From the NCBI GenBank assembly GCA_029961075.1, contig JASBVL010000024.1, positions 1 through 64,000 on the forward strand: 64,000 bases of DNA. Direction: 5' to 3'. The notes below the pieces were generated by a model. The model saw only the letters and a list, made by a program, of their open reading frames with translations. It had not been told where the DNA came from and ran no database searches. Source of the stretch: Sphaerobacter sp. (GTDB lineage Bacteria > Chloroflexota > Chloroflexia > Thermomicrobiales > Thermomicrobiaceae). Shown here in pieces: positions 1 through 64,000 of this stretch; within the stretch, counting starts at the first letter, position 1; the number at the start of each line of letters is the position of its first letter. The position numbers and the translations under genes were made by a program.

Positions 1-190
1 CCACGGCGCCGAGGCGGAGCACCGTGCCCCAGGCGGCCTGCGCGACCGAGCGCCGGTCGAGGGAGAGGTGGACCGCGCCGAGGGCCGACCCGGCCAGGAG
101 GAGATAGAGCGGGTTCCGCGTGGTGACGATCAGGAGCGCGGCCGCAGCGGCCCACCCCAGCCAGGCCACCGGATTGACCCGCTGGCTCAC
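1..190 (-). CDS. ECF-type transporter permease (EcfT/CbiQ-like), N-terminal part
   Basis: The gene starts with GTG at 190 and runs off the window at position 1, so only about 63 residues are visible. They begin VSQRVNPVAWLGWAAAAAL and contain a hydrophobic stretch, then a charged LSLDRR segment, as in the first helices of energy-coupling-factor T components (CbiQ/EcfT family), which often open with an xPxAWLxWA-type motif. The start overlaps the stop of the DUF4430 gene as GTGA, so the two are translationally coupled in the cobalamin-riboswitch operon. T components are membrane scaffolds joining the ATPases to a substrate-binding S protein; here the likely substrate is cobalamin, by inference from the riboswitch. 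The fragment is short, so another membrane protein cannot be excluded. Confidence 0.6.
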   Translation of the reverse strand, partial: MSQRVNPVAWLGWAAAAALLIVTTRNPLYLLLAGSALGAVHLSLDRRSVAQAAWGTVLRLGAV

Positions 191-1155
191 GGTCCCCCTC
201 CGGTCCGCCTCCGGCGCACGAGCGCCACGGCCGTCGCCCCGCCGGCCGCCAGCAGGAGCGCGCCGAACGTCAGGTAGGAGGCGGGGATGCCCCCGCTGCC
301 CTGGTCCGTCGCCCGCGGCGTGATCTGCCCTGACGGGGTGACCTCGACCGCCCGGGCGATCGGTGAGGCCGCGGGCGAGGCGGCCGGCGGCACGGTGGCC
401 GTCGGTGTCGCGGCGGGCGTCGCCGTGGCCCGCACCGCGGCCGGCGCTGGGGTCGCGGCTACGGTGGGCGACGGTCCGGCCGGCTGCGCGGGGGTCGGCG
501 TCGACGTCGGCGTCACGGTGGGCGGATTCGCGGATACCGGCGGTGGGGCCGTCGGAGCCGGCGCCGCGGCCGGCGTCGGCGTCGGTGGCGGTGGCGGCGC
601 GGGAGCTGGCGGCTCCGGGGCGGCGCGATCCACGCCGTTGAGCCGGGCGATCTCGTCGATCGAGGTCGGGGGGAGGTCGCCCGTGCCGGCGGACCACGAC
701 CAGCCGTCAACATCGCCGTCGCGAATCGTGCGGCTCGCCGGGCCGCTGGGCGCCAGACGCCAGGTCCCGTCCGGCCCCAGCGTGTAGTAGTGCCAGAAGT
801 AGGCAGGACTCTGGTAACTCTGGCAGAAGCAGTTGTCGGCGGGACAGCCCTCCCCGTCCAGCGCACAGACAGCCTCGCCCAGGCCCCCGAACGGCGCGAT
901 CGTCGTGGCCAGGCCGGAGCGCGCCAGGAGATCGGCGCCGGTGATCGCGGGCTCAGTAAACTCGACGTAGACGTAGACCAGCCGGCCGTCGCCGTGGCGC
1001 ACCACCAGCCCCGCGCCGTTGGGCCGGGCCGCGTCGGCGGTGGGCGACCCGACCAGCCAGAGCAGGGCCAGCGCCAGGAGGGCGCCAAGCGGCAGGAACC
1101 ACGGAGCGCGCCGCGGCCGGTGGTGGCCGCGGCGCTCGGTCACTGGGCGGCTCAT
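187..1155 (-). CDS. membrane-anchored DUF4430 (transcobalamin beta-domain-like) protein
   Basis: This is a 322-residue exported protein. Residues 18-42 form a signal/transmembrane segment. Residues ~48-160 match the DUF4430 type of domain, with conserved features such as the ITGADLLAR and YFWHYYTLGPDGTW stretches and four cysteines (97, 104, 109, 111). Residues ~175-285 are a Pro/Thr/Ala-rich stalk, and ~290-312 are a C-terminal helix followed by RRRR, so the domain should sit outside on a tether. DUF4430 is the fold of the C-terminal beta domain of intrinsic factor and transcobalamin. The ATG overlaps the stop of the upstream barrel gene (ATGA) and its own stop overlaps the permease start. 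The inferred role is extracytoplasmic cobalamin capture together with the barrel protein; binding itself is not shown. Confidence 0.8.
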   Translation of the reverse strand: MSRPVTERRGHHRPRRAPWFLPLGALLALALLWLVGSPTADAARPNGAGLVVRHGDGRLVYVYVEFTEPAITGADLLARSGLATTIAPFGGLGEAVCALDGEGCPADNCFCQSYQSPAYFWHYYTLGPDGTWRLAPSGPASRTIRDGDVDGWSWSAGTGDLPPTSIDEIARLNGVDRAAPEPPAPAPPPPPTPTPAAAPAPTAPPPVSANPPTVTPTSTPTPAQPAGPSPTVAATPAPAAVRATATPAATPTATVPPAASPAASPIARAVEVTPSGQITPRATDQGSGGIPASYLTFGALLLAAGGATAVALVRRRRTGGGP

Positions 1156-2678
1156 CGCTGCGCCCGCTCACCCGCGCTGAGGAGTTCGGCACCGAGGAGG
1201 CCACCTAAGACGTCGTAGTGGGCCGGTGTCACGCCGGGGTGCCACTCGAAGCGTGCCCGCTCGAAGTACTGCACGGTGCGCCCGTTCTCGACGAACTCCT
1301 CGCTGATCGGGTAGCCGAACACGGCGAGCCCGCCGAAGCGCTGCCAGTAGCTGTTGAAACCGCCGCACAGGCTGTGCTGCGTCTCGGCGAAGTAGAGACA
1401 CCCGGCCTGTGCCCTGGCATCGACCGGTTGGAAGGGCACCTCGCCGCGCCGGTCGGCCGTGACCTCGTTGCCGACGAGGCCGAGCAGCACATCGTAGCGC
1501 TCGGGCCAGACGCCCGGGTGCCACTCAAAGCGCGCCCGCTCGAAGTACTGCACCGTGCGCCCGTTCTCGACGAACTCCTCCGTGATGGGGTAGCCGTAAA
1601 CCGCCAGCCCGCCGTACTCGATCCAGTACGACCGGAACCCGGCGCACAGGTTGTGGCCCGTCTCGGCGTAGTAGACGCAGCCAGCCTTCGGCGCCGCGGG
1701 CTGCATGGCTCGCTCGCGGGCCGTCGCGCGCCCGAAGCCGGGCTGGGCCGCGATCGGGAGCGGCTGCAGCGCCAGTGCGGGCACGGCCTGCACCGTGGCG
1801 AGCAGGTTGTCGCCGGGGACGTCGTCCCGGTAGCGGAGGGCGCCGCTCTCCGACTGGAAGCGCGTGAGGGCGGCCAGAGCCGACTGCACGGTGGGCGAAT
1901 CCCGGCGCTCACCGGCCGCGAGCAGGGCCTGGATGGCGAGCGCGGTTGAGTTGGCGTCGCCGACCGCGGGCGTCTCCGCGCCGACCTGGTAGACGAACGA
2001 TCCATCGTCGGTCTGGGCAGCGCGCAGGTAGCCGAGCCCGCGGTCGATCGCCGGCGACGTGCGCTCTCCGGCGGCGGCCAGCGCCTGGATGACGATCGCC
2101 GTGGTGTTGCTGTCGGCCGCGCCCGGTGCCGGGTCGCCGGTGAAGGCCCAACCGCCGTCGGCGGCCTGGGCCGCCGTCACGGCGTCGATGGCCGCTGGCG
2201 GCACGGGCACGCCAGCGGCGGCCAGTGCCAGCATGCCGTAGGCGTGCACGAAGATCTGCGGATCAAACAGCCCGGTAGCCGGGTCGAGGTGCGCCTCCAG
2301 CCGGGCGACCAGGTCGATGCCGCCGAAGTCGCGCGGATTGAGCCCGCTGGCGACCGCGGCGAGGATCAGCTTGGCGGCACCCGCCGTCGTGGTCGAGTAC
2401 TGGTCGGCCCGCGCGCGCAGGAAGTCAATGATGGATTGTCCCGCCACTGCGACGAGGTCCGGGTCGATGCCGGCCGCGGCGAAGGCCAGGGCCGCATCCA
2501 CGGTCACGCCGGGGTCGCTCGCTCCGGAGAACCCGGCAAAGCCGCCGTCCGCCTGCTGCTGGGTGCGCAGCCAGTCGACCGCGCTCGCCGCAGGCGCAGT
2601 GGGCGCCCCGAGCGCGGCGGGTGCGATGGTGCCAAGGAGCAGGCACACCAGCACGAGGGCATGGATCACTCTTCGCAT
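1152..2678 (-). CDS. secreted alpha/alpha-barrel protein with two C-terminal LGFP-like modules, B12-riboswitch controlled
   Basis: This is a 508-residue protein starting at ATG 2678 behind a GGGGGGAG ribosome site; the reading frame is open further upstream, but only this start gives a signal peptide (residues 1-24, cut after AALGA). Residues ~33-305 hold repeats of the prenyltransferase/squalene-cyclase kind (QQADGGFAGF, QAADGGWAF, QTDDGSFVY, each followed by an AIQALLAAG-like helix), the alpha6/alpha6 toroid also used by the N-terminal domain of transcobalamin and intrinsic factor. Residues ~332-406 and ~425-500 are two near-identical modules with GGLAVxGYPIxEEF and VQYFERARFEWHPG, resembling LGFP cell-wall repeats. 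It is the first gene after the cobalamin riboswitch and is coupled to the DUF4430 gene. It probably binds cobalamin at the cell surface; catalytic cyclase function is unlikely because no DxDD-type acid motif is seen. Confidence 0.8.
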   Translation of the reverse strand: MRRVIHALVLVCLLLGTIAPAALGAPTAPAASAVDWLRTQQQADGGFAGFSGASDPGVTVDAALAFAAAGIDPDLVAVAGQSIIDFLRARADQYSTTTAGAAKLILAAVASGLNPRDFGGIDLVARLEAHLDPATGLFDPQIFVHAYGMLALAAAGVPVPPAAIDAVTAAQAADGGWAFTGDPAPGAADSNTTAIVIQALAAAGERTSPAIDRGLGYLRAAQTDDGSFVYQVGAETPAVGDANSTALAIQALLAAGERRDSPTVQSALAALTRFQSESGALRYRDDVPGDNLLATVQAVPALALQPLPIAAQPGFGRATARERAMQPAAPKAGCVYYAETGHNLCAGFRSYWIEYGGLAVYGYPITEEFVENGRTVQYFERARFEWHPGVWPERYDVLLGLVGNEVTADRRGEVPFQPVDARAQAGCLYFAETQHSLCGGFNSYWQRFGGLAVFGYPISEEFVENGRTVQYFERARFEWHPGVTPAHYDVLGGLLGAELLSAGERAQR

Positions 2679-2711
2679 CGATATCTCCCCCCACGGTATG
2701 GCATGTCTGGC

Positions 2712-2735
2712 GCGTCGCGGGCATGCCTGCGACGC
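2712..2735 (-). other. hairpin between riboswitch and first structural gene
   Basis: A near-perfect inverted repeat, with arms GCGTCGC/GCGACGC and an inner GGC/GCC pair, lies about 35 bases before the start of the barrel protein gene. There is no uridine tract, so it is not a standard terminator. It may be part of the riboswitch expression platform or just a GC-rich palindrome. Confidence 0.3.
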
Positions 2736-2761
2736 CACGCTGGTTGGGACCGGGGTGGGGG

Positions 2762-2788
2762 TCAGGTGATGCGCTGGCGATGCACCAT
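2762..2788 (-). CDS. possible 8-residue leader peptide MVHRQRIT
   Basis: A very strong Shine-Dalgarno sequence (AAGGAGGGAGG), better than that of the main gene, is placed correctly before an ATG that reads eight codons and stops. It lies directly after the riboswitch aptamer and about 80 bases before the barrel gene start. It could be a translated leader whose ribosome site is masked by the riboswitch, or a chance ORF. No similar peptide is recognised. Confidence 0.3.
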   Translation of the reverse strand: MVHRQRIT

Positions 2789-2828
2789 GGTGTCCTCCCT
2801 CCTTGGCTCGAGGCGGAACGGACACGGC

Positions 2829-2960
2829 AGCGGCGGGTAATCTGGCTTCGCCGCGGCTCAACGCGGCGTTACAGTTGCGGCACAGCCCCGGACTTTCACC
2901 GGTGTTCCCCCGTGTGGACCGACCCTGCTGGGTCGGCACCCGCTGCCGAAGGGGATCAAT
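2829..2960 (-). promoter_or_regulatory. cobalamin (B12) riboswitch
   Basis: Read on the minus strand, the sequence has the ordered hallmarks of the class I cobalamin aptamer: GGTGCC with a GACC/GGTC arm, then GGGGAAC, CCGGTGAAAGTCCGG, GCTGTGCCGCAACTGTA, a GC hairpin, and the B12-box part AGCCAGATTACCCGCC. It lies between a candidate promoter at 2990-3018 and the barrel/DUF4430/permease operon, so the operon should be switched off when adenosylcobalamin or another cobalamin is plentiful. A Shine-Dalgarno sequence follows within about 40 bases, which suggests control of translation. Confidence 0.93.
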
Positions 2961-2989
2961 TGCCTGACGTCAACGACGTCGACGGCAAC

Positions 2990-3018
2990 AGTCTGGCACC
3001 GATCTCGAGCGACGTCAA
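2990..3018 (-). promoter_or_regulatory. candidate sigma-70 promoter of the B12 operon
   Basis: On the minus strand, TTGACG (3018-3013) and CAGACT (2995-2990) are separated by 17 bases. The -35 box is strong and the -10 box weak. Its place about 30 bases before the riboswitch aptamer is what supports it. Confidence 0.5.
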
Positions 3019-3200
3019 GCGGCGTGTGGGCCGGCACACCGCCCCTACCGGAAGATCTCGTGCTGGTCTTCTCCCCGATGGGGGTGGGGCGTGTGGCGCA
3101 CGGCGCCTGCCGTGCTGGCCCTCCCATCGAGCGGCCAACCGAGATACCGCGGGCGGCGCCGGTGGGGGCGGCCCAGGGCAGCGGGCAGGCTGGCCGGTGC

Positions 3201-3206
3201 TATAAT
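3201..3206 (+). promoter_or_regulatory. TATAAT -10 element upstream of the helicase gene
   Basis: A perfect TATAAT stands in otherwise very GC-rich sequence about 75 bases before the helicase start. No good -35 box is found 16-18 bases upstream, so this is only a candidate. Confidence 0.4.
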
Positions 3207-3279
3207 CGCGTCCGGCCTAGAAAGCATGTTCGCGTGCCGCGGGCGCGCCTGGGCCAGGGCGACACAAGGGGGACGGGTC

Positions 3280-5589
3280 GTGCAGCGGGAGAGTGGGATT
3301 GCCGCGGTCATCGACAAGCTTCGGGGCGACCCGCACTTCGCGTCCTGCGTCACCGCCTGGCGGACGATCCCGGAGCGCCCCGCCGAGACGGTACCGCTGC
3401 CGGAGGCGTTGGAGCCGCGCCTGGCGGCCGCGCTGCGCGCGCGGGGGATCCATCAGCTCTACTCGCATCAGGCGGAGGCGTTCGTCAGCGTGCGGCAGGG
3501 CCGCCACACCGCGATCGTGACCGGGACCGCGTCGGGCAAGACCCTCTGCTACACCCTGCCGGTGCTCGACGCGATCCTGCGCGACCCGACCGCGCGCGCC
3601 CTGTACATCTTCCCGACCAAGGCGCTGGCGCAGGACCAGTACGCGAACCTCCACGCGCTGATCGAGGCGGCCGGGGCCGACATCAAGACGCACACCTACG
3701 ATGGCGATACCCCGGCGACCGTCCGGCGTCTCATCCGCGCCGCGGGCCACATCGTCATCACCAACCCGGACATGCTGCATTCCGGCATCCTGCCGCACCA
3801 CACCAAGTGGCACAACCTGTTCGAGCACCTGCGCTTCGTCGTGATCGACGAGATGCACGGGTACCGCGGCGTGTTCGGCTCGCACGTCGCCAATGTCATC
3901 CGCCGGCTGAAGCGGGTCTGTCGCCACTACGGGGCGGAACCGGTCTTCATCCTGGCCTCGGCGACCATCGCCAACCCCGGCGAGCTGGCGCAGCGGCTGA
4001 TCGAGGAGGACGTGCACGTCATCGACCGGGATGGCGCGCCGCACGGGCGGCGGGAGTTCGTCTTCTACAACCCGCCCGTGGTGAATCAGCAACTGGGCAT
4101 CCGGCGCTCGGTCGTGCTCGAAGCGAGCCGGATCGCGAGCGAGCTGGTGCGGGCCGGGGTCCACACCATCGTCTTCGCGCGGGCGCGCACGACCGCCGAG
4201 GTCATGCTGACCTACCTGCGCCAGGCGCTGCCGGCGGAGATCGGCGGCGAGGAGCGGGTGCGCGGCTACCGCGGCGGCTACCTGCCGGGACAGCGGCGCG
4301 AGATCGAGCGCGGGCTGCGCGAGGGGCGAGTCCAGGCGGTGGTGTCCACCAACGCGCTGGAGCTGGGGGTCGACATCGGGTCGCTGGAAGCCTGTGTCAT
4401 GACCGGCTACCCGGGGACCATCGCCAGCACCTGGCAGCAGGCCGGCCGGGCCGGGCGGCGGGACGCGCCGTCGCTGGCCGTCCTGGTCGCGTCGTCGAAC
4501 CCGCTCGACCAGTTCATCGTGCAGAACCCGGACTACTTCTTCCGCCGGCAGCCGGAGCACGGGCTCATCAACCCCGACAACCTGCTGATACTGGTCGACC
4601 ACCTCAAGTGCGCCGCGTTCGAGCTGCCGTTCAAGGACGGGGACCAGTTCGGCAGGGTCGACCCCGCGGAGGTACTGGCGTACCTGGAAGAGGAGCGGGT
4701 GCTGCACCACGCGGGCGACACCTGGTACTGGACGGCCGACGCCTACCCGGCCGAGGAGGTGAGCCTGCGCACCGCCGCGCGGGACAACGTGGTCATCATC
4801 GACACCGGACGGCCGGGGCAGCCGCGGGTGATCGGGGAGATCGACAGCTTCGCGGCGCCCATGCTGGTCCACACAGAGGCGATCTACCTGCACGAGGGGC
4901 AGCAGTACCACGTCGACCGGCTGGACTGGGACGAGCGGAAGGCCTACGTGCATCCGGTGGATGTGGACTACTACACCGACGCCAGCCTCTCCGTCCGGGT
5001 GCAGGTGCTCGAGCAGTTCTCCGAGGGGGAGCCCTGGGCACCGCGGCACCACGGCGAGGTGCTGGTCGGCGCGATCGTGACCCAGTACAAGAAGATCAAG
5101 CTGTACACCCACGAGAACATCGGCTGGGGACGGGTGCATCTGCCCGAGCAGCAGATGCACACCTCAGCCTACTGGTTCTCGTTGCCGGCACACGCCACCG
5201 CGCGCATGCGCTCGGCGGAGCTCCAGGGCGCGCTCCTCGGCCTGGCCAACGTCGTCGGCAATGTGGCGCCGCTGTTCCTCATGTGCGATCCGCGGGACAT
5301 CGGCGTCTACCCGCAGGTGCGGTCGCCGTTCACCCAGCGGGCGACGGTGTTCGTCTACGATCAGGTCCCCGGCGGGATCGGGTTCAGCCAGAAGCTGTAC
5401 GAGCTCCACGACACCCTGCTGCGCGCCGCCTACGACCTGGTGCGGGGCTGCGGCTGCCGCGCGGGGTGTCCCTCGTGCGTCGGGCCGATGACCGAGGTCG
5501 GCGAGTCGGGCAAGGCCAACACGCTGGCGCTGCTGCGCCTGATGCAAGAGGCCGCGCCCGCGGCCGACGGGCGCGGCGGGGAGTCCTGA
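3280..5589 (+). CDS. mrfA: DEAD/DEAH-box DNA helicase with C-terminal Zn-binding DUF1998 (MrfA/YprA-like)
   Basis: This 769-residue protein starts at GTG 3280 with AAGGGGGA seven bases upstream; the frame is open far upstream, but there is no better start. It has the superfamily 2 motifs in order: Walker A GTASGKT (residues 82-88), DEMH box (190-193), SATIANP motif III, and the second RecA domain with STNALELGVDIG and QQAGRAGRR. Near the C-terminus GCGCRAGCPSCVG supplies the four cysteines of the DUF1998 zinc site. B. subtilis MrfA (about 750 residues) has this layout and repairs mitomycin-type DNA damage in a UvrA-independent way; a DNA-repair role here is inferred from family. The gene stands alone and faces away from the B12 operon. 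Confidence 0.88.
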   Translation: MQRESGIAAVIDKLRGDPHFASCVTAWRTIPERPAETVPLPEALEPRLAAALRARGIHQLYSHQAEAFVSVRQGRHTAIVTGTASGKTLCYTLPVLDAILRDPTARALYIFPTKALAQDQYANLHALIEAAGADIKTHTYDGDTPATVRRLIRAAGHIVITNPDMLHSGILPHHTKWHNLFEHLRFVVIDEMHGYRGVFGSHVANVIRRLKRVCRHYGAEPVFILASATIANPGELAQRLIEEDVHVIDRDGAPHGRREFVFYNPPVVNQQLGIRRSVVLEASRIASELVRAGVHTIVFARARTTAEVMLTYLRQALPAEIGGEERVRGYRGGYLPGQRREIERGLREGRVQAVVSTNALELGVDIGSLEACVMTGYPGTIASTWQQAGRAGRRDAPSLAVLVASSNPLDQFIVQNPDYFFRRQPEHGLINPDNLLILVDHLKCAAFELPFKDGDQFGRVDPAEVLAYLEEERVLHHAGDTWYWTADAYPAEEVSLRTAARDNVVIIDTGRPGQPRVIGEIDSFAAPMLVHTEAIYLHEGQQYHVDRLDWDERKAYVHPVDVDYYTDASLSVRVQVLEQFSEGEPWAPRHHGEVLVGAIVTQYKKIKLYTHENIGWGRVHLPEQQMHTSAYWFSLPAHATARMRSAELQGALLGLANVVGNVAPLFLMCDPRDIGVYPQVRSPFTQRATVFVYDQVPGGIGFSQKLYELHDTLLRAAYDLVRGCGCRAGCPSCVGPMTEVGESGKANTLALLRLMQEAAPAADGRGGES

Positions 5590-5594
5590 GCCGG

Positions 5595-6890
5595 CTACCA
5601 GTACTGCATGGCCTCGCGGAAGATGCGGGCCAGGCCGTCGGCGTCCACCGGGCGGGGTGAGCCGACCAGCAGCCGCTGCTGCTTCATGGCACCCTCGACC
5701 AGGCCGGGGATGTCGGCCTCCCCGTAGCCGAGCTCCGTCAAGCCGTTCGGGATGCCCAGGTCGCGCATGAGTTCCTGGATGGCGTCGGCCGCGGCCTCGG
5801 CGGCCTCCCGGACCGGCATGCCCAGGGTGTCGACGCCGAGCAACTCGGCGAGGCGCGCGTGGCGCTCGGGCCAGGCCGCGGCGGTGTAGCGGAAGGCGGC
5901 CGGCGCGTTGATGATGACCGACAGCCCGTGCGGCACGAGCGGCTCGTCGACGTTGTAGTCGGGCGGCCAGTAGTCGCGCACCATGCCCGCGACCGGGTAG
6001 GCCATGGCGTGCGGGATGTGGACGCCGGCGTTGCCGAAGCCGATGCCGGCGAAGGTGCTGGCCAGCAGCATGTAGCTGCGGGCCTCGATGTCGAGCGGGT
6101 TGTAGGTGGCGCGCCGCAGGTAGGTGGTGCACCAGCGGATTGCCTGCTCGCTCCACAGGTCGGCGATCGGATTCGAGCCGACGTAGGCCGGGCGCTCCGC
6201 CGGGTTGGCGACGCGCGGGCGGGTGTTGTACGGCCGGGCGGTGAACGACTCCGCGGCGTGGCAGATCACGTCGCAGCCGACCGAGGCGGTGAGCATCGGC
6301 GGGCAGTGGAGCGTGTTGAGCGGGTCGATGATGGCCAGGGTGGGCCGGATGGCGCGGTGCGAGATACCCGTCTTGACCTTCTGGTCGAGCAGGTCGAGGA
6401 CGATGACCGGGGTCGTCTCGCTGCCGGTCCCGGCGGTGGTGGGTAGCGCGATGTGGGGCTTCAGGGGACCGGGCACCGGCTTGCCGGCGCCGATGGGCTT
6501 GTTGATGTAGTCGAGCAGCTCGCCCTCGTGCGTGCTGAAGAGGTTCATCGCCTTGGCGGTGTCGATGGTGCTGCCGCCGCCCAGTGAGATGAACGCTTCC
6601 GGCCGGCTCTTGCGCGCGACGGCGATGGCGTCGCGCAGGGAGACGTCGGTCGGCTCGACATGCACGCGGTCGAAGACCTCCAGTTCGACACCGGCGGCGC
6701 GGGCAATCGTCTCCACTTTGTCGACCAGGCCGAACTGCCGCAGGTTGCGGTCGGTCACGAGCATGGCACGCCGGATGCCCAGCCGGTCCAGCTCGAAGCC
6801 CAACTCCTCGGTGGCCCCGACGCCGAAGCGGATCGGGACGGTGTCGACCGCGATGATCGTCTCGGTGGGGATGAGACGCTCAGTCGCCAC
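5595..6890 (-). CDS. iron-containing alcohol dehydrogenase, hydroxyacid-oxoacid transhydrogenase type
   Basis: This 431-residue protein is of the Fe-ADH family. The NAD site is GGGSTIDTAK and the metal-site region includes GCDVICHAAESF and the GNAGVHIPHAMAYPV stretch. Long motifs such as RPAYVGSNPIADLW, EARSYMLLASTFAGIGFGNAG and PLVPHGLSVII are typical of the ADHFE1/HOT subgroup, which oxidises 4-hydroxybutyrate to succinic semialdehyde using 2-oxoglutarate as acceptor. It follows the lactonase gene by 27 bases and must share its promoter. Together they suggest a gamma-butyrolactone/4-hydroxybutyrate route like that of the blc operon of Agrobacterium; no semialdehyde dehydrogenase is next to it. 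A plain NAD-dependent 4-hydroxybutyrate dehydrogenase is the alternative. Confidence 0.87.
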   Translation of the reverse strand: MATERLIPTETIIAVDTVPIRFGVGATEELGFELDRLGIRRAMLVTDRNLRQFGLVDKVETIARAAGVELEVFDRVHVEPTDVSLRDAIAVARKSRPEAFISLGGGSTIDTAKAMNLFSTHEGELLDYINKPIGAGKPVPGPLKPHIALPTTAGTGSETTPVIVLDLLDQKVKTGISHRAIRPTLAIIDPLNTLHCPPMLTASVGCDVICHAAESFTARPYNTRPRVANPAERPAYVGSNPIADLWSEQAIRWCTTYLRRATYNPLDIEARSYMLLASTFAGIGFGNAGVHIPHAMAYPVAGMVRDYWPPDYNVDEPLVPHGLSVIINAPAAFRYTAAAWPERHARLAELLGVDTLGMPVREAAEAAADAIQELMRDLGIPNGLTELGYGEADIPGLVEGAMKQQRLLVGSPRPVDADGLARIFREAMQYW

Positions 6891-6917
6891 GGGTAGACTC
6901 CTCTCTGGCGGGGACCG

Positions 6918-7733
6918 CTACTCGTAGTACTCCGGCGCCTTCTTGAGGCGGGTGAACGCCTCCAGATCGTGCCCGTAACCCAGCGTCGCCTCGTACTTCC
7001 GGGAGAGCTGCTTGATGGCGTACATCGATCGGAAGTAGGCGACCGAGTCGTAGACGATGCCCGACAGGCGCCACTCCTTGAGGTTGCGCTCCAGGTAGAT
7101 CGCGTCCGAGGTGAAGATGAACGTGCCGGAGTGCTGGGTGTGGGCGACCATCCCGATGAGGCCCGGGGTGTGGCCTGGCCAGTGGTAGAGGTGCAGGTCC
7201 GGGGCCAGCTCGAGGTGGCTGCCCATCATCAGGTCGTAGTTGAGGTTGGGCAACTCGAACTCGACTTTGGCGTAGGCTCCGGCGAAGTCCAGCGGGCCGA
7301 CATGGGTGACCTTGAGGGCGTGCGACAGTTCGTCTTCATGGACGATGATGCCCCGGCTGCCGGCCTTGGTGCCGCGGAAGAAGTCGAGGCAGCCGCAGTG
7401 GTCGACGTGCAGGTGGGAGATCACCACGATGTCGATGTCGCGCATGCGCAGCCCGAGCTGGTCGAGCTGGGCCGGCAGCAACTGGTTGTCGGTGGCACGA
7501 TAGGGGAAGACCGGCCGCAGGGCCTCCGGCCAGCGACGGTCCCATTCGGGGTGGCAGGTGGCGTCGTAGAGTACCCAGCCGAGCGTGGGATGCTCGATCA
7601 AGACGGTGTAGGTGGGGATGGTGACCCACTCCGCCGGCGGATTGGGATTGTCGACCGTGCCGGTGTGCGGGTTGAGCAGGAGCCAGGCGAGATCGAGGTC
7701 GAGCTTGCCGTTGTCGAGGACGAAGACCTTCAC
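6918..7733 (-). CDS. metallo-beta-lactamase-fold lactonase (AiiA/AttM-like)
   Basis: The protein has 271 residues, from a GTG at 7733 preceded by AAGGAGG. The zinc motif HLHVDHCG gives H107, H109, D111 and H112; further ligands are expected in WPGHTPG and FTSDAI. The length and the C-terminal GYGHD motif fit the N-acyl-homoserine lactonase/AttM group. Members open acyl-homoserine lactones or simple gamma-lactones. Because the next gene encodes a hydroxyacid transhydrogenase, hydrolysis of gamma-butyrolactone-type substrates is the better guess here than quorum quenching. A promoter is visible at 7848-7875. Confidence 0.85.
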   Translation of the reverse strand: MKVFVLDNGKLDLDLAWLLLNPHTGTVDNPNPPAEWVTIPTYTVLIEHPTLGWVLYDATCHPEWDRRWPEALRPVFPYRATDNQLLPAQLDQLGLRMRDIDIVVISHLHVDHCGCLDFFRGTKAGSRGIIVHEDELSHALKVTHVGPLDFAGAYAKVEFELPNLNYDLMMGSHLELAPDLHLYHWPGHTPGLIGMVAHTQHSGTFIFTSDAIYLERNLKEWRLSGIVYDSVAYFRSMYAIKQLSRKYEATLGYGHDLEAFTRLKKAPEYYE

Positions 7734-7847
7734 CGCGATCCTCCTTCCGCTGGCGACGATGCGTCAGGAGCGGGCGAGGCTCGTCCACAGCCAGCGCCTC
7801 CTCTCGCGGCATGGGTGGGTTCCGACCGTCTGGTCTGCGTAGCTACC

Positions 7848-7875
7848 AGTATAGATGATCGTCCGGGAAAGTAAA
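7848..7875 (-). promoter_or_regulatory. candidate promoter of the lactonase-transhydrogenase operon
   Basis: On the minus strand TTTACT (7875-7870) and TATACT (7853-7848) are 16 bases apart, in a locally AT-richer patch about 115 bases before the lactonase start. Confidence 0.55.
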
Positions 7876-8236
7876 CCGCTGACGCGGCCGCCTGCGCGTT
7901 CGTGACGCGGCAGCGGTTGCCGGAGCTGGGCAGGGACACGGAAGCCGGTGGCGACGACCCACGAGCATGTGTGGCGGGTGGCGCGCGCTGTGCCGCCGCG
8001 CCATCGAGATCCCGGGCGACGGGTTCGGGCTCCTCGTCGCGCTCGCGCTGGGCTCGGCTCGAGTGCCGTCGTCTATGCCCGCGGGGACGTCGCCCAACCG
8101 CTGGGGGCCTGTGCTGGGTGGCGGCGTGACCCCCTCCTCGGTGGCTACAGCCGGCTGGCCGGGCGGTCCCGGGCTCGCGTGCCCGCAGCCGCCCGCGGGG
8201 CGGCGCGCAGCGCCCTGGCGAGGACGGCGACGCTGC
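7876..8236. other. gene-free stretch between divergent operons
   Basis: No convincing coding region, RNA or repeat is seen in about 360 bases between the lactonase promoter and the pyr promoter. Short open frames here have no start signals and no family features. Confidence 0.5.
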
Positions 8237-8265
8237 TTGACCGGGGGTGGGGGGCACGGTATACT
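8237..8265 (+). promoter_or_regulatory. promoter of the pyr operon
   Basis: TTGACC (8237-8242) and TATACT (8260-8265) are separated by exactly 17 bases, one of the best sigma-70 promoters in the window. It gives a leader of about 170 bases before pyrC. Confidence 0.8.
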
Positions 8266-8370
8266 TCGCCGGATTGGGGAGTGGCTGGCTAGTACGGACG
8301 CAGGGAACGGTCAGGTTGCGCCAGCAGGACGAACAGTTCGGACGCTGCGTGCAGTTGAGTAGCGATTTTG

Positions 8371-8407
8371 GGCCTTTGGGTTCAGGCCGAACCCAAAGGC
8401 CTTTTTT
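8371..8407 (+). terminator. intrinsic terminator in the pyr leader (attenuator candidate)
   Basis: A perfect 13-base-pair stem (8371-8383 with 8389-8401), a five-base loop and six T residues (8402-8407) form a textbook Rho-independent terminator. It lies between the promoter and the pyrC start at 8442, so transcription must read through it to express the operon. That position argues for attenuation by pyrimidine levels. No PyrR-binding consensus or antiterminator could be made out with confidence. Confidence 0.9.
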
Positions 8408-8441
8408 GTATGAGGGTGATGCCCGGCGGGGCCGTGCGCCG

Positions 8442-9752
8442 GTGCTCATCCGCGACGGGCGGGTGGTCGATCCGTCGCAGGGCTTAGACGCCGTCGCGGA
8501 CGTGCTCATCGTCGGCGGGACGGTGGCGGCGGTCGGGCTGGACCTCGCCGCGCCACCGGAGGCCGAGGTGGTGGACGCCCGGGGCCTGGTGGTGACGCCG
8601 GGCTTGATCGACGTCCACGTCCATTTCCGGGACCCGGGGTTCCCCGAGAAGGAGACGCTGGAGACGGGCGCCGCCGCTGCGGCGCGGGGTGGCTTCACCG
8701 CCGTGTGCTGCATGCCGAACACCAACCCTGCGCTCGATACCCCGGAGCGGGTGGCGGACGTGGTCGCGCGCGCCAAGGGGCTGCCCGTCCGCGTCTTCCC
8801 GATCGGCGCCATCTCGCTGGGGCGCCAGGGTGCCGAGCCGGCGGACTGGGCCGGCATGGCCGCCGCGGGGGCCATCGGCTTCTCCGACGACGGCGACAGC
8901 ACGCGGAGCAGCGCCGTGATGCGCCGGGCGCTGGCCTGGTCGGCCGAGTCCGGGCTGCCGATCATGGTGCATGCCGAAGACTGGACGCTGGCGCCCGGTG
9001 GCGTCATGCACGAGGGAGCGGTGTCGCGGGAGTTGGGGCTGCCCGGCATCCCGGGCGCGGCGGAGGAGATCATCACCGCGCGCGACATCGAGCTTGCCCG
9101 CCTGACCGGCGGCTGGCTGCACGTGCTGCACGTCAGCACCGCCCGCGCGCTCGGCATGATCCGTGTGGCCAAGCGGGACGGGTTGCGGGTCACCGCCGAA
9201 GTCATGCCGCACCATCTGCTCCTGACCGACGAGTGGGTCGCCGGACGGCGCCGCTTCGTCTGGGACGAGGCGGTCGTGCCGGGGCCGCGGCCAGACCCCA
9301 ATGCCAAGGTCAACCCACCGCTGCGGACGGAGGCGGACGCCCGCGCGCTGCTGGCCGGCCTCACCGACGGCACGTTCGACGTGATCGCGACGGACCACGC
9401 CCCGCACGCCGCGGCGGACAAGCCGACGGACCTGCGCCGGGCGGCGTCGGGGATGATCGGCCTGGAGGTGGCGCTGCCGCTCATGCTGCGGCTCGTCGAC
9501 GCGGGCCGGCTGTCGTTGATGACGCTGATCGAGCGGCTCTCGACCGCCCCGGCGCGGCTGTTCGGGTTGCCGGGCGGGAGCCTACGACCGGGCAGCGTGG
9601 CGGATGTGACCGTCTTCGACCCGCAGGCCGAGTGGGTTGTCGCACCTGAGACCATCGCCTCGCGGAGCAAGAACACCCCGCTGCTGGGGATGACGCTCCG
9701 CGGCGCGGTTCGCATGACCATGATCGCAGGGGAGGTGTGCTACCGTGCCTGA
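8442..9752 (+). CDS. pyrC: dihydroorotase
   Basis: The protein has 436 residues from GTG 8442, where VLIRDGRVVDPS matches the usual dihydroorotase N-terminus; the open frame upstream crosses the leader terminator and is not coding. Zinc motif DVHVHFRDPG (H59, H61), CMPNTNP, a VHAEDW segment, and IATDHAPH are all present, so the enzyme should be active. It makes dihydroorotate from carbamoyl aspartate in pyrimidine synthesis. The carA start lies inside its last codons (8-base overlap). No pyrB precedes it, unlike many pyr operons, so aspartate carbamoyltransferase must be elsewhere. Confidence 0.93.
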   Translation: MLIRDGRVVDPSQGLDAVADVLIVGGTVAAVGLDLAAPPEAEVVDARGLVVTPGLIDVHVHFRDPGFPEKETLETGAAAAARGGFTAVCCMPNTNPALDTPERVADVVARAKGLPVRVFPIGAISLGRQGAEPADWAGMAAAGAIGFSDDGDSTRSSAVMRRALAWSAESGLPIMVHAEDWTLAPGGVMHEGAVSRELGLPGIPGAAEEIITARDIELARLTGGWLHVLHVSTARALGMIRVAKRDGLRVTAEVMPHHLLLTDEWVAGRRRFVWDEAVVPGPRPDPNAKVNPPLRTEADARALLAGLTDGTFDVIATDHAPHAAADKPTDLRRAASGMIGLEVALPLMLRLVDAGRLSLMTLIERLSTAPARLFGLPGGSLRPGSVADVTVFDPQAEWVVAPETIASRSKNTPLLGMTLRGAVRMTMIAGEVCYRA

Positions 9753-10896
9753 GCTCTTCGCCTCCCGTGGGGCACTTGTGCTCGAGGACGGCCGGATCTT
9801 CGGCGGCGAGCCGTTCGGGGCCGAGGTCGACGCCGAGGGCGAGGCCGTCTTCACCACCAGCATGGTGGGCTACCAGGAGATCGCCACCGATCCGTCCTTC
9901 TACGGGCAGATCGTGTGCCTGACCTACCCGTTGATCGGGAACTACGGCGTGAACGCGGACGACGACCAGTCGCGGCGGCCCTGGGCCGCCGGGCTGGTCG
10001 TGCGCGAGTACTGCGACGAACCGAGCCACTGGCGCGCGACCGGGACGCTCGCCGCGTATCTCCGGAAGCACGGCATTCCGGCGCTGCACTCGGTCGACAC
10101 CCGCGCGCTGACGCGGCATATCCGCCGGCACGGCGCCATGCGCGCGTTGATCGTCTCGGATCGGGCCGGACGCAGCGACGAGGAGCTGGTCGAACGGGCG
10201 CGGCGGGCCTGGTCGCCCGGCGATCAGGACGTGGTGACGATGGTGACCACGACGGAGCGGTACGCGGTGGAGGGCACCGGGCCGCATGTGGTGGTGCTCG
10301 ACTGCGGGCTCAAGGCCGAGATCGTCGCGTCGCTCGCCCGGCGCGGCGCGCGGGTGACGGTCGTGCCGGCCAGCACCCCGGCCGCGGACATCCTGGCGCT
10401 GGCGCCCGACGGGGTGCTGACGTCGCCGGGGCCGGGGGATCCGGTGCACAACGCGCCCGCGGTCGAGACGGTGCGCCAGCTCGTCGCGGCCGAGTTGCCC
10501 TTCCTCGGCGTCTGCCTCGGTCACCAGTTGCTCGCGCTCGCCATCGGGGCCCGGACGGGCAAGCTCAAGTTCGGGCATCGCGGCGGGAATCACCCGGTCA
10601 AGGATCTGCGCACGGGGGTCGTCCGCATCACCTCGCAGAACCACGGCTATCACGTGCTGGCGGACAGCGTGCCGGTCGATGCCGGGTGGCGCGTATCCCA
10701 GGTGAGCCTCAACGACGGGACGGTGGAGGGGCTGGAGCATGCCTCGCTGCCCATCAGCTCCATCCAGTACCACCCGGAGGGGGCGCCGGGGCCCTTGGAC
10801 AGTCAGGACATCTTCGATCAGTTCCTCGACCGCGCTGCGCGCTACCGGCAGCAGTCGGGCGCGCTCACGACGCGGGTCGGCGGGGTGCGGGAGTAG
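9745..10896 (+). CDS. carA: carbamoyl-phosphate synthase small subunit
   Basis: The protein has 383 residues from GTG 9745 with AGGGGAGG upstream. The N-terminal domain begins [12 protein letters not shown] and contains [17 protein letters not shown]. The class I amidotransferase domain has the nucleophile C257 in GVCLGHQ and H343/E345 in QYHPEG. It hydrolyses glutamine and passes ammonia to CarB. It overlaps pyrC and lies eight bases before carB. It looks intact although its partner gene carB next to it is broken. Confidence 0.94.
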
Positions 10897-10904
10897 CGGA
10901 CGAC

Positions 10905-13387
10905 GTGCAAGCGACGAAGCCAATCTCCAGTGTGCTCGTGATCGGCTCCGGGCCGATCGTGATCGGGCAGGCCGCGGAGTTCGACTACGCGGGGACGCAG
11001 GCGCTGCGCGCGCTGCGTGAGGAGGGCATTCGCTCGATCCTGGTCAACTCGAACCCGGCGACGATCATGACCGACGAGGACGTGGCCGATGTGGTCTACA
11101 TCGAGCCACTGACCCTCGACGTGCTCCGCCGGGTCATCATCCGCGAGCGACCCGATGGCCTCCTGCCCACCCTGGGCGGGCAGACCGGGCTGAACCTGGC
11201 GGTGGAGCTGGCCGAGGCGGGCATCCTTGACCGCTATGGCGTGCGGCTGCTGGGGACGCCGCTGGACGCCATTCGCCGGGCTGAGGATCGCGAGCTGTTC
11301 AAGCAGCTCTTGATCGACATCGGCGAGCCGGTGGTCGAGAGTGCGATCGTCCGGAGCCTGACCGAAGCGCGCGAGTTCGCGCGCACCGTGCCGCTGCCGC
11401 TGATCGTCCGGCCCGCCTACACGCTCGGGGGGACCGGGGGTGGCATCGCCACGACCCCGGAGGAGCTCGACCGCATCGTGGCGGCAGGACTCGCCGCCAG
11501 CCCGATCCACCAGGTCCTCCTCGAGCGGTCGCTCCTTGGATGGAAAGAGATCGAGTACGAGGTGATGCGGGACGCGAGCGACACCTGCATCACCATCTGC
11601 AACATGGAGAACCTGGACCCAATGGGGGTCCACACGGGCGACAGCATCGTGGTCGCACCTAGCCAGACCCTCACCGACCGGGACTACCAGATGCTGCGCT
11701 CGGCCGCGCTCCGGATCATCCGCGCGCTCGGGATCGAGGGTGGCTGCAACGTGCAGTTCGCGCTCGATCCAAAGTCCAGCCAGTACTACGTCATCGAGGT
11801 CAACCCGCGGGTGAGCCGCAGCTCGGCGCTGGCCTCCAAGGCGACCGGCTACCCGATCGCGCGCGTCGCCGCCAAGATCGCGGTGGGCCGGCGGCTGGAC
11901 GAGCTGATGAACTCGGTGACCCGGCAGACGAAGGCCGCCTTCGAGCCGGCGCTGGACTACTGCGTGGTCAAGATCCCGCGCTGGCCCTTCGACAAGTTCC
12001 GCCACGCCGATCGCACCATCGGCACGCAGATGAAGGCCACCGGGGAGGTCATGGCGATCGACCGGTCCTTCGAGGCGGCGCTGCAGAAGGCGGTGCGGTC
12101 GCTCGAGACGGATCAGAAGGACCTGGGCTGGGAGGACCCGGCGTGGGGCGACGCTGCGGTCCTGGAGGATCACATCCGGCGCCCCAATGACCTGCGGCTG
12201 TGGGCCATGACCGCGGCGCTGCGCCGCGGCTGGAGCCCGGAGCGCGTGAGCGAGCTCAGCGGGGTGGACCCCTGGTTCACGCGAAAGCTGGCGCGCCTGG
12301 TCGCGATCGAGCGGCGGCTGGCCGAGGAGGAGCTCACCCCGAATCTCATCTGGACGGCCAAGCGTGCCGGCTTCGCCGACGCGCGGATCGCCGCGCTCGC
12401 CGGCGTGCCGGTGGCGGAGGTCACGGCGCGCCGGCGCGAGGCGGGGATCCATCCAGTCTACAAGATGGTCGACACCTGCGCGGCGGAGTTCGAGGCGGCC
12501 ACGCCGTACTTCTACAGCACGTATTCGAGGCGGCCACGCCGTACTTCTACAGCACGTATGAGGAGGAGGACGAGGCCGAGCCGTTGCCGGGCCCGAAGGC
12601 GGTGGTGGTCGGCTCCGGGCCGATCCGCATCGGGCAAGGGATCGAGTTCGACTACTGCAGCGTGCACGCCGCGACCTCGCTAGGCGAGGCGGGGCACGCG
12701 GCCATCATGATCAACAGCAACCCGGAGACGGTCTCCACCGACTTCGACACGTCGGACCGGCTCTACTTCGAGCCGCTCGACGAGGAGTGCGTCACCGAGA
12801 TCCTGTGCCACGAGGCCGGCGGGAACGGCGCGCCACCCGAGGTGCCGGTCATCCTCCAGTTCGGCGGGCAGACGGCGATCAACCTGGCCGAGCCGCTGGC
12901 GGCCCGCGGCGTGCCGATCCTGGGCAGCGCGCGGGACGTGATCGACATCGCCGAGGACCGTAAGCGCTTCGAGCGCTTCCTGGCCGAGCTCGGCATCCCG
13001 CAGCCGCCCGGCGACGCGGTGATGTCGCTCCCGGAGGCCCTGGAGGTCGCCGAGCGGATCGGCTACCCGGTGCTGGTCCGGCCGTCGTACGTGCTCGGCG
13101 GGCGGGCGATGGAGGTGGTCCACTCCGCCGAGTTCCTGGAGCGCTACCTGGAGACGGCGGTCACCTTCGACACCGGCCACCCGGTGCTGATCGACAAGTA
13201 CCTCCAGGGCAAGGAGGTCGAGGTCGACGCCATCTGCGACGGCCGGGAGGTGCTGATCCCGGGCGTCATGGAGCACATCGAGCGCGCCGGGGTGCACTCG
13301 GGCGACAGCTTCGCCGTCTACCCGGGGGTCAACCTCTATCCGGGTGAGGTGGACCAGATCGTCGAGTACACGACGCAGATCGCGCTC
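10905..13387 (+). pseudogene. carB: carbamoyl-phosphate synthase large subunit, frameshifted and C-terminally truncated
   Basis: Homology starts at GTG 10905 and runs in one frame to about 12524, covering the first ATP-grasp half and the oligomerisation region. A perfect 35-base tandem duplication at 12490-12559 then shifts the frame; as written, the first frame ends at a stop at 12681-12683. Deleting one copy rejoins [16 protein letters not shown] to [17 protein letters not shown], the normal order. The second frame continues with [16 protein letters not shown] to YTTQIAL at 13387, and homology then stops abruptly. About 250 residues are missing: the rest of the second ATP-grasp active site and the C-terminal regulatory (MGS) domain. 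The frame stays open to 13681 with unrelated residues. Such a protein could not make carbamoyl phosphate, so either another carB exists or this is a sequence or assembly fault. Confidence 0.85.
12490..12559 (+). repeat. perfect 35-bp tandem duplication inside carB
   Basis: Bases 12490-12524 are repeated exactly at 12525-12559. The unit is not a multiple of three and breaks the carB frame. No larger array or flanking target-site duplication is seen. Confidence 0.97.
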
Positions 13388-13537
13388 ATGTCGGCGTGTA
13401 TCTGGGGAGGACACCGCGTCACAAGAGCGCAACAGATCGACCGGCCCACGGGTGCATTGGTGGTCGGCGTGGCCGTGGCGGTGCACCGCGGCGCGGTGCC
13501 TGGGGAGCGGCTGGGTGCCGCGAGCGAGCGCCCGCCG

Positions 13538-14608
13538 CTAGGGGAAGGTCTGGCGCCCGGCCGCGCGCTCGCGGGCGGCGTGCCCATCGGCAGGCGGCGG
13601 GCCGGAGTCGCCGGCTGCGTTCGTGATGCCACTCCGCCCGGCCGGGAGCGACATGCGGCAGGCAGCCAGCCCCTCGGGTGAGTCGAGCGAGCAGCCGCGG
13701 AAGGCGGCGGGCAGGCGGTGTGGCTCCTCCGGCTGGAGCGTCACGTGGGCGATACCGAAGCGCTCGCGCAGGAGCGCGGCCAGGTCGAGCAGCACCCTGG
13801 GCCAGTCCGCGAGGTCGTGCACCTCGACGTGGCCGCTCAGGGCGATCAGGCCCGAGGTGACCGTCCAGATGTGCAGATCGTGGACGTTCGCGACGCCGGG
13901 GACGGCGGCCATCGCGGCGCGCACCTCGGCGGCGTCGAGGTGCTTCGGCGTGGCCTCCAGCAGGACGTCCACCGCGTCGCGCAGCAGCCGCCAGGCGCTC
14001 CAGAGGATGAGGAGCCCGATCCCGGCGGACGCGATCGGGTCGGCCAGGTACCAGCCCGTCGCCAGCATGATGGCCGCCGCCGCGATGGCGCCGACCGAGC
14101 CGAGCAGGTCGCCGAGCACGTGGAGGAAGGCGCCGCGGATGTTCAGGTCGTGCGCGTGCCCGCCGCCGCGCATGAGCACCCAGGCCGCGGCCGCGTTCGC
14201 CAGCAGACCGGCAAGGGCGACGGCGAGCATCGGCCCGCTGTCCACCGCCGGCGGCGCGGCGACGCGGCGGAGCGCCTCCCAGCAGATGGCGATGGCGATC
14301 ACGATCAGCGCCGCGGCGTTGAGGAGCGCCGCGAGCACTTCGGTCCGGTAGAACCCGAAGGAGTGTTGGGGTGTCGCCGGGCGGCCAGCCAGCCAGGACG
14401 CGGTGAGGGCGAGGGCGAGCGCGGCGACGTCGATAGCCATGTGGCCCGCGTCGGCCAGGAGCGCCAGGGAGTTGGTGAGCAGGCCGCCCACGACCTCGAC
14501 GACGAGGAAGGTCGCCGTGATGCCGAGGGCGAGGGCCAGCGGGCGGCGACTGAGCCGCACCGGAGGCTGGTCGCTCCGCTCGTGCTCGTGGCGGACGTGC
14601 TCGTCCAT
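13538..14608 (-). CDS. cation diffusion facilitator (CzcD-like) metal/H+ antiporter
   Basis: The protein has 356 residues. A His-rich N-terminus ([12 protein letters not shown]) precedes six predicted helices, with the metal-site motifs [11 protein letters not shown] in TM2 and [11 protein letters not shown] in TM5, then a cytoplasmic domain with [18 protein letters not shown]. These features are typical of Zn/Co/Cd exporters. After about residue 300 there is a low-complexity tail ([20 protein letters not shown]) not usual for the family. The gene converges on the broken end of carB, with 150 bases between. Substrate is inferred. Confidence 0.9.
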
Positions 14609-14757
14609 CGCGTGCCACCCCCGATCACACCGTGGCGCCAGGCCGCGGGGTCGCGGCCACTGCCGCTCCCGGCTGCACTGATCGTGCCCCGACCGCGGCG
14701 GGGCGGCCGGGCGCCCGCCCGGCTGCCCCGCTGGGGCGTGGAAGGGGTGGGTGGGGA

Positions 14758-16167
14758 CTACCCCGCGAAGGTGTCGTCGTAGACCGACCAGGTGCCGCCC
14801 GGGTTCCAGTAGAGATCGCCCTGGAAGACCCAGATCTGGTCGAAGTCGGCGATCCAGACCATCGTGCCGTAGTTGAAGCGCTGGTAGGCGCCGGGCGAGC
14901 TGTGCTCCGGCGCGACGGCCCAGCCGAGGCGCTCGCGCACCCCCGGGACGTCGCGCCAGACCTTGCCGAAGCCGCGCACCGGCTGGTAGCGCCCGGCCGG
15001 CGGCGTGTGCGTCGGGTCGTCCACGGCCTGGCCCTCGTCCCAGGTGTCCTGGTAGCGGGCGAAGGTGCCGTCGTCGTAGAGGACCAGGACCGAGCGGGCG
15101 GGGTTGTAGACATCCGCGACGTCGACCCAGATCATCGTGCCGCGCTCGAAGCGCTGATACGCGGTCAGGATGCCCTGCTCCCCGGTCACGCCCTCGGGGC
15201 AGCCGAGCTGTGAGCGGACCTCAGCATTGCTGCTCCACAGGGCGCCGAAGCCGCGCACCGGCACGGTCCAGCAGGTCATGCGCCAGCCCTCGTAGCGCCA
15301 CCGGTGGTAGTGCTGCCCGACGTTGCCCATCTCGACCTCGTACGGGTCGGGGTTGCTCGGGGTGTAGGTCAGACAGCGGCGCTCGAAGCACTGCACCAGG
15401 ACGGCGGTCTCCTGGTTGTTGACCATGGCGCGCGTCCAGTAGGGCTCGGTGAGCGGGTAGCCGGTGACGAAGACCCAGTCGGCCGGTGCTACCAGCGGGG
15501 AGACGCGCTGCGTGAGGAAGTCGACGAAGACCTGGGGCAGGTTGTGGCCCACCGGCTCGCCCTGCTCCCCGGTGTAGGTCACGTAGGCGCCGTAGCGCTG
15601 CGCCTGCTCGCGGTAGGCCAGGTCGTGGCCGACGTTGCCCTGCTGGTCGACCGTGGCCGTGATCAGCTCGCCGGTCCGGTCCGGCGCCCCGCCCATGAGG
15701 CGGCCGAGCGTCTGGTAGGTGGGCGTCATCCAACTGCCGGGGTCACCGGCGACGGGAATGGTGGCCGGGAGGTCGTAGGTGTAGAGATCCGGGTCCTGCC
15801 CGACCTGGATGCGGCCGGTCATCATCTCGTAGACCAGGCGGCCGTTGGTGATGTACCAGGGGTCGGCCGGGTCGCCTGACGGGTTGTTGACCTCCATCCG
15901 GCTCTTGTCGAAGTAGGCGACGAGGCGGCGGCTCTGCGCGAGCGGCGCGTAGGTGTACGGCTCGGTGGTGACGTGGTTGGCCTGCGGCCCCCAGAGCCAG
16001 GAGCGATCGGCGTCGCCGCGGGCGACCGGCCCGTCGGTCCGCTCCCAGAGGGCGAGCATGGCCGGGTCGAGCGACGCGGCCCGAGCCGGCACGCCCCGGA
16101 TCAGCGGCGCGAGGGCCGCGACGACGAGCACCGAGACGGCGAGCAGGAGGCGAACTGCCCTGCGCAT
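14758..16167 (-). CDS. secreted protein with repeated RGFG/QRFERGTM (LGFP-like) modules
   Basis: The protein has 469 residues from ATG 16167 behind AAAGGGGGGACACTG; a longer frame to 16227 has no signal sequence. Residues 1-31 are a signal peptide. The middle part is not recognised (YEMMTGRIQVGQDP, then a VFVTGYPLTEPYW segment). The last ~170 residues carry two copies of a module: RGFGALW ... LGCP ... YQRFERGTMIWVD and RGFGKVW ... LGWA ... YQRFNYGTMVWI. The same module occurs twice in the lipoprotein at 20139-21023, and a related one in the B12-operon barrel protein. The pattern resembles LGFP repeats, thought to attach proteins to the envelope. The function of the whole protein is unknown. 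Confidence 0.72.
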   Translation of the reverse strand: MRRAVRLLLAVSVLVVAALAPLIRGVPARAASLDPAMLALWERTDGPVARGDADRSWLWGPQANHVTTEPYTYAPLAQSRRLVAYFDKSRMEVNNPSGDPADPWYITNGRLVYEMMTGRIQVGQDPDLYTYDLPATIPVAGDPGSWMTPTYQTLGRLMGGAPDRTGELITATVDQQGNVGHDLAYREQAQRYGAYVTYTGEQGEPVGHNLPQVFVDFLTQRVSPLVAPADWVFVTGYPLTEPYWTRAMVNNQETAVLVQCFERRCLTYTPSNPDPYEVEMGNVGQHYHRWRYEGWRMTCWTVPVRGFGALWSSNAEVRSQLGCPEGVTGEQGILTAYQRFERGTMIWVDVADVYNPARSVLVLYDDGTFARYQDTWDEGQAVDDPTHTPPAGRYQPVRGFGKVWRDVPGVRERLGWAVAPEHSSPGAYQRFNYGTMVWIADFDQIWVFQGDLYWNPGGTWSVYDDTFAG

Positions 16168-16330
16168 CAGTGTCCCCCCTTTCCTCGGGCCCTTCCCCCG
16201 ACCGGGGCACGCGCCGTCCGGCCGCACCGCACGCGGGGCCGCGTGGCGCGCGCGGGCGCGACCAGTGTCGGTGGGGACGGTTCGCGGAAGGTTCCCGCAG
16301 GGGCGCGGCCGGAGGGGCTGTGCACGGTCG

Positions 16331-16370
16331 TTGACACGGTCGTGGACTATGAATAGTTACGTACGATAAC
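16331..16370 (+). promoter_or_regulatory. candidate promoter/operator of the first toxin-antitoxin pair
   Basis: A consensus -35 box TTGACA (16331-16336) is followed by an AT-rich stretch and an imperfect palindrome GTTACGTACGATAAC (16356-16370), about 60 bases before the antitoxin start. A clear -10 box at the right spacing is not seen. Such palindromes often bind the antitoxin for autorepression. Confidence 0.4.
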
Positions 16371-16429
16371 CCATGATCATTAGGGCGAGTAAGCACCCCC
16401 ACGCAGGCGCGGGCCAGGAGGAGCCGAGG

Positions 16430-16810
16430 ATGCACATGCTCATGGGCGAGGAGACCGTTACCGTGGCCGAGGCAGCGGCGCTGGTGCAGGTCAGCCCGTC
16501 GACGATCTGGCGCTGGATCAACCAGGGCGACCTCCCGGCCTATCGGGTCGGCCTCCGGCGGGTGCGCATTAAGGTGGCCGATCTGCACCGGATGGTGGCG
16601 CCCCGCCAGGCTCGCCCACAGGGCGAGGCTGACGATCAACGGCGGTCGCGGGAGCTGTCTCCCGCCCAGCGACAGCGCGGGCTCCGGGCGCTCCAGCAAC
16701 TCCGCGAGCTTCAGATGGAGCTGCTTCGGAAGCGCGGCGGGCGTCCCTTCCCGGATGCCGCCGACCTGCTGCGCGATCTCCGCACTGAACGGGACGACAG
16801 CAACACATGA
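16430..16810 (+). CDS. helix-turn-helix antitoxin (excisionase-type DNA-binding domain)
   Basis: The protein has 126 residues from ATG 16430, chosen because AGGAGGAG lies six bases upstream; an earlier in-frame ATG at 16373 has no such site. The first half is a MerR/excisionase-like domain (VTVAEAAALVQVSPSTIWRW and then PAYRVGLRRVRIKVADL), which binds DNA. The second half is charged and helical and probably masks the toxin. The stop overlaps the start of the PIN toxin (ATGA), as in many toxin-antitoxin operons. Confidence 0.78.
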   Translation: MHMLMGEETVTVAEAAALVQVSPSTIWRWINQGDLPAYRVGLRRVRIKVADLHRMVAPRQARPQGEADDQRRSRELSPAQRQRGLRALQQLRELQMELLRKRGGRPFPDAADLLRDLRTERDDSNT

Positions 16811-17235
16811 TCGTCGTCGATGCGAGCGTGGCGGTGAAGTGGCTCTTCCCGGAGGAGCACTCGGAAGTCGCACTGGCGTTGGCCAGTGCCACGGTCGAGT
16901 CCGGTGAGCCGCTGATGGCCCCACCCCTCCTGCCGGTCGAGGTGGCCAACGTGCTCCGCCGCCGGATGCAGACCGATGGGCTGTCGCTCGCGATGGCGCT
17001 GCAGCTCTTCGCGCGCTTCTCCGACCTGGTGGTGATCATCAGCCACCCCACGGATCTCTCCGAGCGCGCGTTAACCCTGGCGACTACGTATCAGTTGCCC
17101 GCCGTCTACGATGCTCACTATGTCGCGCTGGCACAGCACCTCGGCTGCCCGCTCTGGACCGGCGATCTGCGGCTGGCCCGCACACTCCAAGGTCAAACCT
17201 CGCTGATCCGGTGGATTGGCGACTACGCCGGCTGA
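16807..17235 (+). CDS. PIN-domain ribonuclease toxin (VapC-like)
   Basis: The protein has 142 residues. The acidic residues of the PIN active site are visible: D5 in VVDASVAVKW, a Glu in LPVEVANVL, an Asp in VYDAHYVALA, and an Asp in LWTGDLRLA. VapC toxins cut tRNA or rRNA when not bound by antitoxin. It overlaps the upstream HTH antitoxin by four bases, so the two form one unit. Confidence 0.85.
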   Translation: MIVVDASVAVKWLFPEEHSEVALALASATVESGEPLMAPPLLPVEVANVLRRRMQTDGLSLAMALQLFARFSDLVVIISHPTDLSERALTLATTYQLPAVYDAHYVALAQHLGCPLWTGDLRLARTLQGQTSLIRWIGDYAG

Positions 17236-17368
17236 GGCCCCGGCCGCGACGCGGTGGACCGGGCACGGGACCGGGGCTGCTGTGCGTGTGCGGTGCGGGG
17301 CGATGTGCCCGGCCAGGGGCTGATCGACCCTTCGATCGTCGCACCGCCGTATGAGCGATGCCGCGATG

Positions 17369-17394
17369 CTAAGCAGACGTACTACACTGCTTAG
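17369..17394 (+). promoter_or_regulatory. inverted-repeat operator candidate of the second toxin-antitoxin pair
   Basis: Arms CTAAGCAG (17369-17376) and CTGCTTAG (17387-17394) are perfect inverse complements separated by ten bases (centres 18 apart, just under two helical turns), ending 27 bases before the antitoxin start. This is the expected layout for binding of a dimeric AbrB-type antitoxin. Confidence 0.55.
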
Positions 17395-17421
17395 TAGCGT
17401 TCGAGCGGCAGGGGGTATCAT

Positions 17422-17661
17422 ATGGCCAGCCGGGTCAAGGTGAGCAGCAAGAACCAGATCGCGGTCCCCGCGGATGTCCGGAAGCAGTTAGGGATCCAGC
17501 GCGGCGACGTGTTGTTGGTCGAAGTGCGCGACGGGTACGCCATCCTCATGCCGGAGCCGCGCGACTACAGCAAGCGTCTGCGTGGGCTGCATCGCGAGAT
17601 CTGGCAGGACGTCGAGCCACAGGAGTGCGTTCGCCAGGAGCGCGAGGCATGGCAGGGCTAG
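17422..17661 (+). CDS. AbrB/SpoVT-type antitoxin (VapB-like)
   Basis: The protein has 79 residues. RVKVSSKNQIAVPADVRKQLG is the swapped-hairpin DNA-binding fold, followed by a charged C-terminal tail (REIWQDVEPQECVRQEREAW) that would bind the toxin. An AGGGGG site precedes ATG 17422. It overlaps the downstream toxin gene by 13 bases. Confidence 0.82.
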   Translation: MASRVKVSSKNQIAVPADVRKQLGIQRGDVLLVEVRDGYAILMPEPRDYSKRLRGLHREIWQDVEPQECVRQEREAWQG

Positions 17662-18101
17662 ACGACGCGCTCCGGGTCTACCAACGCCTCGGGTTGGATA
17701 CGCCGATCTTCATCTACCACATCGAAGGCGCCTCACGTTACGCCGAGCCGGCCGCCACGATTCTCGACGGCGTGACTGACAGTGCCTTCGAGGGGGTGGC
17801 GTCCGTGTTGACCCTGATGGAGCTGACGGTCAAGCCGCTGCGGATGGGACAACTGGACATCGCCGACGAGTACGACGTGCTCACCAGTAACTACCCCCAC
17901 CTCAGCGTGATCGAGATCAACCATCGGGCAGCCCGCCATGCTGCGCAACTCCGCGCTCGCTATCGCCTCCGCCCGGCCGACGCGCTCCAGATCGCAGCCG
18001 CCATCGACGATGGCGCGGACGTATTCCTCACCAACGACCGCGACCTGCGCCGCGTGACCGAGATCCCGGTGTTGCTCCTCGAGGATTTCGTCACCGCGTG
18101 A
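17649..18101 (+). CDS. PIN-domain ribonuclease toxin (second VapC-like)
   Basis: The protein has 150 residues from ATG 17649 inside the antitoxin gene. Active-site acids fit the PIN fold: Asp in LDTPIFIYHIEG, Glu in LTLMELTVKP, Asp in RPADALQIAAA, and Asp in LTNDRDLRRV. It differs clearly from the PIN toxin 400 bases upstream, so the pairs are not a recent duplication. Confidence 0.84.
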   Translation: MAGLDDALRVYQRLGLDTPIFIYHIEGASRYAEPAATILDGVTDSAFEGVASVLTLMELTVKPLRMGQLDIADEYDVLTSNYPHLSVIEINHRAARHAAQLRARYRLRPADALQIAAAIDDGADVFLTNDRDLRRVTEIPVLLLEDFVTA

Positions 18102-18234
18102 AGACAGGCGTGATTGCCCGGTGAGGAATCCACCGGGAACCGTCGTTCGTCATCGTAGTAGCATGGAGGGGGAGCGCGTCCACTCGGCGCGCCTGGACCG
18201 GTGCTGCCATCGGACGGGGAGGGGTTGGGCTCGC

Positions 18235-18933
18235 GTGCGTATCCTCGTGGTCGATGATGACCCGCGCATCCGGGAAACGCTGGCGGGGCCGCTCGGCGCG
18301 GCGGGCTACGAGGTGACAGCGGTGGGCGACGGCGCGGCGGCGCTGGCGGCCGTCGAGCGCGAGCGTCCGGACCTCATCATCCTCGACGTGGCGATGCCGG
18401 GCATGGACGGCTTCGCCGTCTGCCGCGAGCTGCGGGCCTACGAGGCGCTGAGCGGGCTGCCGCGCACGCCGGTGATCTTCCTCACCGTGCGCGACGACTT
18501 CGCCGCCGAGGAGGCGGGCTTCCAGGCCGGAGCCGAGGACTACGTGGCGAAACCCTTCTCGATCCCGGCGCTGCTGGCGCGGGTCCGGCTACGGCTGCCG
18601 AACGCGCTGGTCCGCGTCATCGACGACTACCTGCGGCTCGATCTCACGACCCGTGACGTGGCGGTGCGGCGGAATGGCGAGTGGCAGCCGGTCCGGCTCC
18701 AGCCGCTGGAGTACGCGCTGCTGGAGCGCCTCTACCTGAACGCGGGGATCTGGATCTCGCGCTCCGACCTGCTGGAGCAGGTCTTCGACCGGGACGACGA
18801 GGACACGAAGGCGGTCGAGAAGTACATCCACTTCCTGCGGCAGAAGCTGGAGCCGGACCCGAAAGCGCCGGTCTACATCCAGAGCATGCGGAGCGTCGGC
18901 TACCGCTTCAAGCCGCTCGACCGGGCCGGGTGA
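18235..18933 (+). CDS. OmpR-family response regulator
   Basis: The protein has 232 residues from GTG 18235; the frame is open to 18121 but MRILVVDDDPRIRE is the usual start. The receiver domain has acids D7-D9, the phosphorylated D51 (IILDVAMPG) and the YVAKPF lysine. The C-terminal winged helix contains LQPLEYALLERLYLNAG and the VEKYIHFLRQKLEPD recognition region. It lies three bases before its cognate kinase gene. Target genes are unknown, though the lipoprotein gene in the same operon may be one. Confidence 0.93.
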   Translation: MRILVVDDDPRIRETLAGPLGAAGYEVTAVGDGAAALAAVERERPDLIILDVAMPGMDGFAVCRELRAYEALSGLPRTPVIFLTVRDDFAAEEAGFQAGAEDYVAKPFSIPALLARVRLRLPNALVRVIDDYLRLDLTTRDVAVRRNGEWQPVRLQPLEYALLERLYLNAGIWISRSDLLEQVFDRDDEDTKAVEKYIHFLRQKLEPDPKAPVYIQSMRSVGYRFKPLDRAG

Positions 18934-18936
18934 TGG

Positions 18937-20142
18937 GTGGGTGCGGCGGTGGATGAGCTGATGCGCTCCTACGAGGTGACCGTGCGGCTCGATCCGCTCT
19001 GGACGGTCATCCTCCTGGTGGGGGCGGTGGCGGTGGTGTGCGGGCCGCCGCTGGTGGTCAACGCGCTGTGGATGCTGCGCCTGCGCCGCGCCCGGCTGGC
19101 GACCGCCGCGCTGCAGCGGCTCGTCGACTGCCTCCCCGACGGCGTGGTGCTGGCCCGGCCTGACGGCCGGGTGGTGCTGTGCAATCGGCAGGCGGTGGAG
19201 CTGTGGCCCGGGTTGGCGGTGGGCGCGCCGCTGCCCGATGCGCTGCTGCGTGCCGCCCGGCCGGGGGCCGTTACCAGCAGCCTCGTCGACGCGCCGGACG
19301 GCCGGCGGGTGGCCGGGCAGGTCCATCCCCTGGCGACGCGGCGGGGGCAGGAGACGCTGGTGCTGCTCGACGATGCCGCCCGCCGGCAGGCCGAAGCCGA
19401 TTTCGTCTCCGCGCTGATCCGGCAGATCTCCCACGAGCTGAAGACCCCGCTCTCGGTGATCCGCGGGCACGCCTCGCGCTTCGCCGCGACCGAACAGGCG
19501 GACCCGGCGGAGATGCGCCGGGCGTGGGAGGTGGTCGACGACGAGGCGACGCGCCTGACCGGGCTGATCGATCAGGCGATCCTGATGGCCCGCTTCGAGA
19601 TGCCCGACCCACCGATCGAGGCCCGGCCGCTGAACCTCCGCGCGATCTGCGAAGAGGTGGTGATCGACCTGGCGGAGCGGGTGGCCCACGAGGGGGGCGA
19701 GGTGGACCTGGAGGCGGACGACGGCGCCTATCACGTTCGCGGGGACCGGGGCGCGCTGCGCCAGATGCTGCTCAACCTGGTGGACAACGCGCTGAAGTAC
19801 GGAGGGCCGGGCGTGCGCGTCGTCGTCGGGCTGCGCGCCGACCCCGACACCGGCGACGTGCTCCTGAGCGTGCGCGATACCGGGCCGGGCATTGCCCCGG
19901 CCGATCTCCCGCTGATCTTCGAGCGCGGTTTCCGCGGGCCGCACGCGCGCGGCAGCCGGGTCGGGAGCGGCCTGGGGCTGACGCTCGTCCGCTCGATCGT
20001 CGCCTGGCACGGTGGGACGGTGGAGGCCGCGAGCCAGCCCGGGCAGGGGACGACCATCTCGGTGCGGCTGCCCCGGCATACCGCCGAGGACCCGGCGCCG
20101 GCCGCTGGCGCGCTGGTCGCGGCGCGGGAGCAGGTGCCATGA
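18937..20142 (+). CDS. membrane sensor histidine kinase
   Basis: The protein has 401 residues from GTG 18937 (GTG 18949 or ATG 18961 are possible). One membrane helix lies at residues ~20-45; a PAS-like region follows (LVDCLPDGVVLARPDGRVV). The H box is ISHELKTPLS with H166, then N box LVDNALKYGG, G1 DTGPGIAP, F FERGF and G2 GSGLGLTL. There is no large outer loop, so the signal is probably sensed in the membrane or cytoplasm, or through the downstream lipoprotein whose start overlaps this stop. Confidence 0.92.
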   Translation: MGAAVDELMRSYEVTVRLDPLWTVILLVGAVAVVCGPPLVVNALWMLRLRRARLATAALQRLVDCLPDGVVLARPDGRVVLCNRQAVELWPGLAVGAPLPDALLRAARPGAVTSSLVDAPDGRRVAGQVHPLATRRGQETLVLLDDAARRQAEADFVSALIRQISHELKTPLSVIRGHASRFAATEQADPAEMRRAWEVVDDEATRLTGLIDQAILMARFEMPDPPIEARPLNLRAICEEVVIDLAERVAHEGGEVDLEADDGAYHVRGDRGALRQMLLNLVDNALKYGGPGVRVVVGLRADPDTGDVLLSVRDTGPGIAPADLPLIFERGFRGPHARGSRVGSGLGLTLVRSIVAWHGGTVEAASQPGQGTTISVRLPRHTAEDPAPAAGALVAAREQVP

Positions 20143-21023
20143 GGCGCGCTGGCGGCCTGGCGGCGGTCGTTGCCCTCATCCTGCTGGCGGCGGCCTGCAG
20201 CGTGTCGGTGCGGCCGGTGGGCGACAGCACCCCGACGCCGGCCGCCGCGGCCTCCCCTGGCCTCGCCGCGGTGGCCAGCCCGCGTGCGCAAGCCCCATCC
20301 CCGACTCCGGCGGCCGGGCCGGCATCCCCGCCGCCCACGACCCCGCCGGGGCCGACCGCGCCCGGGACCGGAGCGGCACCGACCCCGACGCCACCGGCGT
20401 CTGCCGGGCGGCCCCAGCCCGCGCCGCCCACGGGCGGCAACCCCGCCCCGGCGCCGATGCCCACGCCGGGGGTGATGCCGCCCCCGGAGACCACCCCGAC
20501 GCCCGTCTCCCTGCCGGCCTGCGACGAGGCGCCGGTGCGCGGCTTCGGGCTGGTGTGGCACGACCAGCCGGCGGTCGCGCAGCGGATCGGCTGCCCGCTC
20601 GCGCCGGAGTTCGGCGTGGCGGCCTGGGTCCAGACCTACGCCCAGGGGCTGATGGTGTGGCTGGACATCCCCCGGGCCGCGCCGGACCTGGGCAGCGCGT
20701 CCTGGGTGGTCACGCTGGCCGGGGGCGCCGCCGCGCGGCACCGCGTGCCGGACCCGGGCGAGAGTTGGGACCCGAGCACCACCGCGCCGAGCGGGGCCTT
20801 CGCCTGGGTCTGGGAGAACGTCTACACCGACCGCGAACGACTCGGCCCGGCGACCTCGCCGCCCTGGCAGACCGACGCCGCGCTCCAGCGCTTCGAGCGG
20901 GGCACGATGCTGTGGCTGCGGGAGCCCGGCAGCGGCCAGCCGACGGTCTACGTCGTCGACGCCGATCTGGCGGTCGCCGCCCACGGCGCGTACCAGGCGT
21001 TCGTCGATCGCAGCTTCTTGTAG
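20139..21023 (+). CDS. lipoprotein with Pro-rich stalk and two LGFP-like modules
   Basis: The protein has 294 residues starting at ATG 20139, overlapping the kinase stop (ATGA). The lipobox LLAAAC gives lipidated C20. Residues ~25-125 are a Pro/Thr/Ala-rich linker, and ~130-290 contain two modules: VRGFGLVW ... IGCPLAPEFG ... LMVWLD, and FAWVWENV ... LGPATSP ... LQRFERGTMLWL. The same modules occur in the secreted protein at 14758-16167. Being last in a two-component operon, it may be an outer sensory or envelope partner of the kinase; that is inference. Confidence 0.75.
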   Translation: MRRAGGLAAVVALILLAAACSVSVRPVGDSTPTPAAAASPGLAAVASPRAQAPSPTPAAGPASPPPTTPPGPTAPGTGAAPTPTPPASAGRPQPAPPTGGNPAPAPMPTPGVMPPPETTPTPVSLPACDEAPVRGFGLVWHDQPAVAQRIGCPLAPEFGVAAWVQTYAQGLMVWLDIPRAAPDLGSASWVVTLAGGAAARHRVPDPGESWDPSTTAPSGAFAWVWENVYTDRERLGPATSPPWQTDAALQRFERGTMLWLREPGSGQPTVYVVDADLAVAAHGAYQAFVDRSFL

Positions 21024-21169
21024 GGGCGGCCGGGCGTGGTCGGCCCGGTCGCGGCCGCCCGGGTACCGCAGGGCGCCTCCTACGCCCATCTACGGGCTGC
21101 GCGCCGTTGGGCAACCCTTCCCCGATTGGTGGGACCGACGCGGCCGGTGATGGCGCCGGGGGCGCGTGG

Positions 21170-21345
21170 AGCGCCGGCGTCGCACGGAGCCTCGCCGGCC
21201 CCCGTTCGCGGCTCACAGGTCCGCGCGGGCCGCCAGGGTGCCCGGGGGATAAATCCCCGGGCTCGGGGGCGAAGCCCACTGAAGGGGCTGGGGTGGCTGC
21301 AGCCACGGCCCTGCCCGAAGGGGCGGGAGCCTGCCCTGAGTCCAT
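21170..21345. repeat. dispersed intergenic repeat with CCCGGGG palindrome
   Basis: This stretch holds GTGGAGCGCCGGCGTC (also near 63858, in variant form near 31820 and 51433) and a GCCCGGGGGAT/ATCCCCGGGC hairpin at 21240-21262 followed by GAAGCCC and GGGGCTG arms. Similar hairpins occur at 31857-31960. No coding function is seen. Confidence 0.6.
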
Positions 21346-21348
21346 CAT

Positions 21349-21458
21349 GTCACCCTGAGCGTAGTGCAGCATCTCCGCGTGGGGCTGCGGCGAATCGGTG
21401 AGATCCTTCGACTCGGACGGGGCTGCCCGACTCACGCCGGGCTCCGCTCAGGATGACA
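21349..21458. repeat. imperfect inverted-repeat element (TCACCCTGAGCG ... CGCTCAGGATGA)
   Basis: The ends are near-inverse copies of each other around an internal ATCCTTCGACTC segment, giving a cruciform of about 110 bases. A related element with ends TCATCCCGACCGGAG/CTCCGGTCAGAATGA lies at 32737-32856. Elements of this size without an ORF resemble non-autonomous mobile repeats. Confidence 0.6.
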
Positions 21459-21525
21459 CGAACGTGCCCGGCTGACGGCAGGGTCGTCCCTCCGCTCTGG
21501 ACAGTACCTCACATCATCAGTCTTC

Positions 21526-21556
21526 TTGACTATCATTACGTCGTGTACTCTATCAT
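21526..21556 (+). promoter_or_regulatory. possible promoter before the small exported protein
   Basis: TTGACT (21526-21531) and TATCAT (21551-21556) are 19 bases apart, longer than ideal, in an unusually AT-rich patch for this genome. Confidence 0.35.
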
Positions 21557-21646
21557 GCATCCAGCCCCAGGCGGATGCCTGCTACCCGTCGTGCGCCTCG
21601 ACGCGGTATGCCCGCGAAGGACCACGGTGGACGGGAGTGCCAGATC

Positions 21647-22033
21647 ATGCGCCGATTCCTCCTCGTCGCGCTGAAGGTGGCTGTGGTCCTGCTCGTCATT
21701 GGCGCGGCGGGAGCGCTGACCGCGACGGTCGGCGTGGCGCGGTTGGAGGCGGTGGACAGCGGCGTGGAGCGATTCACCGGGCCGGAGCGGGTGGCGGCGG
21801 AGGACGCGATACAGGCAGCGCGTGGTGCCTGCGGTAGTGAGACTGGCGAGCGGGTCCTGCGGCGTCGGCGGCGGATCATCACGTTGGAGATCCTCGGCGA
21901 GCCGGGCGCCGGGCGCCAGGAGGGGATCCCGGACTACCGGGCCGAGGTGCAAGCCTACACGCTGTTTGGCATCCCCACGACGAAGATCGAGGTGGGTGCG
22001 GGCGGCTCCATCAGTTGTTTCGACCGGCGCTGA
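21647..22033 (+). CDS. small exported or membrane-anchored protein of unknown function
   Basis: The protein has 128 residues from ATG 21647, where MRRFLLVALKVAVVLLVIGA gives a clear N-terminal hydrophobic segment; the frame opens earlier at 21575 without signal features. The mature part has one pair of cysteines (near GACGSE and SCFDRR) and no recognised domain. It stands alone between two repeat elements and converges on the spoVR gene. Confidence 0.55.
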   Translation: MRRFLLVALKVAVVLLVIGAAGALTATVGVARLEAVDSGVERFTGPERVAAEDAIQAARGACGSETGERVLRRRRRIITLEILGEPGAGRQEGIPDYRAEVQAYTLFGIPTTKIEVGAGGSISCFDRR

Positions 22034-22051
22034 TCGTAGCGCTGCCGCGGC

Positions 22052-22213
22052 AGCCCTCACCCCCGGCCCCTCTCCCAACCCTTCGGCTCTGGTCAGGGCA
22101 GGCTCTTGGGAGAGAAGAGCATTACGGGATACGCCATATGCAAGACGCATGACGCATGCGCCCTCGTGCCCCCTCTCCCAAAGTTGGGAGAGGGGGGCAG
22201 GGGGGTGAGGGCC
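22052..22213. repeat. ~160-bp inverted-repeat element between convergent genes
   Basis: The left end CCCTCACCCCCGGCCCCTCT and the right end are inverse copies (the right end reads AGAGGGGGGCAGGGGGGTGAGG). Inside lies a perfect CCCTCTCCCAA/TTGGGAGAGGG hairpin at 22171-22194. It sits between the stops of two converging genes, so it may end transcription from both sides. A one-sided remnant occurs at 39834-39880. It looks like a MITE-like repeat. Confidence 0.75.
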
Positions 22214-22217
22214 ATTC

Positions 22218-23618
22218 TCACGCGTGCGTCTTGTGCCCCTCGTCGGGGTCGTACGACAGGATGAGGCGCTCGTCGTCCGCGGTGCGGGTCTCGAGCCAGA
22301 TGCGCCGGTCCCAGAGGCGGTAGAGGTGCTCCATCGTCTTCTGGGCGTAGTGGAGGTCGAGCGGCTGACCATCCCAGGCGTGCTTGAGGTAGAGCTCCGA
22401 GTTGCCGTGGTAGTCGCCGTCCTCGACCTGGATCACCGGGAAGCCGTGGTTGGTGAGCTGGGCGCAGAGCCGCTCGCGCACGGACTCCCAGCTCTTGTCG
22501 ACGATGACCAGCTCGTCGCCGATCCGCTGGTAGAGGTAGAGGTCCAGGTCCTCGACGAGCTCCTTGGTCAGGTAGTTCCGGATCAGGGAGACGTCGCTCT
22601 CGAGCTCGCGCACCTCGAACAGCTTGGCGCGGCCGTCCTGGCCGGCCGCGGTGGCGCGGCGCTCGATGTCCTCGAGGATGCAGTAGCCGAGGTGGTAGGG
22701 GTTGAGCCGCCGCGGAGAGGGCTGCAGGATGGCGGCGTGGAGCTGGGCGAACTCGAGGTAGTCGTCGGTGTCGAGGTCCAGCTCGCGCATGATCTGGGCG
22801 TGCCAGTAGGAGGCCCAGCCCTCGTTGATGATCTTGGTCTGGAGCTGCGGGTAGAAGTAGAGCATCTCAGTGCGCACGATCGAGACGACGTCGCGCTCCC
22901 AGTCGGCAAGGCGCGGCGAGTGGGTCAGGATGAAGAGCAGGAGATCGCGGGTTGGCTGCGCCGGCCGGAGGCGTGAGCCGTGGGGCGCGGGTGGCTCGTC
23001 GTCGTGCTCGGGGTCTGGCGATGGGCCGAGGCGCCAGAGGTCCTCGTAGGCGGTGGTGCGCTGGGGCCGGGGCCGCGGCTGGGCGGGCTGGACGTCCTGC
23101 TCGGTGGCGTGCGGGTCGACGTGCTCCTGGATCGAGAGGACGGCGTCCAGGAGGCGCTCCACCTCGTCCGGCCCGTGCTCGAACTCGTAGCGCCGGATGC
23201 GCTCGGCGTTCAGGGCGATGGTGTCGAGCATGCGGCGCGAGGTCTTGGCGAAGTAGGCGTTATTGGCGAAGAAGTCGCTGTGGGCCAGCACGTGGGCGGC
23301 CACCAGCTTGTTCTGCAGGACCGTGTTCGTCTCGAGGAGGAAGGCGTAGCACGGGTTGCTGTTGATGACCAGCTCGTAGATCTTGCTCAGGCCGTAGTCG
23401 TACATCGTCTTCTGCATCTGGTACGCCTTACCGTGCGTCCAGTGCGAGAAGCGGCCGGGGATGCCATAGGAGCCGATCTCGTACATGACCGAGGCCGGCA
23501 CGATCTCAAAGTGCGTGGGGAAGGGGCGCAGCCCGAGCTCGTGGGCGAGCGTCCAGATGCGCTCGATCCCCGCCTCCAACTCGGCGACGTAGCGCTGGGT
23601 CGGTGCCATGTCGTGCAT
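22218..23618 (-). CDS. spoVR: SpoVR family protein
   Basis: The protein has about 466 residues if ATG 23618 is used (MHDMAPTQRY); a GTG at 23639 would add seven. Family signatures are present: PTHFEIVPASVMYEIGSYG, RFSHWTHGKAY, YELVINSNPCYAFL and INEGWASYWHAQ. A low-complexity HDDEPPAPHG insertion lies in the middle. SpoVR (E. coli YcgB) is of unknown biochemical function but is almost always linked to prkA and yhbH, as here, where it is the third gene of that set. Confidence 0.93.
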   Translation of the reverse strand: MHDMAPTQRYVAELEAGIERIWTLAHELGLRPFPTHFEIVPASVMYEIGSYGIPGRFSHWTHGKAYQMQKTMYDYGLSKIYELVINSNPCYAFLLETNTVLQNKLVAAHVLAHSDFFANNAYFAKTSRRMLDTIALNAERIRRYEFEHGPDEVERLLDAVLSIQEHVDPHATEQDVQPAQPRPRPQRTTAYEDLWRLGPSPDPEHDDEPPAPHGSRLRPAQPTRDLLLFILTHSPRLADWERDVVSIVRTEMLYFYPQLQTKIINEGWASYWHAQIMRELDLDTDDYLEFAQLHAAILQPSPRRLNPYHLGYCILEDIERRATAAGQDGRAKLFEVRELESDVSLIRNYLTKELVEDLDLYLYQRIGDELVIVDKSWESVRERLCAQLTNHGFPVIQVEDGDYHGNSELYLKHAWDGQPLDLHYAQKTMEHLYRLWDRRIWLETRTADDERLILSYDPDEGHKTHA

Positions 23619-23718
23619 CGGTGTCTCGCTTCCGTCCACCGGCCCCCGGCGTCGCTCGGGTCGGCGGGGGCCGGGGTCAGTCGGGAACGCGCGGCTCCAC
23701 GCGGGCGGAGCGGGGCGC

Positions 23719-24894
23719 TCAGGCGGTCGAGCGGGCGGTGCCGGAGGCCACGCCCGGCCCGAAGAAGCGGCGGAGCGCCGGGTAGACCTCGGCCTTCTCG
23801 CCGATGGTCACGGTCACGAACTTCGGGCTGTCGAGCTGCTGGAACGTGTGCATCAGCGTGCTCTGGTAGGCGTAGCGGCCCTGGCGGATCTCGCCGTAGC
23901 CAAAGAGGTTGGCCTGGCTGAGCAGGCGCTCGGCCAACTGGCGGCACAGCTCGTTGTCGGAGGGCCAGTTGTCCCCGTCCGAGAAGTGGAAGGGGTAGAT
24001 GTTCCAACTGACCGGGTTGAAGCGCTGCGCGATCAGGTCGAGCGCGAGTTGGTAGGCCGAGCTGGCCTTGGTGCCGCCGCTCTCGCCGCGGGTGAAGAAC
24101 TCCTCCTCGGTGACCTCCTTGGCCTCGGTATGGTGGGCGACGAAGACGATCGCCACGTTGTCGTACTTGGTGCGGAGGAAGCGGACCATCCAGTAGTAGA
24201 AGGCGCGGCTGATGTACTTCTCGAAGGTGCCCATCGAGCCGGACACGTCCATCATGGCGATGACGACCGCGTTCGACTCGCGGCGCACGTCGCGCTCCCA
24301 GGTCTTGAAGCGCAGATCGTCGTTCTTCAGCCCGCCGAAGCGGGGATGGCCGCGCTTGGCGTTGCGCTTGATGTTCTCGCGGATGGTGCGCTTCTTGTCG
24401 AGGTTGGCGTACGGGCCACTCTTCCGGATGTCGGTGAAGCGGACGGCCTGGGACTCGAGCTCTTGCAGGCGCTTCTCCTCCAGGTTGGGGAGCTCGAGAT
24501 CCTCGAAGACCATATCGGCCAGCTCGTCCATGGTCAGCTCGGCCTCGTAGTAGTCGATGCCGGGCTGGTCGCCGGCCTTGGGGCCGTGGCCGGGGCCCTG
24601 GGCCTGGCCGAAGCGCTCGAGCACGTCGCCGACCTGGGAGTCGCCGTTCCCCTCCCCGATCTGCTGCTGGTCGTTGGGGTCGAAGCGGAACTTGTACTCC
24701 TCGAGCGTGCGGATCGGGACGCGCACGATCTTCTTGCCGTCGCTGGTGATGATCGACTGCTCGCTGACGATGTCGGCCAGGTTCTGGCGGATGGCGTCTT
24801 TGACCTTCTGCTTGTGCCGCGCCTGGTCGATCGCCCCCTTGCGGTGGAGCGACCAGTCGTACTGCGTCAGCGTGACGGTGAACATGGTCGTCAC
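23719..24894 (-). CDS. yhbH: YhbH/YeaH family protein (DUF444, VWA-like)
   Basis: The protein has 391 residues. The N-terminal charged region (RHKQKVKDAIRQNLADIV, then IITSDGKKIVRVPIR) is typical of DUF444. The C-terminal half has the VWA-type metal site MMDVSGSMG and later TKASSAYQLALDLI. It lies nine bases after prkA and 79 before spoVR on the same strand. In E. coli and Bacillus these genes are co-expressed under stress and starvation; the molecular role is unknown. Confidence 0.93.
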   Translation of the reverse strand: MTTMFTVTLTQYDWSLHRKGAIDQARHKQKVKDAIRQNLADIVSEQSIITSDGKKIVRVPIRTLEEYKFRFDPNDQQQIGEGNGDSQVGDVLERFGQAQGPGHGPKAGDQPGIDYYEAELTMDELADMVFEDLELPNLEEKRLQELESQAVRFTDIRKSGPYANLDKKRTIRENIKRNAKRGHPRFGGLKNDDLRFKTWERDVRRESNAVVIAMMDVSGSMGTFEKYISRAFYYWMVRFLRTKYDNVAIVFVAHHTEAKEVTEEEFFTRGESGGTKASSAYQLALDLIAQRFNPVSWNIYPFHFSDGDNWPSDNELCRQLAERLLSQANLFGYGEIRQGRYAYQSTLMHTFQQLDSPKFVTVTIGEKAEVYPALRRFFGPGVASGTARSTA

Positions 24895-24903
24895 CCCTCG
24901 TGC

Positions 24904-26841
24904 CTAGCGGTTGAGCAGCGCGCCGACGTACTTCAGCAGCTCGTTGGCGCAGACCGGGCAGTAGCCCTGCTCGCGGATGAGCCGGTCGACGACGTCGTTT
25001 ATGCGGCGGAGCTGATCCGCGTCGGGCGTCTTGGTCGAGGTCGTGATCTTGACCACGTCGCGCAGGTCGGCGAAGAGCTTCTTCTCGATCGCCTCTCGCA
25101 GGCGCTCGTGTGAGCGGTAGTCGAAGGGCTGGCCGCGGCGCGCGAGCGACGAGATGCGGATCAGGACCTCCTCGCGGAACTGCCGCTTGCCGTTCTCGGT
25201 GATGCCGATCTGCTCCTCGATCGAGCGCATGAGCCGCTCGTCTGGCTCCATCTCCTCCTCGGTGATCGGGTCGATCACCTTGGTCTTGTTGCAGTAGGCC
25301 TCGACGTTGTCGAGGTAGTTGTTGAGGAGGGTGCGGGCCGACTCTTCGAAGGAGTAGACGAAGGCCTTCTGGACCTCGCGCTTGGCGAGCTCGTCGTACT
25401 CGCGGCGGGCCTCGGCGATGAGGTTGAGCAGGCGCTCGTGCTCCTCGCGGGAGATGCTGGTGTGCTGCTCGAGGCCGTCGCGCAGGCTGCGCAGCGCGTC
25501 GATGGCGTTGATACAGGTCACGCCCTCGCGCACGAGGGCGGCAGAGAGCCGGTTGATGACGTAGCGGGGGGAGATGCCGTCCATGCCCTCGCGGGTGGCC
25601 TCCTCCTGGAGCTCGCGCACGTCCTTGAGGGTGAAGCCCTCGACCGCCTGGCCGTCGTAGAGCTTGAGCTTCTTCATGAGCGTCATGCCGGCCTTCTTGC
25701 TCTCCTCCAGGCGGGAGAGGACGGCGAAGGTGGCGGCCGTCTCGAGCGTGCCCCGGGCGATGTGGACGTTGCTGATGGCGCTCTGGCGCAGGAGCTTCTG
25801 GTAGATGCGGACCTCATCGGAGACGCGCAGGTTGTAGGGAACTTTGACCAGGATGATGCGGTCCTGGAGCGCCTCGCTCTTCTTGTTGCCGACGAAGGCG
25901 ATGTACTCGTGCTCGTTGGTGTGGGAAATCACCACCTCATCGGCGTAGATCATCGAGAAGCGGCCGGTCTTGATGTTCTGCTCCTGGGAGAGGGTGAGGA
26001 GCACGTAGAGGAAGCGCTCGTCGGTCTTGAGCATCTCAATGAACTCGACCAGGCCGCGGTTGGCGATGTTCAGCTCGCCGTCGAAGCGGTAGGCGCGGGG
26101 GTCGGACTCGGTGCCGACCTCGCCGATGGTGGAGAGATCGATGCCGCCGACGAGCTCAGAGATGTCCTGCGACTTCGGGTCGGAGGGCGTGAAGGTGCCG
26201 ATGCCGAGCCGGTGCTTCTCGGAGAAGGCGACGCGCACGATCGGGACATCCTCGTGCCGGCCGGAGAAGGGCTTGTCGGGCCGGCTCCAGGGGTGCGCCG
26301 GGCCGCGCTCGGCCCGCTCGAGCTGGAAGCGGCACCAGGGGCAGAGCTCGCCCTCGATGTAGATGCCGTAATCCGCCATGAGCTCCATGCGGATCGACTC
26401 GGGCACCAGGTGCAGCGGCTCTTCGTGCATCGGGCAGCCCTTGATGGCGTAGAGCGCGCCGCGGTCGGTCCGGGTGTAGCGCTCGAGCCCTCGCTTGAGC
26501 ATGTTCACGATGGTCGACTTGCCGCCGCCGACGGGCCCCATGAGCAGCAGGATGCGCTTGCGCACTTCGAGGCGCTGCGCGGCGGAGCGGAAGTACTCGA
26601 CGATCTGCTCCAGCGACTTGTCGATGCCGAAGATCTCCTCGTCGAAGAAGCGGTAGCGAACGCTGCCGTCGTCCCGCTCCTCGACGCCCGCGTCCTGGAT
26701 CATGTTGAAGATGCGGGCGTGGGCGAGCTGCGCCAGCGTCGGGTTGGCGGCGACCATGTCGAAGTACTCGGCGAAGGTGCCCTCCCAGCCGAGCTTCTGC
26801 TCTTCAGCGCGAAACGAATGCAAACGGTCGGCAAGAGACAT
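24904..26841 (-). CDS. prkA: PrkA family serine protein kinase / AAA+ protein
   Basis: The protein has 645 residues, the usual length. GPVGGGKSTIVNMLKRGLE is the P-loop of the N-terminal AAA-like domain; the C-terminal part carries the PrkA kinase-like region. Long conserved stretches such as NRGLVEFIEMLK, TLSQEQNIKTG and ISHTNEHEYIAF are diagnostic. Recent work on Bacillus PrkA also reports Lon-like activity, so the kinase label is uncertain. It is the first gene of prkA-yhbH-spoVR; a ~690-base gene-free region lies upstream. Confidence 0.95.
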   Translation of the reverse strand: MSLADRLHSFRAEEQKLGWEGTFAEYFDMVAANPTLAQLAHARIFNMIQDAGVEERDDGSVRYRFFDEEIFGIDKSLEQIVEYFRSAAQRLEVRKRILLLMGPVGGGKSTIVNMLKRGLERYTRTDRGALYAIKGCPMHEEPLHLVPESIRMELMADYGIYIEGELCPWCRFQLERAERGPAHPWSRPDKPFSGRHEDVPIVRVAFSEKHRLGIGTFTPSDPKSQDISELVGGIDLSTIGEVGTESDPRAYRFDGELNIANRGLVEFIEMLKTDERFLYVLLTLSQEQNIKTGRFSMIYADEVVISHTNEHEYIAFVGNKKSEALQDRIILVKVPYNLRVSDEVRIYQKLLRQSAISNVHIARGTLETAATFAVLSRLEESKKAGMTLMKKLKLYDGQAVEGFTLKDVRELQEEATREGMDGISPRYVINRLSAALVREGVTCINAIDALRSLRDGLEQHTSISREEHERLLNLIAEARREYDELAKREVQKAFVYSFEESARTLLNNYLDNVEAYCNKTKVIDPITEEEMEPDERLMRSIEEQIGITENGKRQFREEVLIRISSLARRGQPFDYRSHERLREAIEKKLFADLRDVVKITTSTKTPDADQLRRINDVVDRLIREQGYCPVCANELLKYVGALLNR

Positions 26842-27530
26842 GATCTGTTCCCCAAGTCATCCCACCCGTCGCGATCGCGCGGGTGGAGGTAGTGCCGGAT
26901 GAGTGCGGTGCCACGGGGCGGGGCGCCTCGGGCGAGTGGGGCCGACGGGGCCGCCCGGGAGACGTGTTGCGCGGCTCGGGACGGGGTGGCTGACACAGCG
27001 CGCCCGGCGATATCAGCGGGGTGGCGGTTCAGCCTCCCCGATGGCTCGTGGTAGCGGTCGACGGAGGTGACGCGCTCAAGGCGGAGGTTGGGCGCTGCGT
27101 CAGCGACGATGCTGCGCGGGCCATACCCACTCGGGTAGCGGGTCCCTTCCGCGCACTTCATTCATCCGCGCCGCACTGTCTCGGCACGTGGTCCCAGTCG
27201 CAGGCCCGTCATGGCCGGATCGACGATGGACGTCCCTGTCGAGCGAGCGTCGGGAGCGCTGCTTGGCATCCGCGTCGGTGCGGCGATGGCTCGGCGTTGA
27301 GCCCGGTGGCGGCGCGCTGCCCGGCGCCGCTGATGGGCGGGGTCGCGCCGCTCGCGACCCCGCCGTCTGGATAACGCACAATGCGTGCCGCTTGCCTCGC
27401 TGCCGGCCCCGGGAACAGACCGGGCACCGAGCGGAGTCTGAACGGCGACCCGGCCGTCGGGCGGGGTCGGGGCGTCGTGTGTGACAAACAGTTAACGTGT
27501 GGGTGGCGCGGGCGGTTCTGTGGCCGCCGC
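26842..27530. other. gene-free region upstream of prkA
   Basis: Nearly 700 bases hold no convincing gene. Open frames here lack ribosome sites and family features. The prkA promoter should be in this stretch, but no clear -35/-10 pair could be assigned; an alternative sigma factor would explain that. Confidence 0.5.
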
Positions 27531-28358
27531 TCAGCCGGCGCGGAAGGCGCGGATCGCCTCGCGCACGGCATCGACCGCCTGGATGCCGTCCTGGCGGAGG
27601 CGTTCGAGGAAGCGCTCGCGCCGGGCCATCTCCGCGGTCGCGCCCGCCGTGTCGAAGCCGAAGCGGGCGGCGAGCGCCCCGATGAGCCGGCCGGGGCGGG
27701 AGTCGAGCGGGCCGAGGAAGCCCTCGCGCTCGGCGATGGTCTCCGGCTCCGGCTGGCCGTCGCGGTCGTGCACGAGCTCGACCCGGATGAGGCGGCGCGC
27801 CGGCCCACGGGGCCCGGAACCGACGCCGACCGTGAGCACGAGGTCGATGCGGGTGAGCAGCGTGGGCGGGACCTCGAGGGGGAAGGCGGTCAGGATCTGG
27901 AGCGCCTCGGCCGCGCCCGCGGCGTGGAGGGTCGCGCCCAAGCCGTAGCCGGCCTGGAGTGCCTCGAACAGCCGGCGCACGCCCGGCCCCCAGAGATAGG
28001 TCGGCAGGTGGGGACTGATCTCGTTGCAGAGCAGGTAGCTGCGCGCGGGGGCTGCCGTGTCGAGGAAGGTGAAGCGCTCATACCAGCCGCGGAGATAGAT
28101 GAGGGCGACCTCCGGCGGGAGGAAGTCGAGCAGGGCGGTGAGCGTGGTGGTCTTGCCGGCCTCGGGGGGGACGCCGACGACGAGCACCGTGGCCCGCTGC
28201 TCCATCGCCAGCCAGAGGAACGCGGCGATGCGGGCATCGAGGCTGCCGCGCGCGATCAGCTCGATGATCGAGAGCGGCGCGGGTGGCTCGGAGCGATAGC
28301 CCCACCACCCGAACGGCTCCTCGTGTCGTCTCACTGGATCGGCGAATCGCTCTGCCAT
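27531..28358 (-). CDS. orphan secretion-type ATPase (GspE/CpaF-like core)
   Basis: The protein has 275 residues. The nucleotide site GVPPEAGKTTT (G62, K69, T70) is one residue longer than the standard GxxxxGK[ST]. Further on, LLCNEISPHLP takes the place of the Walker B region and GATLHA (141-146) matches the His box of type II/IV secretion and pilus ATPases. The N-terminal domains of GspE, PilB or CpaF are missing. No pilin, prepilin peptidase or membrane platform gene is nearby. It may be a stand-alone ATPase of a reduced system; function is unknown. Confidence 0.6.
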   Translation of the reverse strand: MAERFADPVRRHEEPFGWWGYRSEPPAPLSIIELIARGSLDARIAAFLWLAMEQRATVLVVGVPPEAGKTTTLTALLDFLPPEVALIYLRGWYERFTFLDTAAPARSYLLCNEISPHLPTYLWGPGVRRLFEALQAGYGLGATLHAAGAAEALQILTAFPLEVPPTLLTRIDLVLTVGVGSGPRGPARRLIRVELVHDRDGQPEPETIAEREGFLGPLDSRPGRLIGALAARFGFDTAGATAEMARRERFLERLRQDGIQAVDAVREAIRAFRAG

Positions 28359-28567
28359 GCGCCCCTGTCGTCCTCATGCGCTGCCGCCCGCTCGCGGCGC
28401 ACCAAGATGATAGCGCGCCCGGGCGGCGGATGTCGGGGCGCGCCGCCCCCGGCGCGCCCGTGGGCGGCCGGAGGCGGCGCTGGTCCCGGTGCCCGCGCAC
28501 CCATCAAGCGGGCGCGGGTACCGGGATGCGGGATCAATGATGACCCCAGTCCGGGGACGCAGCGGCG

Positions 28568-30199
<1,632 letters not shown>

Positions 30200-30624
30200 G
30201 TGACCCTTCCCCTGTCTCCGCGCTCGCCCCGATGGCCGCCGGCGGGCGCGCTGCGACCGCGCCGGCAGCCATCGGGGCGGACCACACTCGTGCTGCACAC
30301 TGTGGCCGGAAGTGGCGGCGGCGTCAAGTCGCGCGGCCGGGATAGGCCGGCGTCTGTGACGGGAGTGTGCCGAAGGTGGTTTGTTGACCCGGAACGGTGC
30401 GTCTGCTCCAGTCGCCCTACCGGGTCGAACAGCAAGGGCAGGGTGGCCGAAGGGCTCCAGCCCCGGGCAGCGGGGCGACCACGGAATCGGCGCGACGGCT
30501 CCCGGGCGCGGCGCGACCGACGCGATCGTGCCGGGTCGCTTGCGGGTGCCGCGGGAGGGCTGGCGCGGTCGACCCCCCCTGGGTGGGCCGGGGCGCCAGG
30601 ATGACCTCGGGAAGGATGCAGGCG
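30200..30624. other. gene-free region between divergent genes
   Basis: About 425 bases separate the divergently transcribed deacylase and molybdopterin oxidoreductase genes. No repeat, RNA or convincing promoter is visible; one TTGACC at 30384 has no matching -10 box. Confidence 0.45.
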
Positions 30625-31785
30625 ATGACCGACCCACGCGGACCGGAACCGGTGCGGCCGCCGCCCCCAGGCCGGCCGGTCGAGCCGGCGACGATCGAGG
30701 ATCTCCCCCAGGTTGGTGACGGCAGCGGGCAAGTCGCCGATGCGCGCTTCGAGCGGGAGGAGGTGCAGCTCGCGCTGCGGAACCGCGGCCTCCCGCTGGA
30801 GGCCCTGCGCTACCCGATCACCCCCACGGGGCTGCACTACCTGCTGATCCACTTCGACATCCCCGCGGTGACGCCGGATGACTGGCACCTGACGGTTGCC
30901 GGCCGGGTGTCGTCCCCCCTGCGCCTGACCGTGGGCGACCTCCAGTCCCTCCCCGCGGTGACCATGCCCGTCACGCTGGAGTGCGGCGGCAACGGGCGGG
31001 CGCTGCTGCCGCGCGCCGCGAGCCAGCCCTGGTTGGTCGAGGCGGTGAGCACGGCCGAGTGGACCGGGACGCCGCTCCGCGGTCTGCTCGAGGCGGCCGG
31101 GCTCGCCGACGAGCTGGTAGAGCTGGTCTTCACCGGGCTGGACTGGGGCGTCCAGGGCGGCGAGGTGCAGGCCTACCAGCGCAGCCTCACCCGCGAGGAG
31201 GCCCTGCGGGACGAGGTCCTGCTGGCCTGGGCGATGAACGGCGAGCCACTGCCGCCGCAGCACGGCTTCCCGCTGCGCCTTGTGGTGCCCGGATGGTACG
31301 GCATGACCAGCGTCAAGTGGCTGACCGAGATCACGTCGGTCGCGCAGCCGTTCACCGGCTACCAGATGACGGAATCCTACCGCTACGCCCGCGACACGGA
31401 CGATCCCGGCGAGCCGGTGACGCTGATCAAGCCGCGAGCGCTGATGATCCCGCCCGGCATCCCCGACTTCGCGATGCGCACCCGGGTCGTTCAGGCCGGG
31501 CGGGTGCCGCTGCGCGGGCGCGCCTGGGCTGGTCGCGCGGGGATCGCCCGGGTGGAGATCAGCACCGACCAGGGCGCGAGCTGGGCGGACGCGGAGCTGG
31601 AGCCGCCGGTGGGACCGCTGGCCTGGCGTGGCTGGCGCTACGACTGGGATGCTCGCCCCGGGCGCCACACACTGTCGGTGCGAGCCACCACTGCCGACGG
31701 CGTGGCCCAGCTGATCGACCCGCCCTGGAACTTCCAGGGGATGGGCAACAACGTGGTCCAGACGGTTGACGTGCTGGTGGTGTGA
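30625..31785 (+). CDS. sulfite oxidase-family molybdopterin oxidoreductase
   Basis: The protein has 386 residues from ATG 30625 (GGAAGG upstream; ATG 30601 or 30616 are possible). The molybdenum-ligating cysteine is C120 in TLECGGNGR; further signatures are WTGTPLRGLLEAAGL, HGFPLRLVVPGWYGMTSVKWL and the C-terminal dimerisation (Mo-co) domain with ISTDQGASWADAELEPP. There is no haem domain and no Tat or Sec signal, unlike many bacterial sulfite dehydrogenases, so it may be cytoplasmic or use a partner. Substrate is not certain; sulfite is the family default. Confidence 0.87.
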   Translation: MTDPRGPEPVRPPPPGRPVEPATIEDLPQVGDGSGQVADARFEREEVQLALRNRGLPLEALRYPITPTGLHYLLIHFDIPAVTPDDWHLTVAGRVSSPLRLTVGDLQSLPAVTMPVTLECGGNGRALLPRAASQPWLVEAVSTAEWTGTPLRGLLEAAGLADELVELVFTGLDWGVQGGEVQAYQRSLTREEALRDEVLLAWAMNGEPLPPQHGFPLRLVVPGWYGMTSVKWLTEITSVAQPFTGYQMTESYRYARDTDDPGEPVTLIKPRALMIPPGIPDFAMRTRVVQAGRVPLRGRAWAGRAGIARVEISTDQGASWADAELEPPVGPLAWRGWRYDWDARPGRHTLSVRATTADGVAQLIDPPWNFQGMGNNVVQTVDVLVV

Positions 31786-31817
31786 GGGGGCTGCTCCGGG
31801 TGATGCGGGTGCCCGGG

Positions 31818-31990
31818 GCGGGTGGAGCGCCGGCCTCCCGGCCGGGGCCGGTGCCCCGGGGCTGAAAGCCCCGAGCTGACAAGCGAAAGCCGGCTGATGG
31901 CGTTTGACGAAATAGTCTGGTATTCGCGCCCGACCAGTGCCCGGGGGTTTACCCCCGGGCTGACAACGAAAAGCCCGCTGCAGCGGACTG
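31818..31990. repeat. dispersed intergenic repeats with CCCGGGG hairpins
   Basis: A GGAGCGCCGGCCTCCCGGCCGG unit is followed by CCCCGGGGCTGAAAGCCCCG and, at 31939-31960, a perfect GCCCGGGGGT/ACCCCCGGGC hairpin, each followed by GCTGACAA and a GAAA-type spacer. The repeated GGGCTGACAACGAAAAGCC layout shows two adjacent copies of one element. The rest of the gap to 32335 holds only the short repeat at 32126. Confidence 0.6.
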
Positions 31991-32125
31991 GGCACGGATC
32001 ACCGGGTGTGCCGGATTCGTTCGTCAATGTCCAGAAGCCGGCGAGGGACGCCCACCGCGCGCCGTGCTTCGGTCTCGGTCGGGGCAGGGCCGCCTGCCGC
32101 GCGGAGCCGCCTGCGTCGGATGTGG

Positions 32126-32153
32126 TCGGTAGGGGAGGGCCTGTTGCCCTCCC
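32126..32153 (+). repeat. short repeat TCGGTAGGGGAGGGCC ... CCCTCCC
   Basis: This is a variant of a 24-base unit found exactly at 63944-63967 and inverted at 41357-41380. The GGGAGGGCC/GCCCTCCC arms form a hairpin. All three copies are intergenic. Confidence 0.6.
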
Positions 32154-32335
32154 GGCGGCGGACCGGGACTCCCCCGTTGCCATCGGCCGATCCTCTCGGG
32201 ACCGCGGCCGGCCCATGGGCCTCCCCACCTTCGTTCGTGACTCCCGCCCCGAGTCCAGGAACGTGGGATGGTCCGGCGATACCCGAGAACAGGCATCGGG
32301 ACGTCCACGGCGAGGTGCGCGTTCCGCGGCCCGTC

Positions 32336-32710
32336 CTAGGCCCTCCTGGCCAACGCCCTCGTCAATGCCGCTTCGAGGCGTCTCCCCAGCCACACCGCGG
32401 CGATGGTCGGGCCGAGCATGAAGAGGGCATACCCCGCGAAGGCCCATACCAACTCGGGCGAGGCTTGAATCCAGATGCTGATGCCGTCGATAAGTCTGAT
32501 GCCGCTGCTCAGAAACTGCCGGGCAAACGCAGCAATGCCGAACGCCACGGGAAACGCCAAAAGAGCCCACCACGAGCGCAGCGCCATGCCGCCGATGAAC
32601 GCGGCGAGCATGGAGACGAGGATCCCCTCAGGACCAGGGCCGAGGATGTCCCAGTGCCAGCCCAGTACCGCGACCAGTGCCAGGGCGGCGGACCATTGCA
32701 GCGCACTCAC
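32336..32710 (-). CDS. small membrane protein of unknown function
   Basis: The protein has 124 residues, mostly hydrophobic, with about three to four membrane segments (residues ~7-25, 31-62, 88-110) and a basic C-terminus RLEAALTRALARRA. No known domain is recognised. It lies alone between repeat-rich gaps and is closely preceded by another inverted-repeat element. Confidence 0.5.
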   Translation of the reverse strand: MSALQWSAALALVAVLGWHWDILGPGPEGILVSMLAAFIGGMALRSWWALLAFPVAFGIAAFARQFLSSGIRLIDGISIWIQASPELVWAFAGYALFMLGPTIAAVWLGRRLEAALTRALARRA

Positions 32711-32736
32711 AGCCCGCTCCTCTCTTGCACCTCTCG

Positions 32737-32856
32737 TGTCATCCCGACCGGAGCCGCCCCGGGCTCCCGCCGCGGGCGGCGGAGTGGAGGGATCCTTGCC
32801 ACTCAGCCCGCGAGAGACAGATTCCTCTACTCCGCTCCGCTCCGGTCAGAATGACA
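32737..32856. repeat. inverted-repeat element plus GACGCCGGCGCTCC repeats
   Basis: The ends TCATCCCGACCGGAG and CTCCGGTCAGAATGA are near-inverse copies enclosing about 90 bases; the element is related to that at 21349-21458. Immediately after it (32878-32922) two direct copies of GACGCCGGCGCTCCTG occur 31 bases apart. Confidence 0.6.
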
Positions 32857-32976
32857 AGAACGGGAGCCGGCGAGGACGCCGGCGCTCCTGACGCGGCTCT
32901 GTCCGACGCCGGCGCTCCTGGAGGCATGGCGCCATTGTGGCTGACCCCCTGCCGCGGCGCCGCGGGAGCCGCCCGC

Positions 32977-34089
32977 CTACCCCCGCTCCTCGATCGGGAC
33001 CCACGGCTGGCTGGTCGGGCCGGTGTACTCCGCTCGCGGGCGGATGAGCCGGTTGTCGGCGTACTGCTCCAGTATGTGCGCTGTCCAGCCGGAGATGCGG
33101 CTGGTGGCGAAGACCGGCGTCATCAGGTCGCTCGGGATGCCGAGGTAGTGGTAGACGGTGGCGGCGTAGAAGTCGACGTTGGGGAAGAGGCCCTTCGCCC
33201 GCCGCATCACTTCTTCCATGCGGGCCGACATCTGGTACCACTTCGGCTCGCCGGACCGTTCGCTGAGTCGGCGCGACATCTCGCGCAGCCACTTGGCGCG
33301 CGGGTCGCCGTGCTTGTAGACGCGGTGGCCGAAGCCCATGACGCGCTCCTTGCGCGCCAGCTTGGCGCGGACGTAGGGCTCGACGGCCTCGACGTCGCCG
33401 ATCTCCTGGAGCATGGCCATGACAGCGGCGTTGGCGCCGCCGTGGAGCGGGCCCTTAAGGGTGGCGACGGCCGCGGTCACCGCCGCGTGCATATCGGCCA
33501 GGGTGGCGGCGGCGACGCGCGCGGCGAAGGTCGAGGCGTTGAACTCATGGTCGGCGTGGAGCACGAGAATCTTGTTCATCGCCTCGACTTCGACCTCGTC
33601 CGGGGCGGTGCCCTTGAGCATGAGCAGGAAGGCGTGGGCGGTGTCGGTGGCCTCGGGGGGCGAGACCGGCTCCAGGCCGCGGCGGAGGCGCTCGATGGCG
33701 GCCACGATGGTCGGGACCTGCGCGATGAGGCGGATCGCCTTATCCAGGCTGACCTCGCGGCTGGTGTCGCTGGGGCGCTGCTCGTAGAAGCCCAGGGCGG
33801 AGATCGCGGTGCGCAGGGTGTCAATCGGCACGGCGTCGCGCGGCACGCCGCGGAGGATGCTCAAGAGCCCGGCCGGCAGGGGGCGGTAGTCGGAGAGCCG
33901 CTGGCGTAGGGCATCGAGCTCCGCGCGGGTCGGCAGCGTGCCGAAGAGGAGCAGGTGGACCACCTCCTCATAGCTGGCGTGCGCCGTGAGCTCGTCGATG
34001 GTGATGCCGCGGTAGGTCAGCACCCCGTCGGTGATGGAGCTCAACTGTGTGGTTCCTGCGATGACGCCTTCGAGTCCTCGAGCGGTCAT
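32977..34089 (-). CDS. gltA: citrate synthase (or 2-methylcitrate synthase)
   Basis: The protein has 370 residues from ATG 34089 after GAGAGGGTGGGGG. It is of the short Gram-positive/thermophile type. Active-site motifs are HADHEFNASTFAARV, GPLHGGAN, GFGHRVYKHGDPRA and NVDFYAATVYHYLGIP, with the catalytic His and Asp residues present. It condenses oxaloacetate with acetyl-CoA in the TCA cycle; enzymes of this subgroup may also take propionyl-CoA. It is a single-gene unit. Confidence 0.93.
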   Translation of the reverse strand: MTARGLEGVIAGTTQLSSITDGVLTYRGITIDELTAHASYEEVVHLLLFGTLPTRAELDALRQRLSDYRPLPAGLLSILRGVPRDAVPIDTLRTAISALGFYEQRPSDTSREVSLDKAIRLIAQVPTIVAAIERLRRGLEPVSPPEATDTAHAFLLMLKGTAPDEVEVEAMNKILVLHADHEFNASTFAARVAAATLADMHAAVTAAVATLKGPLHGGANAAVMAMLQEIGDVEAVEPYVRAKLARKERVMGFGHRVYKHGDPRAKWLREMSRRLSERSGEPKWYQMSARMEEVMRRAKGLFPNVDFYAATVYHYLGIPSDLMTPVFATSRISGWTAHILEQYADNRLIRPRAEYTGPTSQPWVPIEERG

Positions 34090-34183
34090 GGCCCCCACCC
34101 TCTCACGCTGTCCGGGGATCGTCGGGCGTGGCCGCTGTCCGGTCACCAGCCCCGGGATTGCACGTCGACACTCGGCGGTCTGT

Positions 34184-34212
34184 TCAATACCGCAGGACGC
34201 GGGCCGTGTAAA
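34184..34212 (-). promoter_or_regulatory. possible citrate synthase promoter
   Basis: On the minus strand TTTACA (34212-34207) is followed after 17 bases by TATTGA (34189-34184), about 95 bases before the citrate synthase start. The -10 box is weak. Confidence 0.35.
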
Positions 34213-34388
34213 GTTGTGCGCCCCAGGGGGTGCCACCCGCCGCCGAGCGGTGGCACGCAGGTTGTGGGATCTGGGGCCAGCGATCCGCCGGCCCTCGCGG
34301 CCGGCGGATGGTGTGAAGGCGACCAGAGACGGGAAGGGGGCGCGAACTGGAGCGGAGCAAGGTCCGGGCGCCCGCGGGGCGCCCTGGT

Positions 34389-35687
34389 ATGGCGCGCCGG
34401 CCATCGGGGCTGACCGCAGGCGCCCGCACGGCGATCGTCGTCGGCGGCGCACTGCTGCTCGGCGTGCAGGCGGTCATGGCGCTGGGCAGCCGGATCACCC
34501 ACGGGCTCTTCGGCCACGTCGGCATGGACTTCCTCACCACCTATACCGCCGCGCGCATCCTCGCCAGGGGGGAGGGGGCCGATCTCTACAACTGGTGGAC
34601 GCAGTACGCCGTCCAGCATCCGATCCTGGCCGCACATGGGGTCTCCTGGTCGGACCGGATTCTGCAGCCGTATGTGGCGCCGCCGCTCCTGGGTCTCCTG
34701 GCCCTCCCCCTCCAGGTCCTCCCCGCGGGCGGGGCGCTGCTGCTGTGGGTGGTGCTCAGCGTGGCGGGGCTGGTGCTGGCGGGGCGGCTGCTCGACCGGG
34801 CACTCGACCTCCGGCTGGGACGGCTCTGCCCGCTGCTGGTGCTGAGCTTCTTTCCGGCCTACTACACGCTGCTGCTGGGGCAGTCGGAGGCGCTCCTCGT
34901 GCTGGGGGTCGTGGCGTTCGTTCTCCTGAGTCGCCGCCAGGCGGATCTCCTGGCCGGCGTCGCGCTGGGGGTGCTGGTGCTGAAGCCACCGCTGCTGGTG
35001 GTGCCGGTGATCTATCTGGTCACCAAGCAGCGCTGGCGCGCGCTGGCCGGCCTGAGCCTCGCCTGCGTCCTGGCGGCTGCCCTGTCGCTGGCGGCCCTCG
35101 GCCCGGGCGGCGTAGCCGACTACCTGCGGCTGAGCCGGGAGCTGAGCCAGCCCGAGGGGACCATCGCGACCAACGTCGCCGGGATGATCAATATTCGCGG
35201 GGCGTTGATCCGCCTGCTCCCGGGCGCGCCGGCGCTCCTGCAGCAGTTCGGCATCGCGGGGCTGTCGCTCACGCTGCTGACGGTGTGCGTGGCCGCCTGG
35301 CGCCGGACGGGCGCCGAGCGGGGCACGCCGGCCGAGGAGGCCGAGCTGGCGTTGATGCTGCTGGCGACCTGCCTGGTGAGCTATCACGCGCTGATCCACA
35401 CCGGCGTCCTGATCCTGCCGGCCGTGGCGCTCCTCTGGCGAGGGATGGCCCGGACGACCGCCGCGGGGGACCGGGAGCGCGGGGTGCTGCTCGGGCTCCT
35501 GGTCGCCATCTGGGTCGCGCCGACGGTGCTGTACCTCCCGTCGGGCACGAGCATCCTGCCCGCGGCGGTCTTCACGCCGCTGCTGTTCGGCCTGTGGCTC
35601 GTCGCGGCGGAAGTGGTGATCCGGCAGACGGCGGCGGAGCCGGCCCTGGTCAAGGTGCGGACGCCGCCGGGCGAGCGCCGCTGGTGA
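34389..35687 (+). CDS. GT87/DUF2029-type polyprenol-phosphate-mannose-dependent glycosyltransferase
   Basis: The protein has 432 residues with about ten membrane helices. GMDFLTTYTAARILARGEGADLYN near residue 45 is the typical first outer loop with the acidic residue and the following YNW motif; FFPAYYTLLLGQSEALL and LLAGVALGVLVLKPPLL are conserved inner segments. Such GT-C enzymes add mannose or arabinose from a lipid carrier to envelope glycans. The start has only a weak ribosome site, with a GC hairpin (GGGCGCCC/GGGGCGCCC) directly before it. Confidence 0.82.
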   Translation: MARRPSGLTAGARTAIVVGGALLLGVQAVMALGSRITHGLFGHVGMDFLTTYTAARILARGEGADLYNWWTQYAVQHPILAAHGVSWSDRILQPYVAPPLLGLLALPLQVLPAGGALLLWVVLSVAGLVLAGRLLDRALDLRLGRLCPLLVLSFFPAYYTLLLGQSEALLVLGVVAFVLLSRRQADLLAGVALGVLVLKPPLLVVPVIYLVTKQRWRALAGLSLACVLAAALSLAALGPGGVADYLRLSRELSQPEGTIATNVAGMINIRGALIRLLPGAPALLQQFGIAGLSLTLLTVCVAAWRRTGAERGTPAEEAELALMLLATCLVSYHALIHTGVLILPAVALLWRGMARTTAAGDRERGVLLGLLVAIWVAPTVLYLPSGTSILPAAVFTPLLFGLWLVAAEVVIRQTAAEPALVKVRTPPGERRW

Positions 35688-35693
35688 GCGGCG

Positions 35694-36017
35694 TCAGGCG
35701 GCCTGGAGCGCCGCGATCACCCGATCGGGCACCAGGGGCTGGCTCGCGCCGTCCGGCGTGCCCAGGAGCCCCAGCATCGCCAGCACCAGCGCGCGGTGCT
35801 TGCAGTAGGGGCGGAAGGCACTCCCCCGGCAGGAGCAGAGGAGGTCGCCATCGAGGATGGTGACTTCGTAGGCGGTGTCGGCCTGGCTGTGGCTGGTCAC
35901 GGCCCAGGAGCGCGGGTCGCCGTTGAGGCGGTAGGCCCGCAGTCCCTCCCGGGTCGCCTTCTCCACCAGCCGGCGCCAGGTCGCGACGGGCACGCTGGTG
36001 TCCTGCATCGTCATCAT
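35694..36017 (-). CDS. SWIM zinc-finger protein
   Basis: The protein has 107 residues. The SWIM motif CxCx(8)CxH is complete: C61, C63, C72 and H74 in LLCSCRGSAFRPYCKH. SWIM domains bind DNA or partner proteins, often next to SNF2-type helicases, but none is nearby. The gene is alone, converging on the glycosyltransferase gene with six bases between. Two further ATG codons at positions 2 and 4 could be the real start. Confidence 0.72.
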   Translation of the reverse strand: MMTMQDTSVPVATWRRLVEKATREGLRAYRLNGDPRSWAVTSHSQADTAYEVTILDGDLLCSCRGSAFRPYCKHRALVLAMLGLLGTPDGASQPLVPDRVIAALQAA

Positions 36018-36362
36018 GGCGCAGTCCTGCGGGTCGTCCCTTATGTCGAGCCTAAGTATGCCACAGGCGGCGCCGCCGACCCAGAGGGATGGGCGCTGGG
36101 ACGCGGGCAGCGCGGCGGGGCGGCGGGCGCGGCGTCAGCGGGCCGCTGCTATACTAGCCCCGGCGGGGCACGGAGGAGTTTTTGCCTCGGCTGGCATAGA
36201 AGGTGCGACCGCCTCCCGCGAAACGACAGCCCCGCAGCACATCCCCGCCCGCGCTGAGACGGCCTCGCGGCCCGCCCCGGCGCGGGTGCGGACACGCGGG
36301 CCGGCCTCGCCCCGTCAGACCGCTGGGAGAGCGGAGCTACAGCGCAGTAGAGGGGAGAAGGC
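36018..36362. other. upstream region of the 2-oxoacid dehydrogenase operon
   Basis: These 345 bases between divergent genes contain a -10-like TATACT at 36150-36155 without a matching -35 box. No gene or repeat is seen. Confidence 0.4.
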
Positions 36363-37757
36363 ATGCCAGGGGAGCCATACGATGTGGTGCTGCTCGGCGG
36401 TGGGACCGGCGGGTACGCGGCCGCCTTTCGGGGGGCGCAGCTCGGGCTGCGGGTCGCCGTCGTCGAGAAGGACAAGGTCGGCGGCACCTGCCTGCACCGG
36501 GGCTGCATCCCGACCAAGGCTCTGCTGAAGAGCGGGGCGGTCGCGCGGCTGGTGCGCAACAGCGCCGAGTACGGCGTCACCGCGAGCGGCATCGAGATCG
36601 ACTATGCCCAGGCGATCAAGCGCTCTGGCCGCATCGTCGACCAGAACTACAAGGGGCTCCAGTTCCTCTTCCGCAAGCACAAGATCGACCTGTACGAGGG
36701 TGTTGGCCGCCTCAAGAACAACCGCACCGTCGTGGTCACCAAGCTGGACGGGAGCACCGAGGAGGTCACCGGTCGGAACATCATCATCGACACCGGCTCC
36801 CGGCCGCGCGCCATCCCCGGCATCGAGTTCGACGGCAAGCGCGTCATCAACAGCGACCACTCCACCTGGTCGCCCGAGCTGCCGAAGCGGGTGATCATCC
36901 GCGGGGCGGGGGCGACCGGGGTCGAGTTCGCCACGATCTACCGCGACTTCGGCTGCGAGGTCACGCTGGTGGGCCGGATCGTGCCCAACGAGGACCGCGA
37001 GGTCTCGCAACTGCTGACGCGCGCCTTCACCAAGGCCGGAATCCGGATCATTCCCGACTACCGCCCGACCGCCGAGGACTTTGACATCACCGAGGGCGGT
37101 GTCATAATGCGAGTGAACCGGAACGGCACAGAGGAGCGGATCGAGGCCGACACGCTCCTGGTCGCGATCGGTCGCCAGGGGAACATCGAGGACATCGGCC
37201 TGGAAGAGCTCGGCATCAAGACCGAGAAGAGCTACATCGTCACCGACGAGTACGGCTTTACCGGCGTCGACGGGGTGTACGCCATCGGCGACGTGATCGG
37301 GAAGCAGCTCCTGGCGCACACGGCGATGCACCAGGGGATGATCGTGATGGAGCTCCTGGCGGGCAAGAAGCCGATGCCGCTCGACATTAAGAAGGTGCCG
37401 AGCGTGACCTTCTGCCACCCGGAGATCGGCAGCGTCGGCCTGACGGAGGAGGAGGCGACCGCAGAGGGACGCAAGATCAAGGTCGGCAAGTTCCCGCTGC
37501 GCGCGAACGGCAAGGCGCTGATCGAGGACGAGGCGGACGGCTTCGCCAAGGTCATCGCCGACGCCGAGACGGACGAGATCCTGGGCGTGCACATCATCGG
37601 TGGGCATGCCACCGAGCTGATCGGCGAGGCGGCGCTGGCCTCGCTGCTCGAAGCCACCCCGTGGGAGATCGGCCTGAGCGTGCATCCGCATCCGACGATC
37701 TCGGAGGTGCTGGGCGAAGCGGCGCTTGCCGTGGATGGTATGGCGATCCACATCTGA
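36363..37757 (+). CDS. lpdA: dihydrolipoyl dehydrogenase (E3)
   Basis: The protein has 464 residues behind GGGGAGAAGG. The FAD motif GGGTGGYAAA and the redox disulfide GGTCLHRGCIP are at the N-terminus; the NAD domain has GAGATGVEFA; the C-terminal HPHPTISE segment supplies the catalytic His-Glu pair. It reoxidises the lipoyl group of E2. The operon order lpd-E1alpha-E1beta-E2 is that of the Bacillus bkd (branched-chain) operon. It is the first gene of the set. Confidence 0.95.
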   Translation: MPGEPYDVVLLGGGTGGYAAAFRGAQLGLRVAVVEKDKVGGTCLHRGCIPTKALLKSGAVARLVRNSAEYGVTASGIEIDYAQAIKRSGRIVDQNYKGLQFLFRKHKIDLYEGVGRLKNNRTVVVTKLDGSTEEVTGRNIIIDTGSRPRAIPGIEFDGKRVINSDHSTWSPELPKRVIIRGAGATGVEFATIYRDFGCEVTLVGRIVPNEDREVSQLLTRAFTKAGIRIIPDYRPTAEDFDITEGGVIMRVNRNGTEERIEADTLLVAIGRQGNIEDIGLEELGIKTEKSYIVTDEYGFTGVDGVYAIGDVIGKQLLAHTAMHQGMIVMELLAGKKPMPLDIKKVPSVTFCHPEIGSVGLTEEEATAEGRKIKVGKFPLRANGKALIEDEADGFAKVIADAETDEILGVHIIGGHATELIGEAALASLLEATPWEIGLSVHPHPTISEVLGEAALAVDGMAIHI

Positions 37758-37803
37758 CCCACGCGGAGCCAACGCTGGCTCCCCAGCCGAAGGAGGCTGC
37801 GCC

Positions 37804-38826
37804 ATGACGCACCACGACCCCGGCGGTGTCGGCACCGAGGCCAGGGCAACGGCGCCCACGGGCCTCAGCGACGCGGATCTCGTGCGGATGTACGAGTTCA
37901 TGGCGCTGGCGCGGGCGCTGGATGAGCGCATGTGGCTGCTCAACCGCGCCGGCCAGGCCCCGTTCGTGATCTCGTGCCAGGGGCACGAAGCGGCGCAGAT
38001 TGGCGCAGCCTTCGCCCTCCAACCGAGCAAGGACGTCCTGGTCCCCTACTACCGGGACCTGGCGATGGTGCTCTACTTCGGGGTAACCCCGCGCGACATC
38101 ATGCTGAGCCTCCTGGCCCGCAGGGGCGACCCGGCCAGCCAGGGGCGACAGATGCCGGGGCACTTTGGCTCCCGGCGCCACAACATCCTCACCACCTCCA
38201 GTCCGGTCGCGACGCAGGTGCTCCACGCGACCGGCGTGGCGCTCGCGGCGAAATACCGGCGCGAGGACACCGTCGCCTGGACCTGCGTCGGCGAGGGTGG
38301 CACGAGTGAGGGGGACTTCCACGAGGCGCTCAACTTCGCGTCGATCCACCGGCTCCCGGTGGTCTTTTTTGTTGAGAACAACGGCTATGCCATCTCGGTG
38401 CCGCAGCGCAAACAGATGGCGATCGAGAACGTGGCCGCGCGCGCCGCGGGCTACAACATGCCCGGCGTCACGGTGGACGGCACCGACCCGGTCGCCGTCT
38501 ACGCCGCCGCGACGGAGGCGGTCGAGCGCGCCCGCCGGGGCGAGGGCCCGAGCCTGATCGAGGCCAAGGTCTATCGCTTCACCGCCCACTCGAGCGACGA
38601 CGATGACCGCACCTACCGCGACCCGCAGGAGCTGGAGGCGCAGCGCGTGCGGGACCCGGTCGCCCGCTTCCGCGCCACGCTCCTGGAGCAGGGCGTGCTG
38701 AGCGAAGAGCAGGACGCGGCGATCCGCAGCCGGATCACGGCCCAGATCAACGATGCGACTGAGTTCGCCGAACAGGCGCCGTACCCCGATCCGTCGGAGC
38801 TCACGCTCCACGTGTACGGCAGCTAG
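37804..38826 (+). CDS. bkdAA: branched-chain 2-oxoacid dehydrogenase E1 alpha subunit
   Basis: The protein has 340 residues from ATG 37804 with GAAGGAGG upstream. GEGGTSEGDFHEALNFASIHRLPVV is the thiamine-diphosphate motif (GDG... type) and RRHNILTTSSPVATQ the conserved phosphorylation-loop region. It decarboxylates the 2-oxo acid with ThDP. The isoleucine/valine/leucine pathway is favoured over pyruvate because E1 beta is closest in pattern to BkdAB and the gene order equals that of bkd operons. Confidence 0.9.
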   Translation: MTHHDPGGVGTEARATAPTGLSDADLVRMYEFMALARALDERMWLLNRAGQAPFVISCQGHEAAQIGAAFALQPSKDVLVPYYRDLAMVLYFGVTPRDIMLSLLARRGDPASQGRQMPGHFGSRRHNILTTSSPVATQVLHATGVALAAKYRREDTVAWTCVGEGGTSEGDFHEALNFASIHRLPVVFFVENNGYAISVPQRKQMAIENVAARAAGYNMPGVTVDGTDPVAVYAAATEAVERARRGEGPSLIEAKVYRFTAHSSDDDDRTYRDPQELEAQRVRDPVARFRATLLEQGVLSEEQDAAIRSRITAQINDATEFAEQAPYPDPSELTLHVYGS

Positions 38827-38837
38827 GGAGGCGAACC

Positions 38838-39824
38838 ATGGCCACGAAACTCCTCATCGACGCCATCCGCGACACGCTGTTCGCGGAGATGCGCGCGGAC
38901 GACCGCATCATCGTGCTGGGCGAGGATGTCGGGGCGCGCGGCGGCGTCTTCCGGGTCACCGCCGGGATGATCGACGAGTTCGGCGAGGAGCGGGTGATCG
39001 ACACGCCGCTGGCCGAGTCGTCGATCGTGGGCGTGGCGATCGGCGCGGCAGTCCACGGCCTGCTCCCCATTGCCGAGATCCAGTTCCTGGACTTCATTCA
39101 CCCGGCGATGGACCAGATCATGAACGAGGCGGCCAAGATCCGCTACCGCTCGGCGGGCGACTTTGGCTGCCCGCTGGTCATCCGCGCGCCGTACGGCGGC
39201 GGGGTCCACGGAGCGCTCTACCACTCGCAGAGCATCGAAGCGATCTTCACGCGCGAGCCGGGCCTCAAGGTGGTGGCGCCGGTCAACCCGGCCGACGCCG
39301 CCGGCCTGCTCCGCAGCGCGATCTACGATCCCGATCCGGTCCTCTTCCTGGAGCACAAGAAGGCCTATCGCCTGATCCGCGACGAGGTGCCCGAGAACGG
39401 CCACACTGTGCCGATCGGCAAGGCGAAGGTGGTCAAGGAAGGCTCCGACGTCACCATCATCTCCTACGGGATGATGCTCCACGAGTCGCTGGCGGCGGCC
39501 GAGGCGCTGGAGGCGAAGGGGGGCAGCAGCGTCGAGGTCATCGACCTGCGCACCCTGCGGCCGCTGGACACGGAGACGATCCTGGCGTCGGTCAGCAAGA
39601 CCGGCAAGGTGGTGATCGTCTACGAGGCGAACAAGGTCGGCGGCGTCGGCGCCGAGGTCGCCGCGCTCATCGCCGAGGAAGCCTTTCCGTATCTGGACGG
39701 GCCGGTCATGCGCGTCGCCGCGCCGGAGGTGCCGGCCATCCCGTTCAGCCCGCCGTTGGAGCGCGCCTTCTTGCCCAACGCCGAGACGATCGGCGCGGCG
39801 CTGGAGCGACTCGCCGCGTTCTGA
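38838..39824 (+). CDS. bkdAB: branched-chain 2-oxoacid dehydrogenase E1 beta subunit
   Basis: The protein has 328 residues. It shows GEDVGARGGVFRVTAG, DTPLAESSIVGVAIGAA, IRYRSAGDFGCPLVIRAPYGGG, GALYHSQSIEAIF and LEHKKAYRLI, the latter two being marks of branched-chain type E1 beta. It starts 11 bases after E1 alpha and forms the alpha2beta2 ThDP enzyme with it. Confidence 0.92.
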   Translation: MATKLLIDAIRDTLFAEMRADDRIIVLGEDVGARGGVFRVTAGMIDEFGEERVIDTPLAESSIVGVAIGAAVHGLLPIAEIQFLDFIHPAMDQIMNEAAKIRYRSAGDFGCPLVIRAPYGGGVHGALYHSQSIEAIFTREPGLKVVAPVNPADAAGLLRSAIYDPDPVLFLEHKKAYRLIRDEVPENGHTVPIGKAKVVKEGSDVTIISYGMMLHESLAAAEALEAKGGSSVEVIDLRTLRPLDTETILASVSKTGKVVIVYEANKVGGVGAEVAALIAEEAFPYLDGPVMRVAAPEVPAIPFSPPLERAFLPNAETIGAALERLAAF

Positions 39825-39833
39825 GTGGCTACC

Positions 39834-39880
39834 CCTCACCCCCTGACCCCCGCTCCCCCACGGGGAGAGGAAGCACGGGG
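39834..39880. repeat. remnant of the CCCTCACCCC repeat
   Basis: CCCCTCACCCCCTGACCCCCGC with a following ACGGGGAGAGGAA arm resembles one end of the element at 22052-22213. It separates the E1 beta stop from the E2 start within the operon and keeps the frame open upstream of E2. Confidence 0.5.
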
Positions 39881-39929
39881 AGGACGGCCAGCGACTCGCC
39901 ATGCCTGCGTCGGAAGGAGATCCCGGAGT

Positions 39930-41270
39930 ATGTCCACCACCCGTCGCGCAACCGTCGTCCGGCTCCCGCAACTTGGCGAGAGCGTCACCGAGGGCACCAT
40001 CGACACCTGGCTGAAGCAGCCGGGGGATCGGGTCGAGAAGTACGAGTCCCTGGTCGAGATCACGACCGACAAGGTCAACGCGGAGATCCCCTCGCCGGTG
40101 ACCGGCGTCCTGGTGGAGATCCGCGCCGAGGCGGGGCGCACCCTGCCGGTCGGCGCCGAGCTGTGCGTCATCGAGGAGGCGGGCACGGCCGAGCTGGTGG
40201 CACCCGCCGGAGTTGAGACGGCGTCCACAGAGGCGGCCCCCGCCACGGCCGCGCCGGCGCCGTCCCGCGTGCGTCCGCCGCGCACGGTGAGCGAGGCGGG
40301 GGCGCTGGAGCTGCTGCGCAGCCGCTCGTCGCCCGCGGTGCGGCGCATCGCCGAAGAGCACGGCATCGACATCGCGCAGGTGCCCGGCACCGGGATCGGC
40401 GGGCGGGTCACCAAGCAGGATATCCTGCGCTATGTCGAGCAGCGCGAGTCGGCCGCCGTGGATGCCGGCGCGGCGGCGATCCAGGAGACGGTCGCGCCCC
40501 CGCCGGCCGCGGTGCCGGCCGACCGCCCCGCGGTGGAGGCGCCGGTCGAGCGCCCGGAGATCCCGATCTGGGAGGGCGACCAGATCGTCCCGGTCTCGGC
40601 CATGCGCAAGCAGATCGCGGCGCACATGGTGCGCAGCGAGCGGACCGCGCCCCACGTGACCCTCTGGATGGAGGTCGACATGTCGGGGGTGGTCGCGGCC
40701 CGGGCGCGGGCGCAGGAGCGCTTCCGGCAGGAGGAGGGCTTCGAGCTGACCTACCTCCCCTTCGTCGTCAAGGCGGTGGTCCACGCGCTGCGCGAGCACC
40801 CGCGGGTGAACGCCGTCTGGGACGAGGATCGGATCATCCTGCGCAAGGCGATCCACATCGGGGTCGCGGTCGGCATGGAGGACGGGCTGATCGTCCCGGT
40901 CATCAAGCATGCCGACGAGAAGAGCATCGTGGGGCTGGCGCGGGCGATCCGCGACCTGGCCGAGCGCGCCCGCGCCGGGCGGCTGACGCTCGACGACGTG
41001 CAGGGCGGCACCTTCACGGTGAACAACCCCGGCACGTTCGGGACGATCCTCTCGACGCCGATCATCGTCCAGCCGCAGTCGGCGATCCTCAGCACCGAGG
41101 CGCTGGTCAAGCGGCCGGTGGTGATCGACGACGCGATCGCCATCCGGCCGATGATGAACCTCTCGCTGTCCTTCGACCACCGCATCCTCGATGGGCTGGC
41201 CGGGGCGCGGTTTCTGGCCACGGTCAAGCAGTGGCTGGAGGCGGTGCGGCCCGACATGGAGATCGCCTGA
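39930..41270 (+). CDS. bkdB: 2-oxoacid dehydrogenase E2 (lipoyl acyltransferase)
   Basis: The protein has 446 residues from ATG 39930 (GGAAGGAG upstream; the 35 codons of open frame before it are repeat sequence). The lipoyl domain covers residues ~6-82 with the lipoylated lysine in EITTDKVNAE; an Ala/Pro-rich linker follows; the E1/E3-binding domain has SPAVRRIAEEHGIDIAQVPGTG; the catalytic domain ends with SLSFDHRILDG, which holds the active-site His. It transfers the acyl group to CoA. The three-gene complex uses the lpd gene upstream as E3. Confidence 0.94.
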   Translation: MSTTRRATVVRLPQLGESVTEGTIDTWLKQPGDRVEKYESLVEITTDKVNAEIPSPVTGVLVEIRAEAGRTLPVGAELCVIEEAGTAELVAPAGVETASTEAAPATAAPAPSRVRPPRTVSEAGALELLRSRSSPAVRRIAEEHGIDIAQVPGTGIGGRVTKQDILRYVEQRESAAVDAGAAAIQETVAPPPAAVPADRPAVEAPVERPEIPIWEGDQIVPVSAMRKQIAAHMVRSERTAPHVTLWMEVDMSGVVAARARAQERFRQEEGFELTYLPFVVKAVVHALREHPRVNAVWDEDRIILRKAIHIGVAVGMEDGLIVPVIKHADEKSIVGLARAIRDLAERARAGRLTLDDVQGGTFTVNNPGTFGTILSTPIIVQPQSAILSTEALVKRPVVIDDAIAIRPMMNLSLSFDHRILDGLAGARFLATVKQWLEAVRPDMEIA

Positions 41271-41299
41271 GGCGCGGCCGCGCGGCCCCATCCCTCCAC

Positions 41300-41326
41300 C
41301 CGGCCCGGGCATCCCGCCCGGGCCGG
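41300..41326 (+). terminator. strong GC hairpin after the bkd operon
   Basis: An 11-base perfect stem CCGGCCCGGGC/GCCCGGGCCGG with a five-base loop lies 30 bases after the E2 stop. There is no T tract, so termination is inferred from position and stability. Confidence 0.5.
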
Positions 41327-41356
41327 TTCGCTGCCCCTCATTGCCAGGCGCGGGAC

Positions 41357-41380
41357 GGCACAAGGCCCTCCCCTACCGGA
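41357..41380 (-). repeat. 24-bp dispersed repeat, inverted copy
   Basis: The minus strand reads TCCGGTAGGGGAGGGCCTTG and four more bases, identical over 24 bases to 63944-63967; a variant lies at 32126-32153. All are intergenic. Confidence 0.75.
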
Positions 41381-41586
41381 CGTCCTCGCGCTCCGCCCGG
41401 CGCGCCGGTGGGGCGGCGCGGCGCACCGCGGGCGACATCGTCGCCCTCTTGCCCGGCCGCGCGGGATCGTCTAGCCTGCTGCCGACGGACCCATGCGCGC
41501 ACGAGGGACGATCCGGCGCCGGTGCCCAGCCGTCATGCGCCGAGGGGCAGCGCGCCGGGGCGGTGCCGGACGGGAAGGGGTGATCG

Positions 41587-42675
41587 ATGAGTGAGCAGCG
41601 CGCGGAGACGCGCTACGACGTGATCGTGCAGGGCGGCCAGGTGCTCGACCCGGGGGCCGGGATCGCGGGGCGCTACGACCTCGGCATCCGGGATGGGCAC
41701 GTCGCGGCGATCGCGCCAGCGCTCGACCCGGCGGACGCCGCGACGGTCATCGACGCGACCGGGCAGATCGTCACGCCCGGCCTGGTCGACCTGCATACCC
41801 ACGTCTACTGGGGCGTCACCTACTGGGGGATCGAAGCGGACCCGGTGGCGGCCCGCAGCGGCGTGACCACCTGGATCGACGTCGGCTCCGCCGGGGCGTA
41901 CTCGTTCCCCGGCTTCCGGCGCTACATCGCCGAGCCGAGCCGCAGCCGCATCTTCGCCCTGCTCAACCTCTCCTCGATCGGCCTGATCGCGCCCACCTGG
42001 GAGTTCGCCAACCCCGACTACTGGAACGTCGACCTCGCCGAGCAGATCGTCAACGCGAACCGTGACCTGATCCTGGGGATCAAGGCGCGCATCGATCAGA
42101 ACACCACCCGCGGCGTGGGGATCCGCCCGCTGGAGCGGGCGCGGGAGCTGGCGGACCGCGTCGACCTGCCGCTCATGGTCCACATCGGCAACGGCCCGCC
42201 GTCGCTCGAGGAGGTCGCCGCGCTGCTGCGGCCGGGCGACATCCTCACCCACTGCTTCACCGGCGGGACGATGTGCATCCTCGGCGAGGACGGCCGGGTG
42301 CTGCCGCAGATCCGGGAGCTCCAGGCGCGCGGGCTGATCCTCGACATCGGCCACGGCACCGGTTCGTTCAGCTTCGCGGTGGCGGAGGCGATGCTGGCGC
42401 AGGGGGTGCTCCCCGACACGATCTCCAGCGACATCCACCAGCTCGCGGTGCAGGGGCCGATGTACGACCTGCCGACGACCCTGTCGAAGTTCCTCGCGCT
42501 CGGGATGAGCCTGCCGGACGTGATCGAGCGGGCGACCGCGCGGCCGGCGGCCGCGATCGGCCGGCCGGATCTGGGCACGCTGCGGCTCGGCGCGGTGGCC
42601 GACCTGGCGCTGTGGCGGCTGGAGGAGGGCGTCCAGAGTTACCGCTGGCACACGCCCTCCACCGGCTCAGCGTGA
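41587..42675 (+). CDS. amidohydrolase/deacetylase family metallohydrolase
   Basis: The protein has 362 residues. GQIVTPGLVDLHTHVYWG carries the HxH metal site; GIKARIDQNTTRG provides the position of the carboxylated lysine; LMVHIGNGPPS, ILTHCFTGG and TISSDIHQLAV give the remaining ligands. This set fits the group of amidohydrolases annotated as dihydroorotase-like or N-acetyl-amino-acid deacetylases; true substrate unknown. It starts eight codons before the RYDVIVQGG core and has a GGAAGGGG site upstream. Confidence 0.8.
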   Translation: MSEQRAETRYDVIVQGGQVLDPGAGIAGRYDLGIRDGHVAAIAPALDPADAATVIDATGQIVTPGLVDLHTHVYWGVTYWGIEADPVAARSGVTTWIDVGSAGAYSFPGFRRYIAEPSRSRIFALLNLSSIGLIAPTWEFANPDYWNVDLAEQIVNANRDLILGIKARIDQNTTRGVGIRPLERARELADRVDLPLMVHIGNGPPSLEEVAALLRPGDILTHCFTGGTMCILGEDGRVLPQIRELQARGLILDIGHGTGSFSFAVAEAMLAQGVLPDTISSDIHQLAVQGPMYDLPTTLSKFLALGMSLPDVIERATARPAAAIGRPDLGTLRLGAVADLALWRLEEGVQSYRWHTPSTGSA

Positions 42676-42691
42676 GTGAACGGCTGGTGTC

Positions 42692-43228
42692 TCACCGCTT
42701 GGACGTGACTGCCGCCAATGCCCGCGCGATCGCCTCGTTGAACTGCGGCAGGTCGGACGGCACGCGCGAGGTGATCAGGTTCCCGTCCTCGACCAGCGCC
42801 TGATCGACGTAGGTCGCGCCCGCGTTCTTCACGTCGTCGCGGATCCCCGCCACGCAGGTAACGGTCCGCCCGCGCAGCACGTCGGCCGAGATCAGGAGCT
42901 GCGGCCCGTGGCAGATGGCCGCGACCGGCTTGCCCGACTCGACGAAGGCCCGCGCGAAGGCCACCGGGCCGTCGTGGATGCGCAGCCGCTCCGGCGAGCC
43001 GCCGCCCGGGATCACCAGCGCGTCGAACTGGTCGACCGACACCTCGTCGAAGGTGGCGTCGACCGCGAGCGTCGCGCCCTTCTTGCCCTCCACCGTGCCG
43101 CGCTCGAGGCCGATCACGGTCACCGTGGCCCCGCGCTCCTCCAGGTAGCGCTTCGGCTCGATCGCCTCGGAGTCCTCAAACCCGGGCGCGACGACCATCG
43201 CAACCCGCTTTCCATCCAACTGGCCCAT
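42692..43228 (-). CDS. DJ-1/PfpI family protein (PfpI-type, YhbO-like)
   Basis: The protein has 178 residues from ATG 43228. E18 in GFEDSE, the nucleophile C106 in VAAICHGPQLLI, and GGSPERLRIHDG with its His form the PfpI active site. Family members act as glyoxalase/deglycase-type stress proteins or peptidases. It stands alone and converges on the upstream amidohydrolase gene. A candidate promoter lies at 43292-43321. Confidence 0.88.
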   Translation of the reverse strand: MGQLDGKRVAMVVAPGFEDSEAIEPKRYLEERGATVTVIGLERGTVEGKKGATLAVDATFDEVSVDQFDALVIPGGGSPERLRIHDGPVAFARAFVESGKPVAAICHGPQLLISADVLRGRTVTCVAGIRDDVKNAGATYVDQALVEDGNLITSRVPSDLPQFNEAIARALAAVTSKR

Positions 43229-43291
43229 GAGTCCACCTCCGGTTGCTGCGTGGTACTCGGCCGCATCGCACGAGCGTGCTGCGTACCCTTC

Positions 43292-43321
43292 AGGATAGCA
43301 GACCCGGCTAACCGCGGTGAA
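43292..43321 (-). promoter_or_regulatory. candidate promoter of the PfpI gene
   Basis: On the minus strand TTCACC (43321-43316) and TATCCT (43297-43292) are 18 bases apart, about 65 bases before the start codon. Confidence 0.4.
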
Positions 43322-43476
43322 GGCGCGCCCCAGCCGATGCCGGCAGCGCCCCTGAGACGCCGACTCCCGCGGGCCGCGCGGCCGGTTTGCGCCGGACGGC
43401 AACACTGGCGCCCCGGCAGGCGCCGCCCGGCTTCCCATGACAGCCTGGGGTGATCCACCACCGTGCCGACAACAGC

Positions 43477-43506
43477 ACGCGCCCACCCCGGCCGGGGTGG
43501 GCGCGT
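43477..43506 (-). terminator. hairpin terminator candidate after the peptide ABC operon
   Basis: A perfect 13-base stem ACGCGCCCACCCC/GGGGTGGGCGCGT with loop GGCC lies 45 bases after the substrate-binding protein stop. It lacks a T tract. Confidence 0.55.
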
Positions 43507-43550
43507 GTGCTGGTTCCTGGCGCGCCGCCGTGTCGGCGCGGCGTGGGAGC

Positions 43551-45269
43551 CTACTTATCCAGCCACGTCTCGCGGAGGTAGATGCGCGAGAGCGACGGGA
43601 TCGCCTTGTAGCCCTTCACGTAGGTCTGGGCCGGCAGGTACTGGTAGTAGCTGTAGTAGAACAGCACGGGCACCAGCTCGTCGGCCACCAGCTTCTGCAC
43701 CTCCGCGTAGATCTTCTTGCGCTCGGCCGGATCCGTCTCGGAGCGCCCCCGATCGAGCAGCTCATCGAGCCGGGCATCTTCCAGTCCGGAGTGGTTGGAC
43801 AGCGACTTGCTGTGGAAATAGTTATAGGTGTAGCCATCCGGGTCCGGCTGGTGGGTGTAGATGATGTTGAGCAGCTCAAAGTCGCGCGTCTTGTTGATCG
43901 TATTGAGCAGGTTGCCCCACTCCACCTGCTGGATCTCGACGTTGATCCCCAGCGGCTTGAGCTGGCTCTGCAGCACCTGGGCGTTGGTGACGTCGAACTG
44001 GTACTGCGGCGAGACGGTCAGCCGGACGGTAAAGCCGTTGGCGTAGCCCGCCTCGGCGAGCAACTGCTTGGCCTTCTCGACATCCTGCTTGTACGTCGCG
44101 TACTCCGAGGTCGGCAGCGCCCAGTTCCGGTCGGCGGGTGGGATCGGACCGGCGATCTCCCCTTCACCGAACGCCGCGGTGTCGAGGAACTGCTTCCGAT
44201 CGATGGCATACGACAGCGCCTGTCGCACCCGGGGGTCGTTGAACGGCGGTTTGCGGCAGTTGATAAAGGTCGTCGTGTACGACGTACACAGCCCCTTGTA
44301 AAGCTGGTAGCCCTCACCGGCCAGGAGGTCGGCGTTCGTCTTGTCGAACAGCCGCGTCATGTCGACCTGCTGCGCCCGGAGTGCCGCCATGCGGGATGCC
44401 TCGTCCGTCGTGATCTGGATGATGAGCTCGTCGACGATGGGCACATTCTCCCGCCAGTGGTCGGCGAACTTGACCAGCGTCCCCTGCTGGTTAGTGATGT
44501 ACTCCTTGAAGACGAAGGGCCCCGTCCCGTTCGCGACCGCCGTCAGGTCGTTGTTGTTCTTCTCGGTGAAGGACTTGGAGACGATGGCCGCCCCCGGCAT
44601 GGCCATGAAGCCGACCAGCGGCGCGAACGGCTGCTTCAGGTGCACGACCAGCGTGCTCTCGTCCTTCGCCTCCAGCCCGTCGATCGCGCTGAACCAGACG
44701 CTGCGGGTGCTCTTCGCGTTCGGATCGAGCATCCGCTCGAACGAGAACTTGACGTCCTCGACGGTCAGCGGCGAGCCGTCGTGGAACTTTACCCCCTGCC
44801 GGATCTTGAACTCGTAGGTCTTCTCGTCGATCACCTCGAACGACTCGGCGAGGGCCGGGACCACTTGCAGATCCGGGGTGAACTGGAACAGCGAGTCATA
44901 GATGTGCTCGTAGAACATCTGCGACGAGAAGGCCGTCGTCAGGTGCGGATCAAGGCCCACCGGCGCGGTGTCGAGGGCGAAGGTGAGCCGGCCGCCTCGC
45001 TTGACCTGCTCCGTGGTGCCCGCGGTCGGGCTCGCGCCGCTCGACGTGCCGCCGGGCGTCGCCGACGTCCCGCCCGACGCCTGGCCGCCGCCGGACCCAG
45101 CCGGGGTCGGCGCGGACGGCTGCGATCCACAGGCCGCGATGAAGGCGCTGATCGCCGCCAGCCCGACCCCGCCGCCGGTCAGGCGGGCGAACTGCCGCCG
45201 GCTGATGCGCCCCTCGTTGCGGAGCCGAACGAGCTGATCCAAGAGATAGGTCGCACGGTCCTGCGTCAC
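43551..45269 (-). CDS. peptide/nickel-type ABC transporter substrate-binding lipoprotein (SBP family 5)
   Basis: The protein has 572 residues. The signal has a twin-arginine motif (RRQFARL, R24-R25) and a lipobox ending at C47 (FIAACGS), so it is probably a Tat-exported lipoprotein. A Gly/Ser/Thr-rich linker to residue ~90 precedes the family 5 core: KRGGRLTFALDTAPVGLDPHL, YEFKIRQGVKFHDGSPLTVEDV and DPRVRQALSYAIDRKQF. It is the last gene of dppB-dppC-SBP; the ATPase genes are not in the operon. Substrate is unknown (peptides are usual). Confidence 0.92.
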   Translation of the reverse strand: MTQDRATYLLDQLVRLRNEGRISRRQFARLTGGGVGLAAISAFIAACGSQPSAPTPAGSGGGQASGGTSATPGGTSSGASPTAGTTEQVKRGGRLTFALDTAPVGLDPHLTTAFSSQMFYEHIYDSLFQFTPDLQVVPALAESFEVIDEKTYEFKIRQGVKFHDGSPLTVEDVKFSFERMLDPNAKSTRSVWFSAIDGLEAKDESTLVVHLKQPFAPLVGFMAMPGAAIVSKSFTEKNNNDLTAVANGTGPFVFKEYITNQQGTLVKFADHWRENVPIVDELIIQITTDEASRMAALRAQQVDMTRLFDKTNADLLAGEGYQLYKGLCTSYTTTFINCRKPPFNDPRVRQALSYAIDRKQFLDTAAFGEGEIAGPIPPADRNWALPTSEYATYKQDVEKAKQLLAEAGYANGFTVRLTVSPQYQFDVTNAQVLQSQLKPLGINVEIQQVEWGNLLNTINKTRDFELLNIIYTHQPDPDGYTYNYFHSKSLSNHSGLEDARLDELLDRGRSETDPAERKKIYAEVQKLVADELVPVLFYYSYYQYLPAQTYVKGYKAIPSLSRIYLRETWLDK

Positions 45270-45390
45270 GAGTCGATCTCCTCCCCCTCGGTCTCACTGA
45301 ACCGATCCCGGCGGAGGCGGCGCGGCCGCCTCCGCCTCATACCGCTTTCGCGCACCGGATTCGCCCCGCGTACCCGGTGCTGTACCCCTA

Positions 45391-46302
45391 TCACCGGACG
45401 GCCCGCGGATCGAGCACGTCCCGCAGCCAGTCGCCCAGCAGGTTGAACCCCAGGACCGCGATCATGATCGCCAAGCCGGGGAAGATCGCCGTCCAGGGGG
45501 CGATTTCGACGAAGCGGCGCCCGCCACTGAGCATCGCCCCCCAGGAGGGGGTCGGCGGCTGCGCGCCCAGCCCCAGGAAGGAGAGCGCCGCCTCGGAGAG
45601 GATCGCGAACGAGAGCGCGATGGTGGTCTGCACGATGAGCGGTGCCGTGACGTTGGGCAGGATGTGGCGGAAGAGCGTGCGCAGCGTCCCGGCACCGATC
45701 ACCCGACTGGCCTCCACGTACTCGTTGTGCTTGGCCGACAGGACCGGCCCACGGACGATGCGCGCGAACGACGGCATGTAGACGATGCCGATCGCGATCA
45801 TCACGTTGTGGAGCTCGGGCCCGAGAACGGCCAGCAGCGCGAGAGCCAGCAGGATGTCCGGGAAAGCGAAGACGATGTCGAGCACGCGGCTGATGACCGA
45901 ATCGACCCAGCCGCCGAAGTACCCCGCCACCAGGCCGAGGAGCCCGCCGATCACCAGCGCGATGGCCACGGCGATCAGCCCGACCTGGAGGGAGATGCGC
46001 GCGCCGTAGATCACCCGGCTCATCACGTCGCGCCCGAACTCGTCGGTGCCGAACGGGAAGTAGAGGCTCGGGCCATACAGGCGGAAGACGGTCTGCTCGT
46101 ACGGGTCGTGGGGCGCGATGAGCGGCGCGGCCAGCGCCATCAGCAGCACCAGCGCCACCAGCAGCAGCCCGATCTTCCCGCTCGTGCTCCGCGCCAGGTG
46201 CCGCGCGGCGCGCGCCCAGACCGTGCGCGAGCTGGCCCCGCGCAGCGCCCCTGGCATCTCTGCCGTATCGCGCAGCGTTATCGACTGCCGGATTTCACCC
46301 AT
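45391..46302 (-). CDS. ABC transporter permease, DppC-like
   Basis: The protein has 303 residues with six helices. An N-terminal OppC/DppC leader helix (GKIGLLLVALVLLMALAAPLIAPHDPY) and the EYVEASRVIGAGTLRTLFRHILPN cytoplasmic loop, which contacts the ATPase, are clear. It pairs with the permease gene 67 bases upstream. Confidence 0.93.
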   Translation of the reverse strand: MGEIRQSITLRDTAEMPGALRGASSRTVWARAARHLARSTSGKIGLLLVALVLLMALAAPLIAPHDPYEQTVFRLYGPSLYFPFGTDEFGRDVMSRVIYGARISLQVGLIAVAIALVIGGLLGLVAGYFGGWVDSVISRVLDIVFAFPDILLALALLAVLGPELHNVMIAIGIVYMPSFARIVRGPVLSAKHNEYVEASRVIGAGTLRTLFRHILPNVTAPLIVQTTIALSFAILSEAALSFLGLGAQPPTPSWGAMLSGGRRFVEIAPWTAIFPGLAIMIAVLGFNLLGDWLRDVLDPRAVR

Positions 46303-46369
46303 CCCTCACCTCGCCGTGGGCAGGCACCGCTGTTGGCGACGGCGCGCAGCGCCCAGGGTCATACGACGA

Positions 46370-47320
46370 TCACGAGTACCTGATGCGGGGGTCGATGAAC
46401 GCGTAGAGGAGATCGACCGCCAGGTTGATGAGGACGAACGCCAGCGTCGTGAAGAGCACGACTCCCTGGATCATCGTGTAGTCGCGCTGCTGGATCGCGT
46501 CGATGGCGAGCCGGCCAATGCCGGGCAGGTTGAAGACCTGCTCGATGATGATCGCCCCGCCCAGCAGCCGTCCGACCTGGATGCCGACGACCGTGACGAC
46601 CGGGATCATCGCGTTCTTCAATGCATGGCGGACGATCACCTGGCGCTCCGCCACCCCCTTGGCGCGCGCCGTCGTCACGTACTCCCGGTTCAGCACCTCC
46701 AGCAGCGACGAGCGCGTCATGCGCAGGGTGATCGCGGCCAGGGCGGCGCCGAGCGCGATGCCGGGCAGGATGAAGATCTGGATGTTCCGCCACGGGTCGA
46801 CCGAGAACGGGACGTAGTTCGCCGCCGGGAACCAGCCCAGGTAGCGCGAGGTGAGGAGGATCAGCAGCGTCCCAAGCCAGAAGTTCGGCACCGAGAGGCC
46901 CAGCAGGCCAAGGACCTGGACGCCCGCTTCCGTCCGCGTGCCCGCCTTGAGGGCGGCGATGATGCCCATCGGGATCGCGATGAGCAGCGCGAAGACGAGC
47001 GAGAAGAGCGTGAGCTCGATGGTGGTGGGGAGCCGTCCGAGGATCTCCCCGAGCACCGGCTTGCCGGTGCGCAGGGAGTGGCCGAGGTCGCCGCGCACGA
47101 CGTCGCTGGCCCACTGGAGGTACTGCACGTAGATCGGCTGATCGAGGCCGAAGAGGCGGCGCAACTCGGCGGCTCGCTCGCCCCCCATCGCCACCTCGTT
47201 GCCGAGGATGAGGTCCACCACATCGCCCGGGATAAGCCGGATCAGGGCGAAGGTGACCATCGAGATTCCGAGCAACACCGGAATCAACGACACTAATCGC
47301 CGGAGCACGTATCTCAGCAT
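46370..47320 (-). CDS. ABC transporter permease, DppB-like
   Basis: The protein has 316 residues from ATG 47320 (MLRYVLRRLVSLIPVLLGIS); the frame is open far upstream but this is the family start. LTLRMTRSSLLEVLNREYVTTARAKG-type coupling loop and the GFxxP-like outer segments fit DppB. It is the first gene of the peptide-type ABC operon, with a good promoter at 47436-47464. Confidence 0.93.
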   Translation of the reverse strand: MLRYVLRRLVSLIPVLLGISMVTFALIRLIPGDVVDLILGNEVAMGGERAAELRRLFGLDQPIYVQYLQWASDVVRGDLGHSLRTGKPVLGEILGRLPTTIELTLFSLVFALLIAIPMGIIAALKAGTRTEAGVQVLGLLGLSVPNFWLGTLLILLTSRYLGWFPAANYVPFSVDPWRNIQIFILPGIALGAALAAITLRMTRSSLLEVLNREYVTTARAKGVAERQVIVRHALKNAMIPVVTVVGIQVGRLLGGAIIIEQVFNLPGIGRLAIDAIQQRDYTMIQGVVLFTTLAFVLINLAVDLLYAFIDPRIRYS

Positions 47321-47435
47321 TGCCGCCCCACCCGTACGCCGCAAAAGCCGGGGCGCCTGGATCGCCTGCGGTGAGGAGGCGCCGAACGACCCGCTGCCTC
47401 GTGAGTGACTCGGAAGTTCCGCTTCCCGGGCAGGG

Positions 47436-47464
47436 ATACTAGCACGCCTCGCCTCGATCGGCAA
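47436..47464 (-). promoter_or_regulatory. promoter of the peptide ABC operon
   Basis: On the minus strand TTGCCG (47464-47459) and TAGTAT (47441-47436) are separated by 17 bases, about 115 bases before the DppB-like start. Confidence 0.55.
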
Positions 47465-47696
47465 CCGTGCGGACCACCAGCCGCCGCCATCGGCAGCCCC
47501 CTCGCCGGGCGAGCGGCGCGCCGCTGCGGCCCTGCCGTCGCCCCGCGTCGGGCGGCGAGGACGCTTGCGACACGGTGGGCACCGCCCTATGATGCAGCGG
47601 GGGCCACTGGTTCGACCGTCGGGATGCGCGGATGGGTGGCAGAACCCGGCCGTCGGCCCTCTGCCTCTTGGCGGAGTCGCAACGAGGGGAGTACGC

Positions 47697-49292
47697 ATGG
47701 CAGCGGATGTCGTGTTCCTGAACGGGCGAGTGCTGACGATGGATCCGGCGCAGCCACGGGCGAGCGCCGTCGCCGTGCTCGGGAACCGGATCGTGGCCGT
47801 GGGGGACGACGCAACCGTCCGCGCGGAGGCACGTACCAACACGCGCGTGATCGACCTCGGGGGCCGCACCCTGTTGCCGGGGCTGAACGACAACCACTGC
47901 CACCCGATGTACTACGGGTTCAACCTGGCCAAGGTCGACGCCAGCCCCCGGTCGACGCCGACGCTGGACACCCTGCTGGAGCGCTACGCCGAGGCCGCCG
48001 CGACGCGGCCGGCCGGGAGCTGGATCCAGGGATGGGGCTACGACGATACGCGGCTCGACGTCCAGCGCCACCCGACCCGGTGGGACCTCGACCGCGTGAC
48101 GCCGAACCACCCGGCCATCCTGACACGCACCTGCGGCCACATGTCGGTCGTCAACAGCGTTGCCCTGCGCATGGCTGGCATCACCGCTGAGACGCCGGAT
48201 CCGCCCGGCGGGCGCATCGTCCGCGACGAGCACGGCGAGCCCACCGGCCTGCTCCAGGAGCACGCCCAGGACCTCGTGCGCCGGCTCATCCCCCCGCCGA
48301 CGGTCGAGGACATCAAGCAGGCCCTCGTCGCGGCCGGCGAGCGGTTCCTGCGCATGGGGATCACCAGCGTCGGCGAGGCTGGTCTGCGCAAGCCGGAGGA
48401 ACTGGCCGCGTACCAGGAGCTCCGGCGCGAGGGGCGGCTGCCGGTCCGCGTCTACCTGATGATGATCATCGACGAGACGTTCGACGCCATGGAGCGCCTC
48501 GGGGTGCGGACCGGCTTCGGCGACGAGTGGCTGCGCATCGGCCCGGCCAAGCTGCTGCAGGACGGCAGCGGCGGGGGCCGCACCGCTCTCATGAGCTACC
48601 CATACCCCGACCAGCCGGACAACTACGGCATCGCCGTCTACTCGCAGGAGTACCTGGACGAGGCGTTCCGGCGGGCCGCGGCCGCCGGCTTCCAGGGTGC
48701 GGCCCACGCCATCGGCGACCGCGCCATCGACATGGTCTTGACCGCCTTCGAGCGGGCGCTGGCGGCGCACCCGCAGGCGGATCCCCGCTGGCGCATCGAG
48801 CACTGCGGCCTGCTGCGGCCGGACCTGCTCGAGCGCATGCGCCGGTTGAACGTGATCGCGGTGCCGCAGCCGTCCTTCGTCTACTATCTGGGTGACTCCT
48901 ACATTCGGAACTTCACCCCAGAGGCCCTGTCGCTGGCCTACCCGGCGCGCACCTGGTTCGACATGGGCATCGTCGCCGTCGGGAGCTCCGACGCGCCGGT
49001 GGTACCGCCGGACCCCTGGGTGAACGTGCGGTCCGCCGTCACCCGGCTGACCCAGGATGGCAAGGAGATGGGCGTCGTCCAGGCGGTGACGATCGACGAG
49101 GCGCTCCAGATGTTCACCATCAACGGCGCCTACGCCTCCTTCGAGGAGCGCATCAAGGGGAGCATCACCCCGGGCAAGCTCGCCGACCTGATCGTGGTCG
49201 ACCGCGACCCGCACGATGTCGCGGCAGAGGAGTTGCACACGATCCAGAACGACATGACGATGATCGACGGGCGAATCGTCTACGAGCGGTAG
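47697..49292 (+). CDS. amidohydrolase family protein (YtcJ-like)
   Basis: The protein has 531 residues from ATG 47697 with GAGGGGAG upstream. The metal motif is altered to NDNHCHPMYYG (HxH kept); ILTRTCGHMSVVNS, GFQGAAHAIGDRAID, WRIEHCGLL and VAVGSSDAPV complete the YtcJ/NfdA pattern. Members hydrolyse N-substituted formamides or have unknown substrates. The next two genes follow on the same strand, but with gaps of 57 and 12 bases, so co-transcription is plausible. Confidence 0.87.
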   Translation: MAADVVFLNGRVLTMDPAQPRASAVAVLGNRIVAVGDDATVRAEARTNTRVIDLGGRTLLPGLNDNHCHPMYYGFNLAKVDASPRSTPTLDTLLERYAEAAATRPAGSWIQGWGYDDTRLDVQRHPTRWDLDRVTPNHPAILTRTCGHMSVVNSVALRMAGITAETPDPPGGRIVRDEHGEPTGLLQEHAQDLVRRLIPPPTVEDIKQALVAAGERFLRMGITSVGEAGLRKPEELAAYQELRREGRLPVRVYLMMIIDETFDAMERLGVRTGFGDEWLRIGPAKLLQDGSGGGRTALMSYPYPDQPDNYGIAVYSQEYLDEAFRRAAAAGFQGAAHAIGDRAIDMVLTAFERALAAHPQADPRWRIEHCGLLRPDLLERMRRLNVIAVPQPSFVYYLGDSYIRNFTPEALSLAYPARTWFDMGIVAVGSSDAPVVPPDPWVNVRSAVTRLTQDGKEMGVVQAVTIDEALQMFTINGAYASFEERIKGSITPGKLADLIVVDRDPHDVAAEELHTIQNDMTMIDGRIVYER

Positions 49293-49349
49293 CGCCACGC
49301 GGCCGTCTAAGCAGAGCTCGGCGCGACCGCAATGAAGGGAGGGAAGTCC

Positions 49350-50042
49350 ATGCTCACGATTCGTTTTCTCGGCCACGCGGCGTTCGCCCTCGAGGCGGAC
49401 GGGAAGCAGGTGCTGGTGGATCCCTTCCTGACCGGGAACCCGACCGCGGCCGCCAGCGCCGAGGAGGTCAACCCGACCGCGATCCTGCTCACCCACGCTC
49501 ACAACGACCACGTGGGCGACGCCGTCGCCATCGCGCGGCGCACCGGCGCGACCATCTTCGCCACGCATGAGCTGGCGACCTACCTGGGCCAGCAGGGCGC
49601 GAACGCCGTCGGGGCCAACCACGGCGGCACCGTGGCCTTCGACGGCGGCACGGCCAAGTTCGTCCCCGCCTGGCACACGTCGTCCTACCTCGAGGGGGAG
49701 ACCTTCGTCGCCCCCGGCGTCCCGGCCGGCTTCGTCGTGCGCTTCGGGGGCCAGACGGTGTACTTCGCGGGCGATACCTGCCTGTTCGGGGACATGGCGC
49801 TCATCGGCGAGGAGGGGCTCGACATCGCGGTCCTCCCCATCGGCGACCACTTCACCATGGGGCCGCGCGACGCGGTCCGCGCCGTCACCCTGCTGAAGCC
49901 GAAGGTCGTGATCCCGTGCCACTACAACACCTTCCCACCCATCCAGCAGGACGCTGAGGCGTTCAAGCAGGAGGTGGAGCAGCAGACCGCGGCACGCTGC
50001 GTGGTACTCGAGCCGGGGGAGCAGTTCCAAGCGGGCTCGTGA
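49350..50042 (+). CDS. UPF0173 metal-dependent hydrolase
   Basis: The protein has 230 residues from ATG 49350 (MLTIRFLGHAAF), chosen over ATG 49332 because AAGGGAGGGAAG lies just before it. The metallo-beta-lactamase motif is LTHAHNDHVGD, with further ligands in WHTS, FAGDT and PCHYNTFP. The family is widespread in archaea and thermophiles and its substrate is unknown. Confidence 0.9.
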   Translation: MLTIRFLGHAAFALEADGKQVLVDPFLTGNPTAAASAEEVNPTAILLTHAHNDHVGDAVAIARRTGATIFATHELATYLGQQGANAVGANHGGTVAFDGGTAKFVPAWHTSSYLEGETFVAPGVPAGFVVRFGGQTVYFAGDTCLFGDMALIGEEGLDIAVLPIGDHFTMGPRDAVRAVTLLKPKVVIPCHYNTFPPIQQDAEAFKQEVEQQTAARCVVLEPGEQFQAGS

Positions 50043-50054
50043 GAGGGCACATCC

Positions 50055-50999
50055 ATGGAACGGGCGGGGCAGCCGCGCATTCTCGTCTGCGATTTGATCG
50101 ACGACGGCGCCCTCGCCCTCCTGCGACGGGAGGCGCGCGTCGACCTCCGCACCGGGCTCGACCCGGCTGAGCTGGTCGACCTCGTCGAGGGCTATGACGG
50201 CCTGGTGGTGCGCGGTACCACCCGCGTCACCAGCGAGGTCCTCGAAGCCGGTACCTCCCTGCGCGGCGTGGCCCGCGTCGGCTTCTCCGTGGACAACATC
50301 GATGTGGCGGCCGCGACCGAGCGCGGGATCCGGGTGGTGCACTCTCCCGGGGCGCGGACCGAGGCGGTGGCAGAGTTGACCCTCGGCCTAATGCTCGCTG
50401 TCCTCCGCGGGATCCCGGCGGCGGACCGCTCGCTGAAGGCGGGGCGCTGGGAGCGACGCGCCTTCAGCGGCCGCCAACTCGCCGGCAAGACGGTCGGCGT
50501 GGTCGGGTACGGCCGGGTCGGGCGCGAGGTTGCCCGCCTTGCCCGTGCCTGCCGCGCCACCGTCAAGGCCTACACGCGCACGCCGCGGCCGCTGGAGCAC
50601 GCGCGGCAGGTGGCCTTTCAGGAACTCCTGGCGGACAGCGACGTCGTCACGCTCCACGCGACGCTGACGCCCGACACCCACCGGCTGATCGACGCGGACG
50701 CGATCGCGCGGATGAAGGACGGCGTGGTGATCATCAATACCGCCGCCGGCGGGCTGATCGACGAGGCGGCCCTGCTGGCCGCCCTCGAGCGTGGTAAGGT
50801 AGCAGGGGCCGGCCTCGACGTCTTCGCTGCGGAGCCGCCGGTCAACCGGGCGCTCGTCGAGCACCCGCGGGTCGTCTGCACCCCGCACATCGGCGGCCGG
50901 ACGGTCGAGGCGGACCAGGCGGTGAGCTTGCTGGCGATCCAGGGTCTGCTCGCAATCCTGCGGGGCGAGCAGCCCGAGAACGTCGTCAACCCGCAGTAG
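50055..50999 (+). CDS. D-2-hydroxyacid dehydrogenase (phosphoglycerate dehydrogenase-like), altered active site
   Basis: The protein has 314 residues. The NAD motif is GYGRVG (151-156), the Glu is E260 in FAAEPP, and the His is H278 in TPHIGG. The arginine that normally binds the substrate carboxylate in the NTARGGL motif is replaced by A231 (INTAAGGLID), and the usual GVGVDNID is GFSVDNID. The frame and other motifs are intact. It may have a different substrate, or be a non-catalytic or weak enzyme. It lacks the ACT/regulatory domain of long SerA proteins. It lies 12 bases after the UPF0173 gene. Confidence 0.85.
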   Translation: MERAGQPRILVCDLIDDGALALLRREARVDLRTGLDPAELVDLVEGYDGLVVRGTTRVTSEVLEAGTSLRGVARVGFSVDNIDVAAATERGIRVVHSPGARTEAVAELTLGLMLAVLRGIPAADRSLKAGRWERRAFSGRQLAGKTVGVVGYGRVGREVARLARACRATVKAYTRTPRPLEHARQVAFQELLADSDVVTLHATLTPDTHRLIDADAIARMKDGVVIINTAAGGLIDEAALLAALERGKVAGAGLDVFAAEPPVNRALVEHPRVVCTPHIGGRTVEADQAVSLLAIQGLLAILRGEQPENVVNPQ

Positions 51000-51046
51000 T
51001 GCCGCTACCGATGCACGAACGCGCGGCCCAAGCGAGAGTATCCCCG

Positions 51047-51430
51047 ATGGCGGACTCGAAGGACACCCGCAGCAGCCAAGCGCTCGACCGGGCAACCGTC
51101 ACGGCCGAGATGACGCGCACGGCGTTCCTGCGCAAGGTGGTGTCGCACCTCCCACCCGATGCGGCGCTGGAGGACGCCATCGCGTTCTTCCGTGCCCGCG
51201 GCTACCGGGCCGGACGCACCGGGCGTCCAAACCAGATCTACGTCATGGGCGGGCGCGAGGGAATCCTCCCCCGCGTCACCGCCGAGATCCTGGCGCAGGG
51301 GAACGTGGGCAAGGCGAAGACGACGCTGCTGACCATCAGCGGCTTCGGCGAGCAACTCCGCACCCACCTGCAGGCCTACGCCGAGCACGTGCGCGAGCAG
51401 CGCCAGGCCGCCCGCCAGCGCAACACCTGA
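51047..51430 (+). CDS. small protein of unknown function
   Basis: The protein has 127 residues if ATG 51047 is used; GTG 50999 (sharing a base with the previous stop) or ATG 51011 would add up to 16. It is helical and charged, with no membrane segment: RTAFLRKVVSHLPPDAALEDAIAFFRARGYRAG, a YVMGGREGILPRVTAEIL strand-turn region, and a basic tail. No family is recognised. The arrangement suggests co-expression with the hydroxyacid dehydrogenase. Confidence 0.5.
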   Translation: MADSKDTRSSQALDRATVTAEMTRTAFLRKVVSHLPPDAALEDAIAFFRARGYRAGRTGRPNQIYVMGGREGILPRVTAEILAQGNVGKAKTTLLTISGFGEQLRTHLQAYAEHVREQRQAARQRNT

Positions 51431-51431
51431 T

Positions 51432-51515
51432 CGGGAGCGCCGGCATCTTGCCGGCTTCCGGCCTGCCTCGGGCGCACGACGGGGCCGGCAGGATGCCGGC
51501 CGCTCCTGACGGGTG
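51432..51515. repeat. dispersed GGAGCGCCGGCATC repeat, paired
   Basis: GGGAGCGCCGGCATCTTGCC and, further on, its inverse (GGCCGGCAGGATGCCGGCCG then CTCC) form an inverted pair in the gap between converging genes, where it may serve as a bidirectional terminator. Related units lie at 21170, 31818, 32878 and 63858. Confidence 0.6.
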
Positions 51516-51533
51516 ACGGGTTACGGGTGACGC

Positions 51534-52916
51534 CTAATCACCCGCCGCCGCGTACAGCTCGGCCGCCGAGCGCGCCGACTTCCAGCCGACCACCCCGGCG
51601 AGGTCGCGGGTGAGGTCGCCGGTGACATCGGTGCCGCACAGCGCGTCGATCAACCGGGCGGCGTGGAGGGCGGAGCGCACCCCATAGGCCGCCTCGAGCC
51701 GCGTCAGATCCTCCCAGTAGAACGCGCAGCTCGCGTACATCGCCAGGCGGCTCTGCTGGGCCCGCATCAGGCCCGCGATCGTCTCGGCCTCCGGTCCCAC
51801 GGACGGCAGCCCCTGCTCCGCCAGCCACGTCGCCAGGTCCGTCGCGCCGATGACGACGTCGACGTAGCGGTCGCGCAGCGCCCAGACGTCCGGCACCAGC
51901 GGCGCCGCGCGCTCCTCCGTGAGCGCGTCGATCCGCTCGGCCAGCGCGTCGAAGGCGGCCCGCAGCGCCGCCTTCCAGGCGCCCCCGCCCGGCGTGCAGG
52001 GACAGTCGCCCCGCCAGCGCAGCAGCTCGTGCGGGCACCCCCAGGAGCTCCGCTCGCGGATGGCGACCTCTCCCCGGGGTGGATTGAGCGCCAGGAAGTG
52101 CTCGAGCGACACCGGCTCGATGCCGAACTCCCCCGCGCGGACATGGAGCAGGTCGCGCAGGAAGAGGTCCTTGAAGGGGTGGTGGTGCCCGTAGACCTCA
52201 CCGTCGCTGGCGATCAACACCAGCGGGTCGCCGAGCCCGGCCGGCACGTCGACGAAGCGCGGCCGAACGAAGCGGTCGACGAAGGCCGGTGCGGAGTGGG
52301 TCGCGCCGGGGTCGAACGACACCGTGCCCGACAGCGGCCCCTCATAGAACACCACCGTGAACGTCCGGCCGCTCGGCAGCGCCACCCGGTAGGGGAAGCG
52401 CGTGTCGACCGGCTCGGCCGCCTGCTCCGGGCTCAAGATGGTGAAGCGCAGCCCGGCCTCGGCGCAGGACTCCAGCGTAGCCAGGTCGACGGCCGTCTCC
52501 GGGAGCCAGATCCCGACCGGTTGCCGGCCGAAGGTGTGCGCGAACCAGCGGATTCCCCAGCGCAGCTCGGTGCGGCGGTCACGCTCGGACGCGAGCGGCA
52601 GGACCGTGTGGTGGAAACTCTGCATGAGCGCGTTGCCGTGCCCTGTGCGGCGCACCGCGGCGCGATCGGCCTCCGCGATCCGCCGCAGGACCTCGGGGTG
52701 ATGGCGCGCCATCCACAGCCCGAGGGTCGGCCCGAGATCGAAGCTCATGCGCTCGAAGTTGCCGTGCTCGGCGTTCGGGCGGTAGCACTCGGCCAGGATC
52801 TTCTCGTTGAAGTCGTGGAAGGGCTCGGCACCCGGCTCGCGTGGGACCAGCCCGGTCGCCGGATCCTCGCGCGGCGGCTGGTAGAAATGCCCATGGACGG
52901 ATAGATAGGCGCGCAT
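51534..52916 (-). CDS. glycoside hydrolase family 57-like protein with DUF3536
   Basis: The protein has 460 residues starting MRAYLSVHGHFYQPPREDP, the GH57 N-terminal motif. GIWLPETAVDLATLESCAEAG and LIASDGEVYGHHHPFKD are conserved; the catalytic Glu/Asp pair would be within these. The C-terminal half (RWRGDCPCTPGGGAWKAALR) is of the DUF3536 type. GH57 enzymes act on alpha-glucans in thermophiles; substrate here unknown. No signal peptide, so it acts in the cytoplasm. Stand-alone gene. Confidence 0.87.
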   Translation of the reverse strand: MRAYLSVHGHFYQPPREDPATGLVPREPGAEPFHDFNEKILAECYRPNAEHGNFERMSFDLGPTLGLWMARHHPEVLRRIAEADRAAVRRTGHGNALMQSFHHTVLPLASERDRRTELRWGIRWFAHTFGRQPVGIWLPETAVDLATLESCAEAGLRFTILSPEQAAEPVDTRFPYRVALPSGRTFTVVFYEGPLSGTVSFDPGATHSAPAFVDRFVRPRFVDVPAGLGDPLVLIASDGEVYGHHHPFKDLFLRDLLHVRAGEFGIEPVSLEHFLALNPPRGEVAIRERSSWGCPHELLRWRGDCPCTPGGGAWKAALRAAFDALAERIDALTEERAAPLVPDVWALRDRYVDVVIGATDLATWLAEQGLPSVGPEAETIAGLMRAQQSRLAMYASCAFYWEDLTRLEAAYGVRSALHAARLIDALCGTDVTGDLTRDLAGVVGWKSARSAAELYAAAGD

Positions 52917-53119
52917 CGCTCCACGTTCCTTGGCGTCCCCCGTCGGGCAGTACCTCGCACCGCCCGCAGCCCCGTGGCTGATCTAAGTGTACCTGGAGGG
53001 GTCAGGGGCCAGCCGTCGCCGTGTCCCCGCGCTCGCGCCGAAGCAGGCACGGGGCATGCCAGGCGGGCACGCTGGTCGCCGCGCGCCACTGCCGGGCACC
53101 CTGGCCCCGTGCCCGCCGA

Positions 53120-54859
53120 TCACGGGGTCTGCGCCGAAGCCGGCTCCGTCGCCTCGACGTCCGCGAACGGGTCCCGCAGCACGGCGCCGGTGTTGGCCGA
53201 GGTCACCAGGTGGGCGTACCGGCGCAGGAAGCGGCTGTCGATCGGCTTGCGCAGCGGCCGGTGCGAGCGCCGGCGGACGGCCAGGTCGAGCTCGTCGAGC
53301 TCGACGTCCAGCCGGTTGTTGGGGATGTCGATCGAGATGATGTCGCCGTCGCGCAGCAGGCCGATCGGTCCGCCGGCCGCCGCCTCGGGCGAGACGTGCC
53401 CGATGCAGGCGCCGCGGGTGCCGCCGGAGAAGCGGCCATCGGTGATGAGCGCGACCTCTTTGCCCAGCCCCATTCCCATCAGGTTGGCCGTCGGCGCCAG
53501 CATCTCCTGCATGCCCGGGCCACCCTTCGGCCCCTCGTAGCGGATAACCACCACGTCGCCCGGCACGATCTTCCCCGAGAGGATGGCGCTGCAGGCGTCC
53601 TCCATCGAGTCGAACACCCGCGCCGGACCACGGTGGGTGAGCATCTCCGGGTCCACGCCCGCCGTCTTCACCACCGCGCCATCGGGCGCCAGATTGCCGA
53701 ACAGGACGGCCAGGCCCCCGCGCTCGCTGTAGGCGCGCTCCAGCGGTCGGATCACCTCGGGATCGCGGATCTCCGCGCCGGCGATGTTCTCGCCCAGCGT
53801 GCGGAGCGTCACGGTCATCTGGTCGAGGTCGAGCGCGCCCGGCTTGCGCGCGATCTCCTTCAGGATGGCGCTGATGCCACCCGCCCGGTGCACGTCCTCG
53901 ATGTGCCACTGGGACGCCGGGCTGACCTTGCAGATGTGCGGCACCCGCGCCGCGACCTCGTTGAGCCGCTGCAGCGGGTAGTCCAGCCCCGCCTCGTGGG
54001 CGAGCGCCAGGCCGTGCAGCACGGTGTTGGTCGAGCCGCCCATGGCCATGTCCAACGCGAAGGCGTTGTCGAGCGCGGCATGCGTCACGATCTTCCGCGG
54101 AGTCAGGCCCGCCTCGAGCACGGCCATGACCTGCCGCGCCGCGGCCCGGGCCAGCTCGTCCCGCTCCGGCGTGTCCGCCAGGATCGTCCCGTTCCCCGGC
54201 AGCGCCAGGCCGAGCGCCTCCAGCAGGCAGTTCATCGAGTTGGCGGTGAACATGCCCGAGCAGGAGCCGCAGCTCGGGCACCCATACTGCTCCAGCAGCC
54301 GGAGCTCCGCGTCGTCGATCTTGCCGGCCTTGTAGGCGCCGACCCCCTCGAAGACCGAGATCAGGTCGACCTTCCGGCCGTCGGGCAACGTCCCGGCTGG
54401 CATCGGCCCGCCGCTGATGAAGACGGTGGGGATGTCGAGCCGCATGGCGGCCATCAGCATCCCGGGGACGATCTTGTCGCAGTTGGGGATGCAGATCATG
54501 GCGTCGAACTGGTGGGCACGGACCATCGTCTCGACCGAGTCGGCGATGATCTCCCGGCTCGGCAGCGAGAACTTCATGCCGATGTGGCCCATGGCGATGC
54601 CGTCGTCGACGCCGATGGTGTTGAACTCGAACGGCACGCCGCCAGCCTCGCGCACGGCCTCCTTGACCACCTGGCCGAACCGCTGGAGGTGGACGTGGCC
54701 CGGGACGATATCGACGTAGGAGTTGACGATGGCGATGAACGGCTTGCCGAAGTCCGCGTCGGAGCGGATCGCGCCGGTGGCGCGCAGCAGACTCCGGTGC
54801 GGGGCCCGCTCGAACCCCCGCTTGATGATGTCGGCCGAGCTGGCCGGCGAGAAGGGCAT
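53120..54859 (-). CDS. ilvD: dihydroxy-acid dehydratase
   Basis: The protein has 579 residues from ATG 54859. Iron-sulfur ligands are in CIPNCDK and [29 protein letters not shown] is the C-terminal signature. It makes 2-oxoisovalerate and 2-oxo-3-methylvalerate for valine and isoleucine. Family homology begins only at about [20 protein letters not shown] (near 54828). The nine residues before it, and the start codon, are read from the opposite strand of a formate dehydrogenase gene fragment, with no ribosome site visible. The original 5' end and promoter thus seem to have been replaced. Confidence 0.93.
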
Positions 54860-55109
54860 CCAGAACCTCGACTGGGTGCGGGTCCGCACCCCGCGGGGTG
54901 AGATTCGGGCCAAGGCGCTGGTTACCCGGCGGATGCGGCCCATGCAGGTGGCCGGGAAGACGATCCACCACGTCGGGCTGCCGTGGCACTGGGGCTACCA
55001 GGGGCTCGTGACCGGTGACGTCGTCAACGACCTTTCGGCCATCGTCGGTGACCCGAACGTGTCGATCCACGAGGCCAAGGCGTTCGTGTGCAACGTGGAG
55101 AAGGCATGA
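54828..55109 (+). pseudogene. C-terminal fragment of formate dehydrogenase catalytic subunit
   Basis: About 93 codons encode the end of a molybdopterin-type formate dehydrogenase large subunit (FdnG/FdoG family): [20 protein letters not shown], then [19 protein letters not shown], the PWHWGYQG motif and FVCNVEKA at the end. This is part of the dinucleotide-binding domain only; the Fe-S motif, the Sec/Cys active site and most of the ~900 residues are missing. Upstream homology ends at ~54828, where antisense ilvD begins. The stop overlaps the Fe-S subunit start (ATGA), the normal operon spacing. Alone it cannot be active. Confidence 0.88.
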
Positions 55110-55939
55110 TGGCTGAGCCCATGGGTTTCTTCACCGATACCACGGTCTGCATCGGCTGCAAGGCCTGTGAGGTCGCCTGCAAGGAGTGGAACCAGCTCCC
55201 GGCCACCGGCGGGGGGGTCAACACGCTCAGCGGCGACAGCTACGACAACACCCGGCGGCTCGACGGGCAGACCTGGCGCCACGTCAAGTTCATCGAGCAG
55301 TTCGACGAGAGCCGCCAGCAGAGTCGCTGGCTGATGATGAGCGACGTCTGCAAGCACTGCGTCCAGGCCGGCTGTCTCGAAGTCTGTCCGACCGGCGCGA
55401 TCATCCGCACCGAGTTCGACACGGTGGTGATCCAGTCGGACGTCTGCAACGGCTGCCGCGCCTGCATCAGCGCCTGCCCCTTCGGCGTGATCGACATCAA
55501 CCCGGTGAACGGGACGGCGATGAAGTGCACGCTCTGCTACGACCGAATGCAGGCCGGGCTGACCCCGGCCTGCGCCCAGGCGTGCCCGACCCAGTCGATC
55601 CAGTTCGGGCCGATCTCGGAGCTGCGCGCCCGGGCCGAGGCGCGCGTGCAGCAGCTCCACGAACAGGGGGAGACGCGCGCCTACATCTACGGCGACGAGT
55701 CGATCCTGGGCGGCCTGAACTCGTTCTACCTGCTGGTGGACGAGCCCGAGGTCTACGGCCTCCCTTCGAACCCGAAGCTGCCGTCCCGCAACACGGCACC
55801 GGCCGCCAGCCTCTCCGCGGCTGGCGCGGCGGCGCTCGGGTTGCTCGGGCTGGTGAGCCTGCGCAAGCGGCGCATGGATCGCCTCGCCGCCGACCGGAAG
55901 GTCGCGGCTACGGAGGAAGGAGGGGAGAGCGATGCCTGA
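55106..55939 (+). CDS. formate dehydrogenase iron-sulfur (beta) subunit
   Basis: The protein has 277 residues from ATG 55106, with GGAGAAGG before it. Four [4Fe-4S] cluster motifs are seen: CIGCKACEVACKEW, CKHCVQAGCLEVCP, CNGCRACISACP and CTLCYDRM ... CAQACP. A C-terminal helix (~residues 235-258) followed by RKRRM anchors it, as in FdnH. It carries electrons from the catalytic subunit to the membrane subunit. It is intact although its catalytic partner gene is reduced to a fragment. Confidence 0.92.
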   Translation: MMAEPMGFFTDTTVCIGCKACEVACKEWNQLPATGGGVNTLSGDSYDNTRRLDGQTWRHVKFIEQFDESRQQSRWLMMSDVCKHCVQAGCLEVCPTGAIIRTEFDTVVIQSDVCNGCRACISACPFGVIDINPVNGTAMKCTLCYDRMQAGLTPACAQACPTQSIQFGPISELRARAEARVQQLHEQGETRAYIYGDESILGGLNSFYLLVDEPEVYGLPSNPKLPSRNTAPAASLSAAGAAALGLLGLVSLRKRRMDRLAADRKVAATEEGGESDA

Positions 55940-56825
55940 CACCTTCTTCACCGAGGCGCCGCACTGGCAGTGGTGGATCATCTGGTACTTCTTCATCGGG
56001 GGCATCGGGGGCGGCAGCTACGCCATCGCGGCGCTGCTCCACATCTTCGGCGAGCCGGAGGACCGCCCGATCGTGCGGCTGGGCTACTACATCGCCCTGC
56101 CGTCGATCATCGTCAGCGGTATCCTCCTGACGCTCGACCTGACGCGGCCCGAGCGCTTCTACCACATGCTGGTCCAGTCGAAGACCTTCGTCCCGGCCTT
56201 CAAGTACTGGTCGCCGATGTCGGTCGGGTCCTGGGGCATCACCCTCTTCGGCCTGTTCGCCTTCCTCTCAACGGTGGGGGCGCTGGCCGAAACCGGGCGT
56301 CTGCCCTGGTCGGGTCTGAGCCGGCTCAACCAGGGGACGCTGGGCCTCGTGATCAACCTGGCCGGGGGGCTGTGCGGCTTCTTCGTGGCCGGCTACACCG
56401 GGGTGCTGCTCTCGGTGACGAACCGGCCGCTCTGGTCGGACACCCCGCTGCTGGGGCTGCTCTTCCTGCTCTCCGCCTTCTCCACCGCGGCCGCGCTGCT
56501 GCTGCTGGTCGGCCGGCGTCGCGCCCAGCCGGAGAGCCTCGAATGGCTGTCCCAGATCGATAGCTGGGCGCTGATCCTGGAGTTGGTCGTCCTGGGCGCG
56601 GTGATCCTCTCGGTCGGCACCGTGGTTGCGCGGGAGGTGCTGTTCAACGCCTGGGGCGTGCTGCTCCTGGTCGGGGTGGTCCTGGCGGGCATCCTGGTGC
56701 CGCTCCTGCTCCACTGGCGGCCGCGGCTCCTCGGTGCCGCGAGCCCGCTGGGAGCCGCGGCGCTGGTGTTGCTCGGCGGCTTCATCCTGCGGGTCGTGAT
56801 GCTGCTATCCTCGGAGGCGGTGTAG
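55932..56825 (+). CDS. NrfD/PsrC-type membrane subunit of formate dehydrogenase
   Basis: The protein has 297 residues, with about eight or nine membrane helices. WYFFIGGIGGGSYAIAALL near the N-terminus and LDLTRPERFYHML are NrfD/polysulfide reductase C signatures. This type takes the place of the cytochrome b subunit and exchanges electrons with the quinone pool. It overlaps the Fe-S gene by eight bases. Confidence 0.9.
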   Translation: MPDTFFTEAPHWQWWIIWYFFIGGIGGGSYAIAALLHIFGEPEDRPIVRLGYYIALPSIIVSGILLTLDLTRPERFYHMLVQSKTFVPAFKYWSPMSVGSWGITLFGLFAFLSTVGALAETGRLPWSGLSRLNQGTLGLVINLAGGLCGFFVAGYTGVLLSVTNRPLWSDTPLLGLLFLLSAFSTAAALLLLVGRRRAQPESLEWLSQIDSWALILELVVLGAVILSVGTVVAREVLFNAWGVLLLVGVVLAGILVPLLLHWRPRLLGAASPLGAAALVLLGGFILRVVMLLSSEAV

Positions 56826-56826
56826 C

Positions 56827-57045
56827 ATGGCGCGCGGGAGGGTGATCCTGGCGGTGGTGCTGACCTCGCTCGTCCTGCTCGCGGGCTGCGGGCCGGAGGC
56901 CAGTCGCACGCGCGGCGGCGGGCCGGGGGCGGACATCGGCAACCGGTCGGGCACGGTGCAGTTGCACGGCGACAGTCAGGGCGAGCGGAGCATCTACGTC
57001 AACACCCCGCGCAAGCTGCCCGGCAGCATCGCCGCTGGGGAGTGA
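56827..57045 (+). CDS. small lipoprotein in the formate dehydrogenase cluster
   Basis: The protein has 72 residues with a lipobox LVLLAGC (C21). The mature part is short and Gly-rich (GGGPGADIGNRSG), then HGDSQGERSIYVNTP. It begins two bases after the membrane subunit stop and ends six before fdhE, so it is part of the operon. No family is recognised; it may help assemble or anchor the complex. Confidence 0.65.
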   Translation: MARGRVILAVVLTSLVLLAGCGPEASRTRGGGPGADIGNRSGTVQLHGDSQGERSIYVNTPRKLPGSIAAGE

Positions 57046-57051
57046 GGCCGC

Positions 57052-57915
57052 ATGGCGGACAAGCAGGTCGTCGCGGCCGCGCTCGGCCAGCTCGACACCA
57101 TGGCGCGCGACTATCCGGAGTGGGAGCCCTGGCTGGCACTGTACGCCGACGCGCTCCAGGCCAGCGCCGAGCCGCTCTGGGAGCAGGCGGTGCCGATCCC
57201 CACGTCGCGGCCCGCGACCGGGGTGCCGCTGCTCGACGGCGCGGTCGTGGCGCTCGACCCCACCGCCGCCAGCGGCTGGCTCCACTACCTCGTGGGGCGC
57301 GTGGTCGCGATCGGGACGCCGGAACCCGAAGACCGGCTCGACCGCATCGCCGCGGTTGACCCGCTCCGCTTCCTGCGGGCCGCCATCGCCAGCGACGCTC
57401 AGGCCATGCAGCAGTTGGCCGCCGAGCTCGGGGTCGCGCTCGAGCGGCTGGCCGCCGTCGGCAACCTGGCGGCGCTGCCGTTCCTCCAGGCGTGTGGGCG
57501 GCGCCTGGGCGACCGGCTGCCGGTGCCCTGGGTGCGCGGGTTCTGCCCGATCTGCGGCGCCTGGCCGGCCGCGGCGGAGCGTCGTGGTCTGGCGCGCGAG
57601 CGGCACCTGCGCTGCGGCCGATGCGGCGCCGACTGGGTCGTCATCGCCTTCTGGTGCCCCTACTGCACGAATGGGGAGCACGAGCAGCTCGGGTCGTTGG
57701 TGCCGGAGGAGGGTGGCGAGACGCGCCAGGTCGACACCTGCCGGCGCTGCCGGGGCTACGTGAAGAGCATCACCACGCTGCGGGGCTGGTCGCCCGCGGA
57801 GGTGCCGGTGGTCGATCTGGCAACGGCTGACCTCGATCTGGCCGCCATCGAGCACGGCTACACCCGCCCGACCGCCGCGGGCCACACCCTGCGACTGCGG
57901 ATGGTGGCGGCCTGA
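57052..57915 (+). CDS. fdhE: formate dehydrogenase accessory protein FdhE
   Basis: The protein has 287 residues. The paired zinc-ribbon cysteines typical of FdhE are present: GFCPICGAWP, LRCGRCGADW, WCPYCTNG and DTCRRCRGYVKS. FdhE binds respiratory formate dehydrogenase catalytic subunits during maturation before export. Its presence shows that a full catalytic subunit is, or recently was, made. Confidence 0.9.
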   Translation: MADKQVVAAALGQLDTMARDYPEWEPWLALYADALQASAEPLWEQAVPIPTSRPATGVPLLDGAVVALDPTAASGWLHYLVGRVVAIGTPEPEDRLDRIAAVDPLRFLRAAIASDAQAMQQLAAELGVALERLAAVGNLAALPFLQACGRRLGDRLPVPWVRGFCPICGAWPAAAERRGLARERHLRCGRCGADWVVIAFWCPYCTNGEHEQLGSLVPEEGGETRQVDTCRRCRGYVKSITTLRGWSPAEVPVVDLATADLDLAAIEHGYTRPTAAGHTLRLRMVAA

Positions 57916-57938
57916 GTCGATGACGGAGGGAGGACCGG

Positions 57939-58346
57939 ATGGCGACACCGGAGCAGGCCACCACCGCCGAGCGGCTGCGTCCCGCCGACGTCTGCCGTCG
58001 CCTCCTCATGGCCCTGGAGGCGACGGAGGGCCGTCGCCGCAAGCGGAAGCGCAACACCACGACCGACGCGATCGGCCTGTCGATCAAGCGGGACCTGTTC
58101 GAGGCCGCCATCGCGGCCGACCCCGACCCGGACGACTTCGAGGCCTGGCTGCTCGAGTATTGCCTGCAGTTCGGCCTGGCGTCCGGACCGGTGCGGGCGA
58201 TGGCGCTGGAGGTCTTCGACGAGTATCGTCTGGCCGTGCAGGCGGCGAGCCTCCGGGCCTGGCTCGACCGGGGCGCCCCCTCGGACGATGCCGCGCGCGC
58301 GCCCCGGGGCGGATCCGCGGCCTGCGCTGCCGACGGCGTGTGCTGA
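57939..58346 (+). CDS. small unknown protein in the formate dehydrogenase cluster
   Basis: The protein has 135 residues, soluble and helical. RLRPADVCRRLLMALEATEGRRRKRKRNTTTD is followed by IGLSIKRDLFEAAIAADPDP and DDFEAWLLEYCLQFG. A GGAGGG site precedes ATG 57939. No known domain is recognised. It lies between fdhE and the ModE-like gene, so a role in cofactor insertion or maturation is a reasonable guess only. Confidence 0.65.
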   Translation: MATPEQATTAERLRPADVCRRLLMALEATEGRRRKRKRNTTTDAIGLSIKRDLFEAAIAADPDPDDFEAWLLEYCLQFGLASGPVRAMALEVFDEYRLAVQAASLRAWLDRGAPSDDAARAPRGGSAACAADGVC

Positions 58347-58460
58347 TCGGCGCGGGCCGGGGAGGCTCGCGCGTCGACGCACGCGCCGTGCGTGCCCGGG
58401 CGAGCGCGACAGCGGGCGCGGCGTCCACTGACGAGCCGCGCCCAGGAGCGGAGTGAAACC

Positions 58461-58874
58461 GTGGAACCACACGCGCCGGTGCGGATCCGGGTCAAGTGCT
58501 GGGCCGAGCAGAGCGGCGCGCTGGTGCTGAGCGACTGGCGCATCGAGCTGCTCACCGCCGTCGAGGAGCGCGGCTCGCTCAGCGCTGCGGCCGACGACTT
58601 CGGCGTGGCCTACCGCGTCGCCTGGGGGAAGATCCGCGAGATGGAGCAGCGCCTGGGCGTGAAGCTCCTCCAGGGGCACAGCGGCGGGACCGGCGGTGGC
58701 GGGAGCGCGCTCACCCCGGCCGGGCAGGAGCTGGTGACGCGCTACCGGCGCTTCCGCGCCGGGCTCGACGCCCTGGTCGAGCAGCGCTTTGCCGAGACCC
58801 TGGGCGACCTCGCCTTCTTGCGGGAGCGTTATGATATGGGTTGCCGAACGCCGGCGCGTGAGGAGCAGGAGTAG
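58461..58874 (+). CDS. ModE-like winged-helix regulator (N-terminal domain only)
   Basis: The protein has 137 residues from GTG 58461. The winged helix (LLTAVEERGSLSAAADDFGVAYRVAWGKIREME, then LGVKLLQGHSGGTGGGGSALT) is the ModE N-terminal domain, while the C-terminal Mop domains that bind molybdate are missing. Being directly before tupABC, it probably controls oxyanion uptake, perhaps sensing tungstate through another protein. Confidence 0.85.
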   Translation: MEPHAPVRIRVKCWAEQSGALVLSDWRIELLTAVEERGSLSAAADDFGVAYRVAWGKIREMEQRLGVKLLQGHSGGTGGGGSALTPAGQELVTRYRRFRAGLDALVEQRFAETLGDLAFLRERYDMGCRTPAREEQE

Positions 58875-58879
58875 CCGAC

Positions 58880-59803
58880 ATGGGGCGGATCTGGCTCGCC
58901 ATCGTCCTGGCGCTGGTGCTGGCGGCCTGCGGCTCGTCCGGCACCGCCGACGACGCATCGCCGCCGGCCAACGCCGCTGGCGATGCGACTCCGACCGCAG
59001 CCCAGCCACGCAAGGGCGGTCGCCTGCGGCTGGCCACCACGACCTCGACCGAGGACTCGGGCCTGCTGGATGCCATCCTGCCCGACTTCGAGCGGCGCAC
59101 CGGCGCCACGGTCGAGGTCATCGCCGTCGGCACGGGGCAGGCGCTCAAGCTGGGCGAGAACGGCGACGCCGACGTGGTCCTCGTGCATGCCCGCGAGCAG
59201 GAAGAGCAGTTCGTGGCCGACGGCTTCGGTCTGTACCGGCGCGACGTGATGCAGAACGACTTCATCATCGTCGGCCCGCCGCACGACCCGGCGGGGGTGC
59301 GCGGGGCTGCCGACGCCGCCGAGGCGTTCGCGCGCATCGCCGCCGCGCAGGCCCCCTTCGCCTCGCGCGGCGACGAGTCGGGCACCCACACCCGCGAGCG
59401 GGCCATCTGGAAGCAGGCCGGCATCGTGCCGGACCCCGCCAGCGGCTGGTATCGCGCGCTGGGCCAGGGGATGGGTGAGACCCTGACCACCGCCAACGAG
59501 CAGCGTGCCTACACCCTCGCCGACCGGGGCACCTACCTCGCCATGCGCGACCGGCTGACGGACCTGACCATCCTCTTCGGGGGCGAGACGGTGGCCGACA
59601 ACCCCGACCCGGCCCTGCTGAATCCCTACGGCGTCATCCCGGTGAACCCGGCGCGCCATCAGGGCATCCAGGCCGAGCTCGCCGAGGCCTTTGTCGCGTG
59701 GATCACGTCGCCGGAGGTGCAGGCCATGATCGCGGAGTTCGGCAAGGACCGGTACGGGCAGCCGCTCTTCTATCCGCGCGCCACCCCGGGGACGACGTCG
59801 TAG
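58880..59803 (+). CDS. tupA: tungstate ABC transporter substrate-binding lipoprotein
   Basis: The protein has 307 residues with a lipobox LVLAAC (C17). RLATTTSTEDSGLLDAILP contains the TTTS oxyanion-binding motif of TupA, and SRGDESGTHTRERAIW is also typical. TupA is highly selective for tungstate over molybdate. It starts five bases after the ModE-like gene. The link with a formate dehydrogenase cluster suggests a tungsten enzyme. Confidence 0.92.
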   Translation: MGRIWLAIVLALVLAACGSSGTADDASPPANAAGDATPTAAQPRKGGRLRLATTTSTEDSGLLDAILPDFERRTGATVEVIAVGTGQALKLGENGDADVVLVHAREQEEQFVADGFGLYRRDVMQNDFIIVGPPHDPAGVRGAADAAEAFARIAAAQAPFASRGDESGTHTRERAIWKQAGIVPDPASGWYRALGQGMGETLTTANEQRAYTLADRGTYLAMRDRLTDLTILFGGETVADNPDPALLNPYGVIPVNPARHQGIQAELAEAFVAWITSPEVQAMIAEFGKDRYGQPLFYPRATPGTTS

Positions 59804-59804
59804 C

Positions 59805-60509
59805 ATGGACGACCTCCTGGCCGGGCTGGCCGGCGCGCTCCGCCTCCTCCTCAGCGGCGACGCGGGCGTCTGGGAGATCGTCCTCCTGACGCTGCGCGTC
59901 TCCGGCACTGCGCTGCTGATCAGCGCCGTGCTCGGCGTTCCCGCCGGGGTCGTCCTGGCGCTGCGCTCGTTCCCCGGCCAGCGCCTGGTGACGACGGTCA
60001 TCTACACCGGCATGGGCCTGCCGCCGGTCGTGGCCGGGCTGGTGGTCTACCTGCTCCTCTCGCGCTCCGGCCCGCTCGGCGACCTCGGCTGGCTCTTCAC
60101 GCCGCGGGCGATGGTGGTGGCCCAGGTGCTCATCAGCCTGCCGCTCGTCGTCGGCCTGACGATGTCGGCCGTCGAGGGGATCACCCCCGAGCTGCGGCTC
60201 CAGCTCCGCGCCTTGGGGGCGACCGAGCGACAGATCGCCCAGGCCATCCTCTGGGAGGCGCGCGCCGGGATGCTCGTCGCGCTGGTCGCCGGGTTCGGCA
60301 GCATCATCTCGGAGGTCGGCGCGGTCCTGCTCGTCGGCGGCAACATCGAGCGCTCGACGCGCGTGCTGACCACCGCCATCGTGCTCGAGACGCGCAAGGG
60401 CGCCTTCGACCAGGCCCTGGCGCTCGGCTTCGTGCTGGTCGGCCTGACGTTCGTCCTCAACGCACTGGCGCTCCGCCTGCGCGGCGCGCTGCTGCACCCG
60501 GCTGGATGA
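59805..60509 (+). CDS. tupB: tungstate ABC transporter permease
   Basis: The protein has 234 residues with five to six helices. RVSGTALLISAVLGVPAGVVLAL and the ALGATERQIAQAILWEARAGM coupling loop (EAA motif) are typical of TupB. It begins one base after the tupA stop and overlaps tupC by four bases. Confidence 0.92.
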   Translation: MDDLLAGLAGALRLLLSGDAGVWEIVLLTLRVSGTALLISAVLGVPAGVVLALRSFPGQRLVTTVIYTGMGLPPVVAGLVVYLLLSRSGPLGDLGWLFTPRAMVVAQVLISLPLVVGLTMSAVEGITPELRLQLRALGATERQIAQAILWEARAGMLVALVAGFGSIISEVGAVLLVGGNIERSTRVLTTAIVLETRKGAFDQALALGFVLVGLTFVLNALALRLRGALLHPAG

Positions 60510-61228
60510 GCGCACTGTACGAGCTGGAGCAGGTCACCGTGCGCTACGGGGCGCGCACCGTCCTGGCGATCGACGCGCTCACGATCGCGCCGGGCGAGTT
60601 CCTGGCCGTCGTGGGGCCCAGCGGCGCCGGGAAGTCCACGCTGCTGCGCCTGCTCTGCTTCCTGGAGCGGCCGACGTCCGGCATCCTGCGCTACGATGGC
60701 CAGGCATGGCACGAGCCGCCGCCGCTCGACGTGCGGCGCCAGGTGACGCTCGTCTTCCAGCGCCCGCTGCTGCTCGACGCCACGGTCGAGCAGAACCTCG
60801 CCTACGGCCTGCGGCTCCGCGGCGAGCCCGCCGGGGAGCGCGTCGCGGCCGCGCTGGACCAGCTCGGGCTGACCCACCTGGCGCGGGCGCGCGCCCGGAC
60901 CCTCTCCGGCGGTGAGCTCCAGCGCGTGGCGCTCGGCCGGGCGCTGGTGCTGCGCCCGCGGGTGCTGCTGCTCGACGAGCCGACCGCCAACCTCGACCCG
61001 CGCAACGTCGCCGTGATCGAGCAGGCCGTCACCGCGCTGCACCGCGAGCACGGCACCACCGTCGTCCTGGTCACCCACCATCTCCACCAGGCTCGCCGGC
61101 TGGCCGCCCGCACCGCCGTCCTGCTCGACGGCCAGCTCGTCGAGGTCGGGCCGACCGCCACCCTCCTCAGCGGCCAGAGCGCGGACTGGCGCACCCGCGC
61201 CTTCGTCAGCGGCGAGATGGTGTACTGA
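60506..61228 (+). CDS. tupC: tungstate ABC transporter ATP-binding protein
   Basis: The protein has 240 residues. Walker A is GPSGAGKST, the signature LSGGELQRVALGRAL, and Walker B VLLLDEPTANLD; the H-loop is in LVTHHLHQARR. It powers TupB. It is the last gene of the formate dehydrogenase/tungstate cluster and converges on the threonine synthase-like gene. Confidence 0.93.
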   Translation: MSALYELEQVTVRYGARTVLAIDALTIAPGEFLAVVGPSGAGKSTLLRLLCFLERPTSGILRYDGQAWHEPPPLDVRRQVTLVFQRPLLLDATVEQNLAYGLRLRGEPAGERVAAALDQLGLTHLARARARTLSGGELQRVALGRALVLRPRVLLLDEPTANLDPRNVAVIEQAVTALHREHGTTVVLVTHHLHQARRLAARTAVLLDGQLVEVGPTATLLSGQSADWRTRAFVSGEMVY

Positions 61229-61263
61229 GCTTGACCCGCGGCCGTCGTGGCGGGCCGCGCGGC

Positions 61264-62385
61264 TCAGCCGAGCAGCGTGGCGATGGTGTCGGTCGCCTTC
61301 AGGCCGGAGCCGGTCAGCAGGACGACGACCTCCCCCTCGGGGATGGCCTGGCCCCGGCGCACCGCTTGACGGAAGGCCGCCGCCCCGACCGCCGCGGTCG
61401 GCTCGACATAGAGCCCCTGCTGCCACAGCTCCCGCAGCGCGGCGACGATCTCCTCTTCGGGCACCGCCTCGACCCAGCCACCGGTCTCCCGCACGGCCGC
61501 GAGCATCTGGCGCGGCCGCGCCGGGGCCGCGATGCGCGTTCCCTCGGCGATCGTCGTGCCGGGGGTGACAGTCGGCACGTCGGTCCCACCCGGCGCCACC
61601 GCGGCCAGCGGGGCGCAGGCCGCCGGCTGGGCGGCGACGAGCGCCGGGGGCGGACCGGCGAGGGCGGCGCAGGCGCGCGCGGCGCCGACCAGTGCGCTCC
61701 CGCCGCCCGTCGGGATGAAGCAGGCGGCCGGCAGTCGCTGCCCCAACTGCTCCCACACCTCGAGCAGCCAGGTCTTCACCCCCTCGACGAAGACGGGATG
61801 CCAGTTGTGGCTGGCGTAGACCGCGCCCGGGTCCGCCGCCGCGGCCTCCTGGGCGGCGCGCGCCACCGCCTCCCGGCTCCCGGTGACCGGGACGACCGTG
61901 GCGCCGTAGGCGCGCGACTGCACCAGCTTGCCCGGCGAGGCGCTGGCGGGCGCGTAGACCGCGCAGTCGAGCCCCGCGGCGGCGCTGTACCCGGCCATGG
62001 CCGCGGCCGCGTTGCCCGACGAGTCGACGATGATCCGCCGCCGCCCGAGCCGCCGCAGGTGGGCGACGAGCACCGCCGCGCCGCGGTCCTTGAACGACCC
62101 CGTCGGCAGGAGCGCGTCGAGCTTGAAGCGCACCGGCCGCCCAAGGAGCGTGCCGGGCACCAGCGGCGTCATCCCCTCGCCGAGCGAGGTCGCCGCCGCG
62201 AGCGGCACGGGCAGGGTGGCGTGGTAGCGCCACAGGCCGGGCGCCGCCGGATCGATGGCCCCCGGGTCGAGCCGGTCCGGGCCGCGCAGCGTGAACGCCC
62301 CGCCGCAGACCGGGCAACGCCAGGCCGCCGCGTCCAGCGGCTCCGCGTGACCGCACGCCTCGCACACCATCCGCCAGTCACCCAT
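61264..62385 (-). CDS. threonine synthase-like PLP enzyme with N-terminal zinc ribbon
   Basis: The protein has 373 residues from ATG 62385 after GGGAGGAG. C8, C11, C24 and C27 form a zinc ribbon (CEAC ... CPVC) as in many archaeal-type threonine synthases. The PLP lysine is K99 in TGSFKDRGA, and the phosphate-binding loop is PTGGGSALVG. It lacks some flanking motifs of typical ThrC and is somewhat short, so it may act on a related substrate. It stands alone. Confidence 0.8.
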   Translation of the reverse strand: MGDWRMVCEACGHAEPLDAAAWRCPVCGGAFTLRGPDRLDPGAIDPAAPGLWRYHATLPVPLAAATSLGEGMTPLVPGTLLGRPVRFKLDALLPTGSFKDRGAAVLVAHLRRLGRRRIIVDSSGNAAAAMAGYSAAAGLDCAVYAPASASPGKLVQSRAYGATVVPVTGSREAVARAAQEAAAADPGAVYASHNWHPVFVEGVKTWLLEVWEQLGQRLPAACFIPTGGGSALVGAARACAALAGPPPALVAAQPAACAPLAAVAPGGTDVPTVTPGTTIAEGTRIAAPARPRQMLAAVRETGGWVEAVPEEEIVAALRELWQQGLYVEPTAAVGAAAFRQAVRRGQAIPEGEVVVLLTGSGLKATDTIATLLG

Positions 62386-62603
62386 GCGTGTCTCCTCCCA
62401 CCCGTTGCGATCCCCGCCGACCATGATACCGGACGCGCCCGCGAACCCGAGCCCCGGAGGCCCGTGAGCGCAGCCGGGCGCGTCCCGGCCCCGATTGACA
62501 CCGCGCGACGGCCGCCCGTAGCATGGCCGCGCGACGCCACGCTGACGCCGGCACCGCCGGGACCGTACCAGCCCGGCGCCGGCTGCGGGACGAGGGAGGG
62601 GGC

Positions 62604-63845
62604 ATGGTCCACCGCGAACCCGAGATCGACGCGGCACAACTGCTGAGCGACCTGGATGCGCTTGCCCGGATCGGCGCGACGCCGGAGGGCGGGGTGAGCC
62701 GGATTGCCTTCTCGCCCGCCGACCTGGAGGCGCGGCGGTGGGTGGAGGAGGCCATGCGCGTGGCCGGGATGGCGGTCCGGCGCGACCCGGCCGGCAACAG
62801 CATCGGCACCTATCCGGGGCGCGAGCCGGGGCTGGCCCCGATCGCGCTGGGGTCGCACACCGACACCGTGCCGAACGGCGGGCGCTACGACGGCGCGCTC
62901 GGGGTGCTGGCGGCGCTGGCGTGCGTCCGCGCGCTGCATGCGGCGGGGCAGCGGCTGCGCCACCCGGTCGAGGTCATCAACTTCGTCGCGGAAGAGGCGA
63001 CCATGGGTGGCGGCACCTTCGGCAGCCGCGCCATGGCCGGGCTGTTCGACCCGGCCGCCCTCGACCACGAAGCCGTGGACGGCCGCCCGGTGGCCGAGCA
63101 CCTGCGCCGCGCCGCCATCGACACGGCGCAGGTGCGCACCGCGGCCCGGCCGGCCGGCAGCCTCGCCGCCTACGTCGAGTTGCACATCGAGCAGGGCGGC
63201 GTGCTCGCGTCGGCCGGGATCGTCATCGGGGCCGTGGAGGGGATCGTCGGGATCCGCCGCTACGCGGTGACCTTCCACGGCGAGGCGAACCACGCCGGCA
63301 CGACCCCGATGGACGATCGCAGCGACGCGCTGGTCATGGCCGCGCCCTTCATCCTGGCGGTGCGCGAGATCGCCGTTGCCCACGGCATCGTCGGCACGGT
63401 CGGCACGCTGCGCGTCAGCCCCGGCGCGTCCAACGTCATCCCCGGCCGGGTCGAGCTGACCGCCGAGATCCGCGGGCTGGACGAGGCGACGCTCGACGCC
63501 GCCGAGGCGGCGCTGCGGGCGCGTGCCGAGGCGGCTGGGGCGGCCTTCGCCCGCATGTCGGCGAAAGAGCCGGTCCGGTCCGACCCGCTGATCGTTGCCT
63601 CGGTCGAGCAGACCTGCCAGCAGCTTGGGCTGTCCTGCCGGCGGATGCCCAGCGGCGCCGGCCACGATGCCATGTGCATGGCCGCGCTCACCCGCCAGGG
63701 GATGATCTTCGTGCCCAGCCAGCGCGGGATCAGCCACGCGCCGGACGAGTACACCGCGCCGGAGGACTGCGTGAACGGTGCGCGCGTGCTGCTCGGCACG
63801 CTGCTGGCGCTCGATGCCGCGCTCGACTCGACCGGAGACGGCTAG
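62604..63845 (+). CDS. M20-family amidase, hydantoinase/carbamoylase type
   Basis: The protein has 413 residues from ATG 62604 with GAGGGAGGGG upstream. Metal ligands are in GSHTDTVPNGGRYDG and NFVAEEATMGGGTFGSRA; ELHIEQGGVLASAG and GEANHAGTTPMDDRSDAL are class signatures, and PSGAGHDAMCMA the last metal site. Such enzymes hydrolyse N-carbamoyl-L-amino acids, ureidoglycolate or allantoate. No hydantoinase or allantoinase gene is next to it, so the substrate is open. Confidence 0.9.
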   Translation: MVHREPEIDAAQLLSDLDALARIGATPEGGVSRIAFSPADLEARRWVEEAMRVAGMAVRRDPAGNSIGTYPGREPGLAPIALGSHTDTVPNGGRYDGALGVLAALACVRALHAAGQRLRHPVEVINFVAEEATMGGGTFGSRAMAGLFDPAALDHEAVDGRPVAEHLRRAAIDTAQVRTAARPAGSLAAYVELHIEQGGVLASAGIVIGAVEGIVGIRRYAVTFHGEANHAGTTPMDDRSDALVMAAPFILAVREIAVAHGIVGTVGTLRVSPGASNVIPGRVELTAEIRGLDEATLDAAEAALRARAEAAGAAFARMSAKEPVRSDPLIVASVEQTCQQLGLSCRRMPSGAGHDAMCMAALTRQGMIFVPSQRGISHAPDEYTAPEDCVNGARVLLGTLLALDAALDSTGDG

Positions 63846-63857
63846 GAGCGCGCCGTG

Positions 63858-63975
63858 GAGCGCCGGCGTCCTCGCCGGTCCCTCGTCCGGCTCATGGGTT
63901 GGCACGGCCGTGTGCCCTGAGGCATCTCCCCGCGGCGACAACATCCGGTAGGGGAGGGCCTTGTGCCCTCCCGCG
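63858..63975. repeat. dispersed repeats at the window end
   Basis: A GGAGCGCCGGCGTCCTCGCC unit (63858 onward) and the exact 24-base repeat at 63944-63967 lie after the amidase stop. Matching units occur at 21170, 41357 and elsewhere in the window. Confidence 0.65.
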
Positions 63976-64000
63976 CGGGGATGGGTTCTCCCGGCATCTC

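Follow-up and report, generated by a model that had tools for sequence, protein, structure and literature searches.

The locus at the start of this contig raises the question of why two exported proteins, one built on an alpha/alpha-toroid and the other on a beta domain, should be encoded together with an ECF transporter gene behind a cobalamin riboswitch. It lies within the window, that is, the whole 64,000-nt stretch of DNA that was analysed (Sphaerobacter sp., GCA_029961075.1, contig JASBVL010000024.1, positions 1-64,000). On the minus strand the order is riboswitch, toroid gene, beta-domain gene and EcfT, and the three genes, already described as overlapping in an earlier note on this DNA, do so by 4 nt and 7 nt. 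That note read the operon as a split, transcobalamin-like B12 capture system that feeds an ECF transporter, and this reading is supported here. The best explanation, and a quite probable one, is an ECF-CbrT-like B12 importer furnished with a two-protein transcobalamin-like clamp, for which the binding of B12 is predicted.

The riboswitch was found with cmscan as a full-length match to RF00174 at positions 2815-2959, read from 2959 to 2815 on the minus strand, and its score of 45.5 bits (E 3.2e-8) exceeds the gathering score of 31.5, which bears out the riboswitch recognized in that note. It is the sole Rfam match within the 64-kb window, and the start codon of the toroid gene lies 137 nt downstream. 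This start was set at ATG 2678, because a longer open reading frame of 595 aa from GTG 2939, which was rejected, crosses the riboswitch, while the ATG opens a signal peptide. An 8-codon leader reading frame 3' of the riboswitch was also dropped; its ATG reads AAG in the relative L039. Among the 47 loci of this operon type that were scanned at the gathering thresholds, 39 have a riboswitch directly 5' of the operon, on the same strand in all and 119-435 nt ahead of the first domain, and four loci of one further group have sub-threshold matches at the same position. The 676 kb scanned held no RF00174 or RF01482 matches besides those 5' of operons.

The first gene (1152-2678, minus strand) encodes a protein of 508 aa with a signal peptide, a toroid at about residues 26-310, and two LGFP-like/Chloroflexi surface repeats at about 329-417 and 427-500. 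An AlphaFold model (pLDDT 97.2, pTM 0.94; domain as modelled at 1713-2615, minus strand) confirmed the alpha/alpha-toroid fold and, with the signal peptide, the secreted toroid protein that had been proposed. The wall-binding-like modules attributed to it are real as C-terminal repeats but optional, as many relatives end after the toroid. By profile, the toroid family matches the alpha domain of intrinsic factor, haptocorrin and transcobalamin (hhalign 93.6%, E 3e-8) with a score of 44, the maximum among 40 column shuffles being 4.4, and the family profile reaches haptocorrin at E 1.1e-4 with most of the domain covered. The eukaryotic cobalamin-binding family PF01122 matches 10 of 58 relatives (best 2e-7), with no match at E<=1 in the window protein itself, whose own Pfam match is SQHop_cyclase_C (E 7e-10). 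Three toroid motifs, DSNTTA, GDANSTALAIQA and DN..AT.QAIPA, stand in register with NVDTGAMA, GDIYSTGLAMQA and NPMSIAQILPS of intrinsic factor. The kinship of the barrel with cobalamin-binding domains is thus seen in the profile match, but by fold alone it lies nearer to the terpene cyclases: squalene-hopene cyclase reaches a Z of up to 27 in VIA-align, and transcobalamin is not among the best 50 VIA-align matches, although Foldseek does list it (E 4e-6 to 2e-5). The best curated relative is SCO2321_fam (NF053823), at E 7e-31 and 107.5 of 300 bits, below its cut-off.

The second gene (187-1155, minus strand) encodes a protein of 322 aa in which a signal peptide and a transcobalamin-beta-like domain at about residues 42-165 are followed by a Pro/Thr-rich stalk and a C-terminal membrane span at 294-313. 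The fold of the beta domain was confirmed by an AlphaFold model (pLDDT 94.2), and among solved structures it is most similar to those of intrinsic factor, haptocorrin and transcobalamin and to one bacterial protein, 3u7z (Z 10.9-12.2). In VIA-align the three animal domains score Z 10.9-12.0 over 97-101 residues and the next unrelated match only 5.3, so that the domain fits the animal structures far better than it fits unrelated folds. The label of tethered DUF4430 protein given to it earlier holds for the tether and, by fold, for DUF4430, but not by sequence: PF14478 has no match at E<=1 in the window protein and its 23 nearest relatives, and in a wider set it matches 2 of 66 relatives, with 0.09 as the best. 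Because hhalign against the transcobalamin beta domain gave 0.4% and a PDB sequence search returned no match, the link between the two rests on the fold. The best curated relative is SCO2322_fam (NF040672; E 1.4e-4, 22.2 of 85 bits, below cut-off), which in the class of locus L099 likewise gave sub-cut-off matches only.

The ECF-type permease predicted from the third gene proved to be EcfT, but only its first 64 codons (1-193, minus strand) lie in the window, and the contig edge cuts off the rest. The remainder is found on contig C24 (L022:8868-9641, minus strand), followed by a fused EcfA-EcfA' and RecA, an order that matches that of near relatives; the ECF ATPases that were to be sought near the operon are therefore present. 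The EcfT homologue of the near relative L026 matches CbiQ (PF02361) above cut-off at E 4.7e-7, and the C-terminal part of the window genome's EcfT, a gene split by contig ends, does so below cut-off at E 1.4e-3. The EcfA of L026 matches TIGR04520/TIGR04521 above cut-off, and that of the window genome itself contains Walker A and Walker B motifs, two of each.

The operons of the window and its near relatives have no S gene, which raised the suspicion of an S-less ECF system. This idea was rejected, because the genome does have an S homologue, at another locus, and so do the operons of other lineages. In the window genome it lies at G000:C57, away from the operon, matches PF12822 above cut-off, and is 47% identical to the S gene of L076, which adjoins the beta gene of that operon; no riboswitch above threshold was found near it. 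The genome's other PF12822 match, on contig C93, was set aside, since PF07155 (E 5e-31) marks it as an S component of the riboflavin type. Elsewhere, the S component is encoded in 22 operon loci and follows the beta domain within one chain in L090, L091 and L101, and the co-occurrence of beta protein and S component in 41 genomes gave a Fisher p of 4.5e-4 with the genomes treated as unrelated. An S component for another vitamin would count against the reading of the earlier note, but homology does not point to one: among solved proteins this family is closest to CbrT, from the B12 transporter ECF-CbrT (6fnp_A, E 1.6e-8), and the next is the S component 4hzu at 0.0066.

This type of operon occurs in about 29% of the sampled Chloroflexota, and SCO2321-like toroids with SCO2322-like beta proteins are found across that phylum and in some Actinobacteria. 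Toroid and beta protein are co-inherited at nearly all loci, and in five they form a single chain: L086, L090, L091 and L096 have the order beta, toroid, toroid, and L094 is the only locus with the alpha part first.

From these elements a route for the vitamin can be proposed. When cobalamin is scarce, the riboswitch, from its place ahead of the operon, would permit expression, the sign and mechanism of this control being part of the proposal. The cell would export the toroid and the stalk-anchored beta protein, which by their folds, homology, joint inheritance and natural fusions correspond to a transcobalamin-type clamp in two separate halves. These would close on one corrinoid, the beta half probably taking it first and the toroid serving as a lid. 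The clamp would pass the corrinoid to the CbrT-like S component in the membrane, and EcfT with the fused EcfA ATPase may power its import.

Other readings share parts of this evidence. Cobalamin riboswitches also regulate cobalt transporters, and EcfT belongs to the CbiQ (cobalt) Pfam family, so the operon might import cobalt ion, cobinamide or dimethylbenzimidazole in place of complete cobalamin; ECF-CbrT itself takes up cobinamide too (PMC5997447). This is nevertheless improbable, given an S component of the PF12822/CbrT type and not CbiM, and clamp halves that resemble carriers of whole corrinoids. In favour of B12 import, the window genome does have B12-binding domains, CbiC was not found in it, so that B12 would not readily be made there from imported cobalt, and no clear BtuC was found, with FecCD matches borderline only; such absences weigh little, because the genome is 91% complete.

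Slightly less likely again is that the surface proteins form no joint clamp and bind B12 independently, or act as a receptor pair for another purpose, for instance storage, sensing or the stripping of B12 from other carriers. Here they are products of separate genes, the toroid or the beta domain is present in several copies at some loci, which implies a stoichiometry other than one to one, and at L095, where a strong riboswitch heads two beta domains, no toroid was found; against this stand the co-inheritance of the pair, its single-chain forms, and the animal carriers, which sandwich cobalamin with exactly these two folds. Least credible is a toroid that acts as an enzyme, terpene-cyclase-like or glycan-acting, and is under B12 control for some other reason. 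Its Pfam name and nearest solved folds would suit such a role, but the protein is exported, is co-inherited with the beta domain and the ECF transporter, and has relatives that match PF01122 and haptocorrin.

The joint clamp with its importer, if correct, would give a function to two curated but unexplained bacterial families, the SCO2321-like toroids and the SCO2322-like beta proteins, and suggests a bacterial counterpart of the human B12 carriers that is split in two proteins. ECF importers are described as relying on their membrane S component to catch the substrate. The present type appears to have gained a clamp on the outside as well, which in some lineages is even fused to that component. 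No article in the literature consulted, mainly open-access, connects a transcobalamin-like clamp with proteins of the DUF4430 or SCO2321/2322 kind. A more tentative thought is that the animal carriers and the bacterial pair may come from one ancestral two-part B12 clamp that arose in bacteria, with its halves as separate subunits of an ECF importer, and that at a later stage became fused and was adopted by animals. Where intrinsic factor and transcobalamin came from can now be put to a direct test, and the split pair might find use as a natural B12 binder in two parts.

Among known systems, the BtuG and BtuH proteins of Bacteroides are surface lipoproteins that catch B12 for a transporter. They resemble the present pair in capturing the vitamin at the surface, and differ in having other folds and a TonB-dependent outer-membrane partner. 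SCO2321_fam and SCO2322_fam, the closest curated relatives, bear names that carry no function. ECF-CbrT of Lactobacillus delbrueckii (6fnp; cluster nrdJ-cbrS-cbrT-pduO) is an ECF importer with the same S family by profile, and its CbrT is a proven B12 S component (PMC5997447). It functions in liposomes without any such clamp, whereas the operon type described here has a dedicated ECF module, a cobalamin riboswitch, an added toroid and an S component that is sometimes beta-fused. A link between a DUF4430 lipoprotein and a cobalamin ECF transporter is already known, by annotation, in lactobacilli: in Lacticaseibacillus rhamnosus the protein LGG_02295/LRHMDP2_2713, which adjoins rtpR, is termed an "additional lipoprotein component of putative cobalamin ECF transporter" (PMC9963975). 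It is probably a version with the beta half only, likened here by annotation, and unlike the present pair it has no toroid partner described. The animal carriers, intrinsic factor (2pmv), haptocorrin (4kki) and transcobalamin (2bb5), share the alpha6/alpha6 toroid and the ubiquitin-like beta domain, and their isolated alpha and beta domains each bind cobalamin, which drives their association (PMC11107200). They differ in having alpha and then beta in one chain, where the Sphaerobacter operon has two proteins, one of them membrane-tethered, at a beta-domain sequence identity of 6-14%, and in serving endocytosis, where the bacterial pair is proposed to serve an ECF transporter.

The operon at the start of the window lies on the minus strand and is headed by a cobalamin riboswitch (2959-2815, 45.5 bits), the sole Rfam match of the entire window, in agreement with the earlier note, which had placed one ahead of the gene set. 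It is followed by the gene of the exported toroid (2678-1152, minus strand, 508 aa), that of the exported and C-terminally anchored beta protein (1155-187, minus strand, 322 aa), the two overlapping by 4 nt, and the first 64 codons of the membrane protein EcfT, running from 193 (minus strand) to the end of this contig, C50. The remainder of EcfT, the only CbiQ/EcfT match in the genome, is found where contig C24 ends, and after it come the genes of a fused EcfA-EcfA' ATPase, a PII-like small protein and RecA. In the two-contig genome of a close relative (L026) the order is unbroken: helicase, riboswitch, toroid, beta protein, EcfT, EcfA, PII-like protein and RecA. Genes that, judged by eye, resemble those of a TauE/SafE-type exporter, a nucleosidase and a small membrane protein stand divergently beside the riboswitch-led operon in L030, L032, L033, L035, L037 and L038.

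The arrangement is not confined to this genome. About 20 relatives in the same taxonomic order share the order toroid, beta protein, EcfT, EcfA, as do most of 58 loci from the genome collection, which are chiefly from Chloroflexota, a few being from Actinobacteria and one from a Berkelbacteria contig; a phylum-wide draw of 300 genomes had the beta domain in 87. Of 47 operon loci, 39 have a cobalamin riboswitch in the same orientation as the genes, 119-435 nt 5' of the first domain, and the 676 kb scanned contained none outside operon leaders. In the Thermomicrobium/Thermalbibacter group, four loci have one that narrowly misses the threshold, and three of these loci belong to genomes scored as having none. 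The strongest riboswitch seen (L095:5768-7005, 120.6 bits) precedes a protein with two beta domains, at a locus where toroid and ECF genes were looked for and not found. Between the window's riboswitch and toroid start (2780-2830, minus strand), three species of the genus share the block CCGCCTCGAGCCAAGGAGGGAGGACACCA with little or no change (window, L026 and L039 leaders compared). The block's GGACAC could pair with GTGTCC at the riboswitch 3' end so as to enclose an AAGGAGG resembling a Shine-Dalgarno sequence, and this may be the expression platform.

The two proteins resemble the animal carriers in opposite ways. The beta domain (AlphaFold model from the natural alignment, pLDDT 94.2, pTM 0.88) has as its nearest solved structures the bacterial 3u7z, intrinsic factor, haptocorrin and transcobalamin (Z 12.2 to 10.9), the first chain of another kind coming at Z 5.3. 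Pfam DUF4430 does not match the window's protein, and hhalign against the transcobalamin beta domain gave 0.4%; the "DUF4430-type" half holds by predicted fold and not by Pfam sequence match, and its kinship to the carriers is invisible from sequence alone. With the toroid (pLDDT 97.2, pTM 0.94, natural alignment) the reverse is true: its fold is widespread, with squalene-hopene cyclase as top structural match (Z 27), and the link to the carrier alpha domain shows instead in the sequence profile. This reaches haptocorrin across most of the domain (E 1.1e-4); ten toroid relatives match PF01122, the eukaryotic cobalamin-binding family (best 2e-7); and hhalign against intrinsic factor, haptocorrin and transcobalamin, with carrier sequences confirmed in or read from PDB entries, gave 93.6%, E 3e-8 and a score of 44, against a maximum of 4.4 in 40 column shuffles. 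Three motifs conserved in the bacterial toroids, D-S-N-T-T-A, G-D-A-N-S-T-A-L-A-x-Q-A and Q-A-I-P-A-L, align to N-V-D-T-G-A-M-A, G-D-I-Y-S-T-G-L-A-M-Q-A and Q-I-L-P-S-L of intrinsic factor.

Each protein has further features of its own. The toroid C-terminus (1152-1700, minus strand) carries two copies of the repeat YWxxxGGLAVxGYPIxEEFVENGRTVQYFERARFEWHPG, also present in an unrelated exported protein of the genome (L043:10847-12595, minus strand), and these are likely surface attachment modules. Cys97, 104, 109 and 111 of the beta protein (P0002; 604-1038, minus strand) are invariant among close relatives' beta domains and missing from some others, such as that of L094, and may form disulphides or contact the ligand.

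Gene fusions suggest that toroid, beta protein and EcfT work together, short of proving a complex. In the Berkelbacteria locus (L094), toroid and beta domain form one protein directly 3' of a cobalamin riboswitch, toroid first, as in the animal carriers; L086, L090, L091 and L096 join a beta domain to two toroids, and in L035 an open frame runs from the beta domain into EcfT.

The S component that the earlier note had sought is absent from the window operon. It occurs inside operon loci of other lineages (22 cases): L076 has the gene of a PF12822 protein after that of the beta protein, and L090, L091 and L101 encode a single protein that combines a beta domain with a membrane domain of PF12822 type. 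A search with the L076 protein found a homologue in the window's own genome, on contig C57 (47% identity, E 2e-56). Among 41 relatives, 26 have both beta protein and S component, 8 have neither, and 2 and 5 have a single one (Fisher p 4.5e-4, relatives treated as independent). The best solved relative of the S family is CbrT (6fnp, 1.6e-8; next 0.0066), which by homology argues against another vitamin; ECF-CbrT is a proven importer of B12 and cobinamide (PMC5997447). Directly 5' of the C57 gene is a PF01497 BtuF-like gene (G000:C57:25760-26710; L042:5761-6711), its product having no obvious signal peptide, an adjacency frequent in the family (L103-L105, L107, L110, L112, L113, L115, L117, L118, L120); no riboswitch was found at these loci. 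The genome has B12-binding domains, no CbiC/CobH was found and FecCD gave two borderline matches only, which fits an organism obliged to import corrinoids, absences being weak evidence in a draft 91% complete.

In animals, the alpha and beta domains each bind cobalamin alone and require it to associate, the beta domain binding first and the alpha domain then closing over (PMC11107200). By analogy, the stalk-bound beta protein would capture, at the membrane, a corrinoid over which the secreted toroid would close, and the pair would pass it to the S component, a hand-over made plausible by those lineages in which beta and S domains are fused directly.

Parts of such a system have been described. 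In lactobacilli, a DUF4430 lipoprotein encoded beside a B12-dependent reductase gene is annotated as an additional lipoprotein component of a putative cobalamin ECF transporter (PMC9963975). The L. delbrueckii gene cluster reads nrdJ-cbrS-cbrT-pduO, and we infer that CbrS is putatively this lipoprotein. At NCBI, the names of the SCO2321 and SCO2322 families give no function. In the literature searched, the toroid partner of the beta protein, the dedicated ECF module in the operon, the beta-S fusion and the identification of the pair as similar to a split transcobalamin all appear to be new.
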